A DNA stretch of 64,000 nucleotides from Vagococcus hydrophili (GTDB lineage: Bacteria > Bacillota > Bacilli > Lactobacillales > Vagococcaceae): positions 868,001 through 932,000 of the forward strand of contig NZ_CP049887.1 of NCBI RefSeq assembly GCF_011304195.1, in the 5' to 3' direction. The position numbers were made by a program, and so were the translations under genes. The notes beneath the pieces are model-generated. The model was not told the origin of the DNA and did no database searches. It saw nothing but the letters and a program-made list of their open reading frames with translations. Positions 1 to 64,000 of the stretch are shown here, piece by piece (within the stretch, counting starts at the first letter, position 1; each line of letters begins with the position of its first letter).

Positions 1-1727
1 GGTGGAGCTGTCGGCTCTTTTCCTGCCGAGAACATCACAACAATCTCATCACCTTTTTTCACTTGACTCTTATCACCCACTCTTGGATACGCATAGATGA
101 CACTCCCTTGTGGAACATTGTCATCGTATTGAGTTCCGCCATCAGAAAAAACTAACCCTGAACTCTCTAAATAACTTAAGGCACGACTTCTTGAATAGTT
201 ATACATATCCTCTAGAGCAAATGTTGCGGCACCTTCACTAATAATTAGCGTCACTTTAGTGTCATCCGGGTTAACCTTACGACCTGATTTTGGCGTTTGC
301 TTAATGACTGCATCCGTTTTAACAGAAGAAGATTTTTCTTTTTTAATCGTAATATTTTCTTCTTTAAACCCTTTATTTAACAGATCATCTTTAGCATCCG
401 TCACATCTTCATGAGCATAATCTTTCATCGTCACATCTGATTGACCAGAACTCACGTAAAGTGTGATCGAGCCAGATTTTTTCTTCACGGAAGATCCAAT
501 TGGCGGATCAGTTTTAACAACGAGTCCTTTTTCAATTTTATCGTCACTTATTTTTTCAGTTTTCTTAACGCTAATGTGCTCTTTTTCAAGCATAGCAGTG
601 GCTTCTGCTTCTGTCTTACCACTCACATCTGGAATAGTAACATCGCCACCTTTTTTGCCTAAAACAAACAATCCACCACCAAGCAAAATCAAGACTGCCG
701 CAATCGCTAAAAAGATTTTTAAACCACGTTTAGATTTCTTCTTAACTTCATCTAATTCTTCATCGTCATCCTCATCTAAATTTGGATTTAACTTAGGAAT
801 TGGCTTAGTCACATGACTTGGCACGTAGACATCATCGATGGGTTCTAACATGATTGTTTCATCCGTCATCGCTGAAGGCTCAAAAACAGCCTCTCTAGCA
901 CGGTCCGGACTCAATGACGTTCTAATATCAGCATACATTTCATCCACTGTCTTATAACGATCCGTCATCTCTTTAGCTGTTGCTTTTAAGACCACGTTTT
1001 CTAAAGGTTGTGGAATTTGTAGATTACTTTCTCTCACTGAAGGCATATCTTTTTGGAAATGTTTCAATGCAATCGATACGGCGGATTCTCCTTCAAAAGG
1101 AACCCCACCTGTTAAGAGTTCATACAAAATTATCCCTAAGGCATAGATATCTGATTGACGCGTCGCCATACCACCACGAGCTTGCTCTGGTGATAAGTAA
1201 TGAACCGATCCTAAGAGCGTATTCGTTTGAGTAATAGATGTTTCAGATAATGCAATCGCAATCCCGAAATCGGTAATTTTAACAGTACCGTCTTCATCTA
1301 CTAAAATATTTTGTGGTTTCAAGTCACGGTGAATAATTCGGTGTTGATGAGCTAAAGAGATAGCTGACAACACTTGACCCATAATATCGACCACTGTTGT
1401 TAGCGGAATATTAGGATGATTTTTAATGTACTGCTTTAAATCTGTTCCCTTAACATATTCCATCACTATATACTGCATGCCGCTTTCTTCGCCCACATCG
1501 TACACACTCACAATGTTTGGATGTACCATCTCAGTTGCAGCAAGTGCTTCTCTTTGAAAACGTCTCAAAGAATCCTGATCGTTTTGAAAGTCAAAACGAA
1601 GGACTTTAACAGCCACTTCACGATTTAAGATTAAATCTTTCGCTAAATAAACATTGGCCATACCGCCGCTACCAATGTTACCAATCGTTTCATAGCGTTC
1701 CCCTATCTTTGTGCCAATTGTTATCAT
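1..1727 (-). CDS. prkC: PASTA-domain Ser/Thr protein kinase (partial, C-terminus beyond window)
   Basis: Membrane kinase that senses cell-wall fragments and phosphorylates division, wall and metabolic proteins. I translated it by hand because it runs off the left edge; about 575 codons are present. The glycine loop GSGGMANV is at residues 19-26, the ATP-binding lysine is about residue 41, HRDLKPQN is near 133 and DFG near 152. An acidic linker leads to one transmembrane helix (about 336-355), then extracellular PASTA repeats, of which about three are visible. Its ATG overlaps the TGA of the phosphatase gene by four bases (ATGA), so the pair is translationally coupled. The missing end probably holds more PASTA sequence. 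Confidence 0.95.
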   Translation of the reverse strand, partial: MITIGTKIGERYETIGNIGSGGMANVYLAKDLILNREVAVKVLRFDFQNDQDSLRRFQREALAATEMVHPNIVSVYDVGEESGMQYIVMEYVKGTDLKQYIKNHPNIPLTTVVDIMGQVLSAISLAHQHRIIHRDLKPQNILVDEDGTVKITDFGIAIALSETSITQTNTLLGSVHYLSPEQARGGMATRQSDIYALGIILYELLTGGVPFEGESAVSIALKHFQKDMPSVRESNLQIPQPLENVVLKATAKEMTDRYKTVDEMYADIRTSLSPDRAREAVFEPSAMTDETIMLEPIDDVYVPSHVTKPIPKLNPNLDEDDDEELDEVKKKSKRGLKIFLAIAAVLILLGGGLFVLGKKGGDVTIPDVSGKTEAEATAMLEKEHISVKKTEKISDDKIEKGLVVKTDPPIGSSVKKKSGSITLYVSSGQSDVTMKDYAHEDVTDAKDDLLNKGFKEENITIKKEKSSSVKTDAVIKQTPKSGRKVNPDDTKVTLIISEGAATFALEDMYNYSRSRALSYLESSGLVFSDGGTQYDDNVPQGSVIYAYPRVGDKSQVKKGDEIVVMFSAGKEPTAP

Positions 1728-2479
1728 TTATCAAAGGCCTCCTTACTTGGAGTTTTAAAATCAATTAATAAAGCGGTGATATTGTCTGTTCCACCTGCTT
1801 CATTGGCCTCACTAATCAATTGTTCCACACGTTTTTTCAACGAATCTGGTTGTGAAACAATGCTCTTCATATAAGTATCAGAAAGCATATTACTTAATCC
1901 GTCAGAACATAACAAAATATGATCATTTTCAGAAATTGCCACCACTGATAAATCCACTTCAACCTCACCTGGAACACCCACAGACCTGACTAACACATTC
2001 TTTTTAGGATGTTTAGCTGCCATATCTAATGTAATTTCTCCAGTTTTTACCAGTTCATTCACTAAGGAATGGTCATCTGTCAACTGCTTAATTCCGTTAT
2101 TTCTGATAATGTAAGCACGGCTATCGCCTACATGTCCTAATAAAATATTTTCACCTAAAAGAGCCACCACAACAATCGTTGTTCCCATACCGTATTTATC
2201 TGGGTTACTGCTACCTTCTGTGTAAATAACCTCATTTTCTTTTTGAATCGCTGAGACAACCCATCTTGCCACGTCATTTTGTTTATACAAATTGGTTTCT
2301 TGCCATAACTCGCCAATTCCCGTTACTGCTAAGTAACTCGCCGTGTCTCCTGCTTGATGTCCGCCCATACCATCAGCCACAATACCTAAAACAATTCCTG
2401 ATTTATTCTCATAAACTCCCACTGTATCCTGATTACTTTTCCTTTTGCGTCCTACATTCGTCTGGAATTCAATATGCAT
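1724..2479 (-). CDS. prpC: PP2C-family Ser/Thr protein phosphatase
   Basis: Metal-dependent phosphatase that reverses phosphorylation by the kinase encoded directly downstream. PP2C motifs are all present: DGMGGHQAGD (about residues 36-45), GDSRAY in the middle, and GGTDNIT near the C-terminus. At 251 aa it has normal family length with no membrane segment, so it is cytoplasmic. It follows rsmB by about 25 nt and overlaps the kinase start by ATGA, as in the common rsmB-prpC-prkC order of Firmicutes. Confidence 0.96.
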   Translation of the reverse strand: MHIEFQTNVGRKRKSNQDTVGVYENKSGIVLGIVADGMGGHQAGDTASYLAVTGIGELWQETNLYKQNDVARWVVSAIQKENEVIYTEGSSNPDKYGMGTTIVVVALLGENILLGHVGDSRAYIIRNNGIKQLTDDHSLVNELVKTGEITLDMAAKHPKKNVLVRSVGVPGEVEVDLSVVAISENDHILLCSDGLSNMLSDTYMKSIVSQPDSLKKRVEQLISEANEAGGTDNITALLIDFKTPSKEAFDK

Positions 2480-2503
2480 GATTTCACTCCTTCAATCGGT
2501 CAA

Positions 2504-3874
2504 CTATTGCTTTTTCTTTAAGCAACAAATAAAAAATCCATCAGTTTGATAGTGATGAGGGTAAACTTGTACCATTTGATCATGATAACTCATTGGTATA
2601 TTTTCTGCCCCATCAATATCAATTTTTTCAAAGTTAGGATGTTTTTCTAAAAACTTGTTAATTACCTCTTGGTTTTCCTCTGGGGCAATTGTACAAGTAC
2701 TATACGTTATTATACCGCATTGCGCTACTTTTGTAACAACACTTTCTAAAATTGCTAGTTGGATTTCTTGAAGTTCCAAGATATCTTCTAGTTTTTTACT
2801 GTATTTAATATCTGGTTTGCGGCGTAATAAACCTAAGCCAGAACAAGGTGCATCTACTAAAATATGATCAAAACTTTCATCTGGGAAAGCCGTTGCCACT
2901 TCTCTAGCATCTAAAAGATGCGTTTCAACAACATTTGAAACACCTAAACGTTCTGTGTTTTCTTCGATTAATTTCAGTTTGTGTTCATGAATATCTAAAG
3001 CCGTAATTTTACCACCTTTAGCCTCATCTAAATAAATTGCCATATGAACGGTTTTACCGCCTGGTGCCGCACAAGCATCTAATATTTTAGCGTCTGGCTT
3101 AATTTGCATACTTGGTGCCACTAACATTGAGCTTTCATCTTGAACCGTTAACAATCCTTCTTTAAAAAGAGTGCTTCCTGCTAAGAAACCTTTTTTAGCA
3201 ACAATCCCCACCGGAGAAACCGTACTTTCTTCTGCAAAAATCCCCTCTTCTTCAAGGCGCGTGATAGCTTCTTCACGGCTAATCAAATGAGTATTCACTC
3301 GAGCGCTCGCTTTACTCGGCATTAAAAGTGACTGACCTAGTTTTTCCGTCTCTTCAAAACCAATCGTATCAACTAATCGTTTCGTTAACCACTTAGGAAT
3401 ACTAATTTCTGTCGATAGACGTTTCACTTTATTTTTAATTTCCTCAGTTGGTCTTAACCCTTCACGCTGAACACTTCTTAAAACACCATTCACGTAACGA
3501 CCAATTCCTGGATTACTTTTAGCTTTCGCAATTTCAACTGCTTCACTAATCACACTGTATTCTGGAACTTTATCCAAATATTCCATTTGGTATAACGACA
3601 TCAATAAGAGTTGTTTTACCCAGTTATCAATTTTAGAGGTATCTTCTACAAAATTAGTTAAGCCATATTCTAAAGTTAATTTTCGACTAATCGTACCGTA
3701 GACAATCTCTGTCATCAAACGACCATCTTTTTCAGAAAGACGGTGTTTGGTGATATACTCCTTCACTAAAAGATTTGAGTACGCGTCTTCTTCTGATACT
3801 TGAACCAATAATTCAAGAGCGGCTAACCTTGGTGATTCATATACTTTTCTTGGTAATTTTCTATTTTTATTCAA
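2504..3874 (-). CDS. rsmB: 16S rRNA (cytosine-967-C5) methyltransferase
   Basis: Makes m5C967 in 16S rRNA using S-adenosylmethionine. The N-terminal third is NusB-like; the C-terminal half is a Rossmann methyltransferase with the SAM loop DACAAPGGKT, DAPCSG (release cysteine) and YSTCTIAPEENQ (catalytic cysteine). At 456 aa it is the usual length. The start overlaps the end of fmt by 8 bp, so it is in the def-fmt-rsmB-prpC-prkC operon. Confidence 0.96.
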   Translation of the reverse strand: MNKNRKLPRKVYESPRLAALELLVQVSEEDAYSNLLVKEYITKHRLSEKDGRLMTEIVYGTISRKLTLEYGLTNFVEDTSKIDNWVKQLLLMSLYQMEYLDKVPEYSVISEAVEIAKAKSNPGIGRYVNGVLRSVQREGLRPTEEIKNKVKRLSTEISIPKWLTKRLVDTIGFEETEKLGQSLLMPSKASARVNTHLISREEAITRLEEEGIFAEESTVSPVGIVAKKGFLAGSTLFKEGLLTVQDESSMLVAPSMQIKPDAKILDACAAPGGKTVHMAIYLDEAKGGKITALDIHEHKLKLIEENTERLGVSNVVETHLLDAREVATAFPDESFDHILVDAPCSGLGLLRRKPDIKYSKKLEDILELQEIQLAILESVVTKVAQCGIITYSTCTIAPEENQEVINKFLEKHPNFEKIDIDGAENIPMSYHDQMVQVYPHHYQTDGFFICCLKKKQ

Positions 3875-4808
3875 ATCTCGTTCCCACTTCCATTGATCTT
3901 CCTATGCCGTTTAAATATTCAACGGCCTTTAATTTCCCTTTACCAGCTGGTTGTAATTCATTAATTTGGAGCACTGTGTTTTCACCACAAGCCACCCAAA
4001 AGTTCTTTTTGTTCAATTGAATGATTGTCCCTGGTTTTTCATCTGTCACTTCTTCAAGAGCCGTCACATCCCATAATTTCATTCGCGCATCTTGATACAT
4101 ACCATAAGCCACTGGCCATGGACGCATACCGCGAACTTGGCAATCAATTAATTGACTCGTCTTATTCCAATCAATTTGTTCTTCCTCACGGGTAATGTTA
4201 GGTGAGTACGTCACTTGTTCTTCGTCTTGAGGAACTGGCGTGATATTTCCAGCTAAAAACTCTGGTAACATCTCAAGTAACATTGATTTTCCTAAAAGAC
4301 TTAGCTTATCAAACATACTTCCAACGTCATCTGTTTTTTCAATCGGTATCGCTTGTTGGAATAATTTATCTCCTGCGTCCATTTTTTTAACCATGTTCAT
4401 GATCGTTACTCCTGTTTCACTATCTCCATTAACAATTGAATAGTGAACTGGAGCTCCCCCACGGTATTTCGGTAAAAGTGACGCATGAACATTAATCGCC
4501 CCATGCTTCGGTGCTTCTAATAATTTTTCTGGTAAAAACTGACCAAAAGCTGCGGTAACGATTAAATCTGGTGCTAAATCAATAATTTCTGCCATCTCTT
4601 CTGAACCACTGATTTTTTCTGGTTGAAGAACAGGAATATTTAATTTAACCGCTGATTCCTTAACGGGTGGCGGGGTTAGGACTTTTTTTCTTCCCACTGG
4701 ACGGTCTGGTTGGGTTACTACACGAATCACATCGTACCCTTTTTCTACCAAACCTTCTAAAATCGGCACTGAAAAGCCAGGTGTTCCCATAAATACTATT
4801 TTAGTCAT
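3867..4808 (-). CDS. fmt: Methionyl-tRNA formyltransferase
   Basis: Formylates Met-tRNAfMet for translation initiation. It begins MTKIVFMGTPGFS and has the formyl-transfer signature HASLLPKYRGGAP around residue 108, followed by the C-terminal OB-like domain. I chose the ATG at 4808 because GAGG lies 9 nt upstream; an ATG at 4814 is only 3 nt from it. The 5' end overlaps the def stop. Pairing with def is functional: Fmt adds the formyl group and Def removes it. Confidence 0.96.
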   Translation of the reverse strand: MTKIVFMGTPGFSVPILEGLVEKGYDVIRVVTQPDRPVGRKKVLTPPPVKESAVKLNIPVLQPEKISGSEEMAEIIDLAPDLIVTAAFGQFLPEKLLEAPKHGAINVHASLLPKYRGGAPVHYSIVNGDSETGVTIMNMVKKMDAGDKLFQQAIPIEKTDDVGSMFDKLSLLGKSMLLEMLPEFLAGNITPVPQDEEQVTYSPNITREEEQIDWNKTSQLIDCQVRGMRPWPVAYGMYQDARMKLWDVTALEEVTDEKPGTIIQLNKKNFWVACGENTVLQINELQPAGKGKLKAVEYLNGIGRSMEVGTRFE

Positions 4809-5292
4809 AACCATGTTCCTCCATATACTTATCTAAATCTTCTGGTTTGATGTAATCAATAATGTTATCCGTGAATAACTCGCCTCTTAAATGTTCCATC
4901 TCGTGTTGGAAAGCTCGTGCTAAATAACCTGTTGCGTCCACTTCCATTTCATAGCCTTCACGGTCAACATAGCGCATTGTCACTTCTTCGTATCTTTCAA
5001 CGGTTCCGTAGATATCTGGGAAACTTAAACACCCTTCCACATCAATCGACTTGCCTTTTTTAGCGACAATTTCTGGATTAATCATTTCGAATAGACCTGA
5101 TTCTTCATCTAGTTCAATGACAATCACACTTTTTGACACACCAATTTGATTCGCTGCTAAACCAATCGCGTCTTTAGCTTTAATCACTTGATACATGTCA
5201 TCTAATAACTCAATGATTTCGTCATCAATGAATGGTACTTTTTTAGTTGGTGTTGTTAACACTTTATTTGGATACATTACTATTTTTTGCAT
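4801..5292 (-). CDS. def: Peptide deformylase
   Basis: Removes N-formyl from new proteins. The three PDF motifs are in order: GLAANQIG (about 44-51), EGCLS with the metal-binding cysteine (about 88-92), and HEMEH with the two metal-binding histidines (about 129-133). At 163 aa and with EGCLS followed by FPDIYG, it is the short type-1-like form rather than the longer Gram-positive type 2. AGAGG stands 8 nt before the ATG. It lies 14 nt after priA and overlaps fmt. Confidence 0.95.
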   Translation of the reverse strand: MQKIVMYPNKVLTTPTKKVPFIDDEIIELLDDMYQVIKAKDAIGLAANQIGVSKSVIVIELDEESGLFEMINPEIVAKKGKSIDVEGCLSFPDIYGTVERYEEVTMRYVDREGYEMEVDATGYLARAFQHEMEHLRGELFTDNIIDYIKPEDLDKYMEEHGYD

Positions 5293-5306
5293 GTGTGAAT
5301 CCTCTC

Positions 5307-7727
5307 TTATATGAAGTGTTGGGGTTCCATGTCAATGGTAATTCGCAAGCCATTGCGCATTTCTTTTTGTGATTCTTCTAAAATCACTTTCAGTCCCTTA
5401 CTTAATTCTGGTTCATTTTTATATTTAATCACTGTTTGATAATAATAGCGTTTATTCATTCTGGCAACTGATTTAGGCGTTGGACCTAACATAATCGCAT
5501 TTGGGGATAAAAATCCTTTTAAAAAGTGAACGATTTCAAACATTTTTTTCGCTGCTAAATGTTCCTCTTCATGACTCACCACTAATTGAGTTGTAAAATA
5601 AAAAGGTGGATAATTTCCGCGATGACGCAATTTTAATTCATGTTGGTAAAATGGTTCATACTCTTGATTTTTAGCTAGTTGAATCGCGTAATGATCTGGA
5701 TTAAAGGTTTGAATCACAACTTCTCCTGATTTATCCCCACGGCCAGCACGACCACTCACTTGAGTTAACAATTGGAAGGTTTTTTCACTAGCTCTAAAAT
5801 CAGGCAAGTTAAGAGCGGTATCTGCATTTAACACTCCTACTAAGGTAACATTAGGAAAATCCAATCCTTTGGCTATCATTTGCGTTCCAAGTAAAATATC
5901 CGCATCTCCTGCGCCAAATTGTTTTAATAATTTTTCATGGGCCCCTTTTTTACGAGTGGTGTCCACATCCATCCGAATCACACGAGCATCTGGTAACAAT
6001 TCTTTCAGCTCTTCTTCTATCTTTTGCGTTCCTGTGCCGTAATAACGAATTTTATCTCCATCACAGATGGGACAACGATAAGGAATTCGCTCTTCATGAC
6101 CACAATAATGGCACTTCATTTGCTTCGTGTCCATATGCAGCGTCAAGGAAATGTCACAATTCGGGCAAGGTAACACATACCCGCAATCCCGACACATTAC
6201 AAAGGATGAGTAGCCTCGTCTATTTAGCATTAAAACGGATTGCTCTTTTTTCTCCATACGTTCTTTTAATTTTTCCAACAACTGATTAGAAAAACTGGTA
6301 GATAACGCATTTTTCATTTCTAATTTCATATCCACAATGTTAATAATTGGTAACGTTGCTTTGGAAACTGCCCGTTCATTTAAAATAAGTAAACGATACA
6401 CGCCTTTTTGAGCTCGCGCGCGAGCTTCTAAAGACGGTGTGGCACTTCCTAGAAGAACTGGACAATGATGATAATTACCGCGCCAAATCGCTAAATATTT
6501 GGCATGATATCTTGGCGTTTCATCTTGTTTATAACTACCTTCATGTTCCTCATCAATCACAATTAAGCCGATATTTTCAAGTGGAGCAAATACAGCAGAA
6601 CGAGCGCCAACAACAACACTGGCTTCTTTTCTTTCGATTTTTCGCCATTCATCATATTTTTCACCTTGGGATAAGCCACTATGAAGAACCGCCACATCAT
6701 CACCAAAACGTTTTTTAAAACGCGTCACCGTTTGTGGTGTTAATGAAATTTCTGGAACCAACATAATCGCTGTTTGTCCTTTAGCTAGACAGTGGGCTAT
6801 CGCTTGTAAGTAAACCTCTGTTTTCCCACTACCAGTCACACCTTCCAAAAGAAAGACATCTGATTTTGAAGCGTCCATGGATTCTTTCATAGTATCAAGG
6901 GCTTCTTGTTGTTCACTATTTAAAACTAAAGGTTCATCTTTTTTAAATTGATGAAGGGCATAAGGATCACGGTACACTTCTCGTTCTTCAATAGTTAACC
7001 AACCAAGTTTTTTTCCATCATTAATCGCACTGTTGGAAATATCATGAGTCTCCATAACTTCTTTAATTCCATGCTCGGCTTCATCTATCTCAAGTAAAAA
7101 TGATAATAGTCGCCATTTTTGAACTGCATTTTTCCTTAGATTTTCACGTTCAGCTTGTAATTGTTCGTTAGTCATTACTTTCTTTAAAACGCGTTTTGTT
7201 TTCACCTTATTTTTAGTCGTTACTTCATAACGAATATCCACATGTCCCGTCTTTTTTAAGCGTAACAATTCGGCAAAATGAGGGGATTCCTGAGCTTGTT
7301 CCCACTCAATCTCTGCCAAACCTAAAAAGAGTTCTTCTTCAATAATTTTAGGTAGTGCCTTATCTGTTTGTGTCACGTATTTCGTATAAGAAGACTTCAT
7401 AACACTTGGTAGCATGGTTTGAAGACACGTTATTTTGTATGAATACGTTGTTTCCTTCATCTCATCTGCTAAGGCTAGTAATTCATGGGTTAAAACAGGA
7501 TGTAAGTCTAAAACACCGATAATTGCTTTTAACTCAACTTCTGTTTCCAAGGTCTCTCTCAACCCCACAATAAAACCTTGAATATGCCGATTCCCATTGC
7601 CAAAAGGCACCTCAACACGCAGCCCAACTTCCACCACATCGACCAAGTGATCGGGAACTTCATAACTGAAAGGCTGATCCGTCTGCATAGCGGGCACATC
7701 CACAATAATATCTGCTATCCACGTCAT
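5307..7727 (-). CDS. priA: Primosomal protein N', replication restart helicase
   Basis: 3'-5' DNA helicase that reloads the replisome at stalled forks. An N-terminal DNA-binding domain is followed by a superfamily 2 helicase: Walker A GVTGSGKTE, Walker B DEEH, and GSATPSLEAR. Eight cysteines in four CxxC pairs (CRDC, CPNC, CHYC, CPIC) form the zinc-binding insert. The C-terminal helicase lobe contains QVSGRAGRG. At 806 aa it is full length. It appears to head the priA-def-fmt-rsmB-prpC-prkC operon. Confidence 0.97.
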   Translation of the reverse strand: MTWIADIIVDVPAMQTDQPFSYEVPDHLVDVVEVGLRVEVPFGNGNRHIQGFIVGLRETLETEVELKAIIGVLDLHPVLTHELLALADEMKETTYSYKITCLQTMLPSVMKSSYTKYVTQTDKALPKIIEEELFLGLAEIEWEQAQESPHFAELLRLKKTGHVDIRYEVTTKNKVKTKRVLKKVMTNEQLQAERENLRKNAVQKWRLLSFLLEIDEAEHGIKEVMETHDISNSAINDGKKLGWLTIEEREVYRDPYALHQFKKDEPLVLNSEQQEALDTMKESMDASKSDVFLLEGVTGSGKTEVYLQAIAHCLAKGQTAIMLVPEISLTPQTVTRFKKRFGDDVAVLHSGLSQGEKYDEWRKIERKEASVVVGARSAVFAPLENIGLIVIDEEHEGSYKQDETPRYHAKYLAIWRGNYHHCPVLLGSATPSLEARARAQKGVYRLLILNERAVSKATLPIINIVDMKLEMKNALSTSFSNQLLEKLKERMEKKEQSVLMLNRRGYSSFVMCRDCGYVLPCPNCDISLTLHMDTKQMKCHYCGHEERIPYRCPICDGDKIRYYGTGTQKIEEELKELLPDARVIRMDVDTTRKKGAHEKLLKQFGAGDADILLGTQMIAKGLDFPNVTLVGVLNADTALNLPDFRASEKTFQLLTQVSGRAGRGDKSGEVVIQTFNPDHYAIQLAKNQEYEPFYQHELKLRHRGNYPPFYFTTQLVVSHEEEHLAAKKMFEIVHFLKGFLSPNAIMLGPTPKSVARMNKRYYYQTVIKYKNEPELSKGLKVILEESQKEMRNGLRITIDMEPQHFI

Positions 7728-7790
7728 AATAACCCACCCTTTCCTATCTGCTTCATTGTACTAAAAAAAACCACATTTGTCTGTTTATTA

Positions 7791-7913
7791 TAGCGTGGTG
7801 AAAAAGGCGTTTAGCTCTGAGCAACTGGAGGAATTGATAAACAGTCCACGCTTTTAGGACTTTTTATTAATTTTGAAGTTGCCGAAAGAGCTGCCTTTTG
7901 AACCCAGACTACA
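7791..7913 (+). repeat. Dispersed hairpin repeat, full copy
   Basis: Full copy of a repeat also found at 19572-19820 (twice) and 48476-48590. The 5' arm is GTGAAAAAGGCG-TTT-AGCTCT-GAGCAACT followed by GGAGGAA. The 3' arm is AGTTGC-CGAA-AGAGCT-GCCTTTT. AGCTCT/AGAGCT, GGC/GCC and GCAACT/AGTTGC pair. Between the arms is a small inner hairpin (AGTCC...GGACT). It lies between priA and cdd, and ends on a CAGACTA-type boundary. No coding content is visible. Confidence 0.8.
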
Positions 7914-8006
7914 TAGAGTGAATAAAAAATCGTTTAGCTCCAAGTAACTGGAAGAATCCATAAATAAAGGACTATGATCATGTCTTCCATCACAGTCCTC
8001 TATTCT
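7914..8006 (+). repeat. Half copy of the dispersed repeat joined to a terminator
   Basis: Only the 5' arm of the repeat is present (AAAAAATCGTTTAGCTCC, AAGTAACTGGAAGAA). It is followed directly by a hairpin at 7968-7999 (AGGACT...AGTCCT). On the minus strand that hairpin runs into a T-rich stretch and would terminate the cdd transcript. The same half-arm plus terminator arrangement occurs at 19481-19572, 30286-30367 and 50774-50930. Confidence 0.7.
7968..7999 (-). terminator. Terminator after cdd
   Basis: Stem AGGACT(G/A)TGAT with an approximately 10-nt loop, followed on the minus strand by TTTATTTAT. It lies 16 nt after the cdd stop. Confidence 0.7.
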
Positions 8007-8014
8007 TAATTCAT

Positions 8015-8392
8015 CTAATTCTTCCAATCAAAAGGAAGTAATTCTCTTAAAGTATAAACATTCCCATTAGCTAATAATATTTCCATCTCACTATTTTTTT
8101 CATCTAATTGAGATAAAAATTCACGACATCTACCACAAGGAGATAGATAATTGCCATCTTTATCCAGAGCCACCATTCTTACGACTTGAGTTTCCCCATG
8201 TTTCAACATATCAGCCGCTGCAGCATGTTCTGCACAAAAGCCCATGGAGCACGCTGTATCAATACAAATGCCGGTATAAATAGCGCCAGACACCGTTTCA
8301 AGGGCAGCTGCCACTTGCCCGCCTTCTGCAAATCTTGAATATTCTTTAGGATTAATCACTTTAGATGCCTCGCTTGTTAACTTTTCAAACAT
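8015..8392 (-). CDS. Cytidine deaminase family protein
   Basis: Small zinc deaminase, about 125 aa. The zinc and catalytic residues are CAE (in MGFCAEHAA) and PCGRC, as in tetrameric CDA-type enzymes where Cys replaces His of the HAE motif. It probably deaminates cytidine or a related pyrimidine nucleoside; it could also act on another nucleoside analogue. I chose ATG 8392 because AGGAGG is 7 nt upstream; the ATG at 8398 is one base from it. It sits between rpoZ and priA, which are often adjacent. Confidence 0.85.
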   Translation of the reverse strand: MFEKLTSEASKVINPKEYSRFAEGGQVAAALETVSGAIYTGICIDTACSMGFCAEHAAAADMLKHGETQVVRMVALDKDGNYLSPCGRCREFLSQLDEKNSEMEILLANGNVYTLRELLPFDWKN

Positions 8393-8460
8393 CTTCATAC
8401 CTCCTAATATCTTTGATAAAAAAATAAGGCTGACACAATCGCCATCCTCATTAATTGTTA

Positions 8461-8766
8461 TTATTTACGATCCATTTGAATACGCGCTTCTAATTCTTGG
8501 TGCTCGCGACGTTTCATGGCTTTTTTCTCTTCTTCTTGACGCTTGATTAATTCTCTTTTTAATTCCGGATTAGGATCGATAACAACATCACCACTTGCGA
8601 TTTCTTCTAAACCACGTCCAACATTTTTGTAAGAAACAAATTTACTTTCTTCGATCATTGGTTGTGCCCCTTCGTCAAGCTCGTGAGCACGTTTACTTGA
8701 AAGGATTACTAATGAATATTTTGAATCTACTTGTTCTAATAATTTATCAATTGATGGATTTAACAT
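8461..8766 (-). CDS. rpoZ: RNA polymerase omega subunit
   Basis: Helps assembly and stability of RNA polymerase. It begins [21 protein letters not shown] and continues SSKRAHEL, the conserved omega core; the C-terminus is charged and helical. At 101 aa it is normal. It starts 4 bp after gmk, the standard gmk-rpoZ pair. Confidence 0.95.
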
Positions 8767-8769
8767 AAT

Positions 8770-9384
8770 TTAAAACTCCTTTAGCATTTTTTCGTAGCGA
8801 CCAATCACATGTTTCACACGAAAATGTTCGCTCTCGATTATTTTTTTAATACGATCGACAGCCAAATCAACTTTATCGTTAACTACAGCATAATCGTAAT
8901 GACTCATCATTTCAACTTCTTCACGAGCAATTTTCATTCTCTCATCAATCACAGACATCTCATCTGTCCCGCGACCAACGATTCTTGCTTTCAACTCGTC
9001 AAAGTCAGGTGGCGTTAAAAAGATAAACACGCCATCTGGCACTTTCTCTTTTACTTTCATAGCACCTTGGACTTCAATTTCTAAAAAGACATCTTTACCT
9101 TCATCTAATGTTTGGTTCACGTAATCAAGAGGTGTACCGTAGTAATTTCCTACGTACTCCGCATGCTCTAACATTTTACCAGTTTCAATTAATTTTTCAA
9201 ATTCTTCTCTTGAGCTAAAGAAGTAATCAACGCCTTCTTTTTCTCCAGTTCTCATTTGACGGGTTGTCATTGAGATTGAGTATTCAAATTCATTACCTTC
9301 ACTGTCAAATATCGCTTTTCTTACTGTCCCTTTACCTACACCGGATGGACCAGATAACACTATTAATAACCCTCGTTCTGACAT
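8770..9384 (-). CDS. gmk: Guanylate kinase
   Basis: Phosphorylates GMP to GDP with ATP. P-loop GPSGVGKGT is at residues 11-19; the GMP-binding region includes [19 protein letters not shown] and [13 protein letters not shown]. At 204 aa it is full length. It lies between yicC and rpoZ, as in many Firmicutes. Confidence 0.97.
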
Positions 9385-9487
9385 GATGTCTTCCTTTCAC
9401 ATACTTTTTTTAGTTTTATTTACTATAATGCACTGTGAAAAGACATTTTGCAAGGTTGAATTAATTAAAAATGTCAGAAAGATGACT

Positions 9488-10372
9488 TTATTCGATATTT
9501 TGGACTTGTTCTCTAATTTTTTCAATCACCGTTTTAAGGAAAACAACCTGCTCTTTAATGGCAATCGTTGTTGATTTAGACCCAATTGTATTGACTTCAC
9601 GGTTCATTTCTTGAATCAAGAAGTCCATTTCTTTCCCGATACTTCCTTCTTTTTCAATTAAATTTACTAATTTCTCAACATGAATCGCTAAACGATCTAA
9701 TTCTTCATTAATATCGCCTCGCTCAATCAGTAAAGCCACTTCCGTTAGGATACGGTTTTCATCAACTGTCTCGCCAATTAAATCTTTCATTTTTTTCGTT
9801 AATTTTTCTTGATGTTCTTTTTCGATGATTTCCGACTGCTCTTTTATTTTATTAATTGCTGCTACGATATCTTTTTGATAGGTTTCAAAATAAGCATGAA
9901 TACTAGTGCCTTCTTCTGTTCGACTAATTGCTAACTGCTTAACCGCTTCTTCAAAAACAGCTAAAACATCTGCTTCCAAAACCTCATCAGTTTCTTCTTT
10001 ATCCACGACTTCAAACAATGCTGGGTGCATAATCGCACCTGTCATAATCTTAGTTGTTGAAAATTTTTGGTCTTTATAACGCTCTTTTTTAGCAGTATTT
10101 AAATCGGCCATGACTTGATCAAGTAGTCCCCATTTAATCGCCATGGTTTGATAAGCATCCGCTTCTTTTCTCACCGTCACAAAACACTCAACACGACCTC
10201 TTTCTAAATGGTCTTTAACAAGCTTTTTCATTTTCATTTCTAAAGAATTAAACTCTCTAGGCATTCTAATTTGAGTATCTAAATAGCGATGATTAACTGA
10301 TTTTATCTCAATAACTACTTGATAATTTTCTTTATTGATGTGACTTTTCCCAAATCCTGTCATACTTTTCAT
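9488..10372 (-). CDS. YicC/YloC family endoribonuclease
   Basis: Member of the YicC family, reported as RNases that act on small RNAs and mRNAs. The hallmark N-terminus MKSMTGFGKS and the C-terminal block EMDFLIQEMNREVNTIGSKS are both present, with a long helical middle. 294 aa is the usual size. It lies upstream of gmk, as in Bacillus (yloC-gmk). The gap to gmk (103 nt) shows no clear terminator. Confidence 0.93.
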   Translation of the reverse strand: MKSMTGFGKSHINKENYQVVIEIKSVNHRYLDTQIRMPREFNSLEMKMKKLVKDHLERGRVECFVTVRKEADAYQTMAIKWGLLDQVMADLNTAKKERYKDQKFSTTKIMTGAIMHPALFEVVDKEETDEVLEADVLAVFEEAVKQLAISRTEEGTSIHAYFETYQKDIVAAINKIKEQSEIIEKEHQEKLTKKMKDLIGETVDENRILTEVALLIERGDINEELDRLAIHVEKLVNLIEKEGSIGKEMDFLIQEMNREVNTIGSKSTTIAIKEQVVFLKTVIEKIREQVQNIE

Positions 10373-10380
10373 GGTTTCAC

Positions 10381-10599
10381 CTACATCTCTTTTATTGTTT
10401 TTCTTAAAGCTTCAAATTCTTCATTGGACAAAGTAACACCTTTACCCATTTTTTCATGCTCAGGTGCCCAGTCTCTTAAATCGAATTTAGGTGGACGACC
10501 ATTCCAACTCACTAAGTTTAATTCTTTTCTCCAACCCTTGGGATTTTCTGATAATACAGCAATTTCTTCAACGATTTCATATGAAAATTCTTGTGCCAT
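10381..10599 (-). CDS. YdbC-like PC4-type nucleic acid binding protein
   Basis: 72 aa protein resembling Lactococcus YdbC, a PC4-like single-stranded nucleic acid binding fold. The conserved core is ELNLVSWNGRPPKFDLRDWAPEHEKMGKG. The ATG follows the TAA of the patatin gene without a gap (TAAATG), and yicC follows 8 nt later, so all three are likely co-transcribed. A role in DNA or RNA binding is from the family, not from the context. Confidence 0.85.
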   Translation of the reverse strand: MAQEFSYEIVEEIAVLSENPKGWRKELNLVSWNGRPPKFDLRDWAPEHEKMGKGVTLSNEEFEALRKTIKEM

Positions 10600-12309
10600 T
10601 TAATTCAACTCACTTTCTAAAAATAGTAAAAATAATCCTTCTAAACCACTTTGCCACGAGACATCCATTAATAAATAATAAGCATCCCGGTACCTTTCTT
10701 CCTCTTCTTTTTTAAAGAAATGATAATAATAAAAGACTCGCTGTAAGTCTGAAATAGGTACTTTTTGCTTCACAAATTTACTTAACCATTCCGTTACTGA
10801 GTACATCATTTCTTCCGCTTCAACTTGACTACTGCCTTGTTCTTGTTTTCTTAATTCTGACACAACAAGTAAAGATAGCTCTTCTAAACTATACAGTTTT
10901 GCTGGATCTATTTCTAGTTTTTTCGCTAAAGATTCGAGTAATAAAACACTCAGAAATTCTGGTTGGAATTTTTGCGCTTGGAGCCATTCCCACTCACTTA
11001 AATTAGTCTTTTTATGGAACCAATTTTCAAAAAAATCACTTCTCTTTAAAAATTTGAAAAATTTCTGACTTAGTACTAAACTTACCTGCTTAAATCCACC
11101 CTTAGTAAAAGTATAGTCAAAGCCTTGATATTCCCCTAATATTTTCATGGTTTCAAGGTAGCCTAATTTCATATTCCAAGATGAGCGTTTACCGTCAAAC
11201 AACAAAACATTCCCTAAACCCCATTGACTAGAGATTTCTAGTTCAACAATTTCACTAGGAACCTTTGTTGATTTGGTCACTCCAGGTCCCTTAACATCCA
11301 CCACTATCAGTTCAGTAGCACCCGCCTCAAGTAACACATCTTTAGGAACATTATTTCGGTAGCCACCGTCCACATAGTAAGTTTCACCTATTAGACAAGC
11401 TGCCATCGCCGGAAAGAAGGAAGAAGAAGCTAACAACCATTTAGAAAAGCTCTCCTCCGTCATGTCTTTCAAAGAGACCACAGTTTCTTCCATATTCGGT
11501 GTCGCCGTTGTCACGATAAAAAATTCTTTTTCGCTATTAAAGATATCTTCTGGAGACATTAATTCTTTGATCAAACGATAAAGAGGGTCTGTGCTAACTC
11601 CTTTTGATTGGATCGCTGTTTTAGTTAATTTTTGCAATCCTGAGAGCAATTGATTCATAGAGTAACCTTCTGAATCATCTTCAATGGAATCTGGCATCAG
11701 CAGTATTTGCTGTGTCGTTACATCTTGCCACATTTCTTCAGCTAATCTGAAATTATCTTGTAAAATTAAACCGCCATTTAACGCCCCTACAGACGTTCCG
11801 CTAATCAAGCTAAACTGAACATTACATTCTCTCAAAGCACGCCAAACACCTATTTGATATGCGCCCTTAGCGCCACCTCCACCTAAAACCAAACCTGTTC
11901 GATAAGAAAGTTCTCGAACATAACTTTCACCTGACTGATGAACAAACTCTTTTTCTTGTAACTGTGAATTTAACCCTTCACCTTGAAGAGGTAATTTTAA
12001 AATAATCTTGTCTTTGAATCTTCTTTTAGCAAGATTCACCATTCCTAATTCAAAGTCAGAGACACTAGCTCCCTCAGACATCATGATGATATTATCAATC
12101 TCCATGGCTGCTTTTTTAAATGTTACAGATATAATAAAAAGAAGTTTATTTTTCTGATACCAACCATAAAAGCTGTCGTTTTCATCTAATTTCACAATTT
12201 TTTTACTCAAACTCAAGACAGCTTGTTTATTTGATTGATAAAACGGTAGTAATTCTTTACATTTTTCAAAATTTAATAATTTTAAATCTAATGGATATAA
12301 CTCTTTCAT
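10600..12309 (-). CDS. Patatin-like phospholipase with extra N- and C-terminal regions
   Basis: Predicted serine lipid hydrolase. The oxyanion loop GGGGAKG is at residues 143-149, the nucleophile motif GTSVG at 171-175 (Ser173), and the dyad Asp in [10 protein letters not shown]. Before the patatin domain there are about 130 residues I cannot assign, and after it about 250 mostly helical residues. At 569 aa it is much longer than single-domain bacterial patatins. No signal peptide is seen, so it acts in the cytoplasm or at the inner membrane face. The substrate is unknown. Confidence 0.85.
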
Positions 12310-12403
12310 AACCTTTGCACCTCACTTTTTAGTCATACCTGCTAACATTGACAATAAAACGGTTTCTTAATTAAAATTTAAAATAAATATTACCATTATT
12401 TAT

Positions 12404-12432
12404 TTGACTAAGGGATTTTCCCTTCGTATAAT
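12404..12432 (+). promoter_or_regulatory. Consensus sigma-A promoter with a palindromic spacer
   Basis: TTGACT (12404-12409) and TATAAT (12427-12432) are separated by 17 bp. The spacer contains the inverted repeat AAGGGATTTTCCCTT, a possible operator. A GGGGG-rich ribosome binding region and the ATG at 12463 follow. Confidence 0.75.
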
Positions 12433-12462
12433 GAGTGATAGGGAAGACAAGGGGGCGAAAAG

Positions 12463-12828
12463 ATGGTTAGTAGCAATCGATCTGTGAAATCTGATTCGGA
12501 CAATGGCGTTAAAAAATTTACACGCTTTATTTCTCGTTCATCTCAACGCTTTTTTTCTTCATTTATTGATGAAGAAATGGAAAAAGAGAAACGATCAAAA
12601 CAACTGTTCCAACAAATTTCGCAAGCCATTACGCAGAAAAATGTTGTTGTTATACAATATAGAGATGATCTTCAAGCAAAATCTTCTAAACGATTCGAAA
12701 CGTTAGTTGGTCGTATTTACCAACACGAAACAAACCCAGAAGCCATCGTCGTGAAGCTTCAAAAAAACAATCAAGTTCGAATGATTTCTGCTAAAAACAT
12801 AAAAAAAATATCTATTATTAAACAATAA
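12463..12828 (+). CDS. Hypothetical cytoplasmic protein, small beta-rich C-terminal domain
   Basis: 121 aa, not recognised with confidence. The first 55 residues are charged and Ser/Lys/Arg rich. The last 65 (NVVVIQYRDDLQ... to the end) look like a short beta barrel, loosely like YolD-type or SH3-like domains. There is no signal peptide or membrane segment. It is the only plus-strand gene in this part, has its own strong promoter (12404-12432) and a strong terminator just after its stop, so it is monocistronic. Confidence 0.7.
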   Translation: MVSSNRSVKSDSDNGVKKFTRFISRSSQRFFSSFIDEEMEKEKRSKQLFQQISQAITQKNVVVIQYRDDLQAKSSKRFETLVGRIYQHETNPEAIVVKLQKNNQVRMISAKNIKKISIIKQ

Positions 12829-12848
12829 AAATTAAATAAAAACATTAA

Positions 12849-12900
12849 AAATAAGTCGCTAATCATGAAAATAACTTTTGTGATTAGCTGCTTATTTTTT
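12849..12900. terminator. Bidirectional terminator between the 121 aa gene and acpS
   Basis: AAATAAG and GCTAATCA on one arm pair with TGATTAGC and CTTATTTTTT on the other. T-tracts on both strands fit the convergent genes. Confidence 0.85.
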
Positions 12901-13250
12901 TATTTTTCTAAAATAATTTGCGCCACTGCCGTCTGATCTGTGTGAGAAATTGACACATGAACATGTCCCTCAAAAGGGGAATCTACCACAACTGGTCGAC
13001 CATTTCCCTCTTTTAAAATTTCCACATCTGTTAACTTAACTTTGCCAATTCCTGTGCCAAAAGCTTTTGAAAAGGCTTCTTTACACGCAAAACGCCCACC
13101 TAAAAATTCCACTTTCCGCTTCTCTCCTAATTGATCAAAAAGCTGACGTTCTTTTTCAGTCAACACTCGGTCAATAAATTTAGGATTTTTTTCAATAACT
13201 TCTTTCATACGGTCTAATTCGACAATATCAATACCTATTCCAACGATCAT
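12900..13250 (-). CDS. acpS: Holo-[acyl-carrier-protein] synthase
   Basis: Transfers phosphopantetheine from CoA to acyl carrier protein. It has the N-terminal GIGIDIVELDR motif with the Mg-binding Asp and FACKEAFSKAFGTG with the catalytic Glu/Lys region. 116 aa is standard. It lies between cshA and the convergent 121 aa gene. Confidence 0.95.
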   Translation of the reverse strand: MIVGIGIDIVELDRMKEVIEKNPKFIDRVLTEKERQLFDQLGEKRKVEFLGGRFACKEAFSKAFGTGIGKVKLTDVEILKEGNGRPVVVDSPFEGHVHVSISHTDQTAVAQIILEK

Positions 13251-13291
13251 TTTATCACCTTTTCTCTTAACTTATTATAAGATGCTTCAAT

Positions 13292-13321
13292 AAAAAAAGC
13301 TAATACCAAAAGTATTAGCTT
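13292..13321 (-). terminator. Terminator after cshA
   Basis: Perfect stem AAGCTAATAC/GTATTAGCTT with a 5-nt loop and a T-run on the minus strand, starting 6 nt after the helicase stop. acpS therefore needs its own promoter in the 13251-13290 gap or read-through. Confidence 0.85.
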
Positions 13322-13327
13322 AAAAAA

Positions 13328-14944
13328 TTATTTTGAGTTGTTGCGGATAACAAAGCCACGTGATTTGTCTTTGCCACCATTGTTATTACCTTTGTTGCCT
13401 TCGTTACTGCGTTTACGGTTTTCACCTGGTTTTGAATCATCGTGACGTTTTTTGTTGTATTGCTCTTTTTTGCGGTTGTTATCGCGGTCACGATTGCCAC
13501 CACGGTTTCCATCACGATCGCGATCACGGTTTCCACCACCACGATTGCCACGGTAGTTACCTCCACGATTGCCGCCACGGTTTCCACCACGGTTATTGTT
13601 TTTACCACCGCCACCACGACGATTTGGTAAAGGTCTTTCAGGTGTGATGTTTACAGGCACTTCAGATGCATCATCTTTAGCAATTTGTTTGATTAATAAT
13701 GCTGCTAAATCTTCAGCAGAATATTTTTCAAGCAATTCACTTGCTGCTCCTTGATAGCTTTCTAAACCATTATCAACCATTAACTCTTGAATAGTTTCAA
13801 CAGCTGAACCAATTTGACCTTCAATCGCTTCTTTTTTAGAAGGTGGACGTAGAGTTGTCATTTTTTTCTTAGTTAAGTTTTCAATAACGTGTAAGTAGCT
13901 CATTTCATTAGGCGTTACAAATGTTACTGACATACCTTCTTTACCAGCGCGTCCTGTACGACCAATACGGTGAACATAGCTTTCTGGATCTTGAGGAATA
14001 TCATAGTTATATACATGTGAAACTCCTGAAATATCTAATCCACGTGCTGCAACGTCTGTCGCAACTAAGATATCAATTTCGTCATTTTTGAAAGCTTTTA
14101 AAATACTCATACGTTTATGTTGAGGTAAATCACCATGGATACCTTCAGCTTTATAGCCACGCATTTCTAATCCACGAGCTAATTCGTCAACACGACGTTT
14201 TGTACGACCAAAGACAATTGTTAAATCTGGGTTTTGAACATCGAATAAACGAGTCATAATATCAAATTTTTCAAATTCTTTACATTGTACAAAATATTGA
14301 TCAATCAAGTTAGCTGTCATTTCTTTAGCTTTGATTTTAACGTGTTCTGGCTCTTTCATAAACTTAACGCCAATGCGTTTGATGCTATCTGGCATTGTTG
14401 CTGAGAATAATAAAGTTTGTCTTGTATCAGGAACTTTAGAGATAATTGATTCAATATCTTCTAAGAATCCCATGTTTAACATTTCATCGGCTTCATCTAA
14501 TACTAAAGTTTCTACTTTATCTAATTTTAAGGTACGACGATTGATGTGATCTAACATTCTACCTGGCGTTCCGACAACAATGTGTGGGTTGTTTTTCAAT
14601 GATTTGATTTGACGACCAATATCAGCTCCACCATATACAGCTTGAACTTTAATACGTTTATCTTTACCTAAACGATAAATTTCTTCCTGTGTTTGGATAG
14701 CTAATTCTCTGGTTGGTGCAATAACTAAACCTTGAATTGCTGATTTTTCTGTGTCGATCTTGTCTAACATTGGTAAACCAAAGGCCGCTGTTTTACCAGT
14801 TCCTGTTTGGGCTTGTCCAATAACGTCTTTTCCTTCTAATGCTAATGGGATCGTTTCACTTTGGATTGGTGTTGCTTCCTCAAATCCGATACTCTCTACT
14901 GCTTGTAATAATCTTTTGTCTAAATTTAATTCACTAAATTTCAA
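13328..14944 (-). CDS. cshA: DEAD-box RNA helicase with RGG-rich tail
   Basis: ATP-dependent RNA helicase of the CshA type, linked to the RNA degradosome, ribosome assembly and cold adaptation. Motifs in order: AQTGTGKT (I), PTRELA (Ia), TPGRML (Ib), DEAD (II), SAT (III), and [10 protein letters not shown] (VI). The last ~100 residues are low-complexity RGG/NRGG/RDRD repeats that bind RNA, then a basic tail. 538 aa matches Lactobacillales CshA. It is monocistronic, with a terminator at 13292-13321. Confidence 0.95.
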
Positions 14945-15068
14945 ATGATATCCTCCTAAATTCTTTCACTCGTCCAAGCGTCTATTTTCCTTTATGAAAA
15001 TAAATGAAAATAGGCATTCGTGTAATACTATCACATTCTATAAAATTTAACAACAAAACACCTTCCCG

Positions 15069-16442
15069 TTAATGATTATTTAATAAATAATCAACAACTT
15101 CTTTTAATCCCATACCGTTACTCGCTTTCAGAAAAACAGTATCTTGTGGGTGTAAGCTTTGATTAACGGCTTTTTTCAAATCTTCTTTTTCTTCTTTTCC
15201 AAATAGATGGATGTTCGCAGTATCAAATTTTTCTTTTAACACATCAGATAAAGTAGAAATTTCACTTCCATATAAGAAAACTTCAGCAATTTTTTCTGGA
15301 TCAAGATGCTCACTCACACTACTATGCATTGCCTTTGATTCTTTACCAAGCTCTAACATATCACCTAAAACCACCACTTTTTTTCCTTTTGTTTCAATTT
15401 TAGAAAAAGAATCTAAAACTAACTTCATAGCAGTCGGATTGGCATTATACACATCACTTAAAATATCAATACCATCCTTTGTCTTCAACCATTCTGTTCT
15501 ATTTTTAGTTAAATCAAAATGAGCCAGGCCTTGTTTCATTTTTTCTACCGGCACTTCAAAATGTTTCCCAATTAATAAAGCAATCAAGGCATTCGTTACA
15601 TTGTATTCACCTAGAACAGGAATCGTAAAAGTTTCTAACGTCTCTTCTAATTTTACTTGGAACGTCGTCTTTTCTCTGGTTTCTTCCACGATACTTGCTG
15701 TTAGGTCACCCTTTGTGTTTAGTCCAAACATCTGTACTTCTTGTGTGACTTCTTCTAATAAAGGTTTCAATAAAGGCTCAGCTTCTGGTACAACTAAGAT
15801 ACCTTTCTTATTAAGACCAGAAACAATTTCCATTTTACCTGCCGCAATCCCTGCTCGTGATCCTAAATACTCAATGTGAGATTCACCAATCATTGTAATC
15901 GCCGCAATCTCAGGTTCTGCAATGGTTGATAATAATTCAATATCACCTTTGCGATCCATTCCCATTTCAAGAACTAACATTTCTGTATTTTCTGGCATAC
16001 TTAAAATGGTGTACGGCAACCCTATTTCATTGTTGTAGTTCCCTTGAGTTTTGTAAGTTTTATAAGCGGTACTAAGAACGGCTGAAGTCATATCTTTAGT
16101 CGTTGTTTTACCGTTACTTCCAGTAATCCCACACACTTTAGGATTTTCTTTTTTTAGATAAAAACGAGCTAAATCTTGCAAGGCTTTTAACGTATCTTCT
16201 ACTAAAACATAAGGTGTTTTTTCGCCCAATTCATGATCAGAAAGCACTAATGACGCACCATTTTCAAGTGCTTGAGGGATAAAATCGTGTCCATCTCGGT
16301 TACCTTTTAAAGGGACATATAAACTATTTAAAGAAATTTTTCTCGTATCGAATTCTACACTGGTTATTGCTAGCTCTTCTGAGACTTTGTTTGGATTTTT
16401 ACCATTCACTGCTTTCATTATCTCATTCACGGTTAATCTCAT
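15069..16442 (-). CDS. murF: UDP-MurNAc-tripeptide--D-alanyl-D-alanine ligase
   Basis: Adds D-Ala-D-Ala to the cell wall precursor in the cytoplasm. Mur ligase P-loop is GITGSNGKTTTKD, with NYNNEIGLP and later YNANPTAMK in the ligase domains. I chose ATG 16442 (MRLTVNEIM) because GAGG precedes it by about 7 nt; an upstream TTG in frame has no Shine-Dalgarno. It lies 75 nt after ddl, whose product is its substrate, and is probably co-transcribed. Confidence 0.95.
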   Translation of the reverse strand: MRLTVNEIMKAVNGKNPNKVSEELAITSVEFDTRKISLNSLYVPLKGNRDGHDFIPQALENGASLVLSDHELGEKTPYVLVEDTLKALQDLARFYLKKENPKVCGITGSNGKTTTKDMTSAVLSTAYKTYKTQGNYNNEIGLPYTILSMPENTEMLVLEMGMDRKGDIELLSTIAEPEIAAITMIGESHIEYLGSRAGIAAGKMEIVSGLNKKGILVVPEAEPLLKPLLEEVTQEVQMFGLNTKGDLTASIVEETREKTTFQVKLEETLETFTIPVLGEYNVTNALIALLIGKHFEVPVEKMKQGLAHFDLTKNRTEWLKTKDGIDILSDVYNANPTAMKLVLDSFSKIETKGKKVVVLGDMLELGKESKAMHSSVSEHLDPEKIAEVFLYGSEISTLSDVLKEKFDTANIHLFGKEEKEDLKKAVNQSLHPQDTVFLKASNGMGLKEVVDYLLNNH

Positions 16443-16516
16443 TTGTTGTCCTCTTTTCAAATTGAACCAAAAAGAGGCGGATCTAAGATCTCACCTTCTT
16501 CTTGATTATTTAATTT

Positions 16517-17563
16517 TTAATTACCCAATTCGATTTCTTGTTTTTTATCAAAACGTAATTTAGCTAATTGAATTAATTCTTCTAATAGATCACTGTAATT
16601 AATTCCCATGTGCTCCCATAATAATGGATACATGCTAAACGGAGTAAAACCAGGCAAGGTATTCACTTCATTCAAGAAAATCTCTTGATTGGCTGTGACA
16701 AAGAAATCACAACGGCTAAGTCCACTACCATCTAAAGCAATATACGCATCTTTTGCATAACTACGCATTTTTTGATGTAATTCTTCTGAAACATTAGCTG
16801 GTACTTGAAGGGTTACTTTATTATCAATATATTTTGATTCATAATCATAGAAAGCAACATCTTTCACGATTTCACCAGCCATAGTTGTTCTAACTTCATC
16901 ATTCCCTAAGATAGCAACCTCTAACTCACGGGCTTCGATGCCTTGTTCTACTAACACACGGCGATCGTATCTAAAAGCAAACTCAATGGCTTTAATTAAT
17001 TCTTCTCTAGTTTCAGCTTTACTAATCCCAACACTTGAACCTAAATTAGCCGGTTTAACAAAGACTGGATAAATCAATGAGCCTTCACATTCCGCTAAGA
17101 CTGATTCTGAGTCATTTAAATACTGACGCTTAATCACTGCTACATAAGGTAATTGTGGAATGCCTGCTTGTTGGAATAATTGTTTAGCGATAATTTTATC
17201 CATAGCACATGAACTTGCTAAAACACCCGCACCAACATAAGGCATGTTTAACACTTCAAATAACCCTTGAACGGTGCCGTCTTCTCCATTTGGTCCATGT
17301 AAAACTGGGAAAATGACCGTGTTTGTTTCTTTGATGTCACTAGGTAAAATAGGTTGCGCATTTTTCAATGTTAAGTGTAACTCTGACTCTGTTTCTGGTG
17401 CTTTCTTAAATAGAGGGCCTTTTAACCAGTCGCCTTCTTTTGTTATATAGACAATTTGAACTTCATAATAGTTATAGTAAATTGCTTTTAAGACTGAAAA
17501 AGCTGACAATATTGATACATCATGTTCTGCGCTTTTTCCTCCATAGATTAACGTGATTTTCAT
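16517..17563 (-). CDS. ddl: D-alanine--D-alanine ligase (first copy)
   Basis: ATP-grasp ligase that makes D-Ala-D-Ala. It begins MKITLIYGGKSAEHDVS; HGPNGEDGTVQG, the omega loop FYDYESKY with Tyr retained, and LNEVNTLPGFT are present. The tyrosine favours D-Ala-D-Ala over D-Ala-D-Lac activity. The start at 17563 has AGGAGG 6 nt upstream. About 348 aa. A second homologue is at 34517-35524. Confidence 0.93.
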   Translation of the reverse strand: MKITLIYGGKSAEHDVSILSAFSVLKAIYYNYYEVQIVYITKEGDWLKGPLFKKAPETESELHLTLKNAQPILPSDIKETNTVIFPVLHGPNGEDGTVQGLFEVLNMPYVGAGVLASSCAMDKIIAKQLFQQAGIPQLPYVAVIKRQYLNDSESVLAECEGSLIYPVFVKPANLGSSVGISKAETREELIKAIEFAFRYDRRVLVEQGIEARELEVAILGNDEVRTTMAGEIVKDVAFYDYESKYIDNKVTLQVPANVSEELHQKMRSYAKDAYIALDGSGLSRCDFFVTANQEIFLNEVNTLPGFTPFSMYPLLWEHMGINYSDLLEELIQLAKLRFDKKQEIELGN

Positions 17564-17644
17564 GTTAGTCCTCCTAATTTTCATAGAATTCATTATACTT
17601 TATTTTTTTATAAAAAACCATTCTCCTTTTTCTTTCATAAAAGA

Positions 17645-17690
17645 ATAAAAACCACCAACCTTTTCATGAAAGAAAAAATTAGTGGTTTTG
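17645..17690. terminator. Terminator after the 258 aa hypothetical gene
   Basis: AAAACCAC pairs with GTGGTTTT across a long loop; on the minus strand it is followed by a T-rich run. It begins immediately after the stop of the gene at 17692. Confidence 0.65.
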
Positions 17691-17691
17691 C

Positions 17692-18468
17692 TTATTGATT
17701 CATAAAAAGTGAGTCGTATTTTTCATTAATTATTTTCCAACTTTGGCTTTCTTTAGAATAAATCAGTGTGCCGATTTGAAATTCTTGTTTAAAATAATAA
17801 TTATCGACTTTTCTCAAATTATCCTCGACCACATGAATAGGGATGCTATATTTCCCATCAATTAAACCCACCTGAGAAAAATTAAAGACAATGCCTTCTT
17901 GCATCACGCTTTTTAATTCAACCACTAAATCATCGGGCAACTCAGAAATAGCTTCTGATTTCTTCTTAAAAAAAGACCGATTACTATCGATTTGTTGGTA
18001 CGTTAAAAAACTGATTTTTCTTGCTAACGTTTGATAAAACTCATCAATCTTTCGGTAGTAAACTTTGATTGTTTTTTGATTCAACTCAAAAAAAGCAAAG
18101 CTATTTTGAAGTTGATAAAAGAAAGGCGAACGGAGCTGATTTTTCATATGACCAAAATAAAGCAATTCGGAAATTTCATTTGGGGTTAACCGCTTTAACG
18201 TATCATATTCTTTAAAATCAATCCATTTTAACTCTCGCTGATTTTTTGCCTCCATCATCGAGAAATATCGATCGACTTCTTTAAATCCTTTAACCACACG
18301 AAATCCTGTATGACTTTCATACTCTCCTTCATTTTCGTAAGGATTGAGTAACAAAAGATTTTCAGGTCGATTAATTGTATACCGATTAAAATCTTCATGG
18401 GTCATCCCTTTGGCTAGAATCGAATTACTGATTGCATCCAAATGAATATACAAATAATCTTGCAACAC
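17692..18468 (-). CDS. Hypothetical protein
   Basis: 258 aa, not recognised. It starts with GTG (GTG TTG CAA) and has GAGG about 6 nt upstream. It is hydrophilic with no signal peptide or membrane helix. The sequence is rich in Tyr and Phe and has a central run of charged helices (residues ~110-180). It is divergent from the sortase gene and behind a terminator that separates it from ddl. Confidence 0.7.
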   Translation of the reverse strand: MLQDYLYIHLDAISNSILAKGMTHEDFNRYTINRPENLLLLNPYENEGEYESHTGFRVVKGFKEVDRYFSMMEAKNQRELKWIDFKEYDTLKRLTPNEISELLYFGHMKNQLRSPFFYQLQNSFAFFELNQKTIKVYYRKIDEFYQTLARKISFLTYQQIDSNRSFFKKKSEAISELPDDLVVELKSVMQEGIVFNFSQVGLIDGKYSIPIHVVEDNLRKVDNYYFKQEFQIGTLIYSKESQSWKIINEKYDSLFMNQ

Positions 18469-18694
18469 CTTTCACCTCGTTCCCATCATGTTTACGTTAT
18501 TATAACTATACCATTTATTAACTCTTTTGGAATGCCTATTATACATTTGTTAAATTAAGTTTATATTACATAGCGATTGTAGAAAACGGTTCCCCGAAAT
18601 ACTTATGTAATATTTAAGAGATCCTTTCCTTTTTACCCATTTTTTGCTCATATATGGTATTATTATCTTAAATCCTTTAAAGGAGGTTTTACTT

Positions 18695-19477
18695 ATCAGT
18701 AAGAAAAAAAATACAACCAATTCTAATAAACGATCTAGCAAACATAGTAAAAAACAACAGAAATCTTTTGGGACCAAATTTAAAAATGGGATTATTAATC
18801 TAATCATGGTTCTCTTGTTACTTGTCGGTTTTGCGCTGATTTTTAACAACCAAATTAAAAATTATCTCGTCAAAGATACCACACAAAAACATACGATTAG
18901 TAACGTGACCCGAGAAGATGTTAAAAAGAATGAAAAAAAGGAAGCCAACTTTGATTTTAATCAAGTAGAGTCTCTTGATTTCAACTTAGTCGCCCAAGCA
19001 ACTAAAGGACGTGACACAGGACTTGATACCATCGGTGGGATTGCGATCCCTAGCGTTAAAATGAATCTACCGATTTTCAAAGGTGTTTCTAACTACGTTT
19101 TAGCCGTTGGTGCTGGAACCATGAAAGAAGAACAACGCATGGGACATGGTAACTACGCGTTAGCCAGTCATTACATGTATGACCCGGCACTTCTATTTGC
19201 GCCTCTTGTTAACGTTGAATTAGGTAGTTCTATTCTTTTAACAGACCTTGATTATATTTACGAATATAAAACAATCTCAAAAAACTACGTCGAGCCTACC
19301 CGCGTCGAGGTCATCGATGATGTGAAAGATAAACAACTAGTAACACTTGTAACCTGTGATGTGAGTGGTGAAAATCGTCTCATCGTTCAAGGTGAATTGG
19401 TTAGAAAAGTCAAAGGTAAAGATGCACCTAAAGACATGCAAGAAGCCTTTGAAATGGATCAAACGAATTATTATTAA
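18695..19477 (+). CDS. srtA: Class A sortase, apparently with an ATC start codon
   Basis: Transpeptidase that anchors LPXTG proteins to the cell wall. A basic N-terminus (SKKKNTTNSNKR) leads to one membrane helix (about residues 33-52), then the sortase domain: catalytic His in ALASHYM, Cys in LVTCDVSGE and Arg in NRLIVQG. AGGAGG is at 18681-18686, and the codon 8 nt after it is ATC at 18695. The only in-frame conventional start upstream is TTG at 18644, which lacks a ribosome binding site. The next in-frame ATG would remove the cytoplasmic tail and split the membrane helix. The start is thus uncertain; the product is about 260 aa. Confidence 0.9.
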   Translation: MSKKKNTTNSNKRSSKHSKKQQKSFGTKFKNGIINLIMVLLLLVGFALIFNNQIKNYLVKDTTQKHTISNVTREDVKKNEKKEANFDFNQVESLDFNLVAQATKGRDTGLDTIGGIAIPSVKMNLPIFKGVSNYVLAVGAGTMKEEQRMGHGNYALASHYMYDPALLFAPLVNVELGSSILLTDLDYIYEYKTISKNYVEPTRVEVIDDVKDKQLVTLVTCDVSGENRLIVQGELVRKVKGKDAPKDMQEAFEMDQTNYY

Positions 19478-19480
19478 ATG

Positions 19481-19530
19481 AAAAAGAAGTCTCCCGATTT
19501 TAAGTATCTTAAATCGGGGGACTTCTTTTT
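19481..19530. terminator. Bidirectional terminator between srtA and yhaM
   Basis: Near-perfect stem AAAAAGAAGTC-CCCGATTT / AAATCGGG-GGACTTCTTTTT with a 10-nt loop. It starts 4 nt after the sortase stop, and serves yhaM from the other side after the repeat array. Confidence 0.9.
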
Positions 19531-19533
19531 CAT

Positions 19534-19572
19534 TTAGTTGCTTGGAGCTAAGCGATTTTTTATTCACTCTAT
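19534..19572 (-). repeat. Half copy of the dispersed hairpin repeat
   Basis: On the minus strand: AGTGAATAAAAAATCG-CTTAGCTCC-AAGCAACTAAATG, the 5' arm only, directly followed by the terminator at 19481-19530. It matches the half copy at 7914-7955 almost base for base. Confidence 0.75.
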
Positions 19573-19696
19573 TGTAGTCCGGGTTCAAAAGGCAGCTCCT
19601 TCGGCAACTTCGCAAATACTAATCAATTCGAAATGCGTGAATTGTTTAGTATTCACTCCAGTTGCTCAGAGCTAAGCGCCGTTTTCACCACGCTAT
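19572..19696 (-). repeat. Dispersed hairpin repeat, full copy
   Basis: Second full copy downstream of yhaM, tandem with the next one. The arms read AGCTCTGAGCAACT and AGTTGCCGAAGGAGCT. The inner stem is ACTAA-CAATTC / GAATTG-TTAGT, different in sequence from the other copies but still paired. Confidence 0.8.
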
Positions 19697-19820
19697 TTAG
19701 TCTGGATTCAAAAGGCAGCTCTTTCGGTAACTTCAAAAATTAAAATTAATTCGAAAAGCGTGAATTATTTTTAATTTCCTCCAGTTACTCAGAGCTAGGC
19801 GCCGTTTTCATCACGCTATA
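19697..19820 (-). repeat. Dispersed hairpin repeat, full copy abutting yhaM
   Basis: First copy downstream of yhaM in the sense orientation. Its TATAGCG border contains the yhaM TAG stop. Arms AGCTCTGAGTAACT / AGTTACCGAAAGAGCT show a paired change (GAGTAACT with AGTTAC) relative to the neighbouring copy. The inner stem is AAAATTAATTC / GAATTATTTTT. Confidence 0.8.
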
Positions 19821-20757
19821 GTTTAGGTAAGTAAAAATTTCGGTTATCTAATCCGAAGATTCTCTCTGTGTATTCTCCTGGGTCTACTTGTTTTAGAGCA
19901 CCTAGCATCATTTGCATTGAGGCGTCTAAGTTATCTAAATGATGTAAAATTTCTGCTTCCATAATCTTAGGTCGGACTGGTGAACCATATTCTAATAACC
20001 CGTGATGCGCTAAAACAACATGTTTCAAGACAAGAATTTCTTCATCATCCTCAGAAATATTCAACTCCACACAGGCTTTAGTGATTTCTTCATCCACCAT
20101 CACAATGTGTCCAAGTAAATTTCCTGCCAATGTATATTCCGTACCAATCGGTCCAGATAATTCTTTGACTTTAGCAATATCATGTAAAATGACGCCTGCA
20201 TATAATAGGGAAGGATTCAATTCCACATATTGATTACACACACTTTTAGCAAGTTCTAACATTGTTACCGTGTGATACGCTAACCCACCCACAAAGGCAT
20301 GGTGATTTCTTTTTGCTGCTGGAAATTCAAAAAATTCTTTTTGATATTTTCCTACAATGTGTCTGACAATTCGGTGCCATTTAGCTTGGGTAATTTCAAA
20401 TAAAAAGGTATTAAATGTCTCTTTTAACTCTTCGACTTGAACAGGTGGTTTCTCCATATAAAGAGCCACATCATCCGGTTCACCGTCTTGAGTTAAACGT
20501 AAACTTAAAATTTTAATTTGTGGCATGTTTTGATAAACTTCTCGTTTACCTCCTAATAAAACCACTCTACCTGCTTTGAAATTCTCAATTTCTTCTTCTG
20601 ATGCGCCCCAATACTTCCCATCAATTGTTCCAGAAGTATCTTGAAAAGTGAAGGCGATGAATTTTTTACCATTTCTTGCGACTCTCACATCAGCCGTTTT
20701 TAATAATGTAAATAACTCAAAGGTTTCATCTACAGCTAATTCTCGTAACTTTTTCAA
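19816..20757 (-). CDS. yhaM: 3'-5' exoribonuclease YhaM
   Basis: Trims RNA 3' ends after termination in Firmicutes. An N-terminal OB-fold (residues ~15-95) precedes an HD domain with HAFVGGLAYHT and VILHDIAK (metal-binding HD pair), and later HHGL. 313 aa is normal. The start overlaps the end of yhaN by 4 bp. Two copies of the dispersed repeat and a half copy follow its stop before the terminator, so its mRNA probably carries them as 3' UTR. Confidence 0.94.
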   Translation of the reverse strand: MKKLRELAVDETFELFTLLKTADVRVARNGKKFIAFTFQDTSGTIDGKYWGASEEEIENFKAGRVVLLGGKREVYQNMPQIKILSLRLTQDGEPDDVALYMEKPPVQVEELKETFNTFLFEITQAKWHRIVRHIVGKYQKEFFEFPAAKRNHHAFVGGLAYHTVTMLELAKSVCNQYVELNPSLLYAGVILHDIAKVKELSGPIGTEYTLAGNLLGHIVMVDEEITKACVELNISEDDEEILVLKHVVLAHHGLLEYGSPVRPKIMEAEILHHLDNLDASMQMMLGALKQVDPGEYTERIFGLDNRNFYLPKL

Positions 20758-23504
20758 TTTAAACCATCCTTTCCAATTGTCACAATTGATAAATCATGTG
20801 CTTCAAAATAAGCTTTTACTGCTTGATCTGAAGATAAACAAATTACTTGGGTATGTTTACTAAAACCACTCAATAATTTAAACAATGTCACCTTACGTTT
20901 GGTATCAAAATGAAGCCAACCGTCATCAATAATCACCGGAGCTCCGTAATCTTCTGTATGTAAGTGCACGAAAGCTAGACGAAATGCCATGTATAACTGG
21001 TCTTTTGTTCCTGTAGATAATTGAATAATCGACCATCTCCGTTGCTCATTGTCTCTCACATACAGCTGACCATTATTCACTAAAACTTTCAGATAAGTAC
21101 CGTCTGTTAAGATTTTGAAGTATGAAGTGACTGTCGCAAGTAGCGCTGGTAATTGTTGATCTGATAAATATTGGAAGACATCTTGCGTTAATTCTTCCGC
21201 AATTTTATAAGTCATCCATTCATCAGATAAGTCACGAATCACAGATAATTGATTTTCTCGTTGTTGATATAACGTATCAAGAGAACCATTTTTTTCCATT
21301 TGACCCAATTCATATTTCAACGCTTGGAATTCATCTTGGTAACTACTAATTGTTTCAGCCAATTCATCTTCTTTATTTTTAATTCGAATTAAATGCTGAT
21401 TAATCTCAACTAACTTATAACTTTTAGCTAGATCAAAGTAACTTTCAATGGATAACTCAATTTCTGCTTTTCGAGATTGACTTGCTTTAGATAAATCTTG
21501 TTTCTTCAACCAAATCAACGCTTCATCAATCGTTGTTACTTGTGGTAAATCAATCATCGAAAGAACTTTGGTTTTACTATCCGTTAAGTTGTTTCGCAAA
21601 CTATTTAACTGAGATTGGAAGCTTTGGTGTGTATTACTAGATAAAGCTTGCTCTTTTAAATAAGTTTGTTGTTCGTCCACAAAGTGTTTCATTGCTTGAT
21701 AACTTTCTTTTGGTGTTCGATTTTCTAGGGGAATCCACTGTTTAGCAAATGATAATAAATCACTATAAGAGCCTAATACTCGGTCAATTTCTGCTAAATT
21801 TTTAGTCATCTCAGCTTCTTTTTCTTGAATCGTTTGGAGCTGTAGATAAATTGGAATGCGTGACAACCATAACGTCATGGTTTCTTTCATTGAAAAACCG
21901 TACGCTTCTGACCAGTCTTGTTTTTTATTTTGTAAACTAGCTAAGTTGGTTTCAATTCCTACCAATTGATTTTCAAGCTCATAAAGAGAATGTTCCACCT
22001 CATCTGATTCACTCAATTGAAGGAGATAATCTTCCTTAACTTCTTCTGGTGTTGACGTGCTTGTTTTTGTTTTACCTAATGTTAAAAAGCCAAATACACC
22101 TAAACCAACTAAAATAATGACTGGAAGATAAATCCATGTTTTACCTAAAGCTACCGCTAAGACTAAGAAAAGTAAGGCGACTGCAATCGCTAAGCCTGAA
22201 AACATTTTTTGGGTTAACGGATCAATTTTATTGCCTTGTTTAGTAGGATGTTTAACATCCGTTGATAGTTGATTTTCGACTGTTGTTAAAGCATAGTTCA
22301 TGTCTTTCTGACGAATCACTAAGCGACTTTTCTCGTTAGATAAAACGACTTTCTCACGTATCAATTCCTCTTCTTCTTTGGCAAGAGACATCATCTCTTC
22401 TTCCACATCATCTGATAAATTAATCGCAACAATTTCTTTTGATAAGCGGTACTTTTTGTAGAGCGTTTCTTTACTCTCTTGATATTCTAAAAGCTGCTCT
22501 TCTAAGAGTTGACGTCTTTCTGTCATCGACTCAACAGCTAATTGATCGTCTAGTAACTCTTCAAAAATTTGCTGGTTTTCAATATAGAAATGATAAGCAG
22601 GCGATTGTGTTTCTAATTGTTCGCCTTGGCTTTCTAACAGCTCTTTTTCCTTACCTAGTAAAAAGCGATAATTCCTAACTTCTTGATTAATTTCTTCAAG
22701 TTTTGAGGCATTCTCTTGATTATTTTCAGAGAACTCTTTTGTTAAAGATTCCCATTCAATAAACATTGGAAAACGTTTCTGCTGCTCTAAAATGGTTTTC
22801 TCTAAATCTGATTGATAGTTCTTCTCTTTTTCAGCTTCTTCCACTAACCCAGTCAACGTATTCATTCGTCTGGTTTTATCTTGATAAGTTGCCTCTTGAG
22901 ATTCCACTACTTCAATTTGTTGTTCAATTTTTTTAAGCTGACGCAATTTTTGATTGATTTCAGGCACACGTCCACTTGGTTTAAATAGCTTTTGACGCTC
23001 TTTCAAGAAGGTATCATTCATTTTCGTTAAACGTTCACTGCCTGTTAAGCCGACTGTTAACAAAAGATGTTGCAAGCGGACTTCGTTTAATTGATTCAAT
23101 TCAGATAACTGTTCTTGTTGGAAACTAAAGACTTGATCAAAAGCTTCTTTAGTCAGTGGCGCGATAATTTTTTCAAGAAGTAAGTCATTTCCTGTTTGAC
23201 CATTTTCTAAAGTCACCAACGCTTGACCTTTATTCTTCTCTTTAAAACGCTCAACGGTCACCTTTCCATAAACCTTATCTTCAAAAATCACCTTACCTCC
23301 GTAAATGGCACCATTCACAGGTGTAAAGTCACGAAGAATTTCTCGTTTTTTAGGAAAACCAAATAAAATGGTCCGAATGAATTGATAAACCGTTGATTTA
23401 CCCGCTTCATTCTCTCCAAAGAACAACTGATTCTCTGAATACACATCGAATACTTGATTATTAAATTTTCCAAACCCATCAATTTTTAGTTGTTGTAATT
23501 TCAT
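20754..23504 (-). CDS. yhaN: SbcC/YhaN-like ATPase
   Basis: SMC/Rad50-type ATPase expected to partner the YhaO nuclease in DNA repair. Walker A GENEAGKSTVYQF lies near residue 32. Long coiled coils fill the middle, interrupted at ~435-485 by a hydrophobic hairpin (SGLAIAVALLFLVLAV and YLPVIILVGLGVFGFL), typical of YhaN. The C-terminal signature LSTGTKDQLY and Walker B APVIIDDGW complete the site. 916 aa. It overlaps yhaO and yhaM by 4 bp each. Confidence 0.92.
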   Translation of the reverse strand: MKLQQLKIDGFGKFNNQVFDVYSENQLFFGENEAGKSTVYQFIRTILFGFPKKREILRDFTPVNGAIYGGKVIFEDKVYGKVTVERFKEKNKGQALVTLENGQTGNDLLLEKIIAPLTKEAFDQVFSFQQEQLSELNQLNEVRLQHLLLTVGLTGSERLTKMNDTFLKERQKLFKPSGRVPEINQKLRQLKKIEQQIEVVESQEATYQDKTRRMNTLTGLVEEAEKEKNYQSDLEKTILEQQKRFPMFIEWESLTKEFSENNQENASKLEEINQEVRNYRFLLGKEKELLESQGEQLETQSPAYHFYIENQQIFEELLDDQLAVESMTERRQLLEEQLLEYQESKETLYKKYRLSKEIVAINLSDDVEEEMMSLAKEEEELIREKVVLSNEKSRLVIRQKDMNYALTTVENQLSTDVKHPTKQGNKIDPLTQKMFSGLAIAVALLFLVLAVALGKTWIYLPVIILVGLGVFGFLTLGKTKTSTSTPEEVKEDYLLQLSESDEVEHSLYELENQLVGIETNLASLQNKKQDWSEAYGFSMKETMTLWLSRIPIYLQLQTIQEKEAEMTKNLAEIDRVLGSYSDLLSFAKQWIPLENRTPKESYQAMKHFVDEQQTYLKEQALSSNTHQSFQSQLNSLRNNLTDSKTKVLSMIDLPQVTTIDEALIWLKKQDLSKASQSRKAEIELSIESYFDLAKSYKLVEINQHLIRIKNKEDELAETISSYQDEFQALKYELGQMEKNGSLDTLYQQRENQLSVIRDLSDEWMTYKIAEELTQDVFQYLSDQQLPALLATVTSYFKILTDGTYLKVLVNNGQLYVRDNEQRRWSIIQLSTGTKDQLYMAFRLAFVHLHTEDYGAPVIIDDGWLHFDTKRKVTLFKLLSGFSKHTQVICLSSDQAVKAYFEAHDLSIVTIGKDGLN

Positions 23505-24709
23505 TGATCTGCCTCATTTTTAAAAATCATTTTGTCTTTAATTAACTGACTACTTTCGTTGACCAAATCAGCCATATCTTCTTGTTCCCAAGATAAATAC
23601 TTCGCAATCGTGCCCTGTAACATCAAGTCACCCACTGTTTTTTCAAAGTAGTCTTCCGCTTTATATTTTCTACCTAAATCATCAATTAATGTCGTTTCAA
23701 ATCCCATAATTAATTTGTCTGATGTGCTTTGATTTAGCCCTAAATCTTTCAACCATAATTTATTGCCCGACTGTCTGAGCAACTGGTCTTGTAAGTACAT
23801 CATGACTTCTTCTTTTTCTTTTAAAAGTAAGCTCGCATTTTCTGCAGTTGTGATCAAACGCGCTTCTAAAACAGTTAAAAGAAAACCATTTGCTGGGGTG
23901 AACAGTTCTTTTTCTAAAGCCACTAACAAATCTTTTTTATCTAATGTCTCTAAAATAGAAACTTCCTTCTTATGCCATTTTATGTTAGAAACATCTAACC
24001 ACTGATGATTAACTGATCCTTGTTTGATTTCAACCAACAACACGCCTTTGGTCTGATTTTCTTTCTTCGTATGTCCTTGTGGCGTTCCTGAGTAAGCAAC
24101 TACAGGGTTCGTCGAAAGAATCTCGCTCTTATGAATATGTCCTAATGCCCAATAATCATAGCTTGCAGGCAACTCACTTGGTGTAAATGGTGCATAATTT
24201 TTCGAATTATCCCCATGATAAAAACCAATATGATAGGTTGTTTCAAAGTTTCTTTTTGGATAAAAAGGTGCCATTGACTGATTAATCCATTGGTTTTCAT
24301 AAGAAAAACCACTGATTGAAACAGACTCACCATTTTTTAGTTGAATCGTTTTGGTTTGGACTTCTTCTTTTTTAAAAAGAATCACATTATCTGGCCACTC
24401 AAACCAATAACGATTTTTTGTATAATAATCATGATTCCCAAAAGAAAGAACGACTTTAATCTCTGCTTGTTCTAATCTTTCAAATTGAGTCATGATAGCT
24501 TTTTGTGTGTGGATAGACGACTGTGCTTGATGAAATGTATCTCCTACGATTAGCAAGAAATCAACTTTTTCTTCAAGACAGCGGTCCACTATTTCTGATA
24601 AAACATCTTGATTGGACGTTTTCAGTAAAGTTTGAATGTCAGTTTTATCTGAATCAATGCCTGAAAAGGGTTGGTCAATATGTAAATCAGCCGTATGAAT
24701 AAATTTCAT
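23501..24709 (-). CDS. yhaO: DNA repair exonuclease, SbcD/YhaO-like
   Basis: Mre11-type metallophosphoesterase. Metal-binding motifs are in order: HTADLHID, VGDTFH, SFGNHD and GHIHK. I chose ATG 24709 (MKFIHTADLH) with GGAG 8 nt upstream rather than the GTG three codons earlier. 402 aa. It is the first gene of the yhaO-yhaN-yhaM operon; all junctions overlap by 4 bp. Confidence 0.93.
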   Translation of the reverse strand: MKFIHTADLHIDQPFSGIDSDKTDIQTLLKTSNQDVLSEIVDRCLEEKVDFLLIVGDTFHQAQSSIHTQKAIMTQFERLEQAEIKVVLSFGNHDYYTKNRYWFEWPDNVILFKKEEVQTKTIQLKNGESVSISGFSYENQWINQSMAPFYPKRNFETTYHIGFYHGDNSKNYAPFTPSELPASYDYWALGHIHKSEILSTNPVVAYSGTPQGHTKKENQTKGVLLVEIKQGSVNHQWLDVSNIKWHKKEVSILETLDKKDLLVALEKELFTPANGFLLTVLEARLITTAENASLLLKEKEEVMMYLQDQLLRQSGNKLWLKDLGLNQSTSDKLIMGFETTLIDDLGRKYKAEDYFEKTVGDLMLQGTIAKYLSWEQEDMADLVNESSQLIKDKMIFKNEADQ

Positions 24710-24768
24710 CTGTATCACTCCTTCTATACATCATACCTATTTCTTACCTTTTTTTCTATAAAAAAACA

Positions 24769-24803
24769 ATGGGGAAGCTAAGTTTTTTACTTAACCTCCC
24801 CTA
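24769..24803 (-). terminator. Terminator after yheA
   Basis: GGGGAGGTTAAGT pairs with ACTTA-CTTCCCC across an A5 loop and is followed by a T7 run on the minus strand. Confidence 0.85.
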
Positions 24804-24809
24804 TTAGTT

Positions 24810-25160
24810 CTATTCACCCATTTGATATAATTCTTGAACAGGTTTCATGATGATACGGTTTAAGTCGTTAACGATCATGCTGAAAGCTTGCTCTTTTTGC
24901 ATTAAATCTTGAATGACTGCAGCGTCTTGAACTTTAGCTGCCATTTCTTGTGCTTTTAAAACATCTTCTTCAGATAATTCTAAGCCTTGCATTTGTTTTT
25001 GTTGTAATTCCATTTGTAACTCTTGGAAACTTTGGAACAAGTTAAAAGATTCTTCTTCTTTTTTCATTGTAGCAAAGGCTTCTTTTAAAGCGATAAATTC
25101 GTCCATTTCACGAATTTCGCGTTCGATTTGATTGGCACTATCATAAATATTAACAGTCAT
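24810..25160 (-). CDS. YlbF/YheA family protein (UPF0342)
   Basis: 116 aa, all helical, of the YlbF/YmcA/YheA family. Bacillus YlbF and YmcA affect RNase Y and competence or biofilm; this sequence, ending [12 protein letters not shown], is closer to YheA, whose role is unknown. It lies between the PBP gene and the yha operon, with its own terminator. Confidence 0.85.
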
Positions 25161-25229
25161 GAGATAAGCTCCTTTAAATTTAAATTCTTCCCGTCTATTG
25201 TAACATTGTTAAAGGTAAAAACCTACCCA

Positions 25230-27371
25230 TTACTGTGTCACTTTATTCCAAAAACCGTTCCACATTTCACCAGCTGTATCGACACCTTTTTTAATGCCAT
25301 CGCCTATGGTATTCGCACCTTCTTTAACTTTATCGCCAATGTCATTAATCGACTCACCAATACTTGAATTTTTACCACTTTCTTTTTCGGTTTGTTGTTC
25401 TTGCGTCACATCTCCCACGGTAAATGGTGTGTTCGGTGAAGCAGCTAAAATCCGTTGGGTTTCATCTTTAAAGATACTCGATAAGTTGCTACCACTACTT
25501 CCCGTTAAGAAGTGATCTGGTCCGCTCTTATCAAAACCAATCCATGTTGAAACCACCACGTCTGGGGTATATCCGATAATCCATTGATCTTTAGACATCC
25601 CATCAGCATTAATATTTTCTGTGGTTCCTGTTTTCCCAGCAATCGTGTAGCCAGCAGGTTTAGCTTCAATCCCAGTTCCTGAACTGAAAACACCTTGCAG
25701 CATGCCAGTCATCTCATCTGCAACTTCTGGGGTTGTAACACGTTTTGATTTAGCTTTTTCATTTTCGTAAATAATAACCCCATTAGCATCCTCAATTTTA
25801 GTAATAAAATGAGGCTCCATCTTTTGACCTTGATTAGCAAACACGCCGTAAGCACTAGCCATATTAAGAGGTGTCGTTCCTTTAGTTAAACCACCTAAAG
25901 CAAGTCCAGGATATTTATCTTTTTCATCTAGCTTAATACCGAACTGCTCCGTTTTCTTAAAGCCACGATCAATACCGATTTCATTTAATAACCAAACAGC
26001 AGGCGCATTTAAACTTTGGATGATTGATTGGGTCATCGTTGCTTCACCTGAGTAAGTTCTCGAATAATTCTGAACGTCATAGTAACTTTGCGCTTCATCC
26101 TTTAAAATATCATCTGGTTTATATCCTGCTTCAAGAGCGGGTGTGTAAACTGAAATTGGTTTTAAAGTTGAGCCAGGTGAAAGATAAGATTGTGTGGCAC
26201 GATTCCACCCACGGTACGTATAATCACCACGTCCACCCACAATTCCCATCACACCACCTGTTTTAGGGTTTAATGCAACCGATGCTCCTTGAACAATGGC
26301 GCCATCACTAGCTGCTTGTGGGAATAGACTATCATTCGCAAAGGTTTGATCCATGCCGATTTGATACTGTTGATCTAAGGTTGTAAAGATTTTGTACCCA
26401 CCTGTCGAAAGATCTGTATCTTTTAAGCCAGATTTATCCACTGCCTCAGCAATTACCGCATCAAAGTAATACGGATATTTATATGAGTCATGTTCTGGTT
26501 GATACGCGTCATGAATTTCTAAAGGTTGCTTCATTAAATTATCTGCGGTTGCTTTGTCTAATTTACCATTATCTACCATCACTGAAAGAACTGTATCACG
26601 GCGATTAATCGCACTTTCCATATCATCAATTGGGTTATACAGATTAGGTCCCTTAAGCATCCCCACTAACACGGCAGCCTCATCAATGGTCACATCACTA
26701 GCATTTTTACCGAAGTATTTGAGTGAAGCATCTTGAATCCCAAAGACCCCATTACCAAAGTAAGCTTTGTTTAAGTACATCTCTAAAATCTCATCTTTAG
26801 TATATTCTTTCTCAATTTCAATCGCTAAAAATAACTCTCTCGCCTTTCTCGTCATGGTTTGATCTTGGGTTAAAAAGGCATTTTTAGCTAATTGTTGCGT
26901 AATGGTACTACCGCCCCCACCACTATTGTTTCGGCGAACAACTTTTCTCACCATGGCACGGGAAATCCCTTTAATACTGTAGCCTTTATGCTTGTAGAAA
27001 TCACGATCCTCTGTAGAAATCAACGCATCTTTAATGTAGGGTGAAATATTATTAAACTCCACAAAACTCCCCTTAGATCCGTATTTAGCTAAGGTTCCAG
27101 CTTCGTCTCCGTCCTTATCATAAATGGTCGTTACTTGTTCTAACCCTGTTTTAAGACTTGAAACATTGGTACTTTTTGCTAAATAAAACAAATAAATACT
27201 TGTTACTAAGACAACGGTCATTGTTACCAATATCAAAATTTTATTAATATGATACTTCTTCCAAATTCGTTTTCTACCTGCTCTAAATTTTTGTAAATGA
27301 GGTTTAAACCACATCCAAAACTGTGCAGCATATTTCTTTATGCTCTCCCAAATTTTCTTAATATTATCCAT
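25230..27371 (-). CDS. Class A penicillin-binding protein (PBP1A/2A family)
   Basis: Bifunctional peptidoglycan glycosyltransferase/transpeptidase. Cytoplasmic basic tail, one membrane helix (about 46-66), then glycosyltransferase motifs STEDRDFYKHKG and GGSTITQQLAKN. The transpeptidase domain has SPGSTLKP (nucleophile Ser), SLN, and AGKTGTTEN (KTG box). A ~60-residue Ser/Gly/Lys-rich C-terminal tail follows. 713 aa. It is monocistronic or leads into yheA (69 nt gap). Confidence 0.93.
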   Translation of the reverse strand: MDNIKKIWESIKKYAAQFWMWFKPHLQKFRAGRKRIWKKYHINKILILVTMTVVLVTSIYLFYLAKSTNVSSLKTGLEQVTTIYDKDGDEAGTLAKYGSKGSFVEFNNISPYIKDALISTEDRDFYKHKGYSIKGISRAMVRKVVRRNNSGGGGSTITQQLAKNAFLTQDQTMTRKARELFLAIEIEKEYTKDEILEMYLNKAYFGNGVFGIQDASLKYFGKNASDVTIDEAAVLVGMLKGPNLYNPIDDMESAINRRDTVLSVMVDNGKLDKATADNLMKQPLEIHDAYQPEHDSYKYPYYFDAVIAEAVDKSGLKDTDLSTGGYKIFTTLDQQYQIGMDQTFANDSLFPQAASDGAIVQGASVALNPKTGGVMGIVGGRGDYTYRGWNRATQSYLSPGSTLKPISVYTPALEAGYKPDDILKDEAQSYYDVQNYSRTYSGEATMTQSIIQSLNAPAVWLLNEIGIDRGFKKTEQFGIKLDEKDKYPGLALGGLTKGTTPLNMASAYGVFANQGQKMEPHFITKIEDANGVIIYENEKAKSKRVTTPEVADEMTGMLQGVFSSGTGIEAKPAGYTIAGKTGTTENINADGMSKDQWIIGYTPDVVVSTWIGFDKSGPDHFLTGSSGSNLSSIFKDETQRILAASPNTPFTVGDVTQEQQTEKESGKNSSIGESINDIGDKVKEGANTIGDGIKKGVDTAGEMWNGFWNKVTQ

Positions 27372-27550
27372 TTTAACTCCTCATTGTTCGTTTTATTATC
27401 CTCATTCTAACATATACTACTTATTAGATGATGCGGCTAAAGCCTTAACTTCTTAATGCTAGCCTATCTTAACATGAAGTTGTTAACAAAATATGTTACA
27501 ATTTTAAAAAATATATAAAGTTTTATAAATATGTCGGACAGGAGTTTTAC

Positions 27551-28438
27551 ATGAAGTTCACATTTACGCTATCTAAAGAGCTTACCCCCATGCCATTAAC
27601 CGAAGTTTTAGAAAAAGAATGGCTGATACCTAGAAAAGTTAGACATTTTTTAAGAGTCAGAAAAAACGTTGAGGTTAATCAAATGCCTGCCATGTTTCAT
27701 CAAATCATCCAGCCAGGTGATTCAGTTACCCTGACTTTTGAAGAGACAGATTATCCAACACCTACAATACTCTTAGGAAATGCTAAAAATATTAACCCGA
27801 TTTGGGAAGACGAGCACTTGATTATTCTTAATAAAAAACACGGGCAAAAAACACATCCTAATCAACCGGAGGAAACAGATACCCTACTCAACGATTTAGC
27901 AGCCTACTTAAAACCTAAAAATCAACTACCTTACGTGGTTCACCGTTTAGATAAAGAAACCAGTGGAGCAATTGTTTTTGCTAAAAACCCGGTTATCCTT
28001 CCAGTTCTTGGTCGAATGCTAGAGAAAAAAGAAATCCACCGCGTTTACGAAGCTGAGATTGAGGGGCGTTTACCTAAAGATACTCTTTGTATTAATAAAA
28101 AAATTGGACGTGATCGTCACGACAGGCGAAAACGAGTCATTGATGAAAGAGGTGGTCAAGTCGCCATCACCCACGTCTCAACTCAACAAAATACGGGAAA
28201 AACAAGCTGGGTTTCTTGTTGGCTTGATACTGGACGAACGCACCAAATCCGAGTTCATCTCGCCTCACTGGGTAAACCAATTTTAGGCGATCCTTTGTAT
28301 CATCCAAGACCTAATACAAGAGCACGACTACAACTCCACGCTAGAGAATTACGCTTAATACATCCCTTTACAAGAGAAGAGATCCATGTGAAGGCAGAAC
28401 CTTTTCTTTCTGAGGAGAAATATCGAGTAGGAGAATAA
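27551..28438 (+). CDS. RluA/RluD-family 23S rRNA pseudouridine synthase, 3' end altered by intron insertion
   Basis: Converts uridine to pseudouridine in RNA. An S4-like N-terminus (residues 1-60) precedes the RluA core with HRLDKETSGAIVF (catalytic Asp) and GRTHQIRVHLASLG. The ATG has CAGGAG 6 nt upstream. The last residues YRVGE and the stop are encoded by the antisense of the group II intron. If the intron is removed, the frame reads SEEK then TAA, so the original protein was 5 residues shorter and ended just before its terminator at 30286. Function is probably unaffected. Confidence 0.92.
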   Translation: MKFTFTLSKELTPMPLTEVLEKEWLIPRKVRHFLRVRKNVEVNQMPAMFHQIIQPGDSVTLTFEETDYPTPTILLGNAKNINPIWEDEHLIILNKKHGQKTHPNQPEETDTLLNDLAAYLKPKNQLPYVVHRLDKETSGAIVFAKNPVILPVLGRMLEKKEIHRVYEAEIEGRLPKDTLCINKKIGRDRHDRRKRVIDERGGQVAITHVSTQQNTGKTSWVSCWLDTGRTHQIRVHLASLGKPILGDPLYHPRPNTRARLQLHARELRLIHPFTREEIHVKAEPFLSEEKYRVGE

Positions 28439-30280
28439 CCATGTTTGATTATTCGTCCTCTCACACCACCGTACGTACGGATCCGTATACGGCGGTTCAA
28501 TTTTAAATTAACTATGTACTTTACTATAATGTTCTACACAAGAGATTAGTCCTAATTCGGCTACTCTCTTATTTGTCATCGTGGTAGTCATGACCCATGA
28601 ATAAGCTATCCTCACTACGCCTTTACTTGTATGACTGTATTTATAAGCAGTATATTTATCCATACCTAGTTTTATTAAATTCTTTCTTCTATTTTGAGCG
28701 GTTTTCCATTGTTTCCATAAACACATTCTCACTCGGAAACGTAGATGAGATTCTATCTTCGATAGATTTTTCTTCATTTTTCCAATCTTAAAATAGTTAA
28801 TCCAACCTAATATCACTTGATTCAATCGTTTAATTTTATCCTCGATACTGACACTCCAATTTTTACGTGTCAGCCTTTTTAATTTAAACTTAAAGCTTTC
28901 AACTGATGCTTGATGTGGTCTAGCTTGATAGCCATCCTTTCCTTTATAAAAAGAAAAACCTAAATACTTCAACTCTGAGTCTCCAGCTTTAATTATTTTG
29001 GATTTTGTGACGTTCACAATTAGTCCTAATTTCTCTTCGATAAATTTTGTTACTGAGCGCATGACTCTTCTCGCTGACATTTCACTTTTCACCATAATTA
29101 AACAGTCATCTGCATATCTGACAAAATGAAGCTGTCTTGCTTCAAGTTCTTTATCCAATTCATTTAACATAATATTACTTAGTAGAGGAGATAAATTACC
29201 GCCCTGTGGTGTACCTATATCCGTTGGCTTAACTTGTCCGTTGACTTGTACACCACTAACTAAAAATTTTCTAATCAGAGAAATGACATCACCATCTTTT
29301 ATCACTCGTGAGATTAAATTCATTAATCTATCATGATTCACAGTATCAAAGAATCTCTCCAAATCAATATCTACAACCCATTCATAGCCTTCGTTAAAGT
29401 AATCCAACGATTGTTGGATGGCCATTTCAGCTTGTTTGTTAGGCCTAAATCCATAGCTATATGGACTGAACTCCTTATCAAACTTGGGGGAAATCACTTG
29501 AGATATAGCTTGCTGTATCACACGATCTTTTACTGTTGGTATACCTAAAAGTCGGACACCACCAGTTGGCTTCGGTATTTCTACTCTTAAAACGGGGGAT
29601 GGTTTATACTTTCTGTTTCTGATTTGGGTGACTATTTCTTTTCTATTAGACGTTATATAACTCGCCGTTTCTTCAATAGTCATACCATCCACACCTTCGG
29701 CACCTTTATTTCGTCTGACTTGCTTAAATGCTTGATTCAGATTCTTTCTATCCACGATTTGTTCTAAAACTGTTTCTGTGTACATAGTTGTTATTTCCTT
29801 TCAATTCTGTAAAGTCGGTATCTACTTTAAAACTTTTCGTCAGTAGTCTATTTCCTCTTCCAGTGATTAATTTTTGATAACATTAAAATTGTTCAGCCCT
29901 TCGCTCTAGTTAACTTTCACTAACCGTCTTCACTACTACGGCTTCTGCTGACTTCTCATATCTCAGCCTTATGTTGCCATAAGATTTTGGGATAAGATGA
30001 TGAGACCTCCCCAGTTAAGGTGCGAACTCTTTCACTCCATCTATCTGCCACATATACTCCATACGATTATTTCAATAGTTATCGGACTTTAACTTCTTTT
30101 GCAGTTTTATCCTCGTATGTAGCCTCCTATGTGATTTCTATTCGTCAGACCAGAGTTTTACCTAGAGCTTCCTTCAGATTCCACGTCACCATGGACACCC
30201 TTGCTTTCGGCTATACACTTACCACTATTAGGTCGTGTTAGGGACTTTCACCCGTTAGAGTTCGCCCATGCTGGGCGAAC
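28422..30280 (-). mobile_element. Group IIC intron, apparently complete
   Basis: Reading the minus strand, the RNA begins GTTCGCCCAGCATGGGCG and continues with CGGGTGAAAGTCCC and GGGTGTCC, closely resembling the Oceanobacillus group IIC intron from memory. Domain V is the hairpin GCCGTATACGG ATCC GTACGTACGGTGG at about 28455-28495. Domain VI pairs GAG-AGGA with TCCT-A-CTC, leaving a bulged branch-point A, and ends CTCGAT. The 5' end lies directly behind a terminator stem and T5, the known target of IIC introns. One ORF (reverse transcriptase/maturase) is inside. Confidence 0.9.
28508..29785 (-). CDS. ltrA: Group II intron reverse transcriptase/maturase
   Basis: Splices and mobilises its host intron. 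Reverse transcriptase motifs include GIPTVKDRVIQQA, SYGFRPNKQAE, DIDLERFFDTVNHD (first catalytic Asp), GTPQGGNLSPLLSN and RYADDCL (catalytic YADD). A thumb/maturase region follows (KIGKMKKNLSKIESHLR). No HNH endonuclease domain is visible, as expected for class C. 425 aa with no frameshift, so it may be active. Confidence 0.95.
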   Translation of the reverse strand: MYTETVLEQIVDRKNLNQAFKQVRRNKGAEGVDGMTIEETASYITSNRKEIVTQIRNRKYKPSPVLRVEIPKPTGGVRLLGIPTVKDRVIQQAISQVISPKFDKEFSPYSYGFRPNKQAEMAIQQSLDYFNEGYEWVVDIDLERFFDTVNHDRLMNLISRVIKDGDVISLIRKFLVSGVQVNGQVKPTDIGTPQGGNLSPLLSNIMLNELDKELEARQLHFVRYADDCLIMVKSEMSARRVMRSVTKFIEEKLGLIVNVTKSKIIKAGDSELKYLGFSFYKGKDGYQARPHQASVESFKFKLKRLTRKNWSVSIEDKIKRLNQVILGWINYFKIGKMKKNLSKIESHLRFRVRMCLWKQWKTAQNRRKNLIKLGMDKYTAYKYSHTSKGVVRIAYSWVMTTTMTNKRVAELGLISCVEHYSKVHS

Positions 30281-30285
30281 AAAAA

Positions 30286-30310
30286 GAAGCGGACCTTTAA
30301 AGTCTGCTTC
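30286..30310. terminator. Terminator of the azoreductase gene, interrupted downstream by the intron
   Basis: GAAGCGGACC/TTTAAA/GTCTGCTTC stem with T5 on the minus strand, immediately before the intron 5' end at 30280. Before the insertion it was probably bidirectional and shared with the pseudouridine synthase gene. Confidence 0.85.
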
Positions 30311-30367
30311 ATTCTTATTTATTTCCTCCAGCCGCTTGGGAGCTAAACCCTATTTTCACCAATCTTG
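30303..30367 (-). repeat. Half copy of the dispersed hairpin repeat
   Basis: On the minus strand, just after the azoreductase stop: GGTGAAAATAGGGTTTAGCTCC, AAGCGGCTGGAGGAAAT, then the terminator. Only the 5' arm is present. Confidence 0.7.
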
Positions 30368-30373
30368 TTTTAT

Positions 30374-31012
30374 TTAAGCATAAAACTCTTTCATCATCAC
30401 ATCTAGTTTTCTTAAATTAGCTTTCATGATAACTTCTTTTTCTAAAAGTGCCGTACCTTCTATCCTTAATATCTCAACACTTTTAAATCCCATTATTTCT
30501 TGAAAAATACCTTTCAGATATAGCGTACTAATATCTAAATCTTTGTATCTATCTTCTTTTGTATAAATCGAACCACTCGCCTGAATCACCAGTAACTTAT
30601 AATCTTCCGTCATTAATCCCACTGAACCTGTTTCCGTATACTTAAAGGTCTCTCTAGCAATTAAGATATTATCGATGTAATCTTTCATTCTTGAAGTCAC
30701 ATTGAAATTATGCAGAGGTGTCACCAAAACAATTCGTCGGTGTGCTTTAAACTCGCTCAACAATTTTTCTGACACTCTTTTTAATCTCGCTTCTTCATCA
30801 CTTAACAACTCTTTTGAAGCTTCTTTATTCCAAATACTCAATAACTGCCCCTCTTCAATTCTAGGAATATCACTTTCATACAAGTTCAGGACTGTTAAAT
30901 CATCAGTTGAGAAATCTTCCTTAAATTTTTTTATAAATTCTTTTTGAAACAAAATAGAGTAGTGATCTTCATTCTTATAATCAGGATGGGCATTTATTAT
31001 TAGTGTTTTCAT
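30374..31012 (-). CDS. azoR: FMN-dependent NADH-azoreductase / flavodoxin-fold NAD(P)H oxidoreductase
   Basis: Flavodoxin-like fold quinone or azo reductase. The N-terminal IINAHPDYKNEDHYS and the middle VTPLHNFNVTSRMKDYIDNI block are typical of the AzoR/NAD(P)H dehydrogenase (quinone) family; the FMN-binding ASGS motif is present. I chose ATG 31012 with AGAGG 9 nt upstream over a TTG two codons before. It is divergent from a WYL regulator, which likely controls it. Confidence 0.88.
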   Translation of the reverse strand: MKTLIINAHPDYKNEDHYSILFQKEFIKKFKEDFSTDDLTVLNLYESDIPRIEEGQLLSIWNKEASKELLSDEEARLKRVSEKLLSEFKAHRRIVLVTPLHNFNVTSRMKDYIDNILIARETFKYTETGSVGLMTEDYKLLVIQASGSIYTKEDRYKDLDISTLYLKGIFQEIMGFKSVEILRIEGTALLEKEVIMKANLRKLDVMMKEFYA

Positions 31013-31101
31013 ATGCAATTACCTCTTTCTTTTGATATATTGATTGTATAAGAAAAAGGTGACAACTCGTGGCACCTTAAAACAGAAAGGCAGAATGCCC
31101 T

Positions 31102-32037
31102 ATGAATAAATCAGAAAGACTCAACCAAGAACTAATATTTCTCAAAGATAAAACATCCTTCCAACTGAGTGATCTCATGAATGAATTTGGCATTTCCAAA
31201 AGAACAGCCATTAGAGATGTTCAAGCCTTAGAAAACCTAGGCTTGGCGTTATACGTTGAAGCTGGTAGAGGTGGCAAATATCAGTTAATTCAACAAAATC
31301 TATTAACACCTATCTATTTTAATGAAACAGAAATCCAAGCTATTTTCTTTGCTATTAAGGCGCTAGACCTTGTTTCTTCCACACCTTTTGAAAAATCATA
31401 CTCACAGATAAGAAATAAACTATTAGAAACACTACCTAGTGGTCAAAAAATAAATATCCAAAAAATACTCGATGTGGTCAGCTATCATCACGTCTCTCCC
31501 GTAAATAAAGTTGATAATTTAGCTGATTTACTTGAAGCTATTTTAAATAATCGAGTAATTTCTCTTCATTACACACAATATGAACCAAAAGATATGACCC
31601 TTCAACTGTTTGATTTGTTTTATCGAAGCGGACTTTGGTTTTGTAATGCCTTTGATATGGATGAAAAAAAATGGGGCGTCTTTCGTTGTGACTATATGCT
31701 AAACATTAGCCTAGCTGACACTTCTTATATCCCTTATTCTAAAGAGGAAATGACTGAATTTTTGACTATTTATGAGACTAAATTTCCTGATATTGAGTTT
31801 AAATGCCAACTCACCTCTTATGGTAAAGAACTATTTTTAAAAAGACACTACCCTAATATGGAACTCCATTACAAAGACGATGCCTTTTATCTTGTGGGTA
31901 AATACAACAACGAGCATTTAGACTATCTGGTGCAGTATTTAATCTCACTAGGAAAACACGTCACGATTCTATCTCCTAATAACTTAAAAGAGGTTTATTT
32001 AAACGAACTTCATCAGATTATTAACTCCTATGAATAA
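31102..32037 (+). CDS. YafY-family HTH/WYL transcriptional regulator
   Basis: 311 aa. N-terminal winged HTH (residues 1-60, FGISKRTAIRDVQALENLG) and a ligand-sensing WYL-type domain (residues ~140-300; VISLHYTQYEPKDM and later RSGLWFCNAFD). Divergent from azoR with an ~85 bp shared promoter region, so azoR is the likely target. The effector is unknown. Confidence 0.88.
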   Translation: MNKSERLNQELIFLKDKTSFQLSDLMNEFGISKRTAIRDVQALENLGLALYVEAGRGGKYQLIQQNLLTPIYFNETEIQAIFFAIKALDLVSSTPFEKSYSQIRNKLLETLPSGQKINIQKILDVVSYHHVSPVNKVDNLADLLEAILNNRVISLHYTQYEPKDMTLQLFDLFYRSGLWFCNAFDMDEKKWGVFRCDYMLNISLADTSYIPYSKEEMTEFLTIYETKFPDIEFKCQLTSYGKELFLKRHYPNMELHYKDDAFYLVGKYNNEHLDYLVQYLISLGKHVTILSPNNLKEVYLNELHQIINSYE

Positions 32038-32041
32038 ATAA

Positions 32042-32075
32042 AAACAGCGGAAAAGAGTTTTCTCCACCGCTGTTT
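32042..32075. terminator. Bidirectional terminator
   Basis: AAACAGCGG pairs with CCGCTGTTT across a 16-nt loop between convergent genes. Confidence 0.8.
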
Positions 32076-32088
32076 CGACTTATTCACT

Positions 32089-32424
32089 TTACTTATTTAC
32101 CCTTTTATATCGCCATTCTTTCATAAAATGCTCGACGGACATCACTGGATGATAAATCAGCATTCTTGGTCCTGAATAGCGCATAATTTGTTGCATTTTA
32201 TCTTTATAACTCTTTTTATAGCAGTGCACTGGACAGACTTTACAAGTTGGTTTATCTTCACCAAAACGGCAATAATTCAGACGAGCCATAGCATAATTTG
32301 CTACATCTTCTTCCTCAAGTTGATGGGCTTCATCTGAAAATTGCTTATAATAAATCTCAATCATTGCTGAGACTGTTTTTTTCTCAAAGGAAATTTTAGG
32401 TCCTTCATTGATTGCTCTCACCAT
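32089..32424 (-). CDS. YgbA-like protein (nitrous oxide-stimulated promoter family)
   Basis: 111 aa cytoplasmic protein with a conserved cysteine cluster CRFGEDKPTCKVCPVHCYK, then MRYSGPRMLIYHP. This matches the YgbA_NO family, whose E. coli member is induced by nitric oxide. The cysteines could bind a metal or iron-sulfur centre. It begins 18 nt after the phosphohexomutase gene. Confidence 0.85.
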   Translation of the reverse strand: MVRAINEGPKISFEKKTVSAMIEIYYKQFSDEAHQLEEEDVANYAMARLNYCRFGEDKPTCKVCPVHCYKKSYKDKMQQIMRYSGPRMLIYHPVMSVEHFMKEWRYKRVNK

Positions 32425-32442
32425 ACTTGTTTCTTTCCTCTC

Positions 32443-33954
32443 TTATTCTGCTAAAACGGCTGCCAATTTTTCTGTGTTTAATCGTTCTTTCAGATTAAAG
32501 TAGTCTGCTAATTTTGTAAAGACTAACTTGTTTTTAGCTGTTTCATCGTTCTCAACTTGAAGAACTAATAGCGGCTCGTGAAGACTCATACGTAATAAGA
32601 ACCAACCAGATCCGTACATCTCTGAAACATTCACACGAATACCTTCTTCATTTTCAGGGTCAATCTCAAAACCTGCTGTCTGCTTAACAAATTCGGCTAA
32701 TGTTTCAATCACATCGTTTCCGTAATCACGATAAGCTTCTCCTGAAATTTTGAAGCGAACTTCTTGTGCTTCTGCCGGTTGTTTCAGTGTAGCAATCAAG
32801 TCACCAATTGTTTTATTCTCTTTTTTAAGTTTAGGTAATAACATCAAAATCTTCGCGATCACATACGCCCCATCATCTAAGAAATAGTTTTCTTTAAAGG
32901 CAGCATGACCACTTGTTTCAATGGCAAGAGGCGTTTCAATCCCTTGATTATTTAGTTCAATGGCTTTGTTAATCACGTTACGGTAACCACATAAATAACG
33001 GACTTGTTTACCGCCTAATTCTTCAATAAAGGCTTTTAAATGACTTGATGTGGGTGAGTTTGTGACAATGGTTTGGCCTGTTTCTTCTTCTAGCACGATT
33101 TGAGCTAAAACAGCAATCAAACTATTACGATTAATCACTTCACCTGTCGTATCGACAACTGCCGCACGGTCTACATCTGTATCAAAAATAACGCCTAAGT
33201 CTGCTTTATTTTTAAGAACAGCTTGTTGGATGCTTTCCATGGCTTCTTTATTGTCCGGGTTTGGCATATGATTGGGGAAATGACCGTCTGGCTCTAAAAA
33301 TTGACTACCAGAAGTGTCCGCTCCTAATGCAGCTAACACTTTATCTGCAAAGAAACCTCCCGCACCGTTTCCAGCATCTAAAACAATTTTAAATCCTGCT
33401 AAAGGTTTGTCTTCCCCTGTTCCTTGTTGAATTTTATTAACTAAATCAGCTGAATATAAAGACAGAATTTCTTTTTTAACCACATTGCCTTGATTCTCTA
33501 TTTCTGGGTTAAATGGCTTCACATGTTCCAAGATATAATCAATATCCTCGTGTTCTGCGCCACCTTCTTTAGAGAAAATTTTAATCCCGTTATAGTAAAA
33601 AGGTAAATGGCTCGCTGTAATCATAATCCCACAATCTGCGTCAAACTCTTCAAATTGAGTCGCCATAAACATAGCTGGCGTTGTTGCCAACTCGGCATCA
33701 AGAATCTCAACCTCTTCTTTTAAAAAGCCTTCGATTAGACCTTCCTTAATGTCTGATGCTGATAAACGGCTATCATGACCAATCGCAATTCTCATGGGTG
33801 TTCTCGTTACTTTTTTTTCAGATTTTAACCACTCAATAATCCCACTGGCGATGATTTGAGCTTCTTGCTTCGTTAAATTAGCTGTAAATTCCTCGTGAGA
33901 AATCGCAATTCCTCGAATATCTGATCCATTTTGTAGCGCTAACAATTCTGTCAT
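32443..33954 (-). CDS. Phosphoglucomutase/phosphomannomutase family protein
   Basis: Alpha-D-phosphohexomutase, 503 aa, ManB-like. The phosphoserine loop reads TASHLPFYYNG (TASHLP instead of the common TASHNP), metal loop DTDVDRA, sugar-binding ETSGH, and a C-terminal domain with ENEEGIRVN. It interconverts hexose-1- and 6-phosphates for sugar-nucleotide supply; the exact sugar cannot be told. It lies downstream of argR by 20 nt. Confidence 0.9.
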   Translation of the reverse strand: MTELLALQNGSDIRGIAISHEEFTANLTKQEAQIIASGIIEWLKSEKKVTRTPMRIAIGHDSRLSASDIKEGLIEGFLKEEVEILDAELATTPAMFMATQFEEFDADCGIMITASHLPFYYNGIKIFSKEGGAEHEDIDYILEHVKPFNPEIENQGNVVKKEILSLYSADLVNKIQQGTGEDKPLAGFKIVLDAGNGAGGFFADKVLAALGADTSGSQFLEPDGHFPNHMPNPDNKEAMESIQQAVLKNKADLGVIFDTDVDRAAVVDTTGEVINRNSLIAVLAQIVLEEETGQTIVTNSPTSSHLKAFIEELGGKQVRYLCGYRNVINKAIELNNQGIETPLAIETSGHAAFKENYFLDDGAYVIAKILMLLPKLKKENKTIGDLIATLKQPAEAQEVRFKISGEAYRDYGNDVIETLAEFVKQTAGFEIDPENEEGIRVNVSEMYGSGWFLLRMSLHEPLLVLQVENDETAKNKLVFTKLADYFNLKERLNTEKLAAVLAE

Positions 33955-33974
33955 TTTATTTCCTCCATAAAATA

Positions 33975-34427
33975 TTATTCAAGATAGGATAAAAACTTTT
34001 CATTCAATCTTTTGGCATCTTCTTCTGATCTAGAAATTAAAACAATCGTGTCTGTCCCTGCAAGTGTCCCAACAATCTCTGGAATCGCTAATTCGTCTAA
34101 GTCTGCTGCGACGATATTCGCTGTTCCGAGCGTTGTGTTGATGACATTCATCACTTGAACATGCGTTACTTGAGTCACATAATCTTTAAAAACCTCTTTA
34201 AGGTGATCAATTGGTTCAATTTTTTTCTCAGGTAACACGCCATATTTTATTTTACCATTTGTATCATGGGTTTTCACAATTTTTAATTCTCTAATGTCTC
34301 TTGATATCGTTGCTTGTGTCGCTTCGATACCAGCTTCGATTAATTTATCTAATAATTGTTGTTGACTCTCAATTTGGCATTGAGAAATAATTTGTTTGAT
34401 TTGTAGTTGTCGTTTCTTTTTTCCCAT
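33975..34427 (-). CDS. argR: Arginine repressor, ArgR family
   Basis: N-terminal winged HTH (residues ~1-70, ATQATISRDIRELKIVK) and C-terminal arginine-binding hexamer domain with GTLAGTDTIVLISRS. I chose ATG 34427 (MGKKKRQLQ); the upstream ATG touches its own Shine-Dalgarno. 150 aa. No arginine biosynthesis or ADI genes are in the window, so its targets are elsewhere. Confidence 0.93.
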   Translation of the reverse strand: MGKKKRQLQIKQIISQCQIESQQQLLDKLIEAGIEATQATISRDIRELKIVKTHDTNGKIKYGVLPEKKIEPIDHLKEVFKDYVTQVTHVQVMNVINTTLGTANIVAADLDELAIPEIVGTLAGTDTIVLISRSEEDAKRLNEKFLSYLE

Positions 34428-34516
34428 GCTTTCACACATCCTTGTCTGTTTTACTAGATTGATTATACCAAAAAACTCAAATTATAAATGACAAGGATTT
34501 AACAATTTTGAATTTA

Positions 34517-35524
34517 TTATTTTTTTGAGACCTCTATTAATTTTTCGCATAAATCTGCATAGTCTAATCCTGAGGCTTTTGCTTCTTGTGGCAATAAACT
34601 CGTTGGTGTCATCCCAGGTAAAGTATTCGCTTCAATACAATAAATCTCGTCTTGATCATTCATCATAAAGTCAATGCGAGAATAACCAGACAAACCTAAA
34701 ACCTCGTGAGTTTTCAAGGTCATTTTTTGCATTTCTTCTGTAATTTTTGAACTAACGTTAGCCGGTGTGACTTCTTCCGCGCTTCCCGCTTGGTATTTAT
34801 TTTTATAATCATAAAAACCAACTTTAGGAATAATCTCAATAATCGGTAACGCTGTGTCACCTAAAACACCTACAGCAAATTCTCGTCCTGCCACTTTTTC
34901 TTCTAATAAAATGGCTGTTTTGAACTTTTTAGCGGCTTCAATAGCAACATTAAATTCTTGCATAGTTTCCACAATGGCAACGCCAATACTTGAACCGTTG
35001 TTATTCGGTTTTACCACACAAGGCAAGTTCGGTGTGATACCTTCTTCATAAATTTGCCATTTAGGTGTGTTGATTCCATGAAACGCCATTAATTCTTTGG
35101 CTAGTAATTTATCCATCGCAAGAGCACTTCCTTTATGAGAAGAACCTGTGTAATTAATATTATAAATATCAAATAAAGCTTGGAGTTTTCCATTCTCTCC
35201 AATCCCTCCGTGAAGCGCTAGAAAAACCATATCTGCTGATTGGCATAACGGAATAATATTCTCCCCAATCTCACTCGTTAACTTGTAGTCAGCTTTTATT
35301 TTATCTAAATCAGGGGCTGTTTCAGGAACTACGAAGCTATAATCTGCTTTTTTTAGTTCCTTATATGCCTCATCAAAAGTAGTAAAGTCGGGAGTTCCTT
35401 CAATTAAATCCACTAACAATACTTGGTGATTTTTACTCATTAAAGCGTTTGCGATTTGTGAGCCAGAAGACAATGACACATCTCTTTCATCACTTAATCC
35501 ACCTGCTAATACAACTATTTTCAT
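34517..35524 (-). CDS. D-alanine--D-alanine ligase (second, divergent copy)
   Basis: ATP-grasp ligase of 335 aa starting MKIVVLAGGLSDERDVS. It has HGGIGENGKLQ, KPNNNGSSIGV, the omega loop FYDYKNKY with Tyr retained, and IEANTLPGMTP. GGAGG is 8 nt before ATG 35524. It differs greatly from the ddl at 16517 and is not beside murF. The tyrosine argues for D-Ala-D-Ala rather than D-Lac, so this is probably not a van ligase; I see no vanH, vanX or vanS/R nearby. Confidence 0.88.
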   Translation of the reverse strand: MKIVVLAGGLSDERDVSLSSGSQIANALMSKNHQVLLVDLIEGTPDFTTFDEAYKELKKADYSFVVPETAPDLDKIKADYKLTSEIGENIIPLCQSADMVFLALHGGIGENGKLQALFDIYNINYTGSSHKGSALAMDKLLAKELMAFHGINTPKWQIYEEGITPNLPCVVKPNNNGSSIGVAIVETMQEFNVAIEAAKKFKTAILLEEKVAGREFAVGVLGDTALPIIEIIPKVGFYDYKNKYQAGSAEEVTPANVSSKITEEMQKMTLKTHEVLGLSGYSRIDFMMNDQDEIYCIEANTLPGMTPTSLLPQEAKASGLDYADLCEKLIEVSKK

Positions 35525-35585
35525 CTCTTTTCCCTCCACATGTTTAAATGTTAGGCTTTAGTATAGCAAAAAAAATATTGGGATT

Positions 35586-35816
35586 TCAGGGGTGGGGATT
35601 AATTTTAATGAAAGTTAAGGAAATTAGCAGATCAAAACATCTTTTTTTTTTCATGTAAAACCCCATTACAACAATAATGGTTCCTACAATAGATATCCCT
35701 ACAGAATTTAACACCACTGTTTGAATGGACTCCCCTTTAATTAAGAACCAAATACAAGAACTGATTAATACTACAAAGAACGAATATAAAGTTAAAACCA
35801 CTTCTCTATTTTTCAT
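35586..35816 (-). CDS. Small membrane protein, hypothetical
   Basis: About 76 aa (81 if a GTG at 35831 is used). Two hydrophobic segments (LTLYSFFVVLISSCIWFLI and VVLNSVGISIVGTIIVVMGFY), then a basic tail. Not recognised. It starts the accessory stretch. Confidence 0.55.
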   Translation of the reverse strand: MKNREVVLTLYSFFVVLISSCIWFLIKGESIQTVVLNSVGISIVGTIIVVMGFYMKKKRCFDLLISLTFIKINPHP

Positions 35817-36073
35817 TAAATCTACACCCACCTTTCAAAGATTTTCTAAATACTTTCAATTCCATCTTATCGCGAACTATTCAATAGTTAATTTTAGAAC
35901 AATTATACGATAACATACCTCATATTTTGATCTAAGTAATAAACAAAGTGATCGTCTATTTTTTTGTAAACTCTAGTTTTTCATTTGAAATTGAAACAAT
36001 ATTGTATAAACTTGATTTATCAATTTAACGAAAAAGAGTAATATAAAATAGTAATGAGAAAGAAGCGATACTT

Positions 36074-36287
36074 ATGTTTAAAAATCATCATGAACAAATT
36101 ATATGCCCAGTCTGCGGACTGTATGGTGCTATGGAGAAGTTTGAATCTAAAATGAACGGGGGAATACATCTATAGATGTTATGAATGTTTAGCTATTTCT
36201 GAATCAGTTAGTGACTTAATGAATAATATTTTAGTAGGAGATCAGAAAAAAGGGACTCAGAAAAATTCTGACTCCCTTTTTATTTAG
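36074..36287 (+). pseudogene. Small zinc-ribbon protein broken by a frameshift in a G run
   Basis: Frame 1 from ATG 36074 gives MFKNHHEQIICPVCGLYGAM (first CxxC knuckle) and stops at 36175. The next frame continues GEYIYRCYECLAISES with the second CxxC knuckle and ends at 36287. Removing one G from the G5 run at 36158-36162 joins both into a ~70 aa zinc ribbon. Either a pseudogene or a homopolymer sequencing error. Its 3' end overlaps a terminator. Confidence 0.7.
36248..36282 (+). terminator. Terminator overlapping the zinc-ribbon 3' end
   Basis: AAAGGGA-TCAGA pairs with TCTGA-TCCCTTTTT across a short A-rich loop. From here to 36515 (about 230 bp) I see only AT-rich sequence without a gene. 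Confidence 0.75.
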
Positions 36288-36515
36288 TTATTTACATAAC
36301 AATTTATACACAACAAATTATTAAATTTCAGAATAGCTACTTTTAATCGTATTTTCAATATTTTTGAACATAGTTAACACATACTTATTAGATAAATCAT
36401 TTTAATATGGATAAAGGAGAATTAAAAAATAGTTTTAACAATTATTCATCTTTTCTCCTTAATTACGATTGACTACAATGCCAAATAGCTCAAAAAATTC
36501 TCATACATATTCTGA

Positions 36516-36617
36516 CTATTTGGAATATTGTTTTTTTAAAAATTTATAAATTACTAGGCACACTCCCACTACTAAAAATAAAGAGCATATAGTAAATACA
36601 ATCCCTGTCCATCCCAT
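36516..36617 (-). CDS. 33 aa single-helix membrane peptide
   Basis: Starts MGWTGIVFTICSLFL, one hydrophobic helix, then the basic end KFLKKQYSK. AGGAGG is 7 nt before the ATG, an ideal ribosome binding site, which is the main reason to call it. It lies 21 nt after the 185 aa secreted-protein gene and in the same operon. Candidates are an immunity peptide, a membrane-active toxin or a small regulator; nothing in the sequence decides. Confidence 0.6.
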   Translation of the reverse strand: MGWTGIVFTICSLFLVVGVCLVIYKFLKKQYSK

Positions 36618-36638
36618 TATAATTCCTCCTCTTATAAT

Positions 36639-37196
36639 TTATTTGACGGTTGTGACTAGTTTATTAGAACCATTAATAGTAGCTCTCAACCACCCATTCC
36701 AACCTCCAAAATCCCAAACAGGTGATCCAAATTCAAAATAGTACGTTGCCCTCTTATTACTCTCTCTTCTTAGACTTGATGATTTAACTGATACACCCCA
36801 ATGACTATATGTACCATCATATGCGGAAGTAATATTATTCCCTGAAACTCTTATTCTAAATGAACAATTAAAAATACCAGCATAATAATAAATCTTATAT
36901 GTTCCATTAGATACTCGTGACATTGGATTAAATTCAGGTTCTATGGTTATTATAGCTTCAGTTCCATCTTCAGCTATAATTTTTTTAGTTTGAATACCTG
37001 TTTCTTTTAGATCAAACTCAACTTCCTTTAATATATGAAATTCGTCTATTGCATCTAATTGTTGAGAATCCGAATATTCTGATTCAGAAGAACTCAATTC
37101 GTTTGCAAATACAGTAGCGGTTGACAATACAGTTGTCCCTAAAGTAATACCACTCATTAATACTAAGCATGTTTTAAATAACTTATTTTTCATCAT
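36639..37196 (-). CDS. Secreted protein, DUF5626-like C-terminal domain
   Basis: 185 aa with a Sec signal peptide (MMKNKLFKTCLVLMSGITLG..., cleavage near VFA|NE). A Ser/Glu-rich linker is followed by a beta-rich domain (about 95-185: GTYKIYYYAGIFNCSFRIRV, ITSAYDGTYSHWGVSV, WDFGGWNGWLRA). This resembles DUF5626-type secreted domains of Lactobacillales; I am moderately sure. It is second in a minus-strand operon after the 91 aa secreted peptide (18 nt gap). The second ATG (37193) has better spacing to AGAGG. Confidence 0.7.
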   Translation of the reverse strand: MMKNKLFKTCLVLMSGITLGTTVLSTATVFANELSSSESEYSDSQQLDAIDEFHILKEVEFDLKETGIQTKKIIAEDGTEAIITIEPEFNPMSRVSNGTYKIYYYAGIFNCSFRIRVSGNNITSAYDGTYSHWGVSVKSSSLRRESNKRATYYFEFGSPVWDFGGWNGWLRATINGSNKLVTTVK

Positions 37197-37214
37197 AATC
37201 CCTCTTTTCTTTTT

Positions 37215-37490
37215 TTAACGATAGTATCCAATCCATAAACCTTGATGATTTCTAACATGATGTACTTTAGTACCACCTCTATATTTGTATGGAGGTACAT
37301 TTTTGAAAACAGCCGTAAATCGATAGTATTTTCCGTTAATGGTTCCTCTAGTTTGTTCTATATTAACTGATTGTAACGCCTCGATAGCAATATCAGGTTT
37401 AAGTGTTACCTCCTCAGCATGTGCGATTGAGCTACCCAATGTACTTAATAAAACCGTACTGCAAAACATACTTACAATAATCTTTTTCAT
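37215..37490 (-). CDS. Secreted small protein with C-terminal IGYY motif
   Basis: 91 aa with signal peptide MKKIIVSMFCSTVLLSTLGS... cleaved near AHA|EE. The mature ~65 residues end PPYKYRGG...LWIGYYR. The 74 aa protein at 39756 ends PPKVYKGW...GYIGYYV, so the two are distant paralogues that flank the two-component system. AAGGAAGG precedes the ATG. The promoter has LytTR-type repeats (37516-37593). Likely an exported signal peptide or bacteriocin-like product; inferred from context only. Confidence 0.7.
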   Translation of the reverse strand: MKKIIVSMFCSTVLLSTLGSSIAHAEEVTLKPDIAIEALQSVNIEQTRGTINGKYYRFTAVFKNVPPYKYRGGTKVHHVRNHQGLWIGYYR

Positions 37491-37515
37491 TATCGATACC
37501 TTCCTTCTTTTATTT

Positions 37516-37593
37516 GATATACATATGATAAAATATAAACATAAAGAAAAACCATTTCCACCCTAAACTCTACAAACTTGCACTGGAACGTTC
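37516..37593 (-). promoter_or_regulatory. LytTR-type direct repeats and promoter of the 91 aa secreted peptide operon
   Basis: On the minus strand, CGTTCCAGT and AGTTTAGGGT start 21 bp apart (GTT at 37589 and 37568). The -10 TGTATATC is at 37516-37523, 47 nt after the second GTT. The plus-strand promoter at 39661-39734 has the same layout, with GTTTAGGGA and TATAAC 46 nt downstream. AgrA/ComE-type regulators bind such 21-bp-phased repeats. Confidence 0.6.
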
Positions 37594-37634
37594 AAAAATT
37601 AAAAAGAAAAAACGTTCAGGATTACCGGAACGTT
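37587..37634. promoter_or_regulatory. Three AACGTT palindromes between the divergent operons
   Basis: AACGTT occurs at 37587, 37611 and 37629, in the short region between the divergent peptide operon and the histidine kinase. The second and third form a hairpin (AACGTTC...GAACGTT) followed on the minus strand by a T-run, so they may be a leader terminator or regulator sites. Confidence 0.45.
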
Positions 37635-37649
37635 TTGGAGGTGATAGTT

Positions 37650-38936
37650 ATCGTCCTATATACATTATTTTCCCATTTATTAAATATCGCTTTTTCTTAC
37701 TTAATTATTAATAAATCTATTTTGAAGAATACAAAAGTTATCTTTTTACTATTCCTGATGATTAGCTCCGCTGGACTTATCTCTGATATATATCCTTTTG
37801 TGAATGATTTATTTTTATTTTTATTCCTTTTTTTATTAACTACAAAAGCACAAAAAAAACAAGATATTTTTTTATCTACTTTAATTGTAGTGTCGCCTTT
37901 CTTAATAATTAATGTCCTATCATTTATGAATTCTAAATTTATACTATTGCTACTAAATTTTAATATAAATATGACTTCAATAATTATTATATCAGAGCTA
38001 ATAATGTACATAGCTATTTTTATTATTAGTTCCATTGTCCGTAAGCAACTTATTCCATTTATTCAAGGAAAAAAATATGAAAAAATAGCATCAACTATTC
38101 TTATCGGATGTTATATATTGCTTCAATCACTAGAAATTTATCTTAACTACTTCGGAGATGAATGGTTAAGCGTTGTAAGTATTGTCATTATATTAGCCTT
38201 CTCAATCTTAATTTATTATGTCATTCATTCGATTTCGACCAGTCAAGAACTAAAATTAGAAGTTGAAAAACAAAAAATTGAATTGAATTATATGAATGAA
38301 TACGCTAAAGAAACAACTAAGCAATACAATGAAATAAGGAAGTTTAGACATGACTATATTAATATCCTGTCATCTTTAGATTATTTTATTCAATTAAATG
38401 ATTTAGAAAAATTATCCGCTTATTATGAAAAAACTATTAAACCAACCCAGAAATATTTATCTGAAGGAATTTTTAATTTTCAGGAGTTAAAAAATATTGA
38501 AGCAGATGATATTAAAAGTATTATTGCTATCAAATTATTATCTGCTAAGGAAAAAGAAGTTGAAGTACAAATAGAAGTTCCAGACATTATTCCCAAAATT
38601 CTACCTGTTAACTCAGTTGTATTAATCAGAATGCTCGGAATTATTTTAGATAATAGTATTGAAGAAGTTGCGGATATAAAAAAAGGAAAAATTGAAGTAG
38701 GTCTATTCGATATGGAAAATCATTATTTATTTATTATTAAAAATCCAATAAAAAAAGATATCCTTCCATTACATCAATTAGAAATCCAAGGATATTCAAC
38801 CAAAGGAACTAACAGAGGACTAGGTCTTTCAAATCTTAATGAATTAAGTAACAGAGAAAAACAGTTAATGCTTGAAACAGAAATTACATCAACAGCCTTT
38901 ATTCAAAAAATAACCCTAACAAAGGAGGTCAATTAA
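37650..38936 (+). CDS. AgrC/ComD-like sensor histidine kinase, start codon uncertain (ATC)
   Basis: Membrane sensor of the HPK10 class. Six or seven hydrophobic segments fill the first ~190 residues, then a coiled coil, the H-box EIRKFRHDYINIL, and a GHKL ATPase with LDNSIEE (N box) and GLGLSNL (G box). This class senses secreted peptides. GGAGG at 37637-37641 is followed 8 nt later by ATC at 37650. The in-frame alternatives are GTG 37641, which overlaps the ribosome binding site, and TTG 37578, which has none. About 428 aa. The regulator gene begins directly after the stop. Confidence 0.88.
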   Translation: MVLYTLFSHLLNIAFSYLIINKSILKNTKVIFLLFLMISSAGLISDIYPFVNDLFLFLFLFLLTTKAQKKQDIFLSTLIVVSPFLIINVLSFMNSKFILLLLNFNINMTSIIIISELIMYIAIFIISSIVRKQLIPFIQGKKYEKIASTILIGCYILLQSLEIYLNYFGDEWLSVVSIVIILAFSILIYYVIHSISTSQELKLEVEKQKIELNYMNEYAKETTKQYNEIRKFRHDYINILSSLDYFIQLNDLEKLSAYYEKTIKPTQKYLSEGIFNFQELKNIEADDIKSIIAIKLLSAKEKEVEVQIEVPDIIPKILPVNSVVLIRMLGIILDNSIEEVADIKKGKIEVGLFDMENHYLFIIKNPIKKDILPLHQLEIQGYSTKGTNRGLGLSNLNELSNREKQLMLETEITSTAFIQKITLTKEVN

Positions 38937-39659
38937 ATGTTACCAATATTTATTTGCGAGAATGATCCCGTTCAAAAGAAACGTTTTGAAGATATTATAA
39001 AAAAATTCATTATGATTGAAGATTATGATATGAAAATTGAATTATCTACTAATAATCCATATGAGATTTTATCTTATTTGGATAACCATGAAAATATCAG
39101 AGGAGCTTATTTTTTAGACATTGACCTAGGAAAAGAAATAAATGGCATTCAACTTGGATCTAAAATCAGAAAAAAAGATGTATTTGGTCGGATTATTTTT
39201 GTGACTACTCATAGTGAATTAATGTCCCTAACTTTTACTTACAAAGTAGAGGCCATGGATTATATTGTAAAAGACAATCCAGAAAAAATACAACGAAAAA
39301 TTCAGGACTGTTTAAAGCGAATAAATGACCACTATACATCAGAAACAATTCAAGAAAAAGACCGGATTAAATTGAAAATAAATAATCAAATCAGAGTTTT
39401 TCCTTTAGAAGAGGTTCTGTTTTTTGAAACAACAGAACTATCTCATAAAATAAAATTACATCTAATCAATAATAGAATAGAATTTTACGGAAACTTAGGC
39501 GAATTAGAGACTTTATCTAATAAATTCGTTCGTATTCATAAATCGTATTTAATTAATGAGGATAATATCATGACAGTCGATCCAAAAAAGAGAGAAGTCA
39601 TTATGGTCAATGGAGAATCCTGCCTCGTCTCTGTTAGAAAAATGAAATTACTGAAATAA
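38937..39659 (+). CDS. LytTR-family response regulator, AgrA-like
   Basis: Receiver domain (residues 1-125) with ENDP acidic pocket, phosphorylation Asp in YFLDIDLG and VTTHSELM, then a LytTR DNA-binding domain (140-240: EVLFFETTELSHKI and FVRIHKSYLIN). 240 aa. The ATG overlaps or touches the kinase stop and has GGAGG upstream. Expected targets are the 21-bp-phased repeats in the promoters of the two secreted peptide genes. Confidence 0.92.
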   Translation: MLPIFICENDPVQKKRFEDIIKKFIMIEDYDMKIELSTNNPYEILSYLDNHENIRGAYFLDIDLGKEINGIQLGSKIRKKDVFGRIIFVTTHSELMSLTFTYKVEAMDYIVKDNPEKIQRKIQDCLKRINDHYTSETIQEKDRIKLKINNQIRVFPLEEVLFFETTELSHKIKLHLINNRIEFYGNLGELETLSNKFVRIHKSYLINEDNIMTVDPKKREVIMVNGESCLVSVRKMKLLK

Positions 39660-39660
39660 A

Positions 39661-39734
39661 CGTTAAGGGATAATTTTATGTCGTTTAGGGAATTTTTAAT
39701 AAATAATTGATTTTTCTGTTACTCTGTATATAAC
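39661..39734 (+). promoter_or_regulatory. LytTR-type direct repeats and promoter of the 74 aa secreted peptide
   Basis: CGTTAAGGGA at 39661 and CGTTTAGGGA at 39682 are near-identical direct repeats exactly 21 bp apart, very close to the AgrA consensus core GTTAAG. There is no good -35; the -10 TATATAAC is at 39727-39734, and GAGGAGG at 39742-39748 precedes the ATG. This is the layout of regulator-dependent bacteriocin and agr promoters. Confidence 0.75.
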
Positions 39735-39755
39735 ATTAATTGAGGAGGTTTTTAC

Positions 39756-39980
39756 ATGAAAAAATTCATTATTTATTTAGGTTTACTTGCACTAGCTTTT
39801 TCACTGAGAGGAACACTTGTTACTGCAGAAACAACAGTACATGAACACTTATTAGATTTAACAACAAGAGCACAAGTAAGAGCTTATAAATTTAGTTCAA
39901 GACCTCCTAAAGTTTATAAAGGGTGGAATTTAGTGCAAGAGAAAAAAGTAAAAGATGGATACATTGGATATTATGTCTAA
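39756..39980 (+). CDS. Secreted small protein with C-terminal IGYY motif
   Basis: 74 aa. Signal peptide MKKFIIYLGLLALAFS... cleaved near VTA|ET, leaving ~50 mature residues, basic, with RPPKVYKGW and the end DGYIGYYV. No cysteine and no double-glycine leader, so export is by Sec. It is the distant paralogue of the 91 aa protein at 37215. It directly follows the response regulator and has its own regulated promoter. Peptide signal or bacteriocin-like role inferred. Confidence 0.75.
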   Translation: MKKFIIYLGLLALAFSLRGTLVTAETTVHEHLLDLTTRAQVRAYKFSSRPPKVYKGWNLVQEKKVKDGYIGYYV

Positions 39981-40175
39981 GCTCTTTACTGATAAAATTT
40001 TAAGTTTCTTGTTAACTATTGGTTGTTTCTTGTTAACTATTGGTTGTATCTTGTTGTTGTGGCTTTCTTTTCTTATGTAGACATTTTCCCAAAAATTTCT
40101 CCTGTTTTCTTTTTTATCATAACGTTTATTGTGATTACCTGTTTAATATTTGTTTTGTTTAAAGAAGAAAACTAA
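39973..40175 (+). pseudogene. Two-helix small membrane protein, frameshifted, with a 21-bp tandem duplication
   Basis: ATG 39973 overlaps the stop of the 74 aa gene. Frame 1 reads MSKLFTDKILSFLLTIGCFL... and stops at 40080 (35 aa). Another frame continues PKISPVFFFIITFIV... to KEEN and TAA at 40175. A one-base change in the T-rich stretch near 40066-40075 would join them to a ~65 aa protein with two membrane helices. A 21-bp unit is duplicated at about 40008-40049, repeating FLLTIGC in frame. By position it could be an immunity protein. Confidence 0.55.
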
Positions 40176-40191
40176 ACATCATTATATTTAA

Positions 40192-40242
40192 TTCACAGTA
40201 AAAAAGCTTTCATAATCGAATTGAAAGTTTTTTTACTGTGAA
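40192..40242. terminator. Terminator closing the two-component/peptide locus
   Basis: Long stem TTCACAGTAAAAAAGCTTTC / GAAAGTTTTTTTACTGTGAA with an 11-nt loop; T-rich on both strands. Confidence 0.85.
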
Positions 40243-40352
40243 TCTATGTAACTCTCGTTAAAATAAATTGGATTTCTTCAAAAAATTAAAACATGATAAA
40301 ATTTTACTAACTCTTCTTAATATAGGAAAAACATTACTATAATCATCTTTTC

Positions 40353-40706
40353 TTACTTAATAAAAAATACATTTATCAGTGACTTTACCCCAACTAGTAT
40401 ATAGACAATAAATGCTATTGGAGAAAACAAAAGTGGATATACTGGTAAAAACAGCACTTTTCTGTGGACATCAAAATTTCCAAGTACCTTTTGTTGGTGT
40501 GATGCAGTTGGAACCACTAAAAGTAAGCACCAAATAGAATATAGTAAACTTAGTCCCCCTTCATAATTTTCTAGTATATATATATCTCTAAGGCAAAAAA
40601 TCAAGATAGAAATAGCTATATTAATTAAGGAAACAATCATAAAACTTTTATAGGATACACTTTCTTTTGTTTTAAAGTCAGTCCAAAATTTTCTATATGA
40701 TTTCAT
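40353..40706 (-). CDS. Hypothetical membrane protein
   Basis: 117 aa with three hydrophobic segments (about 24-40, 52-68, 85-110). Not recognised. It follows the XRE regulator gene by 10 nt and is probably its operon partner. Confidence 0.65.
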   Translation of the reverse strand: MKSYRKFWTDFKTKESVSYKSFMIVSLINIAISILIFCLRDIYILENYEGGLSLLYSIWCLLLVVPTASHQQKVLGNFDVHRKVLFLPVYPLLFSPIAFIVYILVGVKSLINVFFIK

Positions 40707-40716
40707 ATTTTAACTC

Positions 40717-41247
40717 CTAAAAATTATAAATTGTTAGAAAAATAATAGCTATTCCACACACAATAGCAGACCCATAAGCGACATCATATAAAGTAAACAC
40801 ATAACCTTTCCCCTGATATTCTTCCTTTTTCTGATAACTTTCTTGTACTCTTTTTAAGAAAGGTAATCCTCTCACTCCGAAGAATCCAACAAAAACTGTC
40901 AACATAATTAAAAGAATCATCGTTACTTTTATCGGTAACTCACTTCCTTGAAAAGCAACAAATAGAGCAAACACATTACAAAACAAACTTGAAAAAACAA
41001 ACCAATTTTCCGCTTCTTTTGTGTCAACACTTAACTTCTTAATCATTTTTTTATCCTCCTTTATTAAGGCATCCAAAGAAATATCATAGATATCACTAAT
41101 CAAAACTAAACTATTAATATCAGGTAATGTTCTTCCAGTTTCCCAGTTCGAGATTGTCTGTCGTGAAACATGGATTTTTTCTGCTACTTCCTCTTGCGTT
41201 AACTTTAAATCCTTACGTCTATTTTGTAATTTCTGTGATAATTCCAT
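40717..41247 (-). CDS. XRE-family regulator with membrane-anchored C-terminus
   Basis: 176 aa. HTH (residues 1-65: LTQEEVAEKIHVSRQTISNWETGRTLP), then DALIKEDKKM and about three hydrophobic helices from residue ~85. The layout is shared with the regulator at 42926. Together with the 117 aa membrane protein it may be a small stress or peptide-sensing unit. Target unknown. Confidence 0.85.
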   Translation of the reverse strand: MELSQKLQNRRKDLKLTQEEVAEKIHVSRQTISNWETGRTLPDINSLVLISDIYDISLDALIKEDKKMIKKLSVDTKEAENWFVFSSLFCNVFALFVAFQGSELPIKVTMILLIMLTVFVGFFGVRGLPFLKRVQESYQKKEEYQGKGYVFTLYDVAYGSAIVCGIAIIFLTIYNF

Positions 41248-41363
41248 AGCGCCCTCCTTATAAATAACTGTAACGGAATAGATAATTTTTTTCAGTCAAA
41301 ACACTTTATTATTCACGTATTTAAGACTATAAAGGCCTTTTACATGCCTATTTTAACAACATT

Positions 41364-41847
41364 TCAAATACAACATCCATCAATCCACTCTCTTTTCAAA
41401 AAAATAATCGTCATATTTTCTTGAATTGATTCTACTTTCCCAGTCTGTTTGTATCCTAATTTTGAATAAAAATGAGTTAATTTTGTTTCTTGTAAAATTG
41501 TATCCAGGAACCACTCTTTAACTGCCGGAAATTCTTTTTCAATCAACTTCATAGCTTCCGTTCCATAACCACATTCTTCATATTGAGGCAGAATCCCGAT
41601 TGGACCGATTTTGGCTTGTGTTCCTTCTTCATTCGTAACAATACACGCATAGCCTATTATTTCTTCCTTTAATTTAATAAAAATAGAAATAATTTTTCTT
41701 TTTACTTTTTGCGATTAATGATGTTTCTAATTCATTAAAAGGGGAGCCCTCATCTTGGTACTTAGCATATAGTTTTTCAAAAGTTAATTTTTGAATCCGA
41801 TGAATCTGAGACATTTCTTGCTCTTTGGCACTTTCTAAAAAGATCAT
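41364..41847 (-). pseudogene. GNAT N-acetyltransferase, frameshifted
   Basis: ATG 41847 begins MIFLESAKEQEMSQIHRIQ and runs out of frame near 41700. A second frame carries KLKEEIIGYACIVTNEEG, GPIGILPQYEECGYGTEA (acetyl-CoA loop) and FYSKLGYKQTGKVES, and ends at 41364. The break is in an A-rich run (GCAAAAAGTAAAAAG) near 41705-41715. Joined, it is a normal ~160 aa GNAT. Pseudogene or sequencing error. Confidence 0.75.
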
Positions 41848-41920
41848 AAACTATCACACCTATCTATTTTTATTTCATTATATCACCTTATATGTCTATC
41901 AACTCTTTTATATATAAAGA

Positions 41921-41950
41921 AAAAGCTCTCAGAAACATTCTGAGAACCTT
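41921..41950. terminator. Terminator after the 163 aa secreted-protein gene
   Basis: AAGCTCTCAGA/TCTGAGAACCTT stem with a short loop and a T-run on the minus strand. Confidence 0.75.
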
Positions 41951-42017
41951 ACTTATTTATCTCTACACTCCTTCTTGCAGATATAGATCATTATAATTTT
42001 TAGAATTTTTTCAGAAG

Positions 42018-42509
42018 TTATCTTATACTCATAATATCCATCATAAAATCACCGATGTCTTTTTTATCTTTACCGAAAGTCGATGGTACATATGCTCTTT
42101 TATCATTAGATGTTATTTTGTAATTCACATCATAACTGGTATAAATTCCTACGGAGCCATGATGATCGTATAAATAGGTTATTGCTAGATCTAAATCATT
42201 GATATCATTAGTTCTATAATATTTATCGAAATTTTCTTTAGCCAGTTTTAAAAAGTAATATTGATAAGAATTATCTACAACCTCATCTCCATAAATTTCT
42301 CTCATAAAATCTTGGACTTCAAAATAATCTGGAATCATATCGTAAAAATAATAAGAACGTTGTTTCATATCACTAAAAGTACTAACATTTAAATCATTGC
42401 TATTTGTTAATGCTTTTGTTTCTACCTCCAAATCGGTTGAAGCTAATACTGTACCTGGTAAATTGAAAATAAAAATTACACATAAAACCGTTAACATTTT
42501 TCGTTTCAT
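42018..42509 (-). CDS. Secreted hypothetical protein
   Basis: 163 aa with signal peptide MKRKMLTVLCVIFIFNLPG..., cleaved near VLA|ST. The mature part is acidic and Tyr/Asp-rich (YYFYDMIPDYFEVQDFM, DLDLAITYLYDHHGS) with no cysteine. Not recognised. Single gene with its own terminator. Confidence 0.65.
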   Translation of the reverse strand: MKRKMLTVLCVIFIFNLPGTVLASTDLEVETKALTNSNDLNVSTFSDMKQRSYYFYDMIPDYFEVQDFMREIYGDEVVDNSYQYYFLKLAKENFDKYYRTNDINDLDLAITYLYDHHGSVGIYTSYDVNYKITSNDKRAYVPSTFGKDKKDIGDFMMDIMSIR

Positions 42510-42617
42510 TTAATCTCCTACTTTCTTTAAAAGTATCTTTTTATCCTACAAATAAAAAGTACCATATTTGAAATTAAATAAAAAACCATAACTTTAGTTG
42601 TTGGCATATTTTTCACA

Positions 42618-42761
42618 TTAAAAAGGTAACAACAGAATCAAAGAGCTAAAAAAAGCAGCCACAGGATTTTTTCCTTTTTCTCGTTGCTGTTTATAAATAC
42701 TCAATCCTGAAACTAAAAATGTTAGGAATAATAAAAACAACACGACACTGAATAATAACAT
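42618..42761 (-). CDS. 47 aa small membrane protein
   Basis: Starts MLLFSVVLFLLFLTFLVSG, then a basic loop KQQREKGKN and a second hydrophobic end. GAGGGG is 5 nt before the ATG. Short, so coding status is not certain. Confidence 0.45.
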   Translation of the reverse strand: MLLFSVVLFLLFLTFLVSGLSIYKQQREKGKNPVAAFFSSLILLLPF

Positions 42762-42925
42762 CTCAACCCCTCTTTCCAAAACAATCTAACTGTGTCAATT
42801 ATATCATGAATAACGTAAAATTAACGTTGCTACATATTGTATCAGTGCTAAAATAGTAATGATACGTACGCTAGCTAGCATTTTTGTCTATCTAGATCGA
42901 TAATGAAATCAAGGAGGTCGTAGTT

Positions 42926-43540
42926 ATGAATATTTCGGAGGAAGTCAAAAATCAGAGATTGAAAAATAACTGGACGCAGGAACAATTGGCTGAAATGTTA
43001 AACGTTTCAAGATCCACCATTTCAAGTTGGGAGGTTGGGCGAAATTATCCTGACTTAGAAACAATCGTTGCCATCAGCGATTTATTTGGAATATCTCTAG
43101 ACGAATTATTGAGAGGAGATAAGAAAATGTTAGGACAAATTACAGAAGATACCCAAGTTAGAAAAGGGCAATCAAAAAAAATTAAATATTTAATTGTTGG
43201 TCTCAGTCTTTTATTCATCAGCGTCATTATTTTAGGGTACAAAAGCATTTATAGCCAAGAGGTCACTAACTCTAGCCAAATAGAATCAATTAAGATGACA
43301 GACCGAGGAGAAATTTTAATTCAAACCAACTTGCCTTTCTATCGCAGTGTGGAAGGAACTTCTTCCTCAGTTAACGTGATGGACCCAGATATTATGGATG
43401 TTAGAATTGATAGCAAAATCGATTTAACCATGAAGAACAATGAAAATTTAGAAGTCCACCCCTATACATTCCCTAATTTGAAACAAGTTAATATCGTTAA
43501 TAAATATGGGGAGACTATCAAAACGTTGGTGATTAAATAG
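42926..43540 (+). CDS. XRE-family regulator with one membrane helix and extracytoplasmic domain
   Basis: 204 aa. HTH at 1-65 (WTQEQLAEMLNVSRSTISSWEVGRNYP), linker DELLRGDKKM, one membrane helix (about 87-105: KYLIVGLSLLFISVIILGY), then ~95 residues outside the cell. This looks like a one-component membrane regulator. AAGGAGG is upstream of the ATG. Confidence 0.85.
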   Translation: MNISEEVKNQRLKNNWTQEQLAEMLNVSRSTISSWEVGRNYPDLETIVAISDLFGISLDELLRGDKKMLGQITEDTQVRKGQSKKIKYLIVGLSLLFISVIILGYKSIYSQEVTNSSQIESIKMTDRGEILIQTNLPFYRSVEGTSSSVNVMDPDIMDVRIDSKIDLTMKNNENLEVHPYTFPNLKQVNIVNKYGETIKTLVIK

Positions 43541-43548
43541 TGATAACT

Positions 43549-43580
43549 AAAAGCCCTCAGTAGATTTCTGAGAGCTTTTA
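43549..43580. terminator. Bidirectional terminator
   Basis: AAAAGC-CTCAG pairs with CTGAG-GCTTTT across a 7-nt loop between convergent genes. Confidence 0.75.
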
Positions 43581-43898
43581 GTCGCTTATGAAATCAATTA
43601 GGCTTTCTAAAATCGTTAGAACCACAGATATAATAAGCATCGTGATAAATTTTATATTAACACCATCATACAACAGATTAGTTATATACAGAGAAATAAG
43701 TAATTCAAAAAAATTCATCAAAAGATGACTATCCCATGTGAGCAATAATTTAACAATATTCCCTACACATAGCTCGATGACAAATAACAGGAGTACAAAT
43801 AGTAATAGAGATAAATTACTTTCGTAGGTTACCCCAACAAATTTTAAACCGCCCAACAAAGCCAAGATAATAAAAGAAAAAGGAATAAATACGAGCAT
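43578..43898 (-). CDS. Hypothetical membrane protein
   Basis: 106 aa, almost wholly hydrophobic, about four membrane helices. Not recognised. Third in a minus-strand run of small membrane protein genes (44439 to 43578). Confidence 0.55.
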   Translation of the reverse strand: MLVFIPFSFIILALLGGLKFVGVTYESNLSLLLFVLLLFVIELCVGNIVKLLLTWDSHLLMNFFELLISLYITNLLYDGVNIKFITMLIISVVLTILESLIDFISD

Positions 43899-43957
43899 AA
43901 ATAATAAAACATATTTTATTATAAGAGCACCTCTTTCTTTAACGTCTTACTATTAAA

Positions 43958-44155
43958 TCACTTTTTCCCTGTCACTAGGTACCTTCCTAGAACATATACA
44001 ACAATAAACAATATTGTAAATATTTTTTGATACATATTAAATTCAAATAAGTTCGTACTAAAAATTAATGAAAATAATGTGTATATCCAAAATACAAAAC
44101 CCAGTATTGCAAATCATTCACTCGTTAATTTTTTTATTCGTTCTAAATCTCCCAT
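43958..44155 (-). pseudogene. Small membrane protein with an in-frame TGA
   Basis: ATG 44155 reads MGDLERIKKLTSE, then TGA, then FAILGFVFWIYTLFSLIF and continues in the same frame to GRYLVTGKK at 43958. One TGG-to-TGA or CGA-to-TGA change would explain it. Two hydrophobic helices. It is between two other small membrane protein genes. Confidence 0.55.
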
Positions 44156-44196
44156 TGTATCTCTCCTTTTTATTTTATCCACTAACATTTATAAAA

Positions 44197-44439
44197 CTAC
44201 GTACACTCTTTATATAAATAGTACAAACTTAGGAAAAAAAATAATAAAATAAATGGCAATATTATTTGTAAACTCCCACCTTGATGTTTAACTATAAATA
44301 CTAATAAAAAAGTATTTATTAACATCAACCACGATCTGTTAGCGTACATATACTTAAAAACCGCTAGATTTTGATATTTTTTACCACAGTAAAACAAAAC
44401 AACTGTCAAAAATAATACACTTAAAAACATCTTCCCCAC
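44197..44439 (-). CDS. Hypothetical membrane protein
   Basis: 80 aa with three hydrophobic segments and a basic middle (NLAVFKYMYANRSW). Not recognised. First of the minus-strand small membrane protein run; divergent from the short XRE gene. Confidence 0.55.
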   Translation of the reverse strand: MGKMFLSVLFLTVVLFYCGKKYQNLAVFKYMYANRSWLMLINTFLLVFIVKHQGGSLQIILPFILLFFFLSLYYLYKECT

Positions 44440-44540
44440 TTCACCTCATTAATAACGATTCACTTGGTCTTTTCATTTAAAAAATATAACTTTTGTGATA
44501 GTATACGACATAAGCACAAGTAAATTCAGCACTTTCTCAC

Positions 44541-44579
44541 AAACTCAACGAATCGTTGAATTTCAGAAAGTAAGGAGTT
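44541..44579. promoter_or_regulatory. Palindrome upstream of the short XRE regulator
   Basis: TCAACGAATCGTTGA lies inside wider arms ACTTTCT...AGAAAGT, ending just before AAGGAG. Likely an autoregulatory operator or a leader hairpin. Confidence 0.5.
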
Positions 44580-44584
44580 ATTCT

Positions 44585-44779
44585 ATGAACTTTGGAAAAT
44601 CAATCAAAAAGCACCGCTTAAAATTGAATAAAAGTCAAAAAGAAATTGCCTCGGAACTTCATATCACGCCTCAAACCCTCTCTAAATGGGAAACCAATAA
44701 AAGTCAGCCCAGTATCGAAGACTTGGTTGCATTAAAAGAACTTTACAATCTATCACTTGATGAAATATTGACGGAATAA
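44585..44779 (+). CDS. Short XRE-family HTH protein
   Basis: 64 aa, HTH only: KSQKEIASELHITPQTLSKWETNKSQP, ending SLDEILTE. I chose ATG 44585 with AAGGAG 7 nt upstream. It lacks the membrane tail of the regulators at 40717 and 42926. A strong terminator follows at once. Confidence 0.85.
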   Translation: MNFGKSIKKHRLKLNKSQKEIASELHITPQTLSKWETNKSQPSIEDLVALKELYNLSLDEILTE

Positions 44780-44808
44780 AAAAGCCATCTTAGTAGAATG
44801 GCTTTTTT
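44778..44808 (+). terminator. Terminator after the short XRE gene
   Basis: AAAAAAGCCAT / ATGGCTTTTTT perfect stem, 9-nt loop. Confidence 0.9.
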
Positions 44809-44846
44809 CGTAGTATCATAATTTTATTTTAACTAAATTTTTTTAA

Positions 44847-45008
44847 TTATCTTTCCTGACCCCAACCATATCTCTCAAATTTTAGCCGCATCTCTTCCTC
44901 AGAACAACTACCACCTACAAAACTATCTTCAATCAAATCACTATCATGCTCTTTATCCGCACTCTTAGTATCTAAAATTAATTTCTTATCTTCCTTTATT
45001 TTCCCCAT
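44847..45008 (-). CDS. 53 aa hypothetical small protein
   Basis: Starts MGKIKEDKKLILDTKSADKE and continues DSFVGGSCSEEEM to GWGQER. GAGGTGA precedes the ATG. Acidic with one cysteine, no signal or membrane segment. Its composition is like a ribosomal-peptide precursor but no modifying enzymes are nearby. Coding status is moderate. Confidence 0.45.
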   Translation of the reverse strand: MGKIKEDKKLILDTKSADKEHDSDLIEDSFVGGSCSEEEMRLKFERYGWGQER

Positions 45009-45099
45009 GAAATCACCTCTTTAAAATAGATTATAACAATCAAACACCCCTTCACTTTATTTTTCCTTTACCGATTTTTCACTAAAACGAATAATTCCA

Positions 45100-45131
45100 T
45101 TCAAATAATCTTCACATTTTCAGACTAATAT
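45100..45131 (+). promoter_or_regulatory. Promoter of small RNA copy 1 with an N5-spaced direct repeat
   Basis: TTCAAA-TAATC-TTCACA (45100-45116) is followed after 9 nt by TAATAT (45126-45131). CiaR-type OmpR regulators bind hexamers with a 5-bp spacer about 10 bp upstream of the -10. The same block recurs before copy 2 (45830-45861). Confidence 0.6.
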
Positions 45132-45137
45132 ATAAGC

Positions 45138-45241
45138 ATACCAACAAAACAACCCTAACAAACTTTTTCATTTTATTTACTCCTCCAAAGTAAATAAACA
45201 ACTCCTTTTTTGCCTCTAGCTACTTGCTAGGGGCTTTTTTT
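45138..45241 (+). ncRNA. csRNA-like small RNA, copy 1
   Basis: About 104 nt. Unstructured leader, hairpin TTTATTTAC-TCCTCCAAA-GTAAATAAA (45172-45198) with an anti-Shine-Dalgarno loop, linker CAACTCCTTTTTT (also anti-SD), and terminator GCCTCTAGC...GCTAGGGGC plus T7 (45212-45241). Streptococcal csRNAs have the same order and block ribosome binding sites. On the other strand a 19-codon reading frame (MKKFVRVVLL...) exists, but copy 2 destroys it. Confidence 0.7.
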
Positions 45242-45325
45242 ATGCAATCCTCTCAATCAGTTGTTTCAAAACGCCTATGATATAATTACCTTAACAAATA
45301 AATGGTTTTAGAAAGGAATTTTACA

Positions 45326-45802
45326 ATGACTATCTATGATTATTCAGCAACTTTAGACAACGGCGAAACCTACTCACTTGAAAAATATCGGGGAAAAATC
45401 GTGATTATTGTTAATACAGCAACAAAATGTGGCTTTGCTCCTCAATTTAAAGAATTAGAAGAAATCTATGCTACTTATAAGGATAAAGATGTCATTGTCC
45501 TCGGATTTCCTTCCAATCAATTCAAGCAAGAAATGACAACTGCCAGTGACGCAGCCCAAGCTTGCCAACTAAAATACGGCGTGACATTTCCTATGCATGA
45601 TCTTTGTCTCGTTAACGGAGATTCCGCCCTACCACTATTTAAATACTTAGAAAAAAATAGCAAAGGCGTTCTTGGTAATAGTATCAAATGGAACTTCACT
45701 AAATTTTTGATTAACCAACAAGGAGAAGTTTTTAAACGATACGCACCTAAAGATAGCCCTAAAAATATGGTGAAAGATATTGAGACATTGTTGAACCAAT
45801 AA
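45326..45802 (+). CDS. Glutathione peroxidase family protein
   Basis: Thiol peroxidase that reduces hydroperoxides, probably thioredoxin-dependent as is usual in bacteria. Peroxidatic Cys35 is in NTATKCGFAPQF, LGFPSNQF and WNFTKFLI give the rest of the active site, and CQLKYG holds the likely resolving Cys. I chose ATG 45326 with AAAGGA 8 nt upstream; 158 aa. It lies between two small RNA copies and has no terminator of its own before copy 2. Confidence 0.93.
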   Translation: MTIYDYSATLDNGETYSLEKYRGKIVIIVNTATKCGFAPQFKELEEIYATYKDKDVIVLGFPSNQFKQEMTTASDAAQACQLKYGVTFPMHDLCLVNGDSALPLFKYLEKNSKGVLGNSIKWNFTKFLINQQGEVFKRYAPKDSPKNMVKDIETLLNQ

Positions 45803-45867
45803 GCAATTTCACAAAATCAAACACTCCTTTTCAAATAATCTTCACATTTTGAGGCTAATATATAAGC

Positions 45868-45973
45868 ATACCAACAAAACAACCCTAATAAATAAACTTT
45901 TTCATTTTATTTACTCCTCCAAAGTAAATAAACAACTCCTTTTTGCTCCTAGTTTTAGCTAGGAGCTTTTTTT
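45868..45973 (+). ncRNA. csRNA-like small RNA, copy 2
   Basis: Promoter repeat, hairpin with TCCTCC loop and linker are nearly identical to copy 1, 730 bp away. A 4-nt insertion lies in the leader. The terminator stem is GCTCCTAG/CTAGGAGC instead of GCCTCTAGC/GCTAGGGGC, so both arms changed together. It also probably terminates the peroxidase mRNA. Confidence 0.7.
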
Positions 45974-45997
45974 ATTGCCAAAAACAGGTAGACAAAA

Positions 45998-46050
45998 AAT
46001 AAGAGATCCCTTTGGTATTCCATTTAGGAATAACCAAACAGTCTCTTATT
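45998..46050 (-). terminator. Terminator after the chloramphenicol acetyltransferase gene
   Basis: Long hairpin AATAAGAGA...TCTCTTATT with inner TTTGGT-ATTCC / GGAAT-ACCAAA, then a T-run on the minus strand. Confidence 0.8.
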
Positions 46051-46125
46051 CTTAATATCATTGATTTCATCTTAAAAAAATTAATTTTAATCAAAAAATT
46101 TTTCTAACACTGTCCACCTTCATAC

Positions 46126-46761
46126 CTAAAATTGATCAAAAACTTCTTGAAGTCTAGCTAAAAACTGACTCACATGAAACCCATCACAGGTTGCATGGTG
46201 CACTTGTACCGCTAAAGGAAGTAATCTTCGTCCATTCTCTTCCATCATTTTGCCTCCAGTAATAATCGGGGCTAAAAAGTTATCATTGTATTTAATCGAT
46301 AAATCAAACCCATCAAAAGCCGTCCAAGGAATCATAGAAATGGGTAACATATTTTCTGGGTAATCTTGTTGTGGACTCATTTTAGTGGTCATTTCATACT
46401 CGCTCACCGTTTCTAGGTAGGCTCGTTGAAAGCTCTCAACACTTGTTTCCCATTTCATCCAAACACTAATAAAATTCTCACTCACTTTACTAGAAATTGT
46501 GTAGTTTGGCTCTAATTGATCCCACAAAATAAGCTCACCATTTTCAATGATTGCCACTTTGAAGCACTCAAACTCATTCACCACTTCCGTCACTTGATGA
46601 ATGAATGCCGGATAAAACTTCATCTCACGTTCCTTAACTCTTTGATAAAAGTTAGTCACATCTAACTTCGTCGTTAAGCTAAAACGAGTTCCTTGAGTCA
46701 TAAAAGCTTCAAAATGTTCTTTCCTATGCCACGTTTCTTGATTAATTTTTTGATACTTCAT
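46126..46761 (-). CDS. cat: Chloramphenicol acetyltransferase, type A family
   Basis: Acetylates chloramphenicol with acetyl-CoA. Catalytic motif HHATCDGFH with His189, N-terminal WHRKEHFE and IPWTAFDGFDL are typical of CatA. 211 aa, full length. No insertion sequence, leader-peptide attenuator or plasmid gene is seen beside it, so it looks like a resident chromosomal gene. Acceptor could also be another xenobiotic alcohol. Confidence 0.9.
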   Translation of the reverse strand: MKYQKINQETWHRKEHFEAFMTQGTRFSLTTKLDVTNFYQRVKEREMKFYPAFIHQVTEVVNEFECFKVAIIENGELILWDQLEPNYTISSKVSENFISVWMKWETSVESFQRAYLETVSEYEMTTKMSPQQDYPENMLPISMIPWTAFDGFDLSIKYNDNFLAPIITGGKMMEENGRRLLPLAVQVHHATCDGFHVSQFLARLQEVFDQF

Positions 46762-47076
46762 TATTTTTCCTCCTAATATTAAAACTTTGTGATATTAAGA
46801 GGCTAACTTAACTGACTTGATCATTTTTTGTCACTCCTTTAAAAATAGTTTAGCATATTTTTCTTTTTTTTCGCAAAGAATTAACTGTTCTTCCTATCTT
46901 TAATTAAAGGACCAAAAATAATTATATGAGTTATATTTCACAGTTTACTAATTTAATAACTTAAATAAGCATTTTTTTATTGACATTTTACTCATTTCCC
47001 TTTAATCTTTTATTTATAATTTTCTGACAATTTAGATAATTAAACAAATAACCTTCATTAAAAAGGAGAGATTACT

Positions 47077-48474
47077 ATTCGTATCTTTAAAAAAGAATCT
47101 GTACAAACATTTTTAAATGCTGACGCTAACTTAACCAGAAGCTTACGAGCCAGAGACTTACTTGCTTTGGGAATCGGTGCCGTTATCGGAACCGGAATTT
47201 TCATTTTACCAGGGCATGAAGCGGCTCAACATGCTGGACCTGCCGTTGCGATTGCCTTTCTAGTCGCCGCTCTACTATCTGGACTTGTGGGTATGGCTTA
47301 TGCTGAATTTTCATCTGCCATGCCTGTTGCGGGATCTGCTTATTCATTTGGTTCTGTGGTTTTCGGGGAAGTCATTGGTTGGCTACTTGGATGGGGCTTG
47401 ATTTTAGAGTATTTCTTAGCCGTTTCCGCAGAAGCCACAGGATTTGCTGCTTATTTCAACAACAACGTCCTCTCTGCCTTTAACATCACCTTACCAAAAG
47501 CGCTCCAATCAGGACCTTTAGAAGGTGGAATGGTCAATATCACAGCCGTCTTAATCGTCTTTGTGGTCGCATTCATCGTGAGTAAAGGAGCAACACTTTC
47601 AAAAAACATTGAAAATGTTGCCGTAATTGTTAAGATTGCTATTATTATTTTGTTTATTGTGGTTGGTTTCTTCTATATCAACACGGACAACTATGTCCCA
47701 TTTTATCCAGAAGAGTTTCACAGTGCTCCTCTTGGATTTGGTGGTATCTCAACTGCTGCTGCTACAGTTTTCTTTGCTTTTATTGGTTTTGATGCTTTAG
47801 CTTCTAACTCTGCTGAGACGATTAATCCTAAGAAAAATATGATTCGCGGAATTTTAGGCACAGTTATTGTTTCTGTTATTCTTTACGTTAGTTTCTCACT
47901 TGTTTTAACAGGTGTGGTTCACTATACAGAGTTAAACGTAGATGATCCAGCTGCCTATGCTTTAAAAGCCGTTGATTTATCTGCCTGGAATAAACTGATT
48001 TCAATCGGTGCTTTGGTTGGGATTTTCACTGCTATGATTACGATGTTTATGGGTGGATCAAGACTTGTTTACGCTCTAGGTCGTGATGGATTACTGCCTA
48101 AATCATTAGGAACGGTTGATAAAAAATACAGTGTCCCTAAAAAAGCAATTATCTTAGCAACAGTGGTTCAAGCCTTCTTTGCTGGGATGGTTCCTTTAAC
48201 TGACTTAGCTTCATTGATTAATGCAGGAACACTTCTTGCCTTTGTCTTCATCTCATTTGGGATTATTCCTTTAAGAAAAAGAAAAGACATTCCAAACGAT
48301 GGCTTCAAAATGCCGCTTTATCCAGTTCTACCAATCGTTGCCAGTCTCTTTAGTATTTACTTCATCATCATGTTACCAAGCTTTACTAAAGTAGCCGTAA
48401 CCATTTGGATGATTATCGGCTTAGTCTTTTACCTAAGTTATGGATTAAGACATTCTAAGTTACAGAAAAGATAA
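47077..48474 (+). CDS. APC-family amino acid permease, apparently with an ATT start codon
   Basis: Cationic amino acid/YfnA-like transporter with 12 membrane helices and the N-terminal signature GIGAVIGTGIFILPG. The upstream in-frame sequence RIFKKESVQTFLNADANLTRSLRARDLLA is typical of the family's cytoplasmic start. AAGGAG (47063-47068) is followed 8 nt later by ATT at 47077, with no ATG, GTG or TTG nearby; the next candidate at 47167 cuts the first helix. 465 aa with the ATT start, the usual size. A dispersed repeat directly follows the stop. Confidence 0.9.
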   Translation: MRIFKKESVQTFLNADANLTRSLRARDLLALGIGAVIGTGIFILPGHEAAQHAGPAVAIAFLVAALLSGLVGMAYAEFSSAMPVAGSAYSFGSVVFGEVIGWLLGWGLILEYFLAVSAEATGFAAYFNNNVLSAFNITLPKALQSGPLEGGMVNITAVLIVFVVAFIVSKGATLSKNIENVAVIVKIAIIILFIVVGFFYINTDNYVPFYPEEFHSAPLGFGGISTAAATVFFAFIGFDALASNSAETINPKKNMIRGILGTVIVSVILYVSFSLVLTGVVHYTELNVDDPAAYALKAVDLSAWNKLISIGALVGIFTAMITMFMGGSRLVYALGRDGLLPKSLGTVDKKYSVPKKAIILATVVQAFFAGMVPLTDLASLINAGTLLAFVFISFGIIPLRKRKDIPNDGFKMPLYPVLPIVASLFSIYFIIMLPSFTKVAVTIWMIIGLVFYLSYGLRHSKLQKR

Positions 48475-48475
48475 A

Positions 48476-48590
48476 GGTGGATAAAAAGTCGTTTTGCTCC
48501 GAGCAACTGGAGGTAATAAAGAACAATTGGCTTTTTCAATTGATCGTTATTAGTGAAGTTGTTGAAGGAGCAGACTTTTTATCCCCGACT
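48476..48590 (+). repeat. Dispersed hairpin repeat, full copy after the permease
   Basis: GGATAAAAAGTC-GTTT-TGCTCC-G-AGCAACT pairs with AGTTGTT-GAA-GGAGCA-GACTTTTTATCC. The outer stem is perfect yet differs from the other copies at several pairs (GTC/GAC for GGC/GCC, TGCTCC/GGAGCA for AGCTCT/AGAGCT). Inner stem AACAATTG/CAATTGATCGTT. It lies 1 nt after the stop and before the terminator. Confidence 0.8.
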
Positions 48591-48593
48591 ATA

Positions 48594-48630
48594 AAAAGAG
48601 GATGACCAAAAATTTTGGTCATCCTCTTTT
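48594..48630. terminator. Bidirectional terminator
   Basis: AAAAGAGGATGACCAAAA / TTTTGGTCATCCTCTTTT, perfect 18-bp stem between the permease and nitroreductase genes. Confidence 0.92.
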
Positions 48631-48639
48631 CTATTTTAA

Positions 48640-49236
48640 TTATTTAAAAGTTTTAAAACGATCTGCATCGTTCATGTATTCTTTTTCGCCAGCAGGTGTT
48701 TCGATTGAACCAAATGGCATTTGTGCTCTTAATTTCCAAGAAGCTGGGATTTCCCATTCTTTAGCAACAGCATCGTCGATTAATGGGTTGTAATGTTGTA
48801 AGCTTGCTCCAATATTTTCTTCAGCTAATGCAGTCCAAACGTTGGCTTGAGTTAAACCACTTGCTTGTTCTGACCAGATTGGGAAGTTATCTGCATATAA
48901 AGCGAATTGTTCTTGTAATGATTTCACAACATCCATGTCTTCAAAGAAAAGAATTGATCCTTTACCTGCTGCAAAGCTTTTTAATTTAGCTTGAGTTCCT
49001 TCAAATGCTTCTGCTGGAGTAACTACTTTTAATGCATCTTCAGTGATGCTCCATAATTTTTGGTTAGATTCTCCAAAAAGAATAACCACACGTTGTGTTT
49101 GAGAGTTGAATGATGATGGTGATTCTCTAACAACTTCTTTAATTAAGTTTTCTACTTCTGTTTCAGATAAAGAGATATTTTCTCCTAAATGGTAAATTGA
49201 ACGACGATTTTTTAATGCTGTAATAAAGTTAGACAT
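48640..49236 (-). CDS. Nitroreductase family protein
   Basis: FMN-dependent NAD(P)H nitro/quinone reductase, ~198 aa. N-terminal NRRSIYHLG (FMN phosphate binding), SPSSFNSQTQR and the C-terminal half with ENIGASLQHYNP. I chose ATG 49236 (MSNFITALK), with AAGGAA 10 nt upstream, over a GTG three codons earlier. The HBN1/YdgI subgroup fits best. Confidence 0.88.
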   Translation of the reverse strand: MSNFITALKNRRSIYHLGENISLSETEVENLIKEVVRESPSSFNSQTQRVVILFGESNQKLWSITEDALKVVTPAEAFEGTQAKLKSFAAGKGSILFFEDMDVVKSLQEQFALYADNFPIWSEQASGLTQANVWTALAEENIGASLQHYNPLIDDAVAKEWEIPASWKLRAQMPFGSIETPAGEKEYMNDADRFKTFK

Positions 49237-49344
49237 ATATTTCACTTTCCTTTTCGTTTTTAAGTTTTATTGTTTTGTTAATAAAGCAATAATAACAGCT
49301 AACTTTTAGTTAGTAAAATAATATGCTCACTTTTTGTAAGTTTT

Positions 49345-50529
49345 TTAATTTGCTTGATATTTCTTTAAGCCAGGAATATTTAACATGATGCATAAACTAA
49401 TAATGTAGATAACTGAAAGGAACATCACAACCACTGTTAGTGAATAATTATCCATTAAGAAACCAATCACGACTGACGAAAAACCACCAATGGCACGTCC
49501 CACATTCATAATAAAGTTATTAGCTGTGGCTCTAATTTCTGTTGGGTATAAGAAACTAATGATTGCACCGTATCCACCGTACATTCCGTTAATAAAGTAA
49601 CCTACCACAACCGCTGCTAAAAGTAATGACCATTGTCCTTTAGCTAGAGTTAATAAGTACACTGACAAGGCTGAAGCGATTAAGAATAAACCAAATGACA
49701 AACGAGGTCCTAATTTATCCATAATTGTTCCAAAAGTTAACATCCCTAGTGACATTCCGAAAATTGTACTAATCATCCATAATGATGAACCTGATACTGA
49801 TAATCCTAATTGTTTTTGCATAATCGACGGTAACCAGTTCATCAAACCAAAGTAGCCTGCGATTTGAACTGTTACCATTAAAGAAAGCCCAACTGTTTGC
49901 CAAGTCGTTTTAACATCTTTAAACAATAAACCAAACTTCGCTTTGTCCCCGTCTTCTTTTAATTCTGAAAAATCTTCTGGCTCTTTTAAATCTTTTCTAA
50001 TTACTAACACTAGTAAAACGGGTAACACACCAATCACATAAAGCATTTTCCAACCAAACACTGGAATGATTAATGAGGCCAAAATCGCTGCCATGATTGC
50101 ACCAACCTGTCCTCCAATGGCTACAACTGACGTGGCACGAGCCAAGTGTTTCTTATTAAATGTTTCAGAAACAAGAGACATACACGCCCCGTACTCACCA
50201 CCAGCACCAATCCCTGCGATAAAGCGGAATAAGTAAATCCAGTAAATATTGCTAGCAAACATCATCAAGAGTGATGCCACTGAGAATGTGATAACAGTGT
50301 AAGAAAAAATCTTCACACGACCAAACTTATCGGCTAAAAGCCCAAAAAAAATACCACCCACAAGCATACCTAAATTGGTGATAGTTGATATAAAACCAGC
50401 TTGAACGCTAGTAACATTTAATGATGTAATAATTGATGATAAAGAAAAAGCTAAAAACATGATATCCATATTTTCCAAACCAATTCCTGCTGCTGTTGAG
50501 ACTAAAACTTTACGTTGATATTTCGACAC
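49345..50529 (-). CDS. MFS transporter
   Basis: 394 aa, 12 membrane helices. The GLLADKFGRVKIF loop between helices 2 and 3 and RFIAGIGAGGEYGACMSLVSE in helix 4-5 are typical of the aromatic acid/sugar MFS branches. Substrate unknown. Monocistronic. Confidence 0.85.
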   Translation of the reverse strand: MSKYQRKVLVSTAAGIGLENMDIMFLAFSLSSIITSLNVTSVQAGFISTITNLGMLVGGIFFGLLADKFGRVKIFSYTVITFSVASLLMMFASNIYWIYLFRFIAGIGAGGEYGACMSLVSETFNKKHLARATSVVAIGGQVGAIMAAILASLIIPVFGWKMLYVIGVLPVLLVLVIRKDLKEPEDFSELKEDGDKAKFGLLFKDVKTTWQTVGLSLMVTVQIAGYFGLMNWLPSIMQKQLGLSVSGSSLWMISTIFGMSLGMLTFGTIMDKLGPRLSFGLFLIASALSVYLLTLAKGQWSLLLAAVVVGYFINGMYGGYGAIISFLYPTEIRATANNFIMNVGRAIGGFSSVVIGFLMDNYSLTVVVMFLSVIYIISLCIMLNIPGLKKYQAN

Positions 50530-50773
50530 AATCCATCTTCCCCTTTTTTTCCATTTTTACTATTAAAGCACAGTTCAAATTAGAATAAAAGACAAAAATA
50601 ATATGATAGTCTATTTTCTTTTAAATGTTAAATTAGGAGTATTAGGCAAAAAAGAAAGTTTCGGTTATTTTATCCTCTATCTTTTTTACAATCAAACGAA
50701 TAAAAAAGTTAAATCTATTTATTTTGTTATTTTTACCCAAAGATCTAAAACAAAACACTCATTAATATTTAAT

Positions 50774-50820
50774 ATAAGCGTGATGAAAAAGGCGCTTAAC
50801 TCCAAGCAACTGGAGGAAAA
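50774..50820 (+). repeat. Half copy of the dispersed hairpin repeat
   Basis: TAAGCGTGATGAAAAAGGCG, CTTAACTCC, AAGCAACTGGAGGAA is the 5' arm; the 3' arm is not recognisable. After ~55 nt of unclear sequence a terminator follows. 50530-50773 holds nothing I can support. Confidence 0.65.
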
Positions 50821-50876
50821 AAATTTGGCGTATGTCTACGAATAAACGGTGCCACAGACGTAACTTCAACAGGAAT

Positions 50877-50930
50877 AAAAAGGAACTCTCAAAAATTTTA
50901 AAAGCAATTTCCGTGAGTTCCTTCTTTTTT
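50877..50930. terminator. Terminator after the ABC permease gene
   Basis: AAGGAACTC / GAGTTCCTT stem, large AT-rich loop, T-runs on both sides. It touches the permease stop. Confidence 0.65.
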
Positions 50931-51679
50931 TATATACTCTCTCTCCATCTCAACAATCGTCTTTCAAGTAAGTCAATTCCTAAAAACAACAGAAAAGCGA
51001 CTGCACTTAACACTAAAATACCACTATACATATCTAAATAATCCAATCGACCCCAAGCATCCATTACAAAATATCCCAAACCAAATTGCGTCCCATAAAC
51101 CTCTGTAAAGAAAAGAATTGCAATCGCCGTTCCTAAAGCAATTCGAATCGCACTTAAAATCGACGCCACACCAGCTGGTAATGTAATCTCTACAAATTGC
51201 TGCCATGAACTGGCTCCAAGGACTTGCAGATTTTTATAATAACTCTCAGGAATCGCCTTAATTCCATCTCGCACAGATAAAATTACCTGAAACACCACAA
51301 TCAAGGTAATCAAAATAATTTTAGATAGATTCCCTAAACCAAACAACAACATGATAATCGGCAGTAGCGCAATCTTAGGAATCGGATAAGTCAGGTAAAC
51401 AATCGGATCAAGCAAACGATTCATGATTTCCACACGTCCCATTAAAAGACCAATACCAAAACCAAGAACCACAGCAATCAACATGCCCCAAAATAGGCGA
51501 ACCAAGCTATTATAAACGTGTAATCCTAAGTTACCCATATCCATTTGAAAAAGATGCTGATAGACAGCCACAGGACTCGGAAGCATCTCTTGCTTCAAGC
51601 TCCAACTAGCTAAAGCCCACAAACCATTTAAGATTAAGAAAGCAAGTAGCGCGTGAAGTCCTCTATTTTTCTTTGTCAT
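50930..51679 (-). CDS. ABC transporter permease, SsuC/TauC/ThiX type
   Basis: 249 aa, six membrane helices, with the BPD_transp_1 EAA-like loop LGASSWQQFVEITLPAGVASILSAIR. Third gene of a binding protein-ATPase-permease operon; its start overlaps the ATPase gene end by 17 bp. Confidence 0.9.
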   Translation of the reverse strand: MTKKNRGLHALLAFLILNGLWALASWSLKQEMLPSPVAVYQHLFQMDMGNLGLHVYNSLVRLFWGMLIAVVLGFGIGLLMGRVEIMNRLLDPIVYLTYPIPKIALLPIIMLLFGLGNLSKIILITLIVVFQVILSVRDGIKAIPESYYKNLQVLGASSWQQFVEITLPAGVASILSAIRIALGTAIAILFFTEVYGTQFGLGYFVMDAWGRLDYLDMYSGILVLSAVAFLLFLGIDLLERRLLRWRESI

Positions 51680-52409
51680 GCTCGGTCAACACCTCTCTTA
51701 TCTCTTGAATGGTTTGATAGAAGGAGTCACTCAAACGTTTCTCCTCGAGAGGTAATGAAAAACTTGGATTATCCCATATCTTAACTATCTCCCCAGGTTT
51801 TCCTGATAATAAAGCAATTTTACTTCCTAAGAAAACCGCCTCTTCCACATCATGAGTAATCACAATCGTTGGTGCTTGGCGTTTCTGCCATTCACTTAAA
51901 AACAACGTCTGCATCTTTTCACGTGTAATAGCATCGAGAGCTGAAAATGGCTCATCCAGTAAATATAAATCTGAATTCATGACCATCGCCCTGGCAATCG
52001 ACACCCGTTGTTGTTGCCCTCCACTAAGTTGGTGTGGGTATTTTTTTAGCAACTCGCCTAGACCAAGCTCCGAAACTAATTTTTCAAAAGTTTCTTTCTC
52101 CGTTGCTACTTTTCCTCTAATCTTCAATCCCATATTAATATTATCTGCCACCGTTTTCCAGGGTAATAATCCGTAGTTTTGAGGAATCCAACCAATCGTT
52201 TGTTTCTTCGTATCCACTTTTTGACCATTCAGTAAAATATCTCCTGAAACAATCGGATGTAAATTGGTAATACTATTAATCAACGTTGATTTTCCCGTCC
52301 CACTCGGACCAATCAATGCCAAAATATCTGTTTCTCTAACGCCTAAATCAATGTTTTTTAAGACCACTTGCTCATGGTAAGCAGTGGTCATTTTTTTAAT
52401 TTCTAACAT
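51663..52409 (-). CDS. ABC transporter ATP-binding protein, SsuB/TauB type
   Basis: 248 aa. Walker A GPSGTGKST, Q-loop WIPQNYG, signature LSGGQQQRV, Walker B LYLLDEPFSAL and switch VITHDVEEA. Energises uptake with the permease at 50930. Confidence 0.93.
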   Translation of the reverse strand: MLEIKKMTTAYHEQVVLKNIDLGVRETDILALIGPSGTGKSTLINSITNLHPIVSGDILLNGQKVDTKKQTIGWIPQNYGLLPWKTVADNINMGLKIRGKVATEKETFEKLVSELGLGELLKKYPHQLSGGQQQRVSIARAMVMNSDLYLLDEPFSALDAITREKMQTLFLSEWQKRQAPTIVITHDVEEAVFLGSKIALLSGKPGEIVKIWDNPSFSLPLEEKRLSDSFYQTIQEIREVLTEHDKEK

Positions 52410-52412
52410 GAG

Positions 52413-53375
52413 TTAATCCTTTAATAATGGACTTAAAATATCTGATGACTTAAATTCTTTTTTATAAATCCCTTGCTCTTTAGACCAATTAAACGCATTG
52501 GTTAATTGCTCTTCCTCAATTTGTTTAGCATGAGTATACTCAGGTAATTTCACTTGGTCTTTAATTTCATCTGTAAAACCAATTTTTTCTTTCAAGACAT
52601 CATAGTAATCATCTAATTTGTGCTCATTAATGTAGTCCACACCTTTGTTATAACCACGATAGAAAGCTTCGACTGCCTCTTTATTATCTTTTAAACTCTC
52701 AGCTGTAAAGCCAAAAATAGTGGCATGAATTCCCATCTCATTACTATTTCCTAATTCTCTCAACCCATTAGCAAGACCAATCGTTCTAAAAGGCTCAGGA
52801 ACAACCGTGGCATCAAGCTTTTGATTTTTAACTAACTCAATTCTAACCGGAATTTGAGGCACTTCTTCGTAGCCCACTTTGCTTGGGTCGATGTTTTCCT
52901 TTTTCAGGGCTTCATTTAAAAAGTAGTAAGGTGCTTGATTTTTCAAATGACCCACTTTTTTACCTTCTAAATCTGCTAAACTTTTAATCTCGTCATTTCC
53001 AGTTAAAATCGAAAAATTACCAGTCGATTGACTCACCACTTTGACATCCAATCCACCTTGTAGATATGTGCTTAAAGCGATTAAATCCGTATTCGCACCA
53101 TCTAAATTACCACTTGATAGCGCCGCATCACGATCTTTAGGTGATTTGAAACTTTGTAAATCCAAATCCAATCCTTCTTCTTTAAAGAAACCTTTTTTAT
53201 CCGCAATATAAACAGGTAAACTATCCACTGCTGGCATAGTTCCTACACTAAGAGATAAGTTTTTTTCCTCTTTTTTATCTTTTGTAGACTCTTTTGCTGG
53301 TTTTTCAGTTCCACAACTTACTAACACGACTGACATAGCAGCCAAAAGACCTAACAACACTGTACTTTTCTTCAT
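52413..53375 (-). CDS. NMT1/SsuA-like substrate-binding lipoprotein
   Basis: 320 aa. Lipobox VLVSC near residue 21, then SVGTMPAVDSLPVYIADKKGFFKEEGLDL, typical of periplasmic-binding proteins for sulfonates, nitrate-like anions or the thiamine pyrimidine precursor. I see no TPP riboswitch or Cys/sulfur box upstream (53376-53602), so the substrate stays open. Confidence 0.88.
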   Translation of the reverse strand: MKKSTVLLGLLAAMSVVLVSCGTEKPAKESTKDKKEEKNLSLSVGTMPAVDSLPVYIADKKGFFKEEGLDLDLQSFKSPKDRDAALSSGNLDGANTDLIALSTYLQGGLDVKVVSQSTGNFSILTGNDEIKSLADLEGKKVGHLKNQAPYYFLNEALKKENIDPSKVGYEEVPQIPVRIELVKNQKLDATVVPEPFRTIGLANGLRELGNSNEMGIHATIFGFTAESLKDNKEAVEAFYRGYNKGVDYINEHKLDDYYDVLKEKIGFTDEIKDQVKLPEYTHAKQIEEEQLTNAFNWSKEQGIYKKEFKSSDILSPLLKD

Positions 53376-53602
53376 TTATTCCAATCTCCTTATACATTTT
53401 TTTAATGAATCACTTTGTTTAAAATACCACAAACTAGACTTTTTTTCTAGGAAGGCTTTATTTAAGAACTTATAAAAAACAATTTATTCCCTCTATTTTG
53501 ACACTATCTTTACTTTCAATTCATAAAGTAATAAAATAAATATAAGACTCATGCTTTATTATAAGCAAATAAATTAAAATTTCCCCACATTGAGGTGACA
53601 AA

Positions 53603-53812
53603 ATGGATTTTATTAAACAATATAAATTTGAAGTAGCAGGACTTGTGGCGGGGCTCATTATGCTCATCGTCGGCTTAGTTTCTGGAACAGAGATTGTCCT
53701 ATTCAAGATGGATGGCTTCTACTTTTTCATGTTCGGCATCCTTTTTATTATTGGCTGTGCCGGCTCAATTATTTCAAAACAAAAAGAAGCAAAAAAAGAA
53801 CAGGCAGACTAA
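53603..53812 (+). CDS. Small two-helix membrane protein
   Basis: 69 aa: MDFIKQYKFEVAGLVAGLIM..., two membrane helices (about 10-28 and 38-57) and a Lys/Glu tail. GAGGTG precedes the ATG. Resembles small DNA gyrase/YtxH-like membrane proteins only in layout; not assigned. Confidence 0.7.
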   Translation: MDFIKQYKFEVAGLVAGLIMLIVGLVSGTEIVLFKMDGFYFFMFGILFIIGCAGSIISKQKEAKKEQAD

Positions 53813-53838
53813 CATTCATTAGTCGACCTGTTTTTTTC
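53799..53838. terminator. Bidirectional terminator
   Basis: AACAGG-GACTAA / TTAGTC-CCTGTT stem with T7, between convergent genes. Confidence 0.85.
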
Positions 53839-55482
53839 TTACTCTTTTGAAACATTTTTATAGTACGGACTACCTAAAGCTCGGTACACTAACCCTTTCA
53901 CATCTGGCTTCACTAAGAAGCTCTCACTACTTTGGTAAAGCGGTGTGTAAGGTAATTCTTTCATCATTTCCTTATGAGCTTCAATCAATGTTTCCCAACG
54001 TTTCTCATTGTCATTAGAATAAGTTGTTGATGACTCTTCTAATAACTTCGCGTAAGTTGGATTTTCCCACTTACCATAATTCTGAACCGTTCCAGTGTTA
54101 GCAAGTTGTAAGAAATCATAAGGATCGCCAAACGTCGCTGCCCAACCAGCAAGCACCACATCGAAATCTCCTTTTGACATCTTATCTAAACGATTGGCAA
54201 AAGGAACCGTTGTGACATTCACTTTCAAGCCCTTAAGTTCCGTTTCAAGTGTCCCTTGTAAATATTCCGCTGTCTTCTTCGCCAAATCCGTATCAGAAGC
54301 CAACAAATTAAACTCTAGCTTTTCATTGCCTAATTCTTTCTTAGCTTTTTCCCAAGCAGCTTTCGCCTCTTTTTCATCACTCTTAAAGAGTTGACCTGAT
54401 TCTTTCGCAAAATCTTTTCCTGTTTTCGGATTAACAATTCCAGTTGGAACAAATCCATCGATTTTCTTAGAACCATCCCCTAAGATGCTTGTTACTAGTT
54501 GTTCCGAATCAATAGCATACGTAATGGCTTCACGCACATTTTTATTTGCCACTAATTTATTTTTGAGATTATATTGCAAGTAATAAGTTGACGGATACTC
54601 ACGTAACACTAAATCTTTGTTATCTGCTTGCTGCTGCGCAAATTCACCCTTCACTTGAATAATATCCACTTCGTTGGCTTGGAACATGTTTAAACTCGTG
54701 CCATTTTCCTTCACTACTTGAACGTCGATTTCATCTAGCTTAATGTTTTTAGCTTCACGGTACTGGTCATTTTTAACATATTTCCATGAAATATTCGTAC
54801 CATCCCAGCCCTCTAATTTAAATGCCCCATTGTAAATTAAATTTTCACTACTTGTTGCGTATTTATCACCTTTTTCCTCCACCGTCTTTTGATGTTGCGG
54901 ATAGAACGTCGGTTTAGCTAGTAAAGAACTCAAGTAAGGAATCGGATGATCTAACTCAATTTCTAAGGTGTAATCATCTTTAGCTTTCACTCCTAATTCA
55001 GTTGGTGCCTTCTCACCTTTTTTGATTGCCTCGTAATTTTTAAATCCTTCAAACAAATGAGCATACTCAGAAGCCGTCTTCGGATCCGCTGAGCGTTGCC
55101 ATGAATAAACAAAATCATGAGCCGTCACAGGATCTCCATTACTCCATTTACCGTCTTCTTTCAACTCAATTGTATATTTTTTTCCATCATCTGTAGGTTC
55201 AACAACAGCCTTAGCCAAAGCCGGCTGACTCGTGCTATCATCCGCAAACTCATATAACCCTTCCATTACCTGACTAATCGCAGAAAAACTCACCACATCT
55301 GTTGCCTTAGATAAATCCATCGAAGGCAACTCTGCAGACTCCACAACTTTTAAGGTTTGACGCTCTGTCTTACTCTCTTTTTTAGTGCTCTTCTTATCCT
55401 TTGACTCCTCATTATTACCACAAGCCACCAGTAACGTTAAAGACCCTACCATCATCCCTTGAACCATTCGCTTCATTTTCAT
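53839..55482 (-). CDS. oppA: OppA-family oligopeptide-binding lipoprotein
   Basis: 547 aa. Signal with lipobox LLVACGN (Cys ~21), a Lys/Glu/Ser linker, then SBP_bac_5 sequence: ELPSMDLSKATDVVSFSAIS, DGKKYTIELKEDGKWSNGDPVTAHDFVYSWQR. Captures peptides (or pheromones) for an Opp permease, whose genes are not in the window, so it is an orphan binding protein. Start could be the second ATG two codons on. Confidence 0.92.
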   Translation of the reverse strand: MKMKRMVQGMMVGSLTLLVACGNNEESKDKKSTKKESKTERQTLKVVESAELPSMDLSKATDVVSFSAISQVMEGLYEFADDSTSQPALAKAVVEPTDDGKKYTIELKEDGKWSNGDPVTAHDFVYSWQRSADPKTASEYAHLFEGFKNYEAIKKGEKAPTELGVKAKDDYTLEIELDHPIPYLSSLLAKPTFYPQHQKTVEEKGDKYATSSENLIYNGAFKLEGWDGTNISWKYVKNDQYREAKNIKLDEIDVQVVKENGTSLNMFQANEVDIIQVKGEFAQQQADNKDLVLREYPSTYYLQYNLKNKLVANKNVREAITYAIDSEQLVTSILGDGSKKIDGFVPTGIVNPKTGKDFAKESGQLFKSDEKEAKAAWEKAKKELGNEKLEFNLLASDTDLAKKTAEYLQGTLETELKGLKVNVTTVPFANRLDKMSKGDFDVVLAGWAATFGDPYDFLQLANTGTVQNYGKWENPTYAKLLEESSTTYSNDNEKRWETLIEAHKEMMKELPYTPLYQSSESFLVKPDVKGLVYRALGSPYYKNVSKE

Positions 55483-55687
55483 CCCTTGTTTCCCCCTTTT
55501 TTACATTAAAATATAATTAGAAATATTAGAATTTGATAATAATATTATCTGTGTTCTTTATTAAAGTCAAGAAAATTACCATAACATTTGTCAAAAAACA
55601 TAAAATATCGTATATTAAACTTAACAAAACTTATAAATACTTAAACAAACAAGAATGAAACTTAAATATAATTAAAGAGGTGATCAG

Positions 55688-56437
55688 ATGAATCAAGACG
55701 AAAGACTCATCCAAACGATTCAATTATTAGAAGAAAAGAAACAAATCAAGCAGGAAGAATTAATGAATTACTTTAACATTTCAAAAGATACTGCCAGACG
55801 AGATATCTTAAAGTTACTAGAACAAGACCTAGCTGAACGAACAAAAGGAGGTATTAAACTTCCCGTCATCAAACAACAACTGACCGATTACCAAAACCGA
55901 CTAATTACTCACAGCTTTGAAAAAGAAACACTCACAAAAAAGGCTCACCACTTGATTCAAGAAAACCAAACAATCTGGTTAGATGTATCCACAACCGTTG
56001 AGCTACTGGGAAAAGAAAAAACATTTAATAATACCCTTTTTGTGACTAATTCTGTGGATAACGCGGTTCGTTATTCAGAAAACAAAAACAACGTTTATCT
56101 ATTGAGCGGTTATTACCAACCAGACTCACACTTATTAACAGGTCCTATGATTATTTCTCAACTTAACCATTTTCATTTCGATATCGCCTTTATCGGAGCA
56201 AGTGGTGTCTCAAAAGAAGGCATCTTTTTTGATGAATTAGATGACCTTGAGCTTCATCAACAACTAAAACAACAAGCTAAAAAAGTAGTCTTACTAGTAG
56301 ATAGCACCAAAATAAATCAAACAACTTCCTTTAAAATAAACTGGGAAAATATTGATCTGCTCGTTACAAATCAAACTCTGCCAAACGAAATTCAAAATGA
56401 ATTACTAGAACACAATATTCAAATCATTTCAGAATAG
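55688..56437 (+). CDS. DeoR-family transcriptional regulator
   Basis: 249 aa. N-terminal DeoR HTH (LMNYFNISKDTARRDILKLLEQ) and sugar-phosphate sensor domain (IGASGVSKEGIFFDELDD, VLLVDSTKI). It precedes nagA by 11 nt, so it likely responds to an amino-sugar phosphate and controls this operon. Confidence 0.9.
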   Translation: MNQDERLIQTIQLLEEKKQIKQEELMNYFNISKDTARRDILKLLEQDLAERTKGGIKLPVIKQQLTDYQNRLITHSFEKETLTKKAHHLIQENQTIWLDVSTTVELLGKEKTFNNTLFVTNSVDNAVRYSENKNNVYLLSGYYQPDSHLLTGPMIISQLNHFHFDIAFIGASGVSKEGIFFDELDDLELHQQLKQQAKKVVLLVDSTKINQTTSFKINWENIDLLVTNQTLPNEIQNELLEHNIQIISE

Positions 56438-56448
56438 GAGAAACAATC

Positions 56449-57591
56449 ATGCAAACACTTTTAAAACAAGCAACAATTATCAACAACAACAAAGAACAAC
56501 TTGTGGATATTATCATTGAGAATCAACTTATTAAAAACATATCCACAGCTTCAGAAGAAATTAACCCAGAAAATTTTGATCACATCATTAACCTTGAAAA
56601 ACAACTACTTATTCCAGGAATGATTGACGTTCACATTCACGGAGCTAATCATTACGACATGATGGACGGCACAACTAAAAGTATTCAAGAAGTATCAAAG
56701 AAATGTTTAGAAACAGGCTGCACAGGTTTTTTAGTCACCTCAGTCACTTCATCATTGGAACAACTTTTAAACATGATCGCAGCAACTAAAAAAGTCATTG
56801 GAAAAGAAGAAGGAGCAAAAATTCTCGGTATCCATTTAGAAGGACCTTACCTTAATCCAATTAAAAAAGGGATGCAAGATCCCAATTACCTACGCTTACC
56901 AGACCTAACTGAAATCAAAAATATCGTAGAACAAGCTGAAGGTCTCATCAAGATGGTCACCATTGCTCCAGAACTACCGGGAACTGATGAAGTCATTGAT
57001 TACTTAATCGCACAAAATATCGTGGTTGCAGCCGGACACACAAATGCAACGTATGAAGAAGCCCAAGATGCTTTCAATCGCGGCATTAATCATATCACTC
57101 ACTGTTGTAATGCCATGCCAGCCATTCACCATAGATCTCCAGGAATTACTACAGCAGCTTTAGAAGATGACCGAGTAAGCATTCAAGCAATAATAGACAA
57201 TGTACATTTACATCCTGGAATGGTCCGATTAATGCATAAAACAAAACAAGCCAATAATATGGTCTTAATCACAGACGCTCTTCAAGCAATGGGCGTAGGC
57301 GATGGACATTATCATTTCGGTGGACATGAGGTTACAGTTAAAGAAGGGATTGCCACACTTAAAGATGGAACACTCGCATCTAGTACAGTGACCATGAACC
57401 AAGCCTTAAAAATTAGCACTGAAATGGGAATTCCTTTAGGAGATAGTATCGAAATGGCAGCTAAAACACCTTCTAATCTACTATCATGTCCTACAATAGG
57501 GGTTATTCAAGAAGGTTATGATGCAGATCTAATAGCTCTTGACGAAAACTTTAATGTTTCACAAATATTCCTAAAAGGGATTAAAAAATAA
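56449..57591 (+). CDS. nagA: N-acetylglucosamine-6-phosphate deacetylase
   Basis: 380 aa. Removes acetyl from GlcNAc-6-P, feeding amino sugars into glycolysis and wall recycling. Metal and active-site motifs: DVHIHGANHYD, GIHLEGPYLNP, AAGHTNATYE, THCCNAM and LITDALQAMG with the catalytic Asp. No nagB in the window. Confidence 0.95.
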   Translation: MQTLLKQATIINNNKEQLVDIIIENQLIKNISTASEEINPENFDHIINLEKQLLIPGMIDVHIHGANHYDMMDGTTKSIQEVSKKCLETGCTGFLVTSVTSSLEQLLNMIAATKKVIGKEEGAKILGIHLEGPYLNPIKKGMQDPNYLRLPDLTEIKNIVEQAEGLIKMVTIAPELPGTDEVIDYLIAQNIVVAAGHTNATYEEAQDAFNRGINHITHCCNAMPAIHHRSPGITTAALEDDRVSIQAIIDNVHLHPGMVRLMHKTKQANNMVLITDALQAMGVGDGHYHFGGHEVTVKEGIATLKDGTLASSTVTMNQALKISTEMGIPLGDSIEMAAKTPSNLLSCPTIGVIQEGYDADLIALDENFNVSQIFLKGIKK

Positions 57592-57635
57592 AAAGAAAGC
57601 AGCCCGAATCAATTGAGATTTGGTCTGCTTTCTTT
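57592..57635 (+). terminator. Terminator after nagA
   Basis: AAAGAAAGCAG / CTGCTTTCTTT with an inner CCGAATC / GATTTGG pairing. Confidence 0.88.
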
Positions 57636-57675
57636 AGCATAAATTGTGCATTTTTTCCAAAAAAAAAACGCGTAC

Positions 57676-57793
57676 AGCATGGCGACGTCCTACTCTCACA
57701 AGGGGAAACCCCTCACTACCCTCGGCGCTAAGAAACTTAACTTCTGTGTTCGGCATGGGAACAGGTGTATCCTTCTTGCCATCATCGCCACAC
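57676..57793 (-). rRNA. rrf: 5S rRNA
   Basis: The minus strand contains GTGGCGATGATGGC..., the loop CCGAACACAGAAGTTAAG and GAGAGTAGGACGTCGCCATGC. Identical to the copy at 63465-63582. Confidence 0.95.
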
Positions 57794-57880
57794 TTACGTG
57801 CGTTTTATTTAATTGAGTGATTGTTCACTCAAAACTGAATGTTTTAGTTAGACATCTTTTTTTACTTCACCGTTTTTCTT

Positions 57881-62588
<4,708 letters not shown>

Positions 62589-62757
62589 TGATTAACATCT
62601 TGCGATGTTTAGCTCATTAATTTTAAAACTTGCTAGCGAATGTTATTTCACTAAATATGGTTTGTTTCTACTAAGTAGAAACGCCCTATCACATTTGGTT
62701 TGTCTTACTTTGTTTAGTTTTCAAAGGTCTAATCTGTGTTGCTTTAACAACTTTTAT

Positions 62758-62786
62758 ATCATACCAAGTTGTCAGAAGATTGTCAA
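62758..62786 (-). promoter_or_regulatory. rRNA operon promoter
   Basis: On the minus strand, TTGACA (62781-62786) and TATGAT (62758-62763) with a 17-bp spacer, about 170 bp before 16S. It shows that this rRNA operon can start independently of the tRNA array upstream. An AT-only hairpin (62804-62828) precedes it and might weakly end the tRNA transcript. Confidence 0.85.
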
Positions 62787-62828
62787 CACTTTTTAAAAAT
62801 ATTTTTTAAAGAATTTTTTTCTTTAAAA

Positions 62829-62902
62829 TCGGGAAGACAGGATTCGAACCTGCGACCCCTTGGTCCCAAACCAAGTGCTCTACCAAGCTGAGCTACTTCC
62901 CG
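62829..62902 (-). tRNA. tRNA-Pro (TGG)
   Basis: Cloverleaf with CGGGAAG/CTTCCCG acceptor and loop TTTGGGA. CCA is not encoded, as in all tRNAs of this array. Confidence 0.95.
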
Positions 62903-62917
62903 TATCATTCTTAAAAA

Positions 62918-62991
62918 CGCGCCCAAGAGGAGTCGAACCCCTAACCTTCTGATCCGTAGTCAGACACTCTATCCAATTGAGCTATGGGCGC
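62918..62991 (-). tRNA. tRNA-Arg (ACG)
   Basis: Acceptor GCGCCCA/TGGGCGC, anticodon loop CTACGGA. Confidence 0.95.
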
Positions 62992-63011
62992 TTGTAAAAA
63001 TATTATTAAAA

Positions 63012-63097
63012 TGCCGAGGACCGGAATCGAACCGGTACGGTGATCACTCACCGCAGGATTTTAAGTCCTGTGCGTCTGCCAGTTCCGCCACCCCGGC
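63012..63097 (-). tRNA. tRNA-Leu (TAA)
   Basis: Class II tRNA with a long variable arm; anticodon loop CTTAAAA, acceptor GCCGGGG/CCTCGGC. Confidence 0.95.
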
Positions 63098-63111
63098 TAA
63101 GAACTCATAAA

Positions 63112-63183
63112 AGCGGAAGACGAGGTTCGAACTCGCGACCCCCACCTTGGCAAGGTGATGTTCTACCACTGAACTACTTCCGC
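63112..63183 (-). tRNA. tRNA-Gly (GCC)
   Basis: Acceptor GCGGAAG/CTTCCGC, anticodon loop TTGCCAA. Confidence 0.95.
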
Positions 63184-63193
63184 TTATTTAAAG

Positions 63194-63266
63194 TGCCGGC
63201 TAAAGGAGTTGAACCCTCGACCCTCTGATTACAAATCAGATGCTCTACCAACTGAGCTAAGCCGGC
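63194..63266 (-). tRNA. tRNA-Thr (TGT)
   Basis: Acceptor GCCGGCT/AGCCGGC, anticodon loop TTTGTAA. Confidence 0.95.
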
Positions 63267-63285
63267 TTATTTTTTACAAAAAAAA

Positions 63286-63358
63286 TGACCCGTACTGGGC
63301 TCGAACCAGTGACCCTCTGATTAAAAGTCAGATGCTCTACCAACTGAGCTAACGAGTC
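63286..63358 (-). tRNA. tRNA-Lys (TTT)
   Basis: Acceptor GACTCGT/ACGGGTC with G-T pairs, anticodon loop CTTTTAA. Confidence 0.95.
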
Positions 63359-63372
63359 GTCATTCTTTAAAA

Positions 63373-63445
63373 TGGAGGTTAACGGGATCGAACCGCTGAC
63401 CCCCTGCTTGTAAGGCAGGTGCTCTCCCAGCTGAGCTAAACCTCC
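63373..63445 (-). tRNA. tRNA-Val (TAC)
   Basis: Acceptor GGAGGTT/AACCTCC, anticodon loop CTTACAA. First tRNA after the upstream 5S. Confidence 0.95.
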
Positions 63446-63464
63446 GAATAAAAAAAACGCGTAC

Positions 63465-63582
63465 AGCATGGCGACGTCCTACTCTCACAAGGGGAAACCC
63501 CTCACTACCCTCGGCGCTAAGAAACTTAACTTCTGTGTTCGGCATGGGAACAGGTGTATCCTTCTTGCCATCATCGCCACAC
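63465..63582 (-). rRNA. rrf: 5S rRNA (second operon)
   Basis: Same sequence as the 5S at 57676. It is followed on the minus strand by the seven-tRNA array. Confidence 0.95.
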
Positions 63583-63669
63583 TTACGTGCGTTTTATTTA
63601 ATTGAGTGATTGTTCACTCAAAACTGAATGTTTTAGTTAGACATCTTTTTTTACTTCACCGTTTTTCTT

Positions 63670-64000
<331 letters not shown>

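Follow-up and report, generated by a model that had tools for sequence, protein, structure and literature searches.

Which molecule does an agr-type kinase sense at a locus without AgrB, and could the small secreted proteins beside it provide that signal? We took up this question in Vagococcus hydrophili, in a window of 64,000 nucleotides (the whole stretch of DNA analysed; contig NZ_CP049887.1, positions 868,001 to 932,000), where small proteins that seem to carry Sec signal peptides lie on either side of an AgrC-like kinase and an AgrA-like regulator of the LytTR type. The reading that we consider probable is that of an agr-type quorum-sensing module with a Sec-exported peptide in place of AgrB/AgrD.

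Gene layout of the locus, with its kinase and regulator

An earlier note on this DNA had placed the kinase and regulator between two small Sec-type proteins of 91 and 74 aa. Both this layout and the gene positions given there agreed with the ORF listing and the sequence of the window. The features, with the basis of each in brackets, are as follows.

36516 to 36617, minus strand: single-helix membrane peptide of 33 aa, last in the operon of the 91-aa protein (ORF preceded by a ribosome-binding site, 21 bp past the DUF5626 gene)
36639 to 37196, minus strand: secreted DUF5626 protein of 185 aa, presumed regulon cargo (Pfam PF18540, E = 8.9e-26, residues 62-182)
37215 to 37490, minus strand: 91-aa Sec-type precursor, divergent paralogue in the peptide family (aligns with the family)
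37562 to 37592, minus strand: LytTR-type direct repeat with a period of 21 bp before the 91-aa gene, its first half at -102 (repeat scan and matrix rank)
37650 to 38936, plus strand: AgrC-like HPK10 sensor kinase, likely start ATC (NCBIfam AgrC, GHKL domain, relatives, start comparison)
38937 to 39659, plus strand: AgrA-like response regulator with LytTR DNA-binding domain (Pfam Response_reg and LytTR, NCBIfam AgrA)
39659 to 39689, plus strand: LytTR-type direct repeat with a period of 21 bp before the 74-aa gene, its first half at -97 (repeat scans and matrix rank)
39756 to 39980, plus strand: 74-aa Sec-type precursor, the proposed peptide signal (family alignment, predicted beta-sheet)
39973 to 40175, plus strand: broken gene for a small membrane protein with two helices, which overlaps the 74-aa gene at its end (two frames and a tandem repeat)
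40192 to 40242, strand unassigned: probable terminator, inverted repeat TTCACAGTAAAAAA...TTTTTTACTGTGAA (direct reading of the sequence)

The DUF5626 gene begins 18 bp past the 91-aa gene, and Pfam and NCBIfam searches with the 33-aa membrane peptide gave no family above cut-off. The two-helix gene after the 74-aa gene is indeed broken, as the earlier note had it: a 35-aa frame from 39973 stops early and a second frame runs to 40175, with a 21-bp tandem repeat at 40004-40055 inside the gene. The inverted repeat at 40192 to 40242 is absent from the output of the terminator scan.

The kinase matched the NCBIfam AgrC model over residues 43-445 with E = 1.3e-52 (179 bits, short of the curated 500-bit cut-off) and Pfam GHKL with E = 6.8e-14, while the regulator matched LytTR with E = 2.9e-18 and the AgrA model with E = 6.2e-70 (235 bits, below the cut-off of 400). 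Two hallmarks of agr-type systems, an AgrC-like GHKL/HPK10 membrane kinase and an AgrA-like LytTR response regulator, are present at the locus. The kinase probably starts with the ATC at 37650, which aligns with the ATG of two relatives; GTG at 37641 and TTG at 37635 are other possible starts.

A peptide family linked to the kinase and regulator

Sequence comparison placed the 91-aa and 74-aa proteins in one unnamed family, of which 29 members were gathered, those of the window included, all from Lactobacillales; the 91-aa protein matched no Pfam or NCBIfam family above cut-off. The C-terminal pattern that the two proteins had been seen to share is not due to chance, the same tail being found in homologues beside related kinases in other genera. 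By eye, the precursors have a charged start followed by a hydrophobic stretch; the motif R-(A/G/S/T/M) is common among them. With a mean net charge of +5.5 (n = 29) the tails are cationic, residues 41-74 of the 74-aa protein are predicted to form a three-stranded beta-sheet (pLDDT blocks 92-94), and no Cys that could form a thiolactone is conserved in the family. Cationic and predicted beta-structured tails would also suit Sec-dependent bacteriocins or other effectors, with the two-component system merely regulating them while sensing another signal (envelope damage or a foreign peptide), and with the two-helix proteins providing immunity. This is the main rival to the signal reading, and we regard it as rather unlikely.

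In profile searches, 18 of the 21 new family matches adjoined an AgrC/AgrA-like pair, and the arrangement of peptide beside kinase and regulator recurs in related enterococci and vagococci. The linkage runs counter to what the earlier note had named as a ground for giving up its proposal, namely that these proteins with an IGYY tail be widespread without such a kinase. Of the other three matches, one lies where the contig breaks off, so that just the start of a kinase-like gene is left, one is probably spurious and one is located elsewhere. A family-like peptide at locus L112 (E = 0.04) lies among ABC-transporter genes without such a kinase, and at L065 (Ca. Tetragenococcus pullicola) no regulator was found within the stretch fetched. 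The two kinases closest to that of the window, in G009 and G005 (57% identical to it; that of G005 is broken), have no peptide, and kinase and peptide can thus be separated. When 53 kinases were placed in a tree, the peptide-linked ones fell into two groups, one of 16 rows (support 95/72), two of them without peptide, and one of 4 rows (support 97/91); no peptide-linked kinase stood among the AgrB-linked rows. Peptide distances correlated with those of the kinase sensors (r = 0.38, P = 0.004, 13 pairs), with r = 0.34 in a 10-pair core where the signal was lost once G030 was removed.

The earlier note had found agrB missing at the locus, and this absence extends to the whole 3.05-Mb genome, where a PF04647 search gave no match to AgrB, the processing protease of agr-type systems. 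Among the 150 AgrC-like kinases listed, a peptide lay within 4 kb of 17, AgrB (scored by the same search, as a PF04647 match within 4 kb) of 76, neither of 57 and both of none, an exclusion with Fisher P = 2e-6 among rows that are related by descent. No PF04647 match above cut-off was obtained in 14 named control genomes. In the 14 other peptide-bearing genomes searched, a set that left out the Enterococcaceae genomes from the later family search, AgrB was not found in 10, was present elsewhere in the genome in 3 and was marginal in G208. Exclusion of AgrB is expected of a signal and less so of a toxin, which argues against the peptides being bacteriocins.

Direct repeats and variable neighbouring genes

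AgrA/LytTR regulators use direct repeats with a 21-bp period upstream of the genes they control. In a motif-free count, direct repeats exactly 21 bp apart, with at least 8 of 10 bases identical, were present in 16 of the 29 peptide upstreams, whereas none of 21 other spacings gave more than 3 of 29. When a matrix derived from the sites of other species was used, the repeats before the 74-aa and 91-aa genes ranked 1 and 2, respectively, of 127,940 positions. Tandem repeats of the AgrA/LytTR type, a further hallmark of agr-type systems, occur in the window as well as in other members, and may be bound by the regulator. No clear repeat was seen upstream of either peptide gene of V. silagei or of those in G028, V. 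fluvialis, G350 and G330. The proposal that the kinase and regulator have their natural cognate partners in the Sec-exported peptides thus gains support from the linkage and from the 21-bp repeats at both peptide genes. The linkage and shared regulation fit equally well with a peptide that serves as a fixed accessory of the kinase, that is, an exported co-sensor or inhibitor and not a diffusible signal, and a small folded exported domain next to the kinase could bind permanently. We find this scarcely credible, as the position in place of AgrB and the regulator-type repeats before the peptide's own gene suit a signal better.

Among the neighbouring-gene upstreams scanned, 2 of 17 scored at p<=0.01, those of an E. 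aquimarinus secreted protein and of the two-helix gene in G009; lactococcin 972 genes, V. silagei secreted proteins and others remained below significance. These data therefore do not point to cargo control as a general feature. For the window and for E. aquimarinus, the sites support control of neighbouring secreted proteins by the regulator; for most other loci they do not. That the repeats mostly precede peptide genes rather than other cargo would fit with the peptides being bacteriocins.

The conserved core consists of kinase, regulator and peptide, and the surrounding genes vary between loci. A lactococcin 972 with its immunity-type protein lies near the peptide as a divergent neighbour at L105, a lactococcin 972 of identical sequence is the neighbour at L109, and different secreted proteins are found near the core at other loci; no recognisable cargo was seen in the ORF lists of L066, L067, L136-L138 and L140. 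The two-helix proteins beside some peptides resemble immunity proteins. In L070, L135 and L144 their genes come after the peptide gene or overlap it, as does the broken copy in the window, and G009, where no peptide was matched, keeps one with a LytTR-type repeat (first half at -107) that resembles an orphan immunity gene. Such placements favour the bacteriocin explanation. However, in the ORF lists of several loci nothing but kinase, regulator and peptide was seen, without a candidate for immunity, and L105 and L109 already possess lactococcin 972 and an immunity-type protein, which leaves the conserved peptide with another role. Some lantibiotics double as bacteriocin and own inducer; given this precedent, the points in favour of a signal and of a bacteriocin would together also suit a peptide with both roles, but the loci without a visible immunity candidate speak against it too, and we hold it to be quite improbable.

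Proposed mechanism and comparison with known systems

If the peptide is a signal, as we prefer to read it, the 74-aa precursor would, judging by its sequence, be exported by Sec and then cleaved by signal peptidase, with a second trimming perhaps near the common R-(A/G/S/T/M). The mature product would be a cationic peptide of about 35-45 residues with a predicted three-stranded beta-sheet. On accumulating outside, it would be detected through the membrane portion of the AgrC-like kinase. Once phosphorylated, the AgrA-like regulator would bind the 21-bp-spaced repeats, raising the peptide's own expression in a positive loop and also that of the divergent operon of the 91-aa paralogue, DUF5626 protein and membrane peptide. 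The remaining genes of such loci vary and are presumed to be cargo, in two relatives a bacteriocin and its immunity-type protein. A folded signal of such size would be unusual for an AgrC-type receptor, which counts against the ligand role.

On balance we lean towards an undescribed agr-derived branch in Lactobacillales (Vagococcus, Enterococcus and relatives), whose signal would be a mini-protein of some 35-45 residues, exported by Sec and folded as a beta-sheet, neither cyclic-modified nor of the double-glycine type, and which in some loci would induce secreted bacteriocin-like proteins. If true, this would add a new signal class and a new export route to Gram-positive peptide quorum sensing. 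Signals of orphan kinases of the AgrC type could then be sought in enterococci and vagococci by a simple rule, the tail motif next to an AgrC/AgrA pair that lacks AgrB. Attention would also be drawn to secreted neighbours as yet unexplored, bacteriocins among them.

The lactococcin 972 family, which is beta-rich, has in common with the peptide family that its members are small Sec-exported proteins; the two could not be equated, no match to TIGR01653/PF09683 being obtained at E<=0.1 with 11 members. BLB8/JUQZ-1 (NF053514) gave a weak match in 3 of 11 members (best E = 0.006), confined to residues 1-49 in the 91-aa protein and 1-32 in the 74-aa protein, and was rejected at a best score of 16.8 bits against a cut-off of 40. 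Systems of the ComCDE, Blp and plantaricin type employ double-glycine peptides in three-component bacteriocin regulation. They share with the window a peptide, an HPK10 kinase, a LytTR regulator, direct repeats and, at some loci, bacteriocin-like genes, but the window has a Sec-type signal and no double-glycine leader; in agreement with the earlier note, neither such a leader nor an ABC exporter with a peptidase domain was found by eye among the ORFs listed at the window locus. The agr systems are generally characterised by an HPK10 GHKL kinase, a LytTR regulator, 21-bp repeats and an adjacent signal gene. The window locus differs from agr/fsr (AgrBDCA) in having no AgrB match in the genome and in a precursor with an N-terminal Sec-type signal, a longer, predicted folded tail and no conserved Cys, whereas the HPK10 GHKL kinase, the AgrA-like LytTR regulator, the upstream repeats of 21-bp period and an adjacent signal gene (here a proposed one) are common to both.

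Kinase, regulator and neighbouring genes at the window locus

Every gene that the earlier note had described at this locus was found on inspection of the sequence and its open reading frames. The locus is AT-rich, with a G+C content of 28% as compared to 36% for the whole window, and lies in a genome of 3.05 Mb assembled as a single contig.

36639-37196, minus strand, 185-aa secreted protein
37215-37490, minus strand, 91-aa Sec-type precursor
37611-37641, LytTR-like site
37650-38936, plus strand, AgrC-like kinase
38937-39659, plus strand, AgrA-like LytTR regulator
39756-39980, plus strand, 74-aa Sec-type precursor of the same family

Matches of the kinase to the AgrC model (E=1.3e-52) and of the regulator to the AgrA model (E=6.2e-70) each scored under the curated cut-off. 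The 185-aa protein, earlier called DUF5626-like, clearly belongs to the DUF5626 family (E=8.9e-26). The kinase is likely to start at an ATC codon following GGAGGTGATAGTT (37635-37655), where two close relatives have ATG. The two-helix gene after the 74-aa gene is broken, as had been stated, and because of this and the perhaps ATC start the window module may be weakened. Five LytTR matches were present in the genome. A second AgrC/AgrA-like pair occurs in this genome at about 1.19 Mb (3736-7090 of the fetched stretch L114), followed by small membrane proteins and by one similar to CPBP-type proteases. A 163-aa secreted protein at window 42018-42509, near XRE-type regulators, had no family match over cut-off.

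Peptide family and its linkage to the kinase/regulator pair

Across 395 genomes of the order Lactobacillales, 131 had matches to the kinase at E<=1e-30; 40 stretches around kinases were fetched and then scanned with the tail pattern. Nine homologous small proteins were obtained from 8 of the 40 stretches, borne by V. silagei (two), V. fluvialis, Enterococcus sp. CU12B, E. aquimarinus, Candidatus Tetragenococcus pullicola and three more genomes. The C-terminal pattern first seen in the two window peptides does extend to these homologues: in an alignment of the tails, all 11 share F, P-P, Y, G, G and Y as invariant residues, and they were covered by no family in Pfam, NCBIfam or PDB sequence. 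Of these residues, F, G and the final Y remain invariant across the whole family of 29. The precursors are 70-94 aa long as called, with signal peptides called by eye; 22 carry R-(A/G/S/T/M) 4-15 residues ahead of the core F, and over the last 38 residues the net charge averages +5.5 and no Cys is conserved. AlphaFold2 with eight sequences predicted a three-stranded sheet for residues 41-74 of the 74-aa protein (pLDDT 92-94; overall mean pLDDT 75.5, pTM 0.47), and the predicted fold had no convincing match among known folds.

Since the first 11 tails came from looking beside kinases, only later matches count as a test of linkage. A profile of these tails gave 21 matches in 16 of the 395 genomes, 10 of them new. 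Seven of the 10 had a listed kinase at 0.3-1.0 kb (one of these, in E. aquimarinus, has a stop within the reading frame), and an eighth, G318:C10:73013, had its own kinase and regulator in stretch L108. The match in genome G216, a 27-aa frame with no pair alongside, is probably spurious. A family-like 79-aa peptide (L112 5851-6090, from G028:C39; E=0.04) also has no pair alongside; it sits between ABC permease-like and ABC ATPase-like genes (labels by eye), and no related kinase or regulator was found in that stretch. A profile of 17 tails, run on 105 Enterococcaceae genomes overlapping partly with the 395, gave 21 matches in 18 genomes; 10 of the 11 new ones had kinase and regulator alongside, and the eleventh lies at a contig end, beside a 29-aa frame resembling a kinase start (by eye). 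Broad occurrence of IGYY proteins without such a pair, which would have spoken against the earlier note, was thus not borne out, as 18 of the 21 new matches adjoin one. Counter to the linkage, at the T. pullicola locus (L065 5576-9594), among the first 11, peptide and kinase were present with no regulator in the stretch fetched; the kinase is followed by transposase-like genes. Elsewhere, the peptide profile had matches in two genomes out of 76 in family f5, neither of them new. Within a phylum set of 149 it matched the window's genome alone, and within a class set of 299 it matched known members plus one weak case (E=0.009).

Direct repeats and variable neighbouring genes

Both window peptide genes have upstream half-sites spaced exactly 21 bp, and a CGTT/GTT pair at this spacing occurs in 6 of 17 peptide upstreams as compared to a mean of 0.19 in shuffles. 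In a motif-free count, each of 29 upstreams was scanned from -115 to -75 for its best direct repeat of 10 bases, at spacings 12 to 33. The mean number of identical bases was 7.48 of 10 at spacing 21, against 4.7-5.5 at the 21 other spacings; 16 upstreams had at least 8 identical bases at spacing 21, and at most 3 did so at any other, though a few of the 16, e.g. V. silagei 2 and G180, may be chance. With a matrix built from seven sites of other species, the two window sites took the top two ranks among 127,940 positions (scores 24.0 and 22.5; next 12.9), the matrix being not fully independent because the choice of some of the seven had at first relied on a pattern or matrix including the window sites. 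The third-best site (37611-37641, score 12.9), immediately ahead of the kinase and with more AACGTT copies close by, may serve self-control of the kinase. Among 11 upstreams outside the matrix, six reached p<0.03 (one at -185) and another four carried a different word, repeated almost perfectly, at -87 to -89. The L139 upstream did not score with the matrix, yet a third word is repeated there without mismatch.

Among 17 upstreams that belong to adjacent genes, the kinases among them, the repeat reached p<=0.01 in two, namely those of a secreted-protein gene of E. aquimarinus (L113, -98) and of an orphan two-helix gene of genome G009 (-107); in the same scan, no such score was reached by the lactococcin 972 genes, by the genes for secreted proteins of V. 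silagei or by the rest. Control of variable neighbours is therefore supported for the window 91-aa operon and the E. aquimarinus gene, which have repeats, and is no more than possible elsewhere. The variable partner is DUF5626 in the window. In L105 it is a lactococcin 972 protein (E=1.2e-11) with its immunity-type membrane protein (E=1.6e-83), and L109 encodes an identical lactococcin 972 protein of 100 aa. Two different pairs of secreted proteins lie beside the V. silagei peptides (L060 6650-7592 and 15478-16465); none matched a family over cut-off, and in each pair the second protein carries a hydrophobic segment rich in glycine, as do some bacteriocins. No recognisable partner was seen in the ORF lists of L066, L067, L136-L138 and L140. 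A constant core with changing neighbours fits a signal of shifting targets, without being proof. We consider the peptide most likely to be the exported signal of the kinase; its main rival, a bacteriocin role for the peptide itself, is less probable. Kinase-sensor distances correlate with peptide distances over 13 pairs (r=0.38, P=0.004), a correlation that, in the 10-pair core, is gone when G030 is dropped.

Relation to AgrB and agr-like systems

The peptide occupies the usual place of AgrB. The window's genome had no AgrB match, extending to the whole genome the earlier statement that agrB is absent. The same 395 genomes were searched for AgrB. Among the 150 kinases listed, 17 had the peptide within 4 kb, 76 had AgrB, 57 neither and none both (Fisher P=2e-6, with rows related by descent), 17 AgrB rows of E 2.9e-5 or worse being excluded from the count. 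AgrB matched in 14 of 25 chosen genomes. Of these 25, 14 bear the peptide; ten of them had no AgrB match, three had one elsewhere, and G208 had a borderline one to a frame of 398 aa.

In a tree of 53 kinases, the peptide-linked ones fell in two groups that were not united, one with 16 members (support 95/72) and the other with 4 (97/91); neither held an AgrB-linked kinase. The group of 16 comprises 14 peptide-linked kinases and those of G009 and G005, without peptide, whose nesting beside the window's kinase suggests peptide loss there. The G009 locus (L058 6031-8919), with the closest kinase/regulator lacking a peptide, retains a two-helix gene of 58 aa and, ahead of it, a LytTR-type repeat whose first half is at -107; it is possibly a listener or orphan immunity.

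A literature search on titles and opening abstract text found no paper on the peptide family or the layout. The agr-like systems have been reviewed (PMC3673130).
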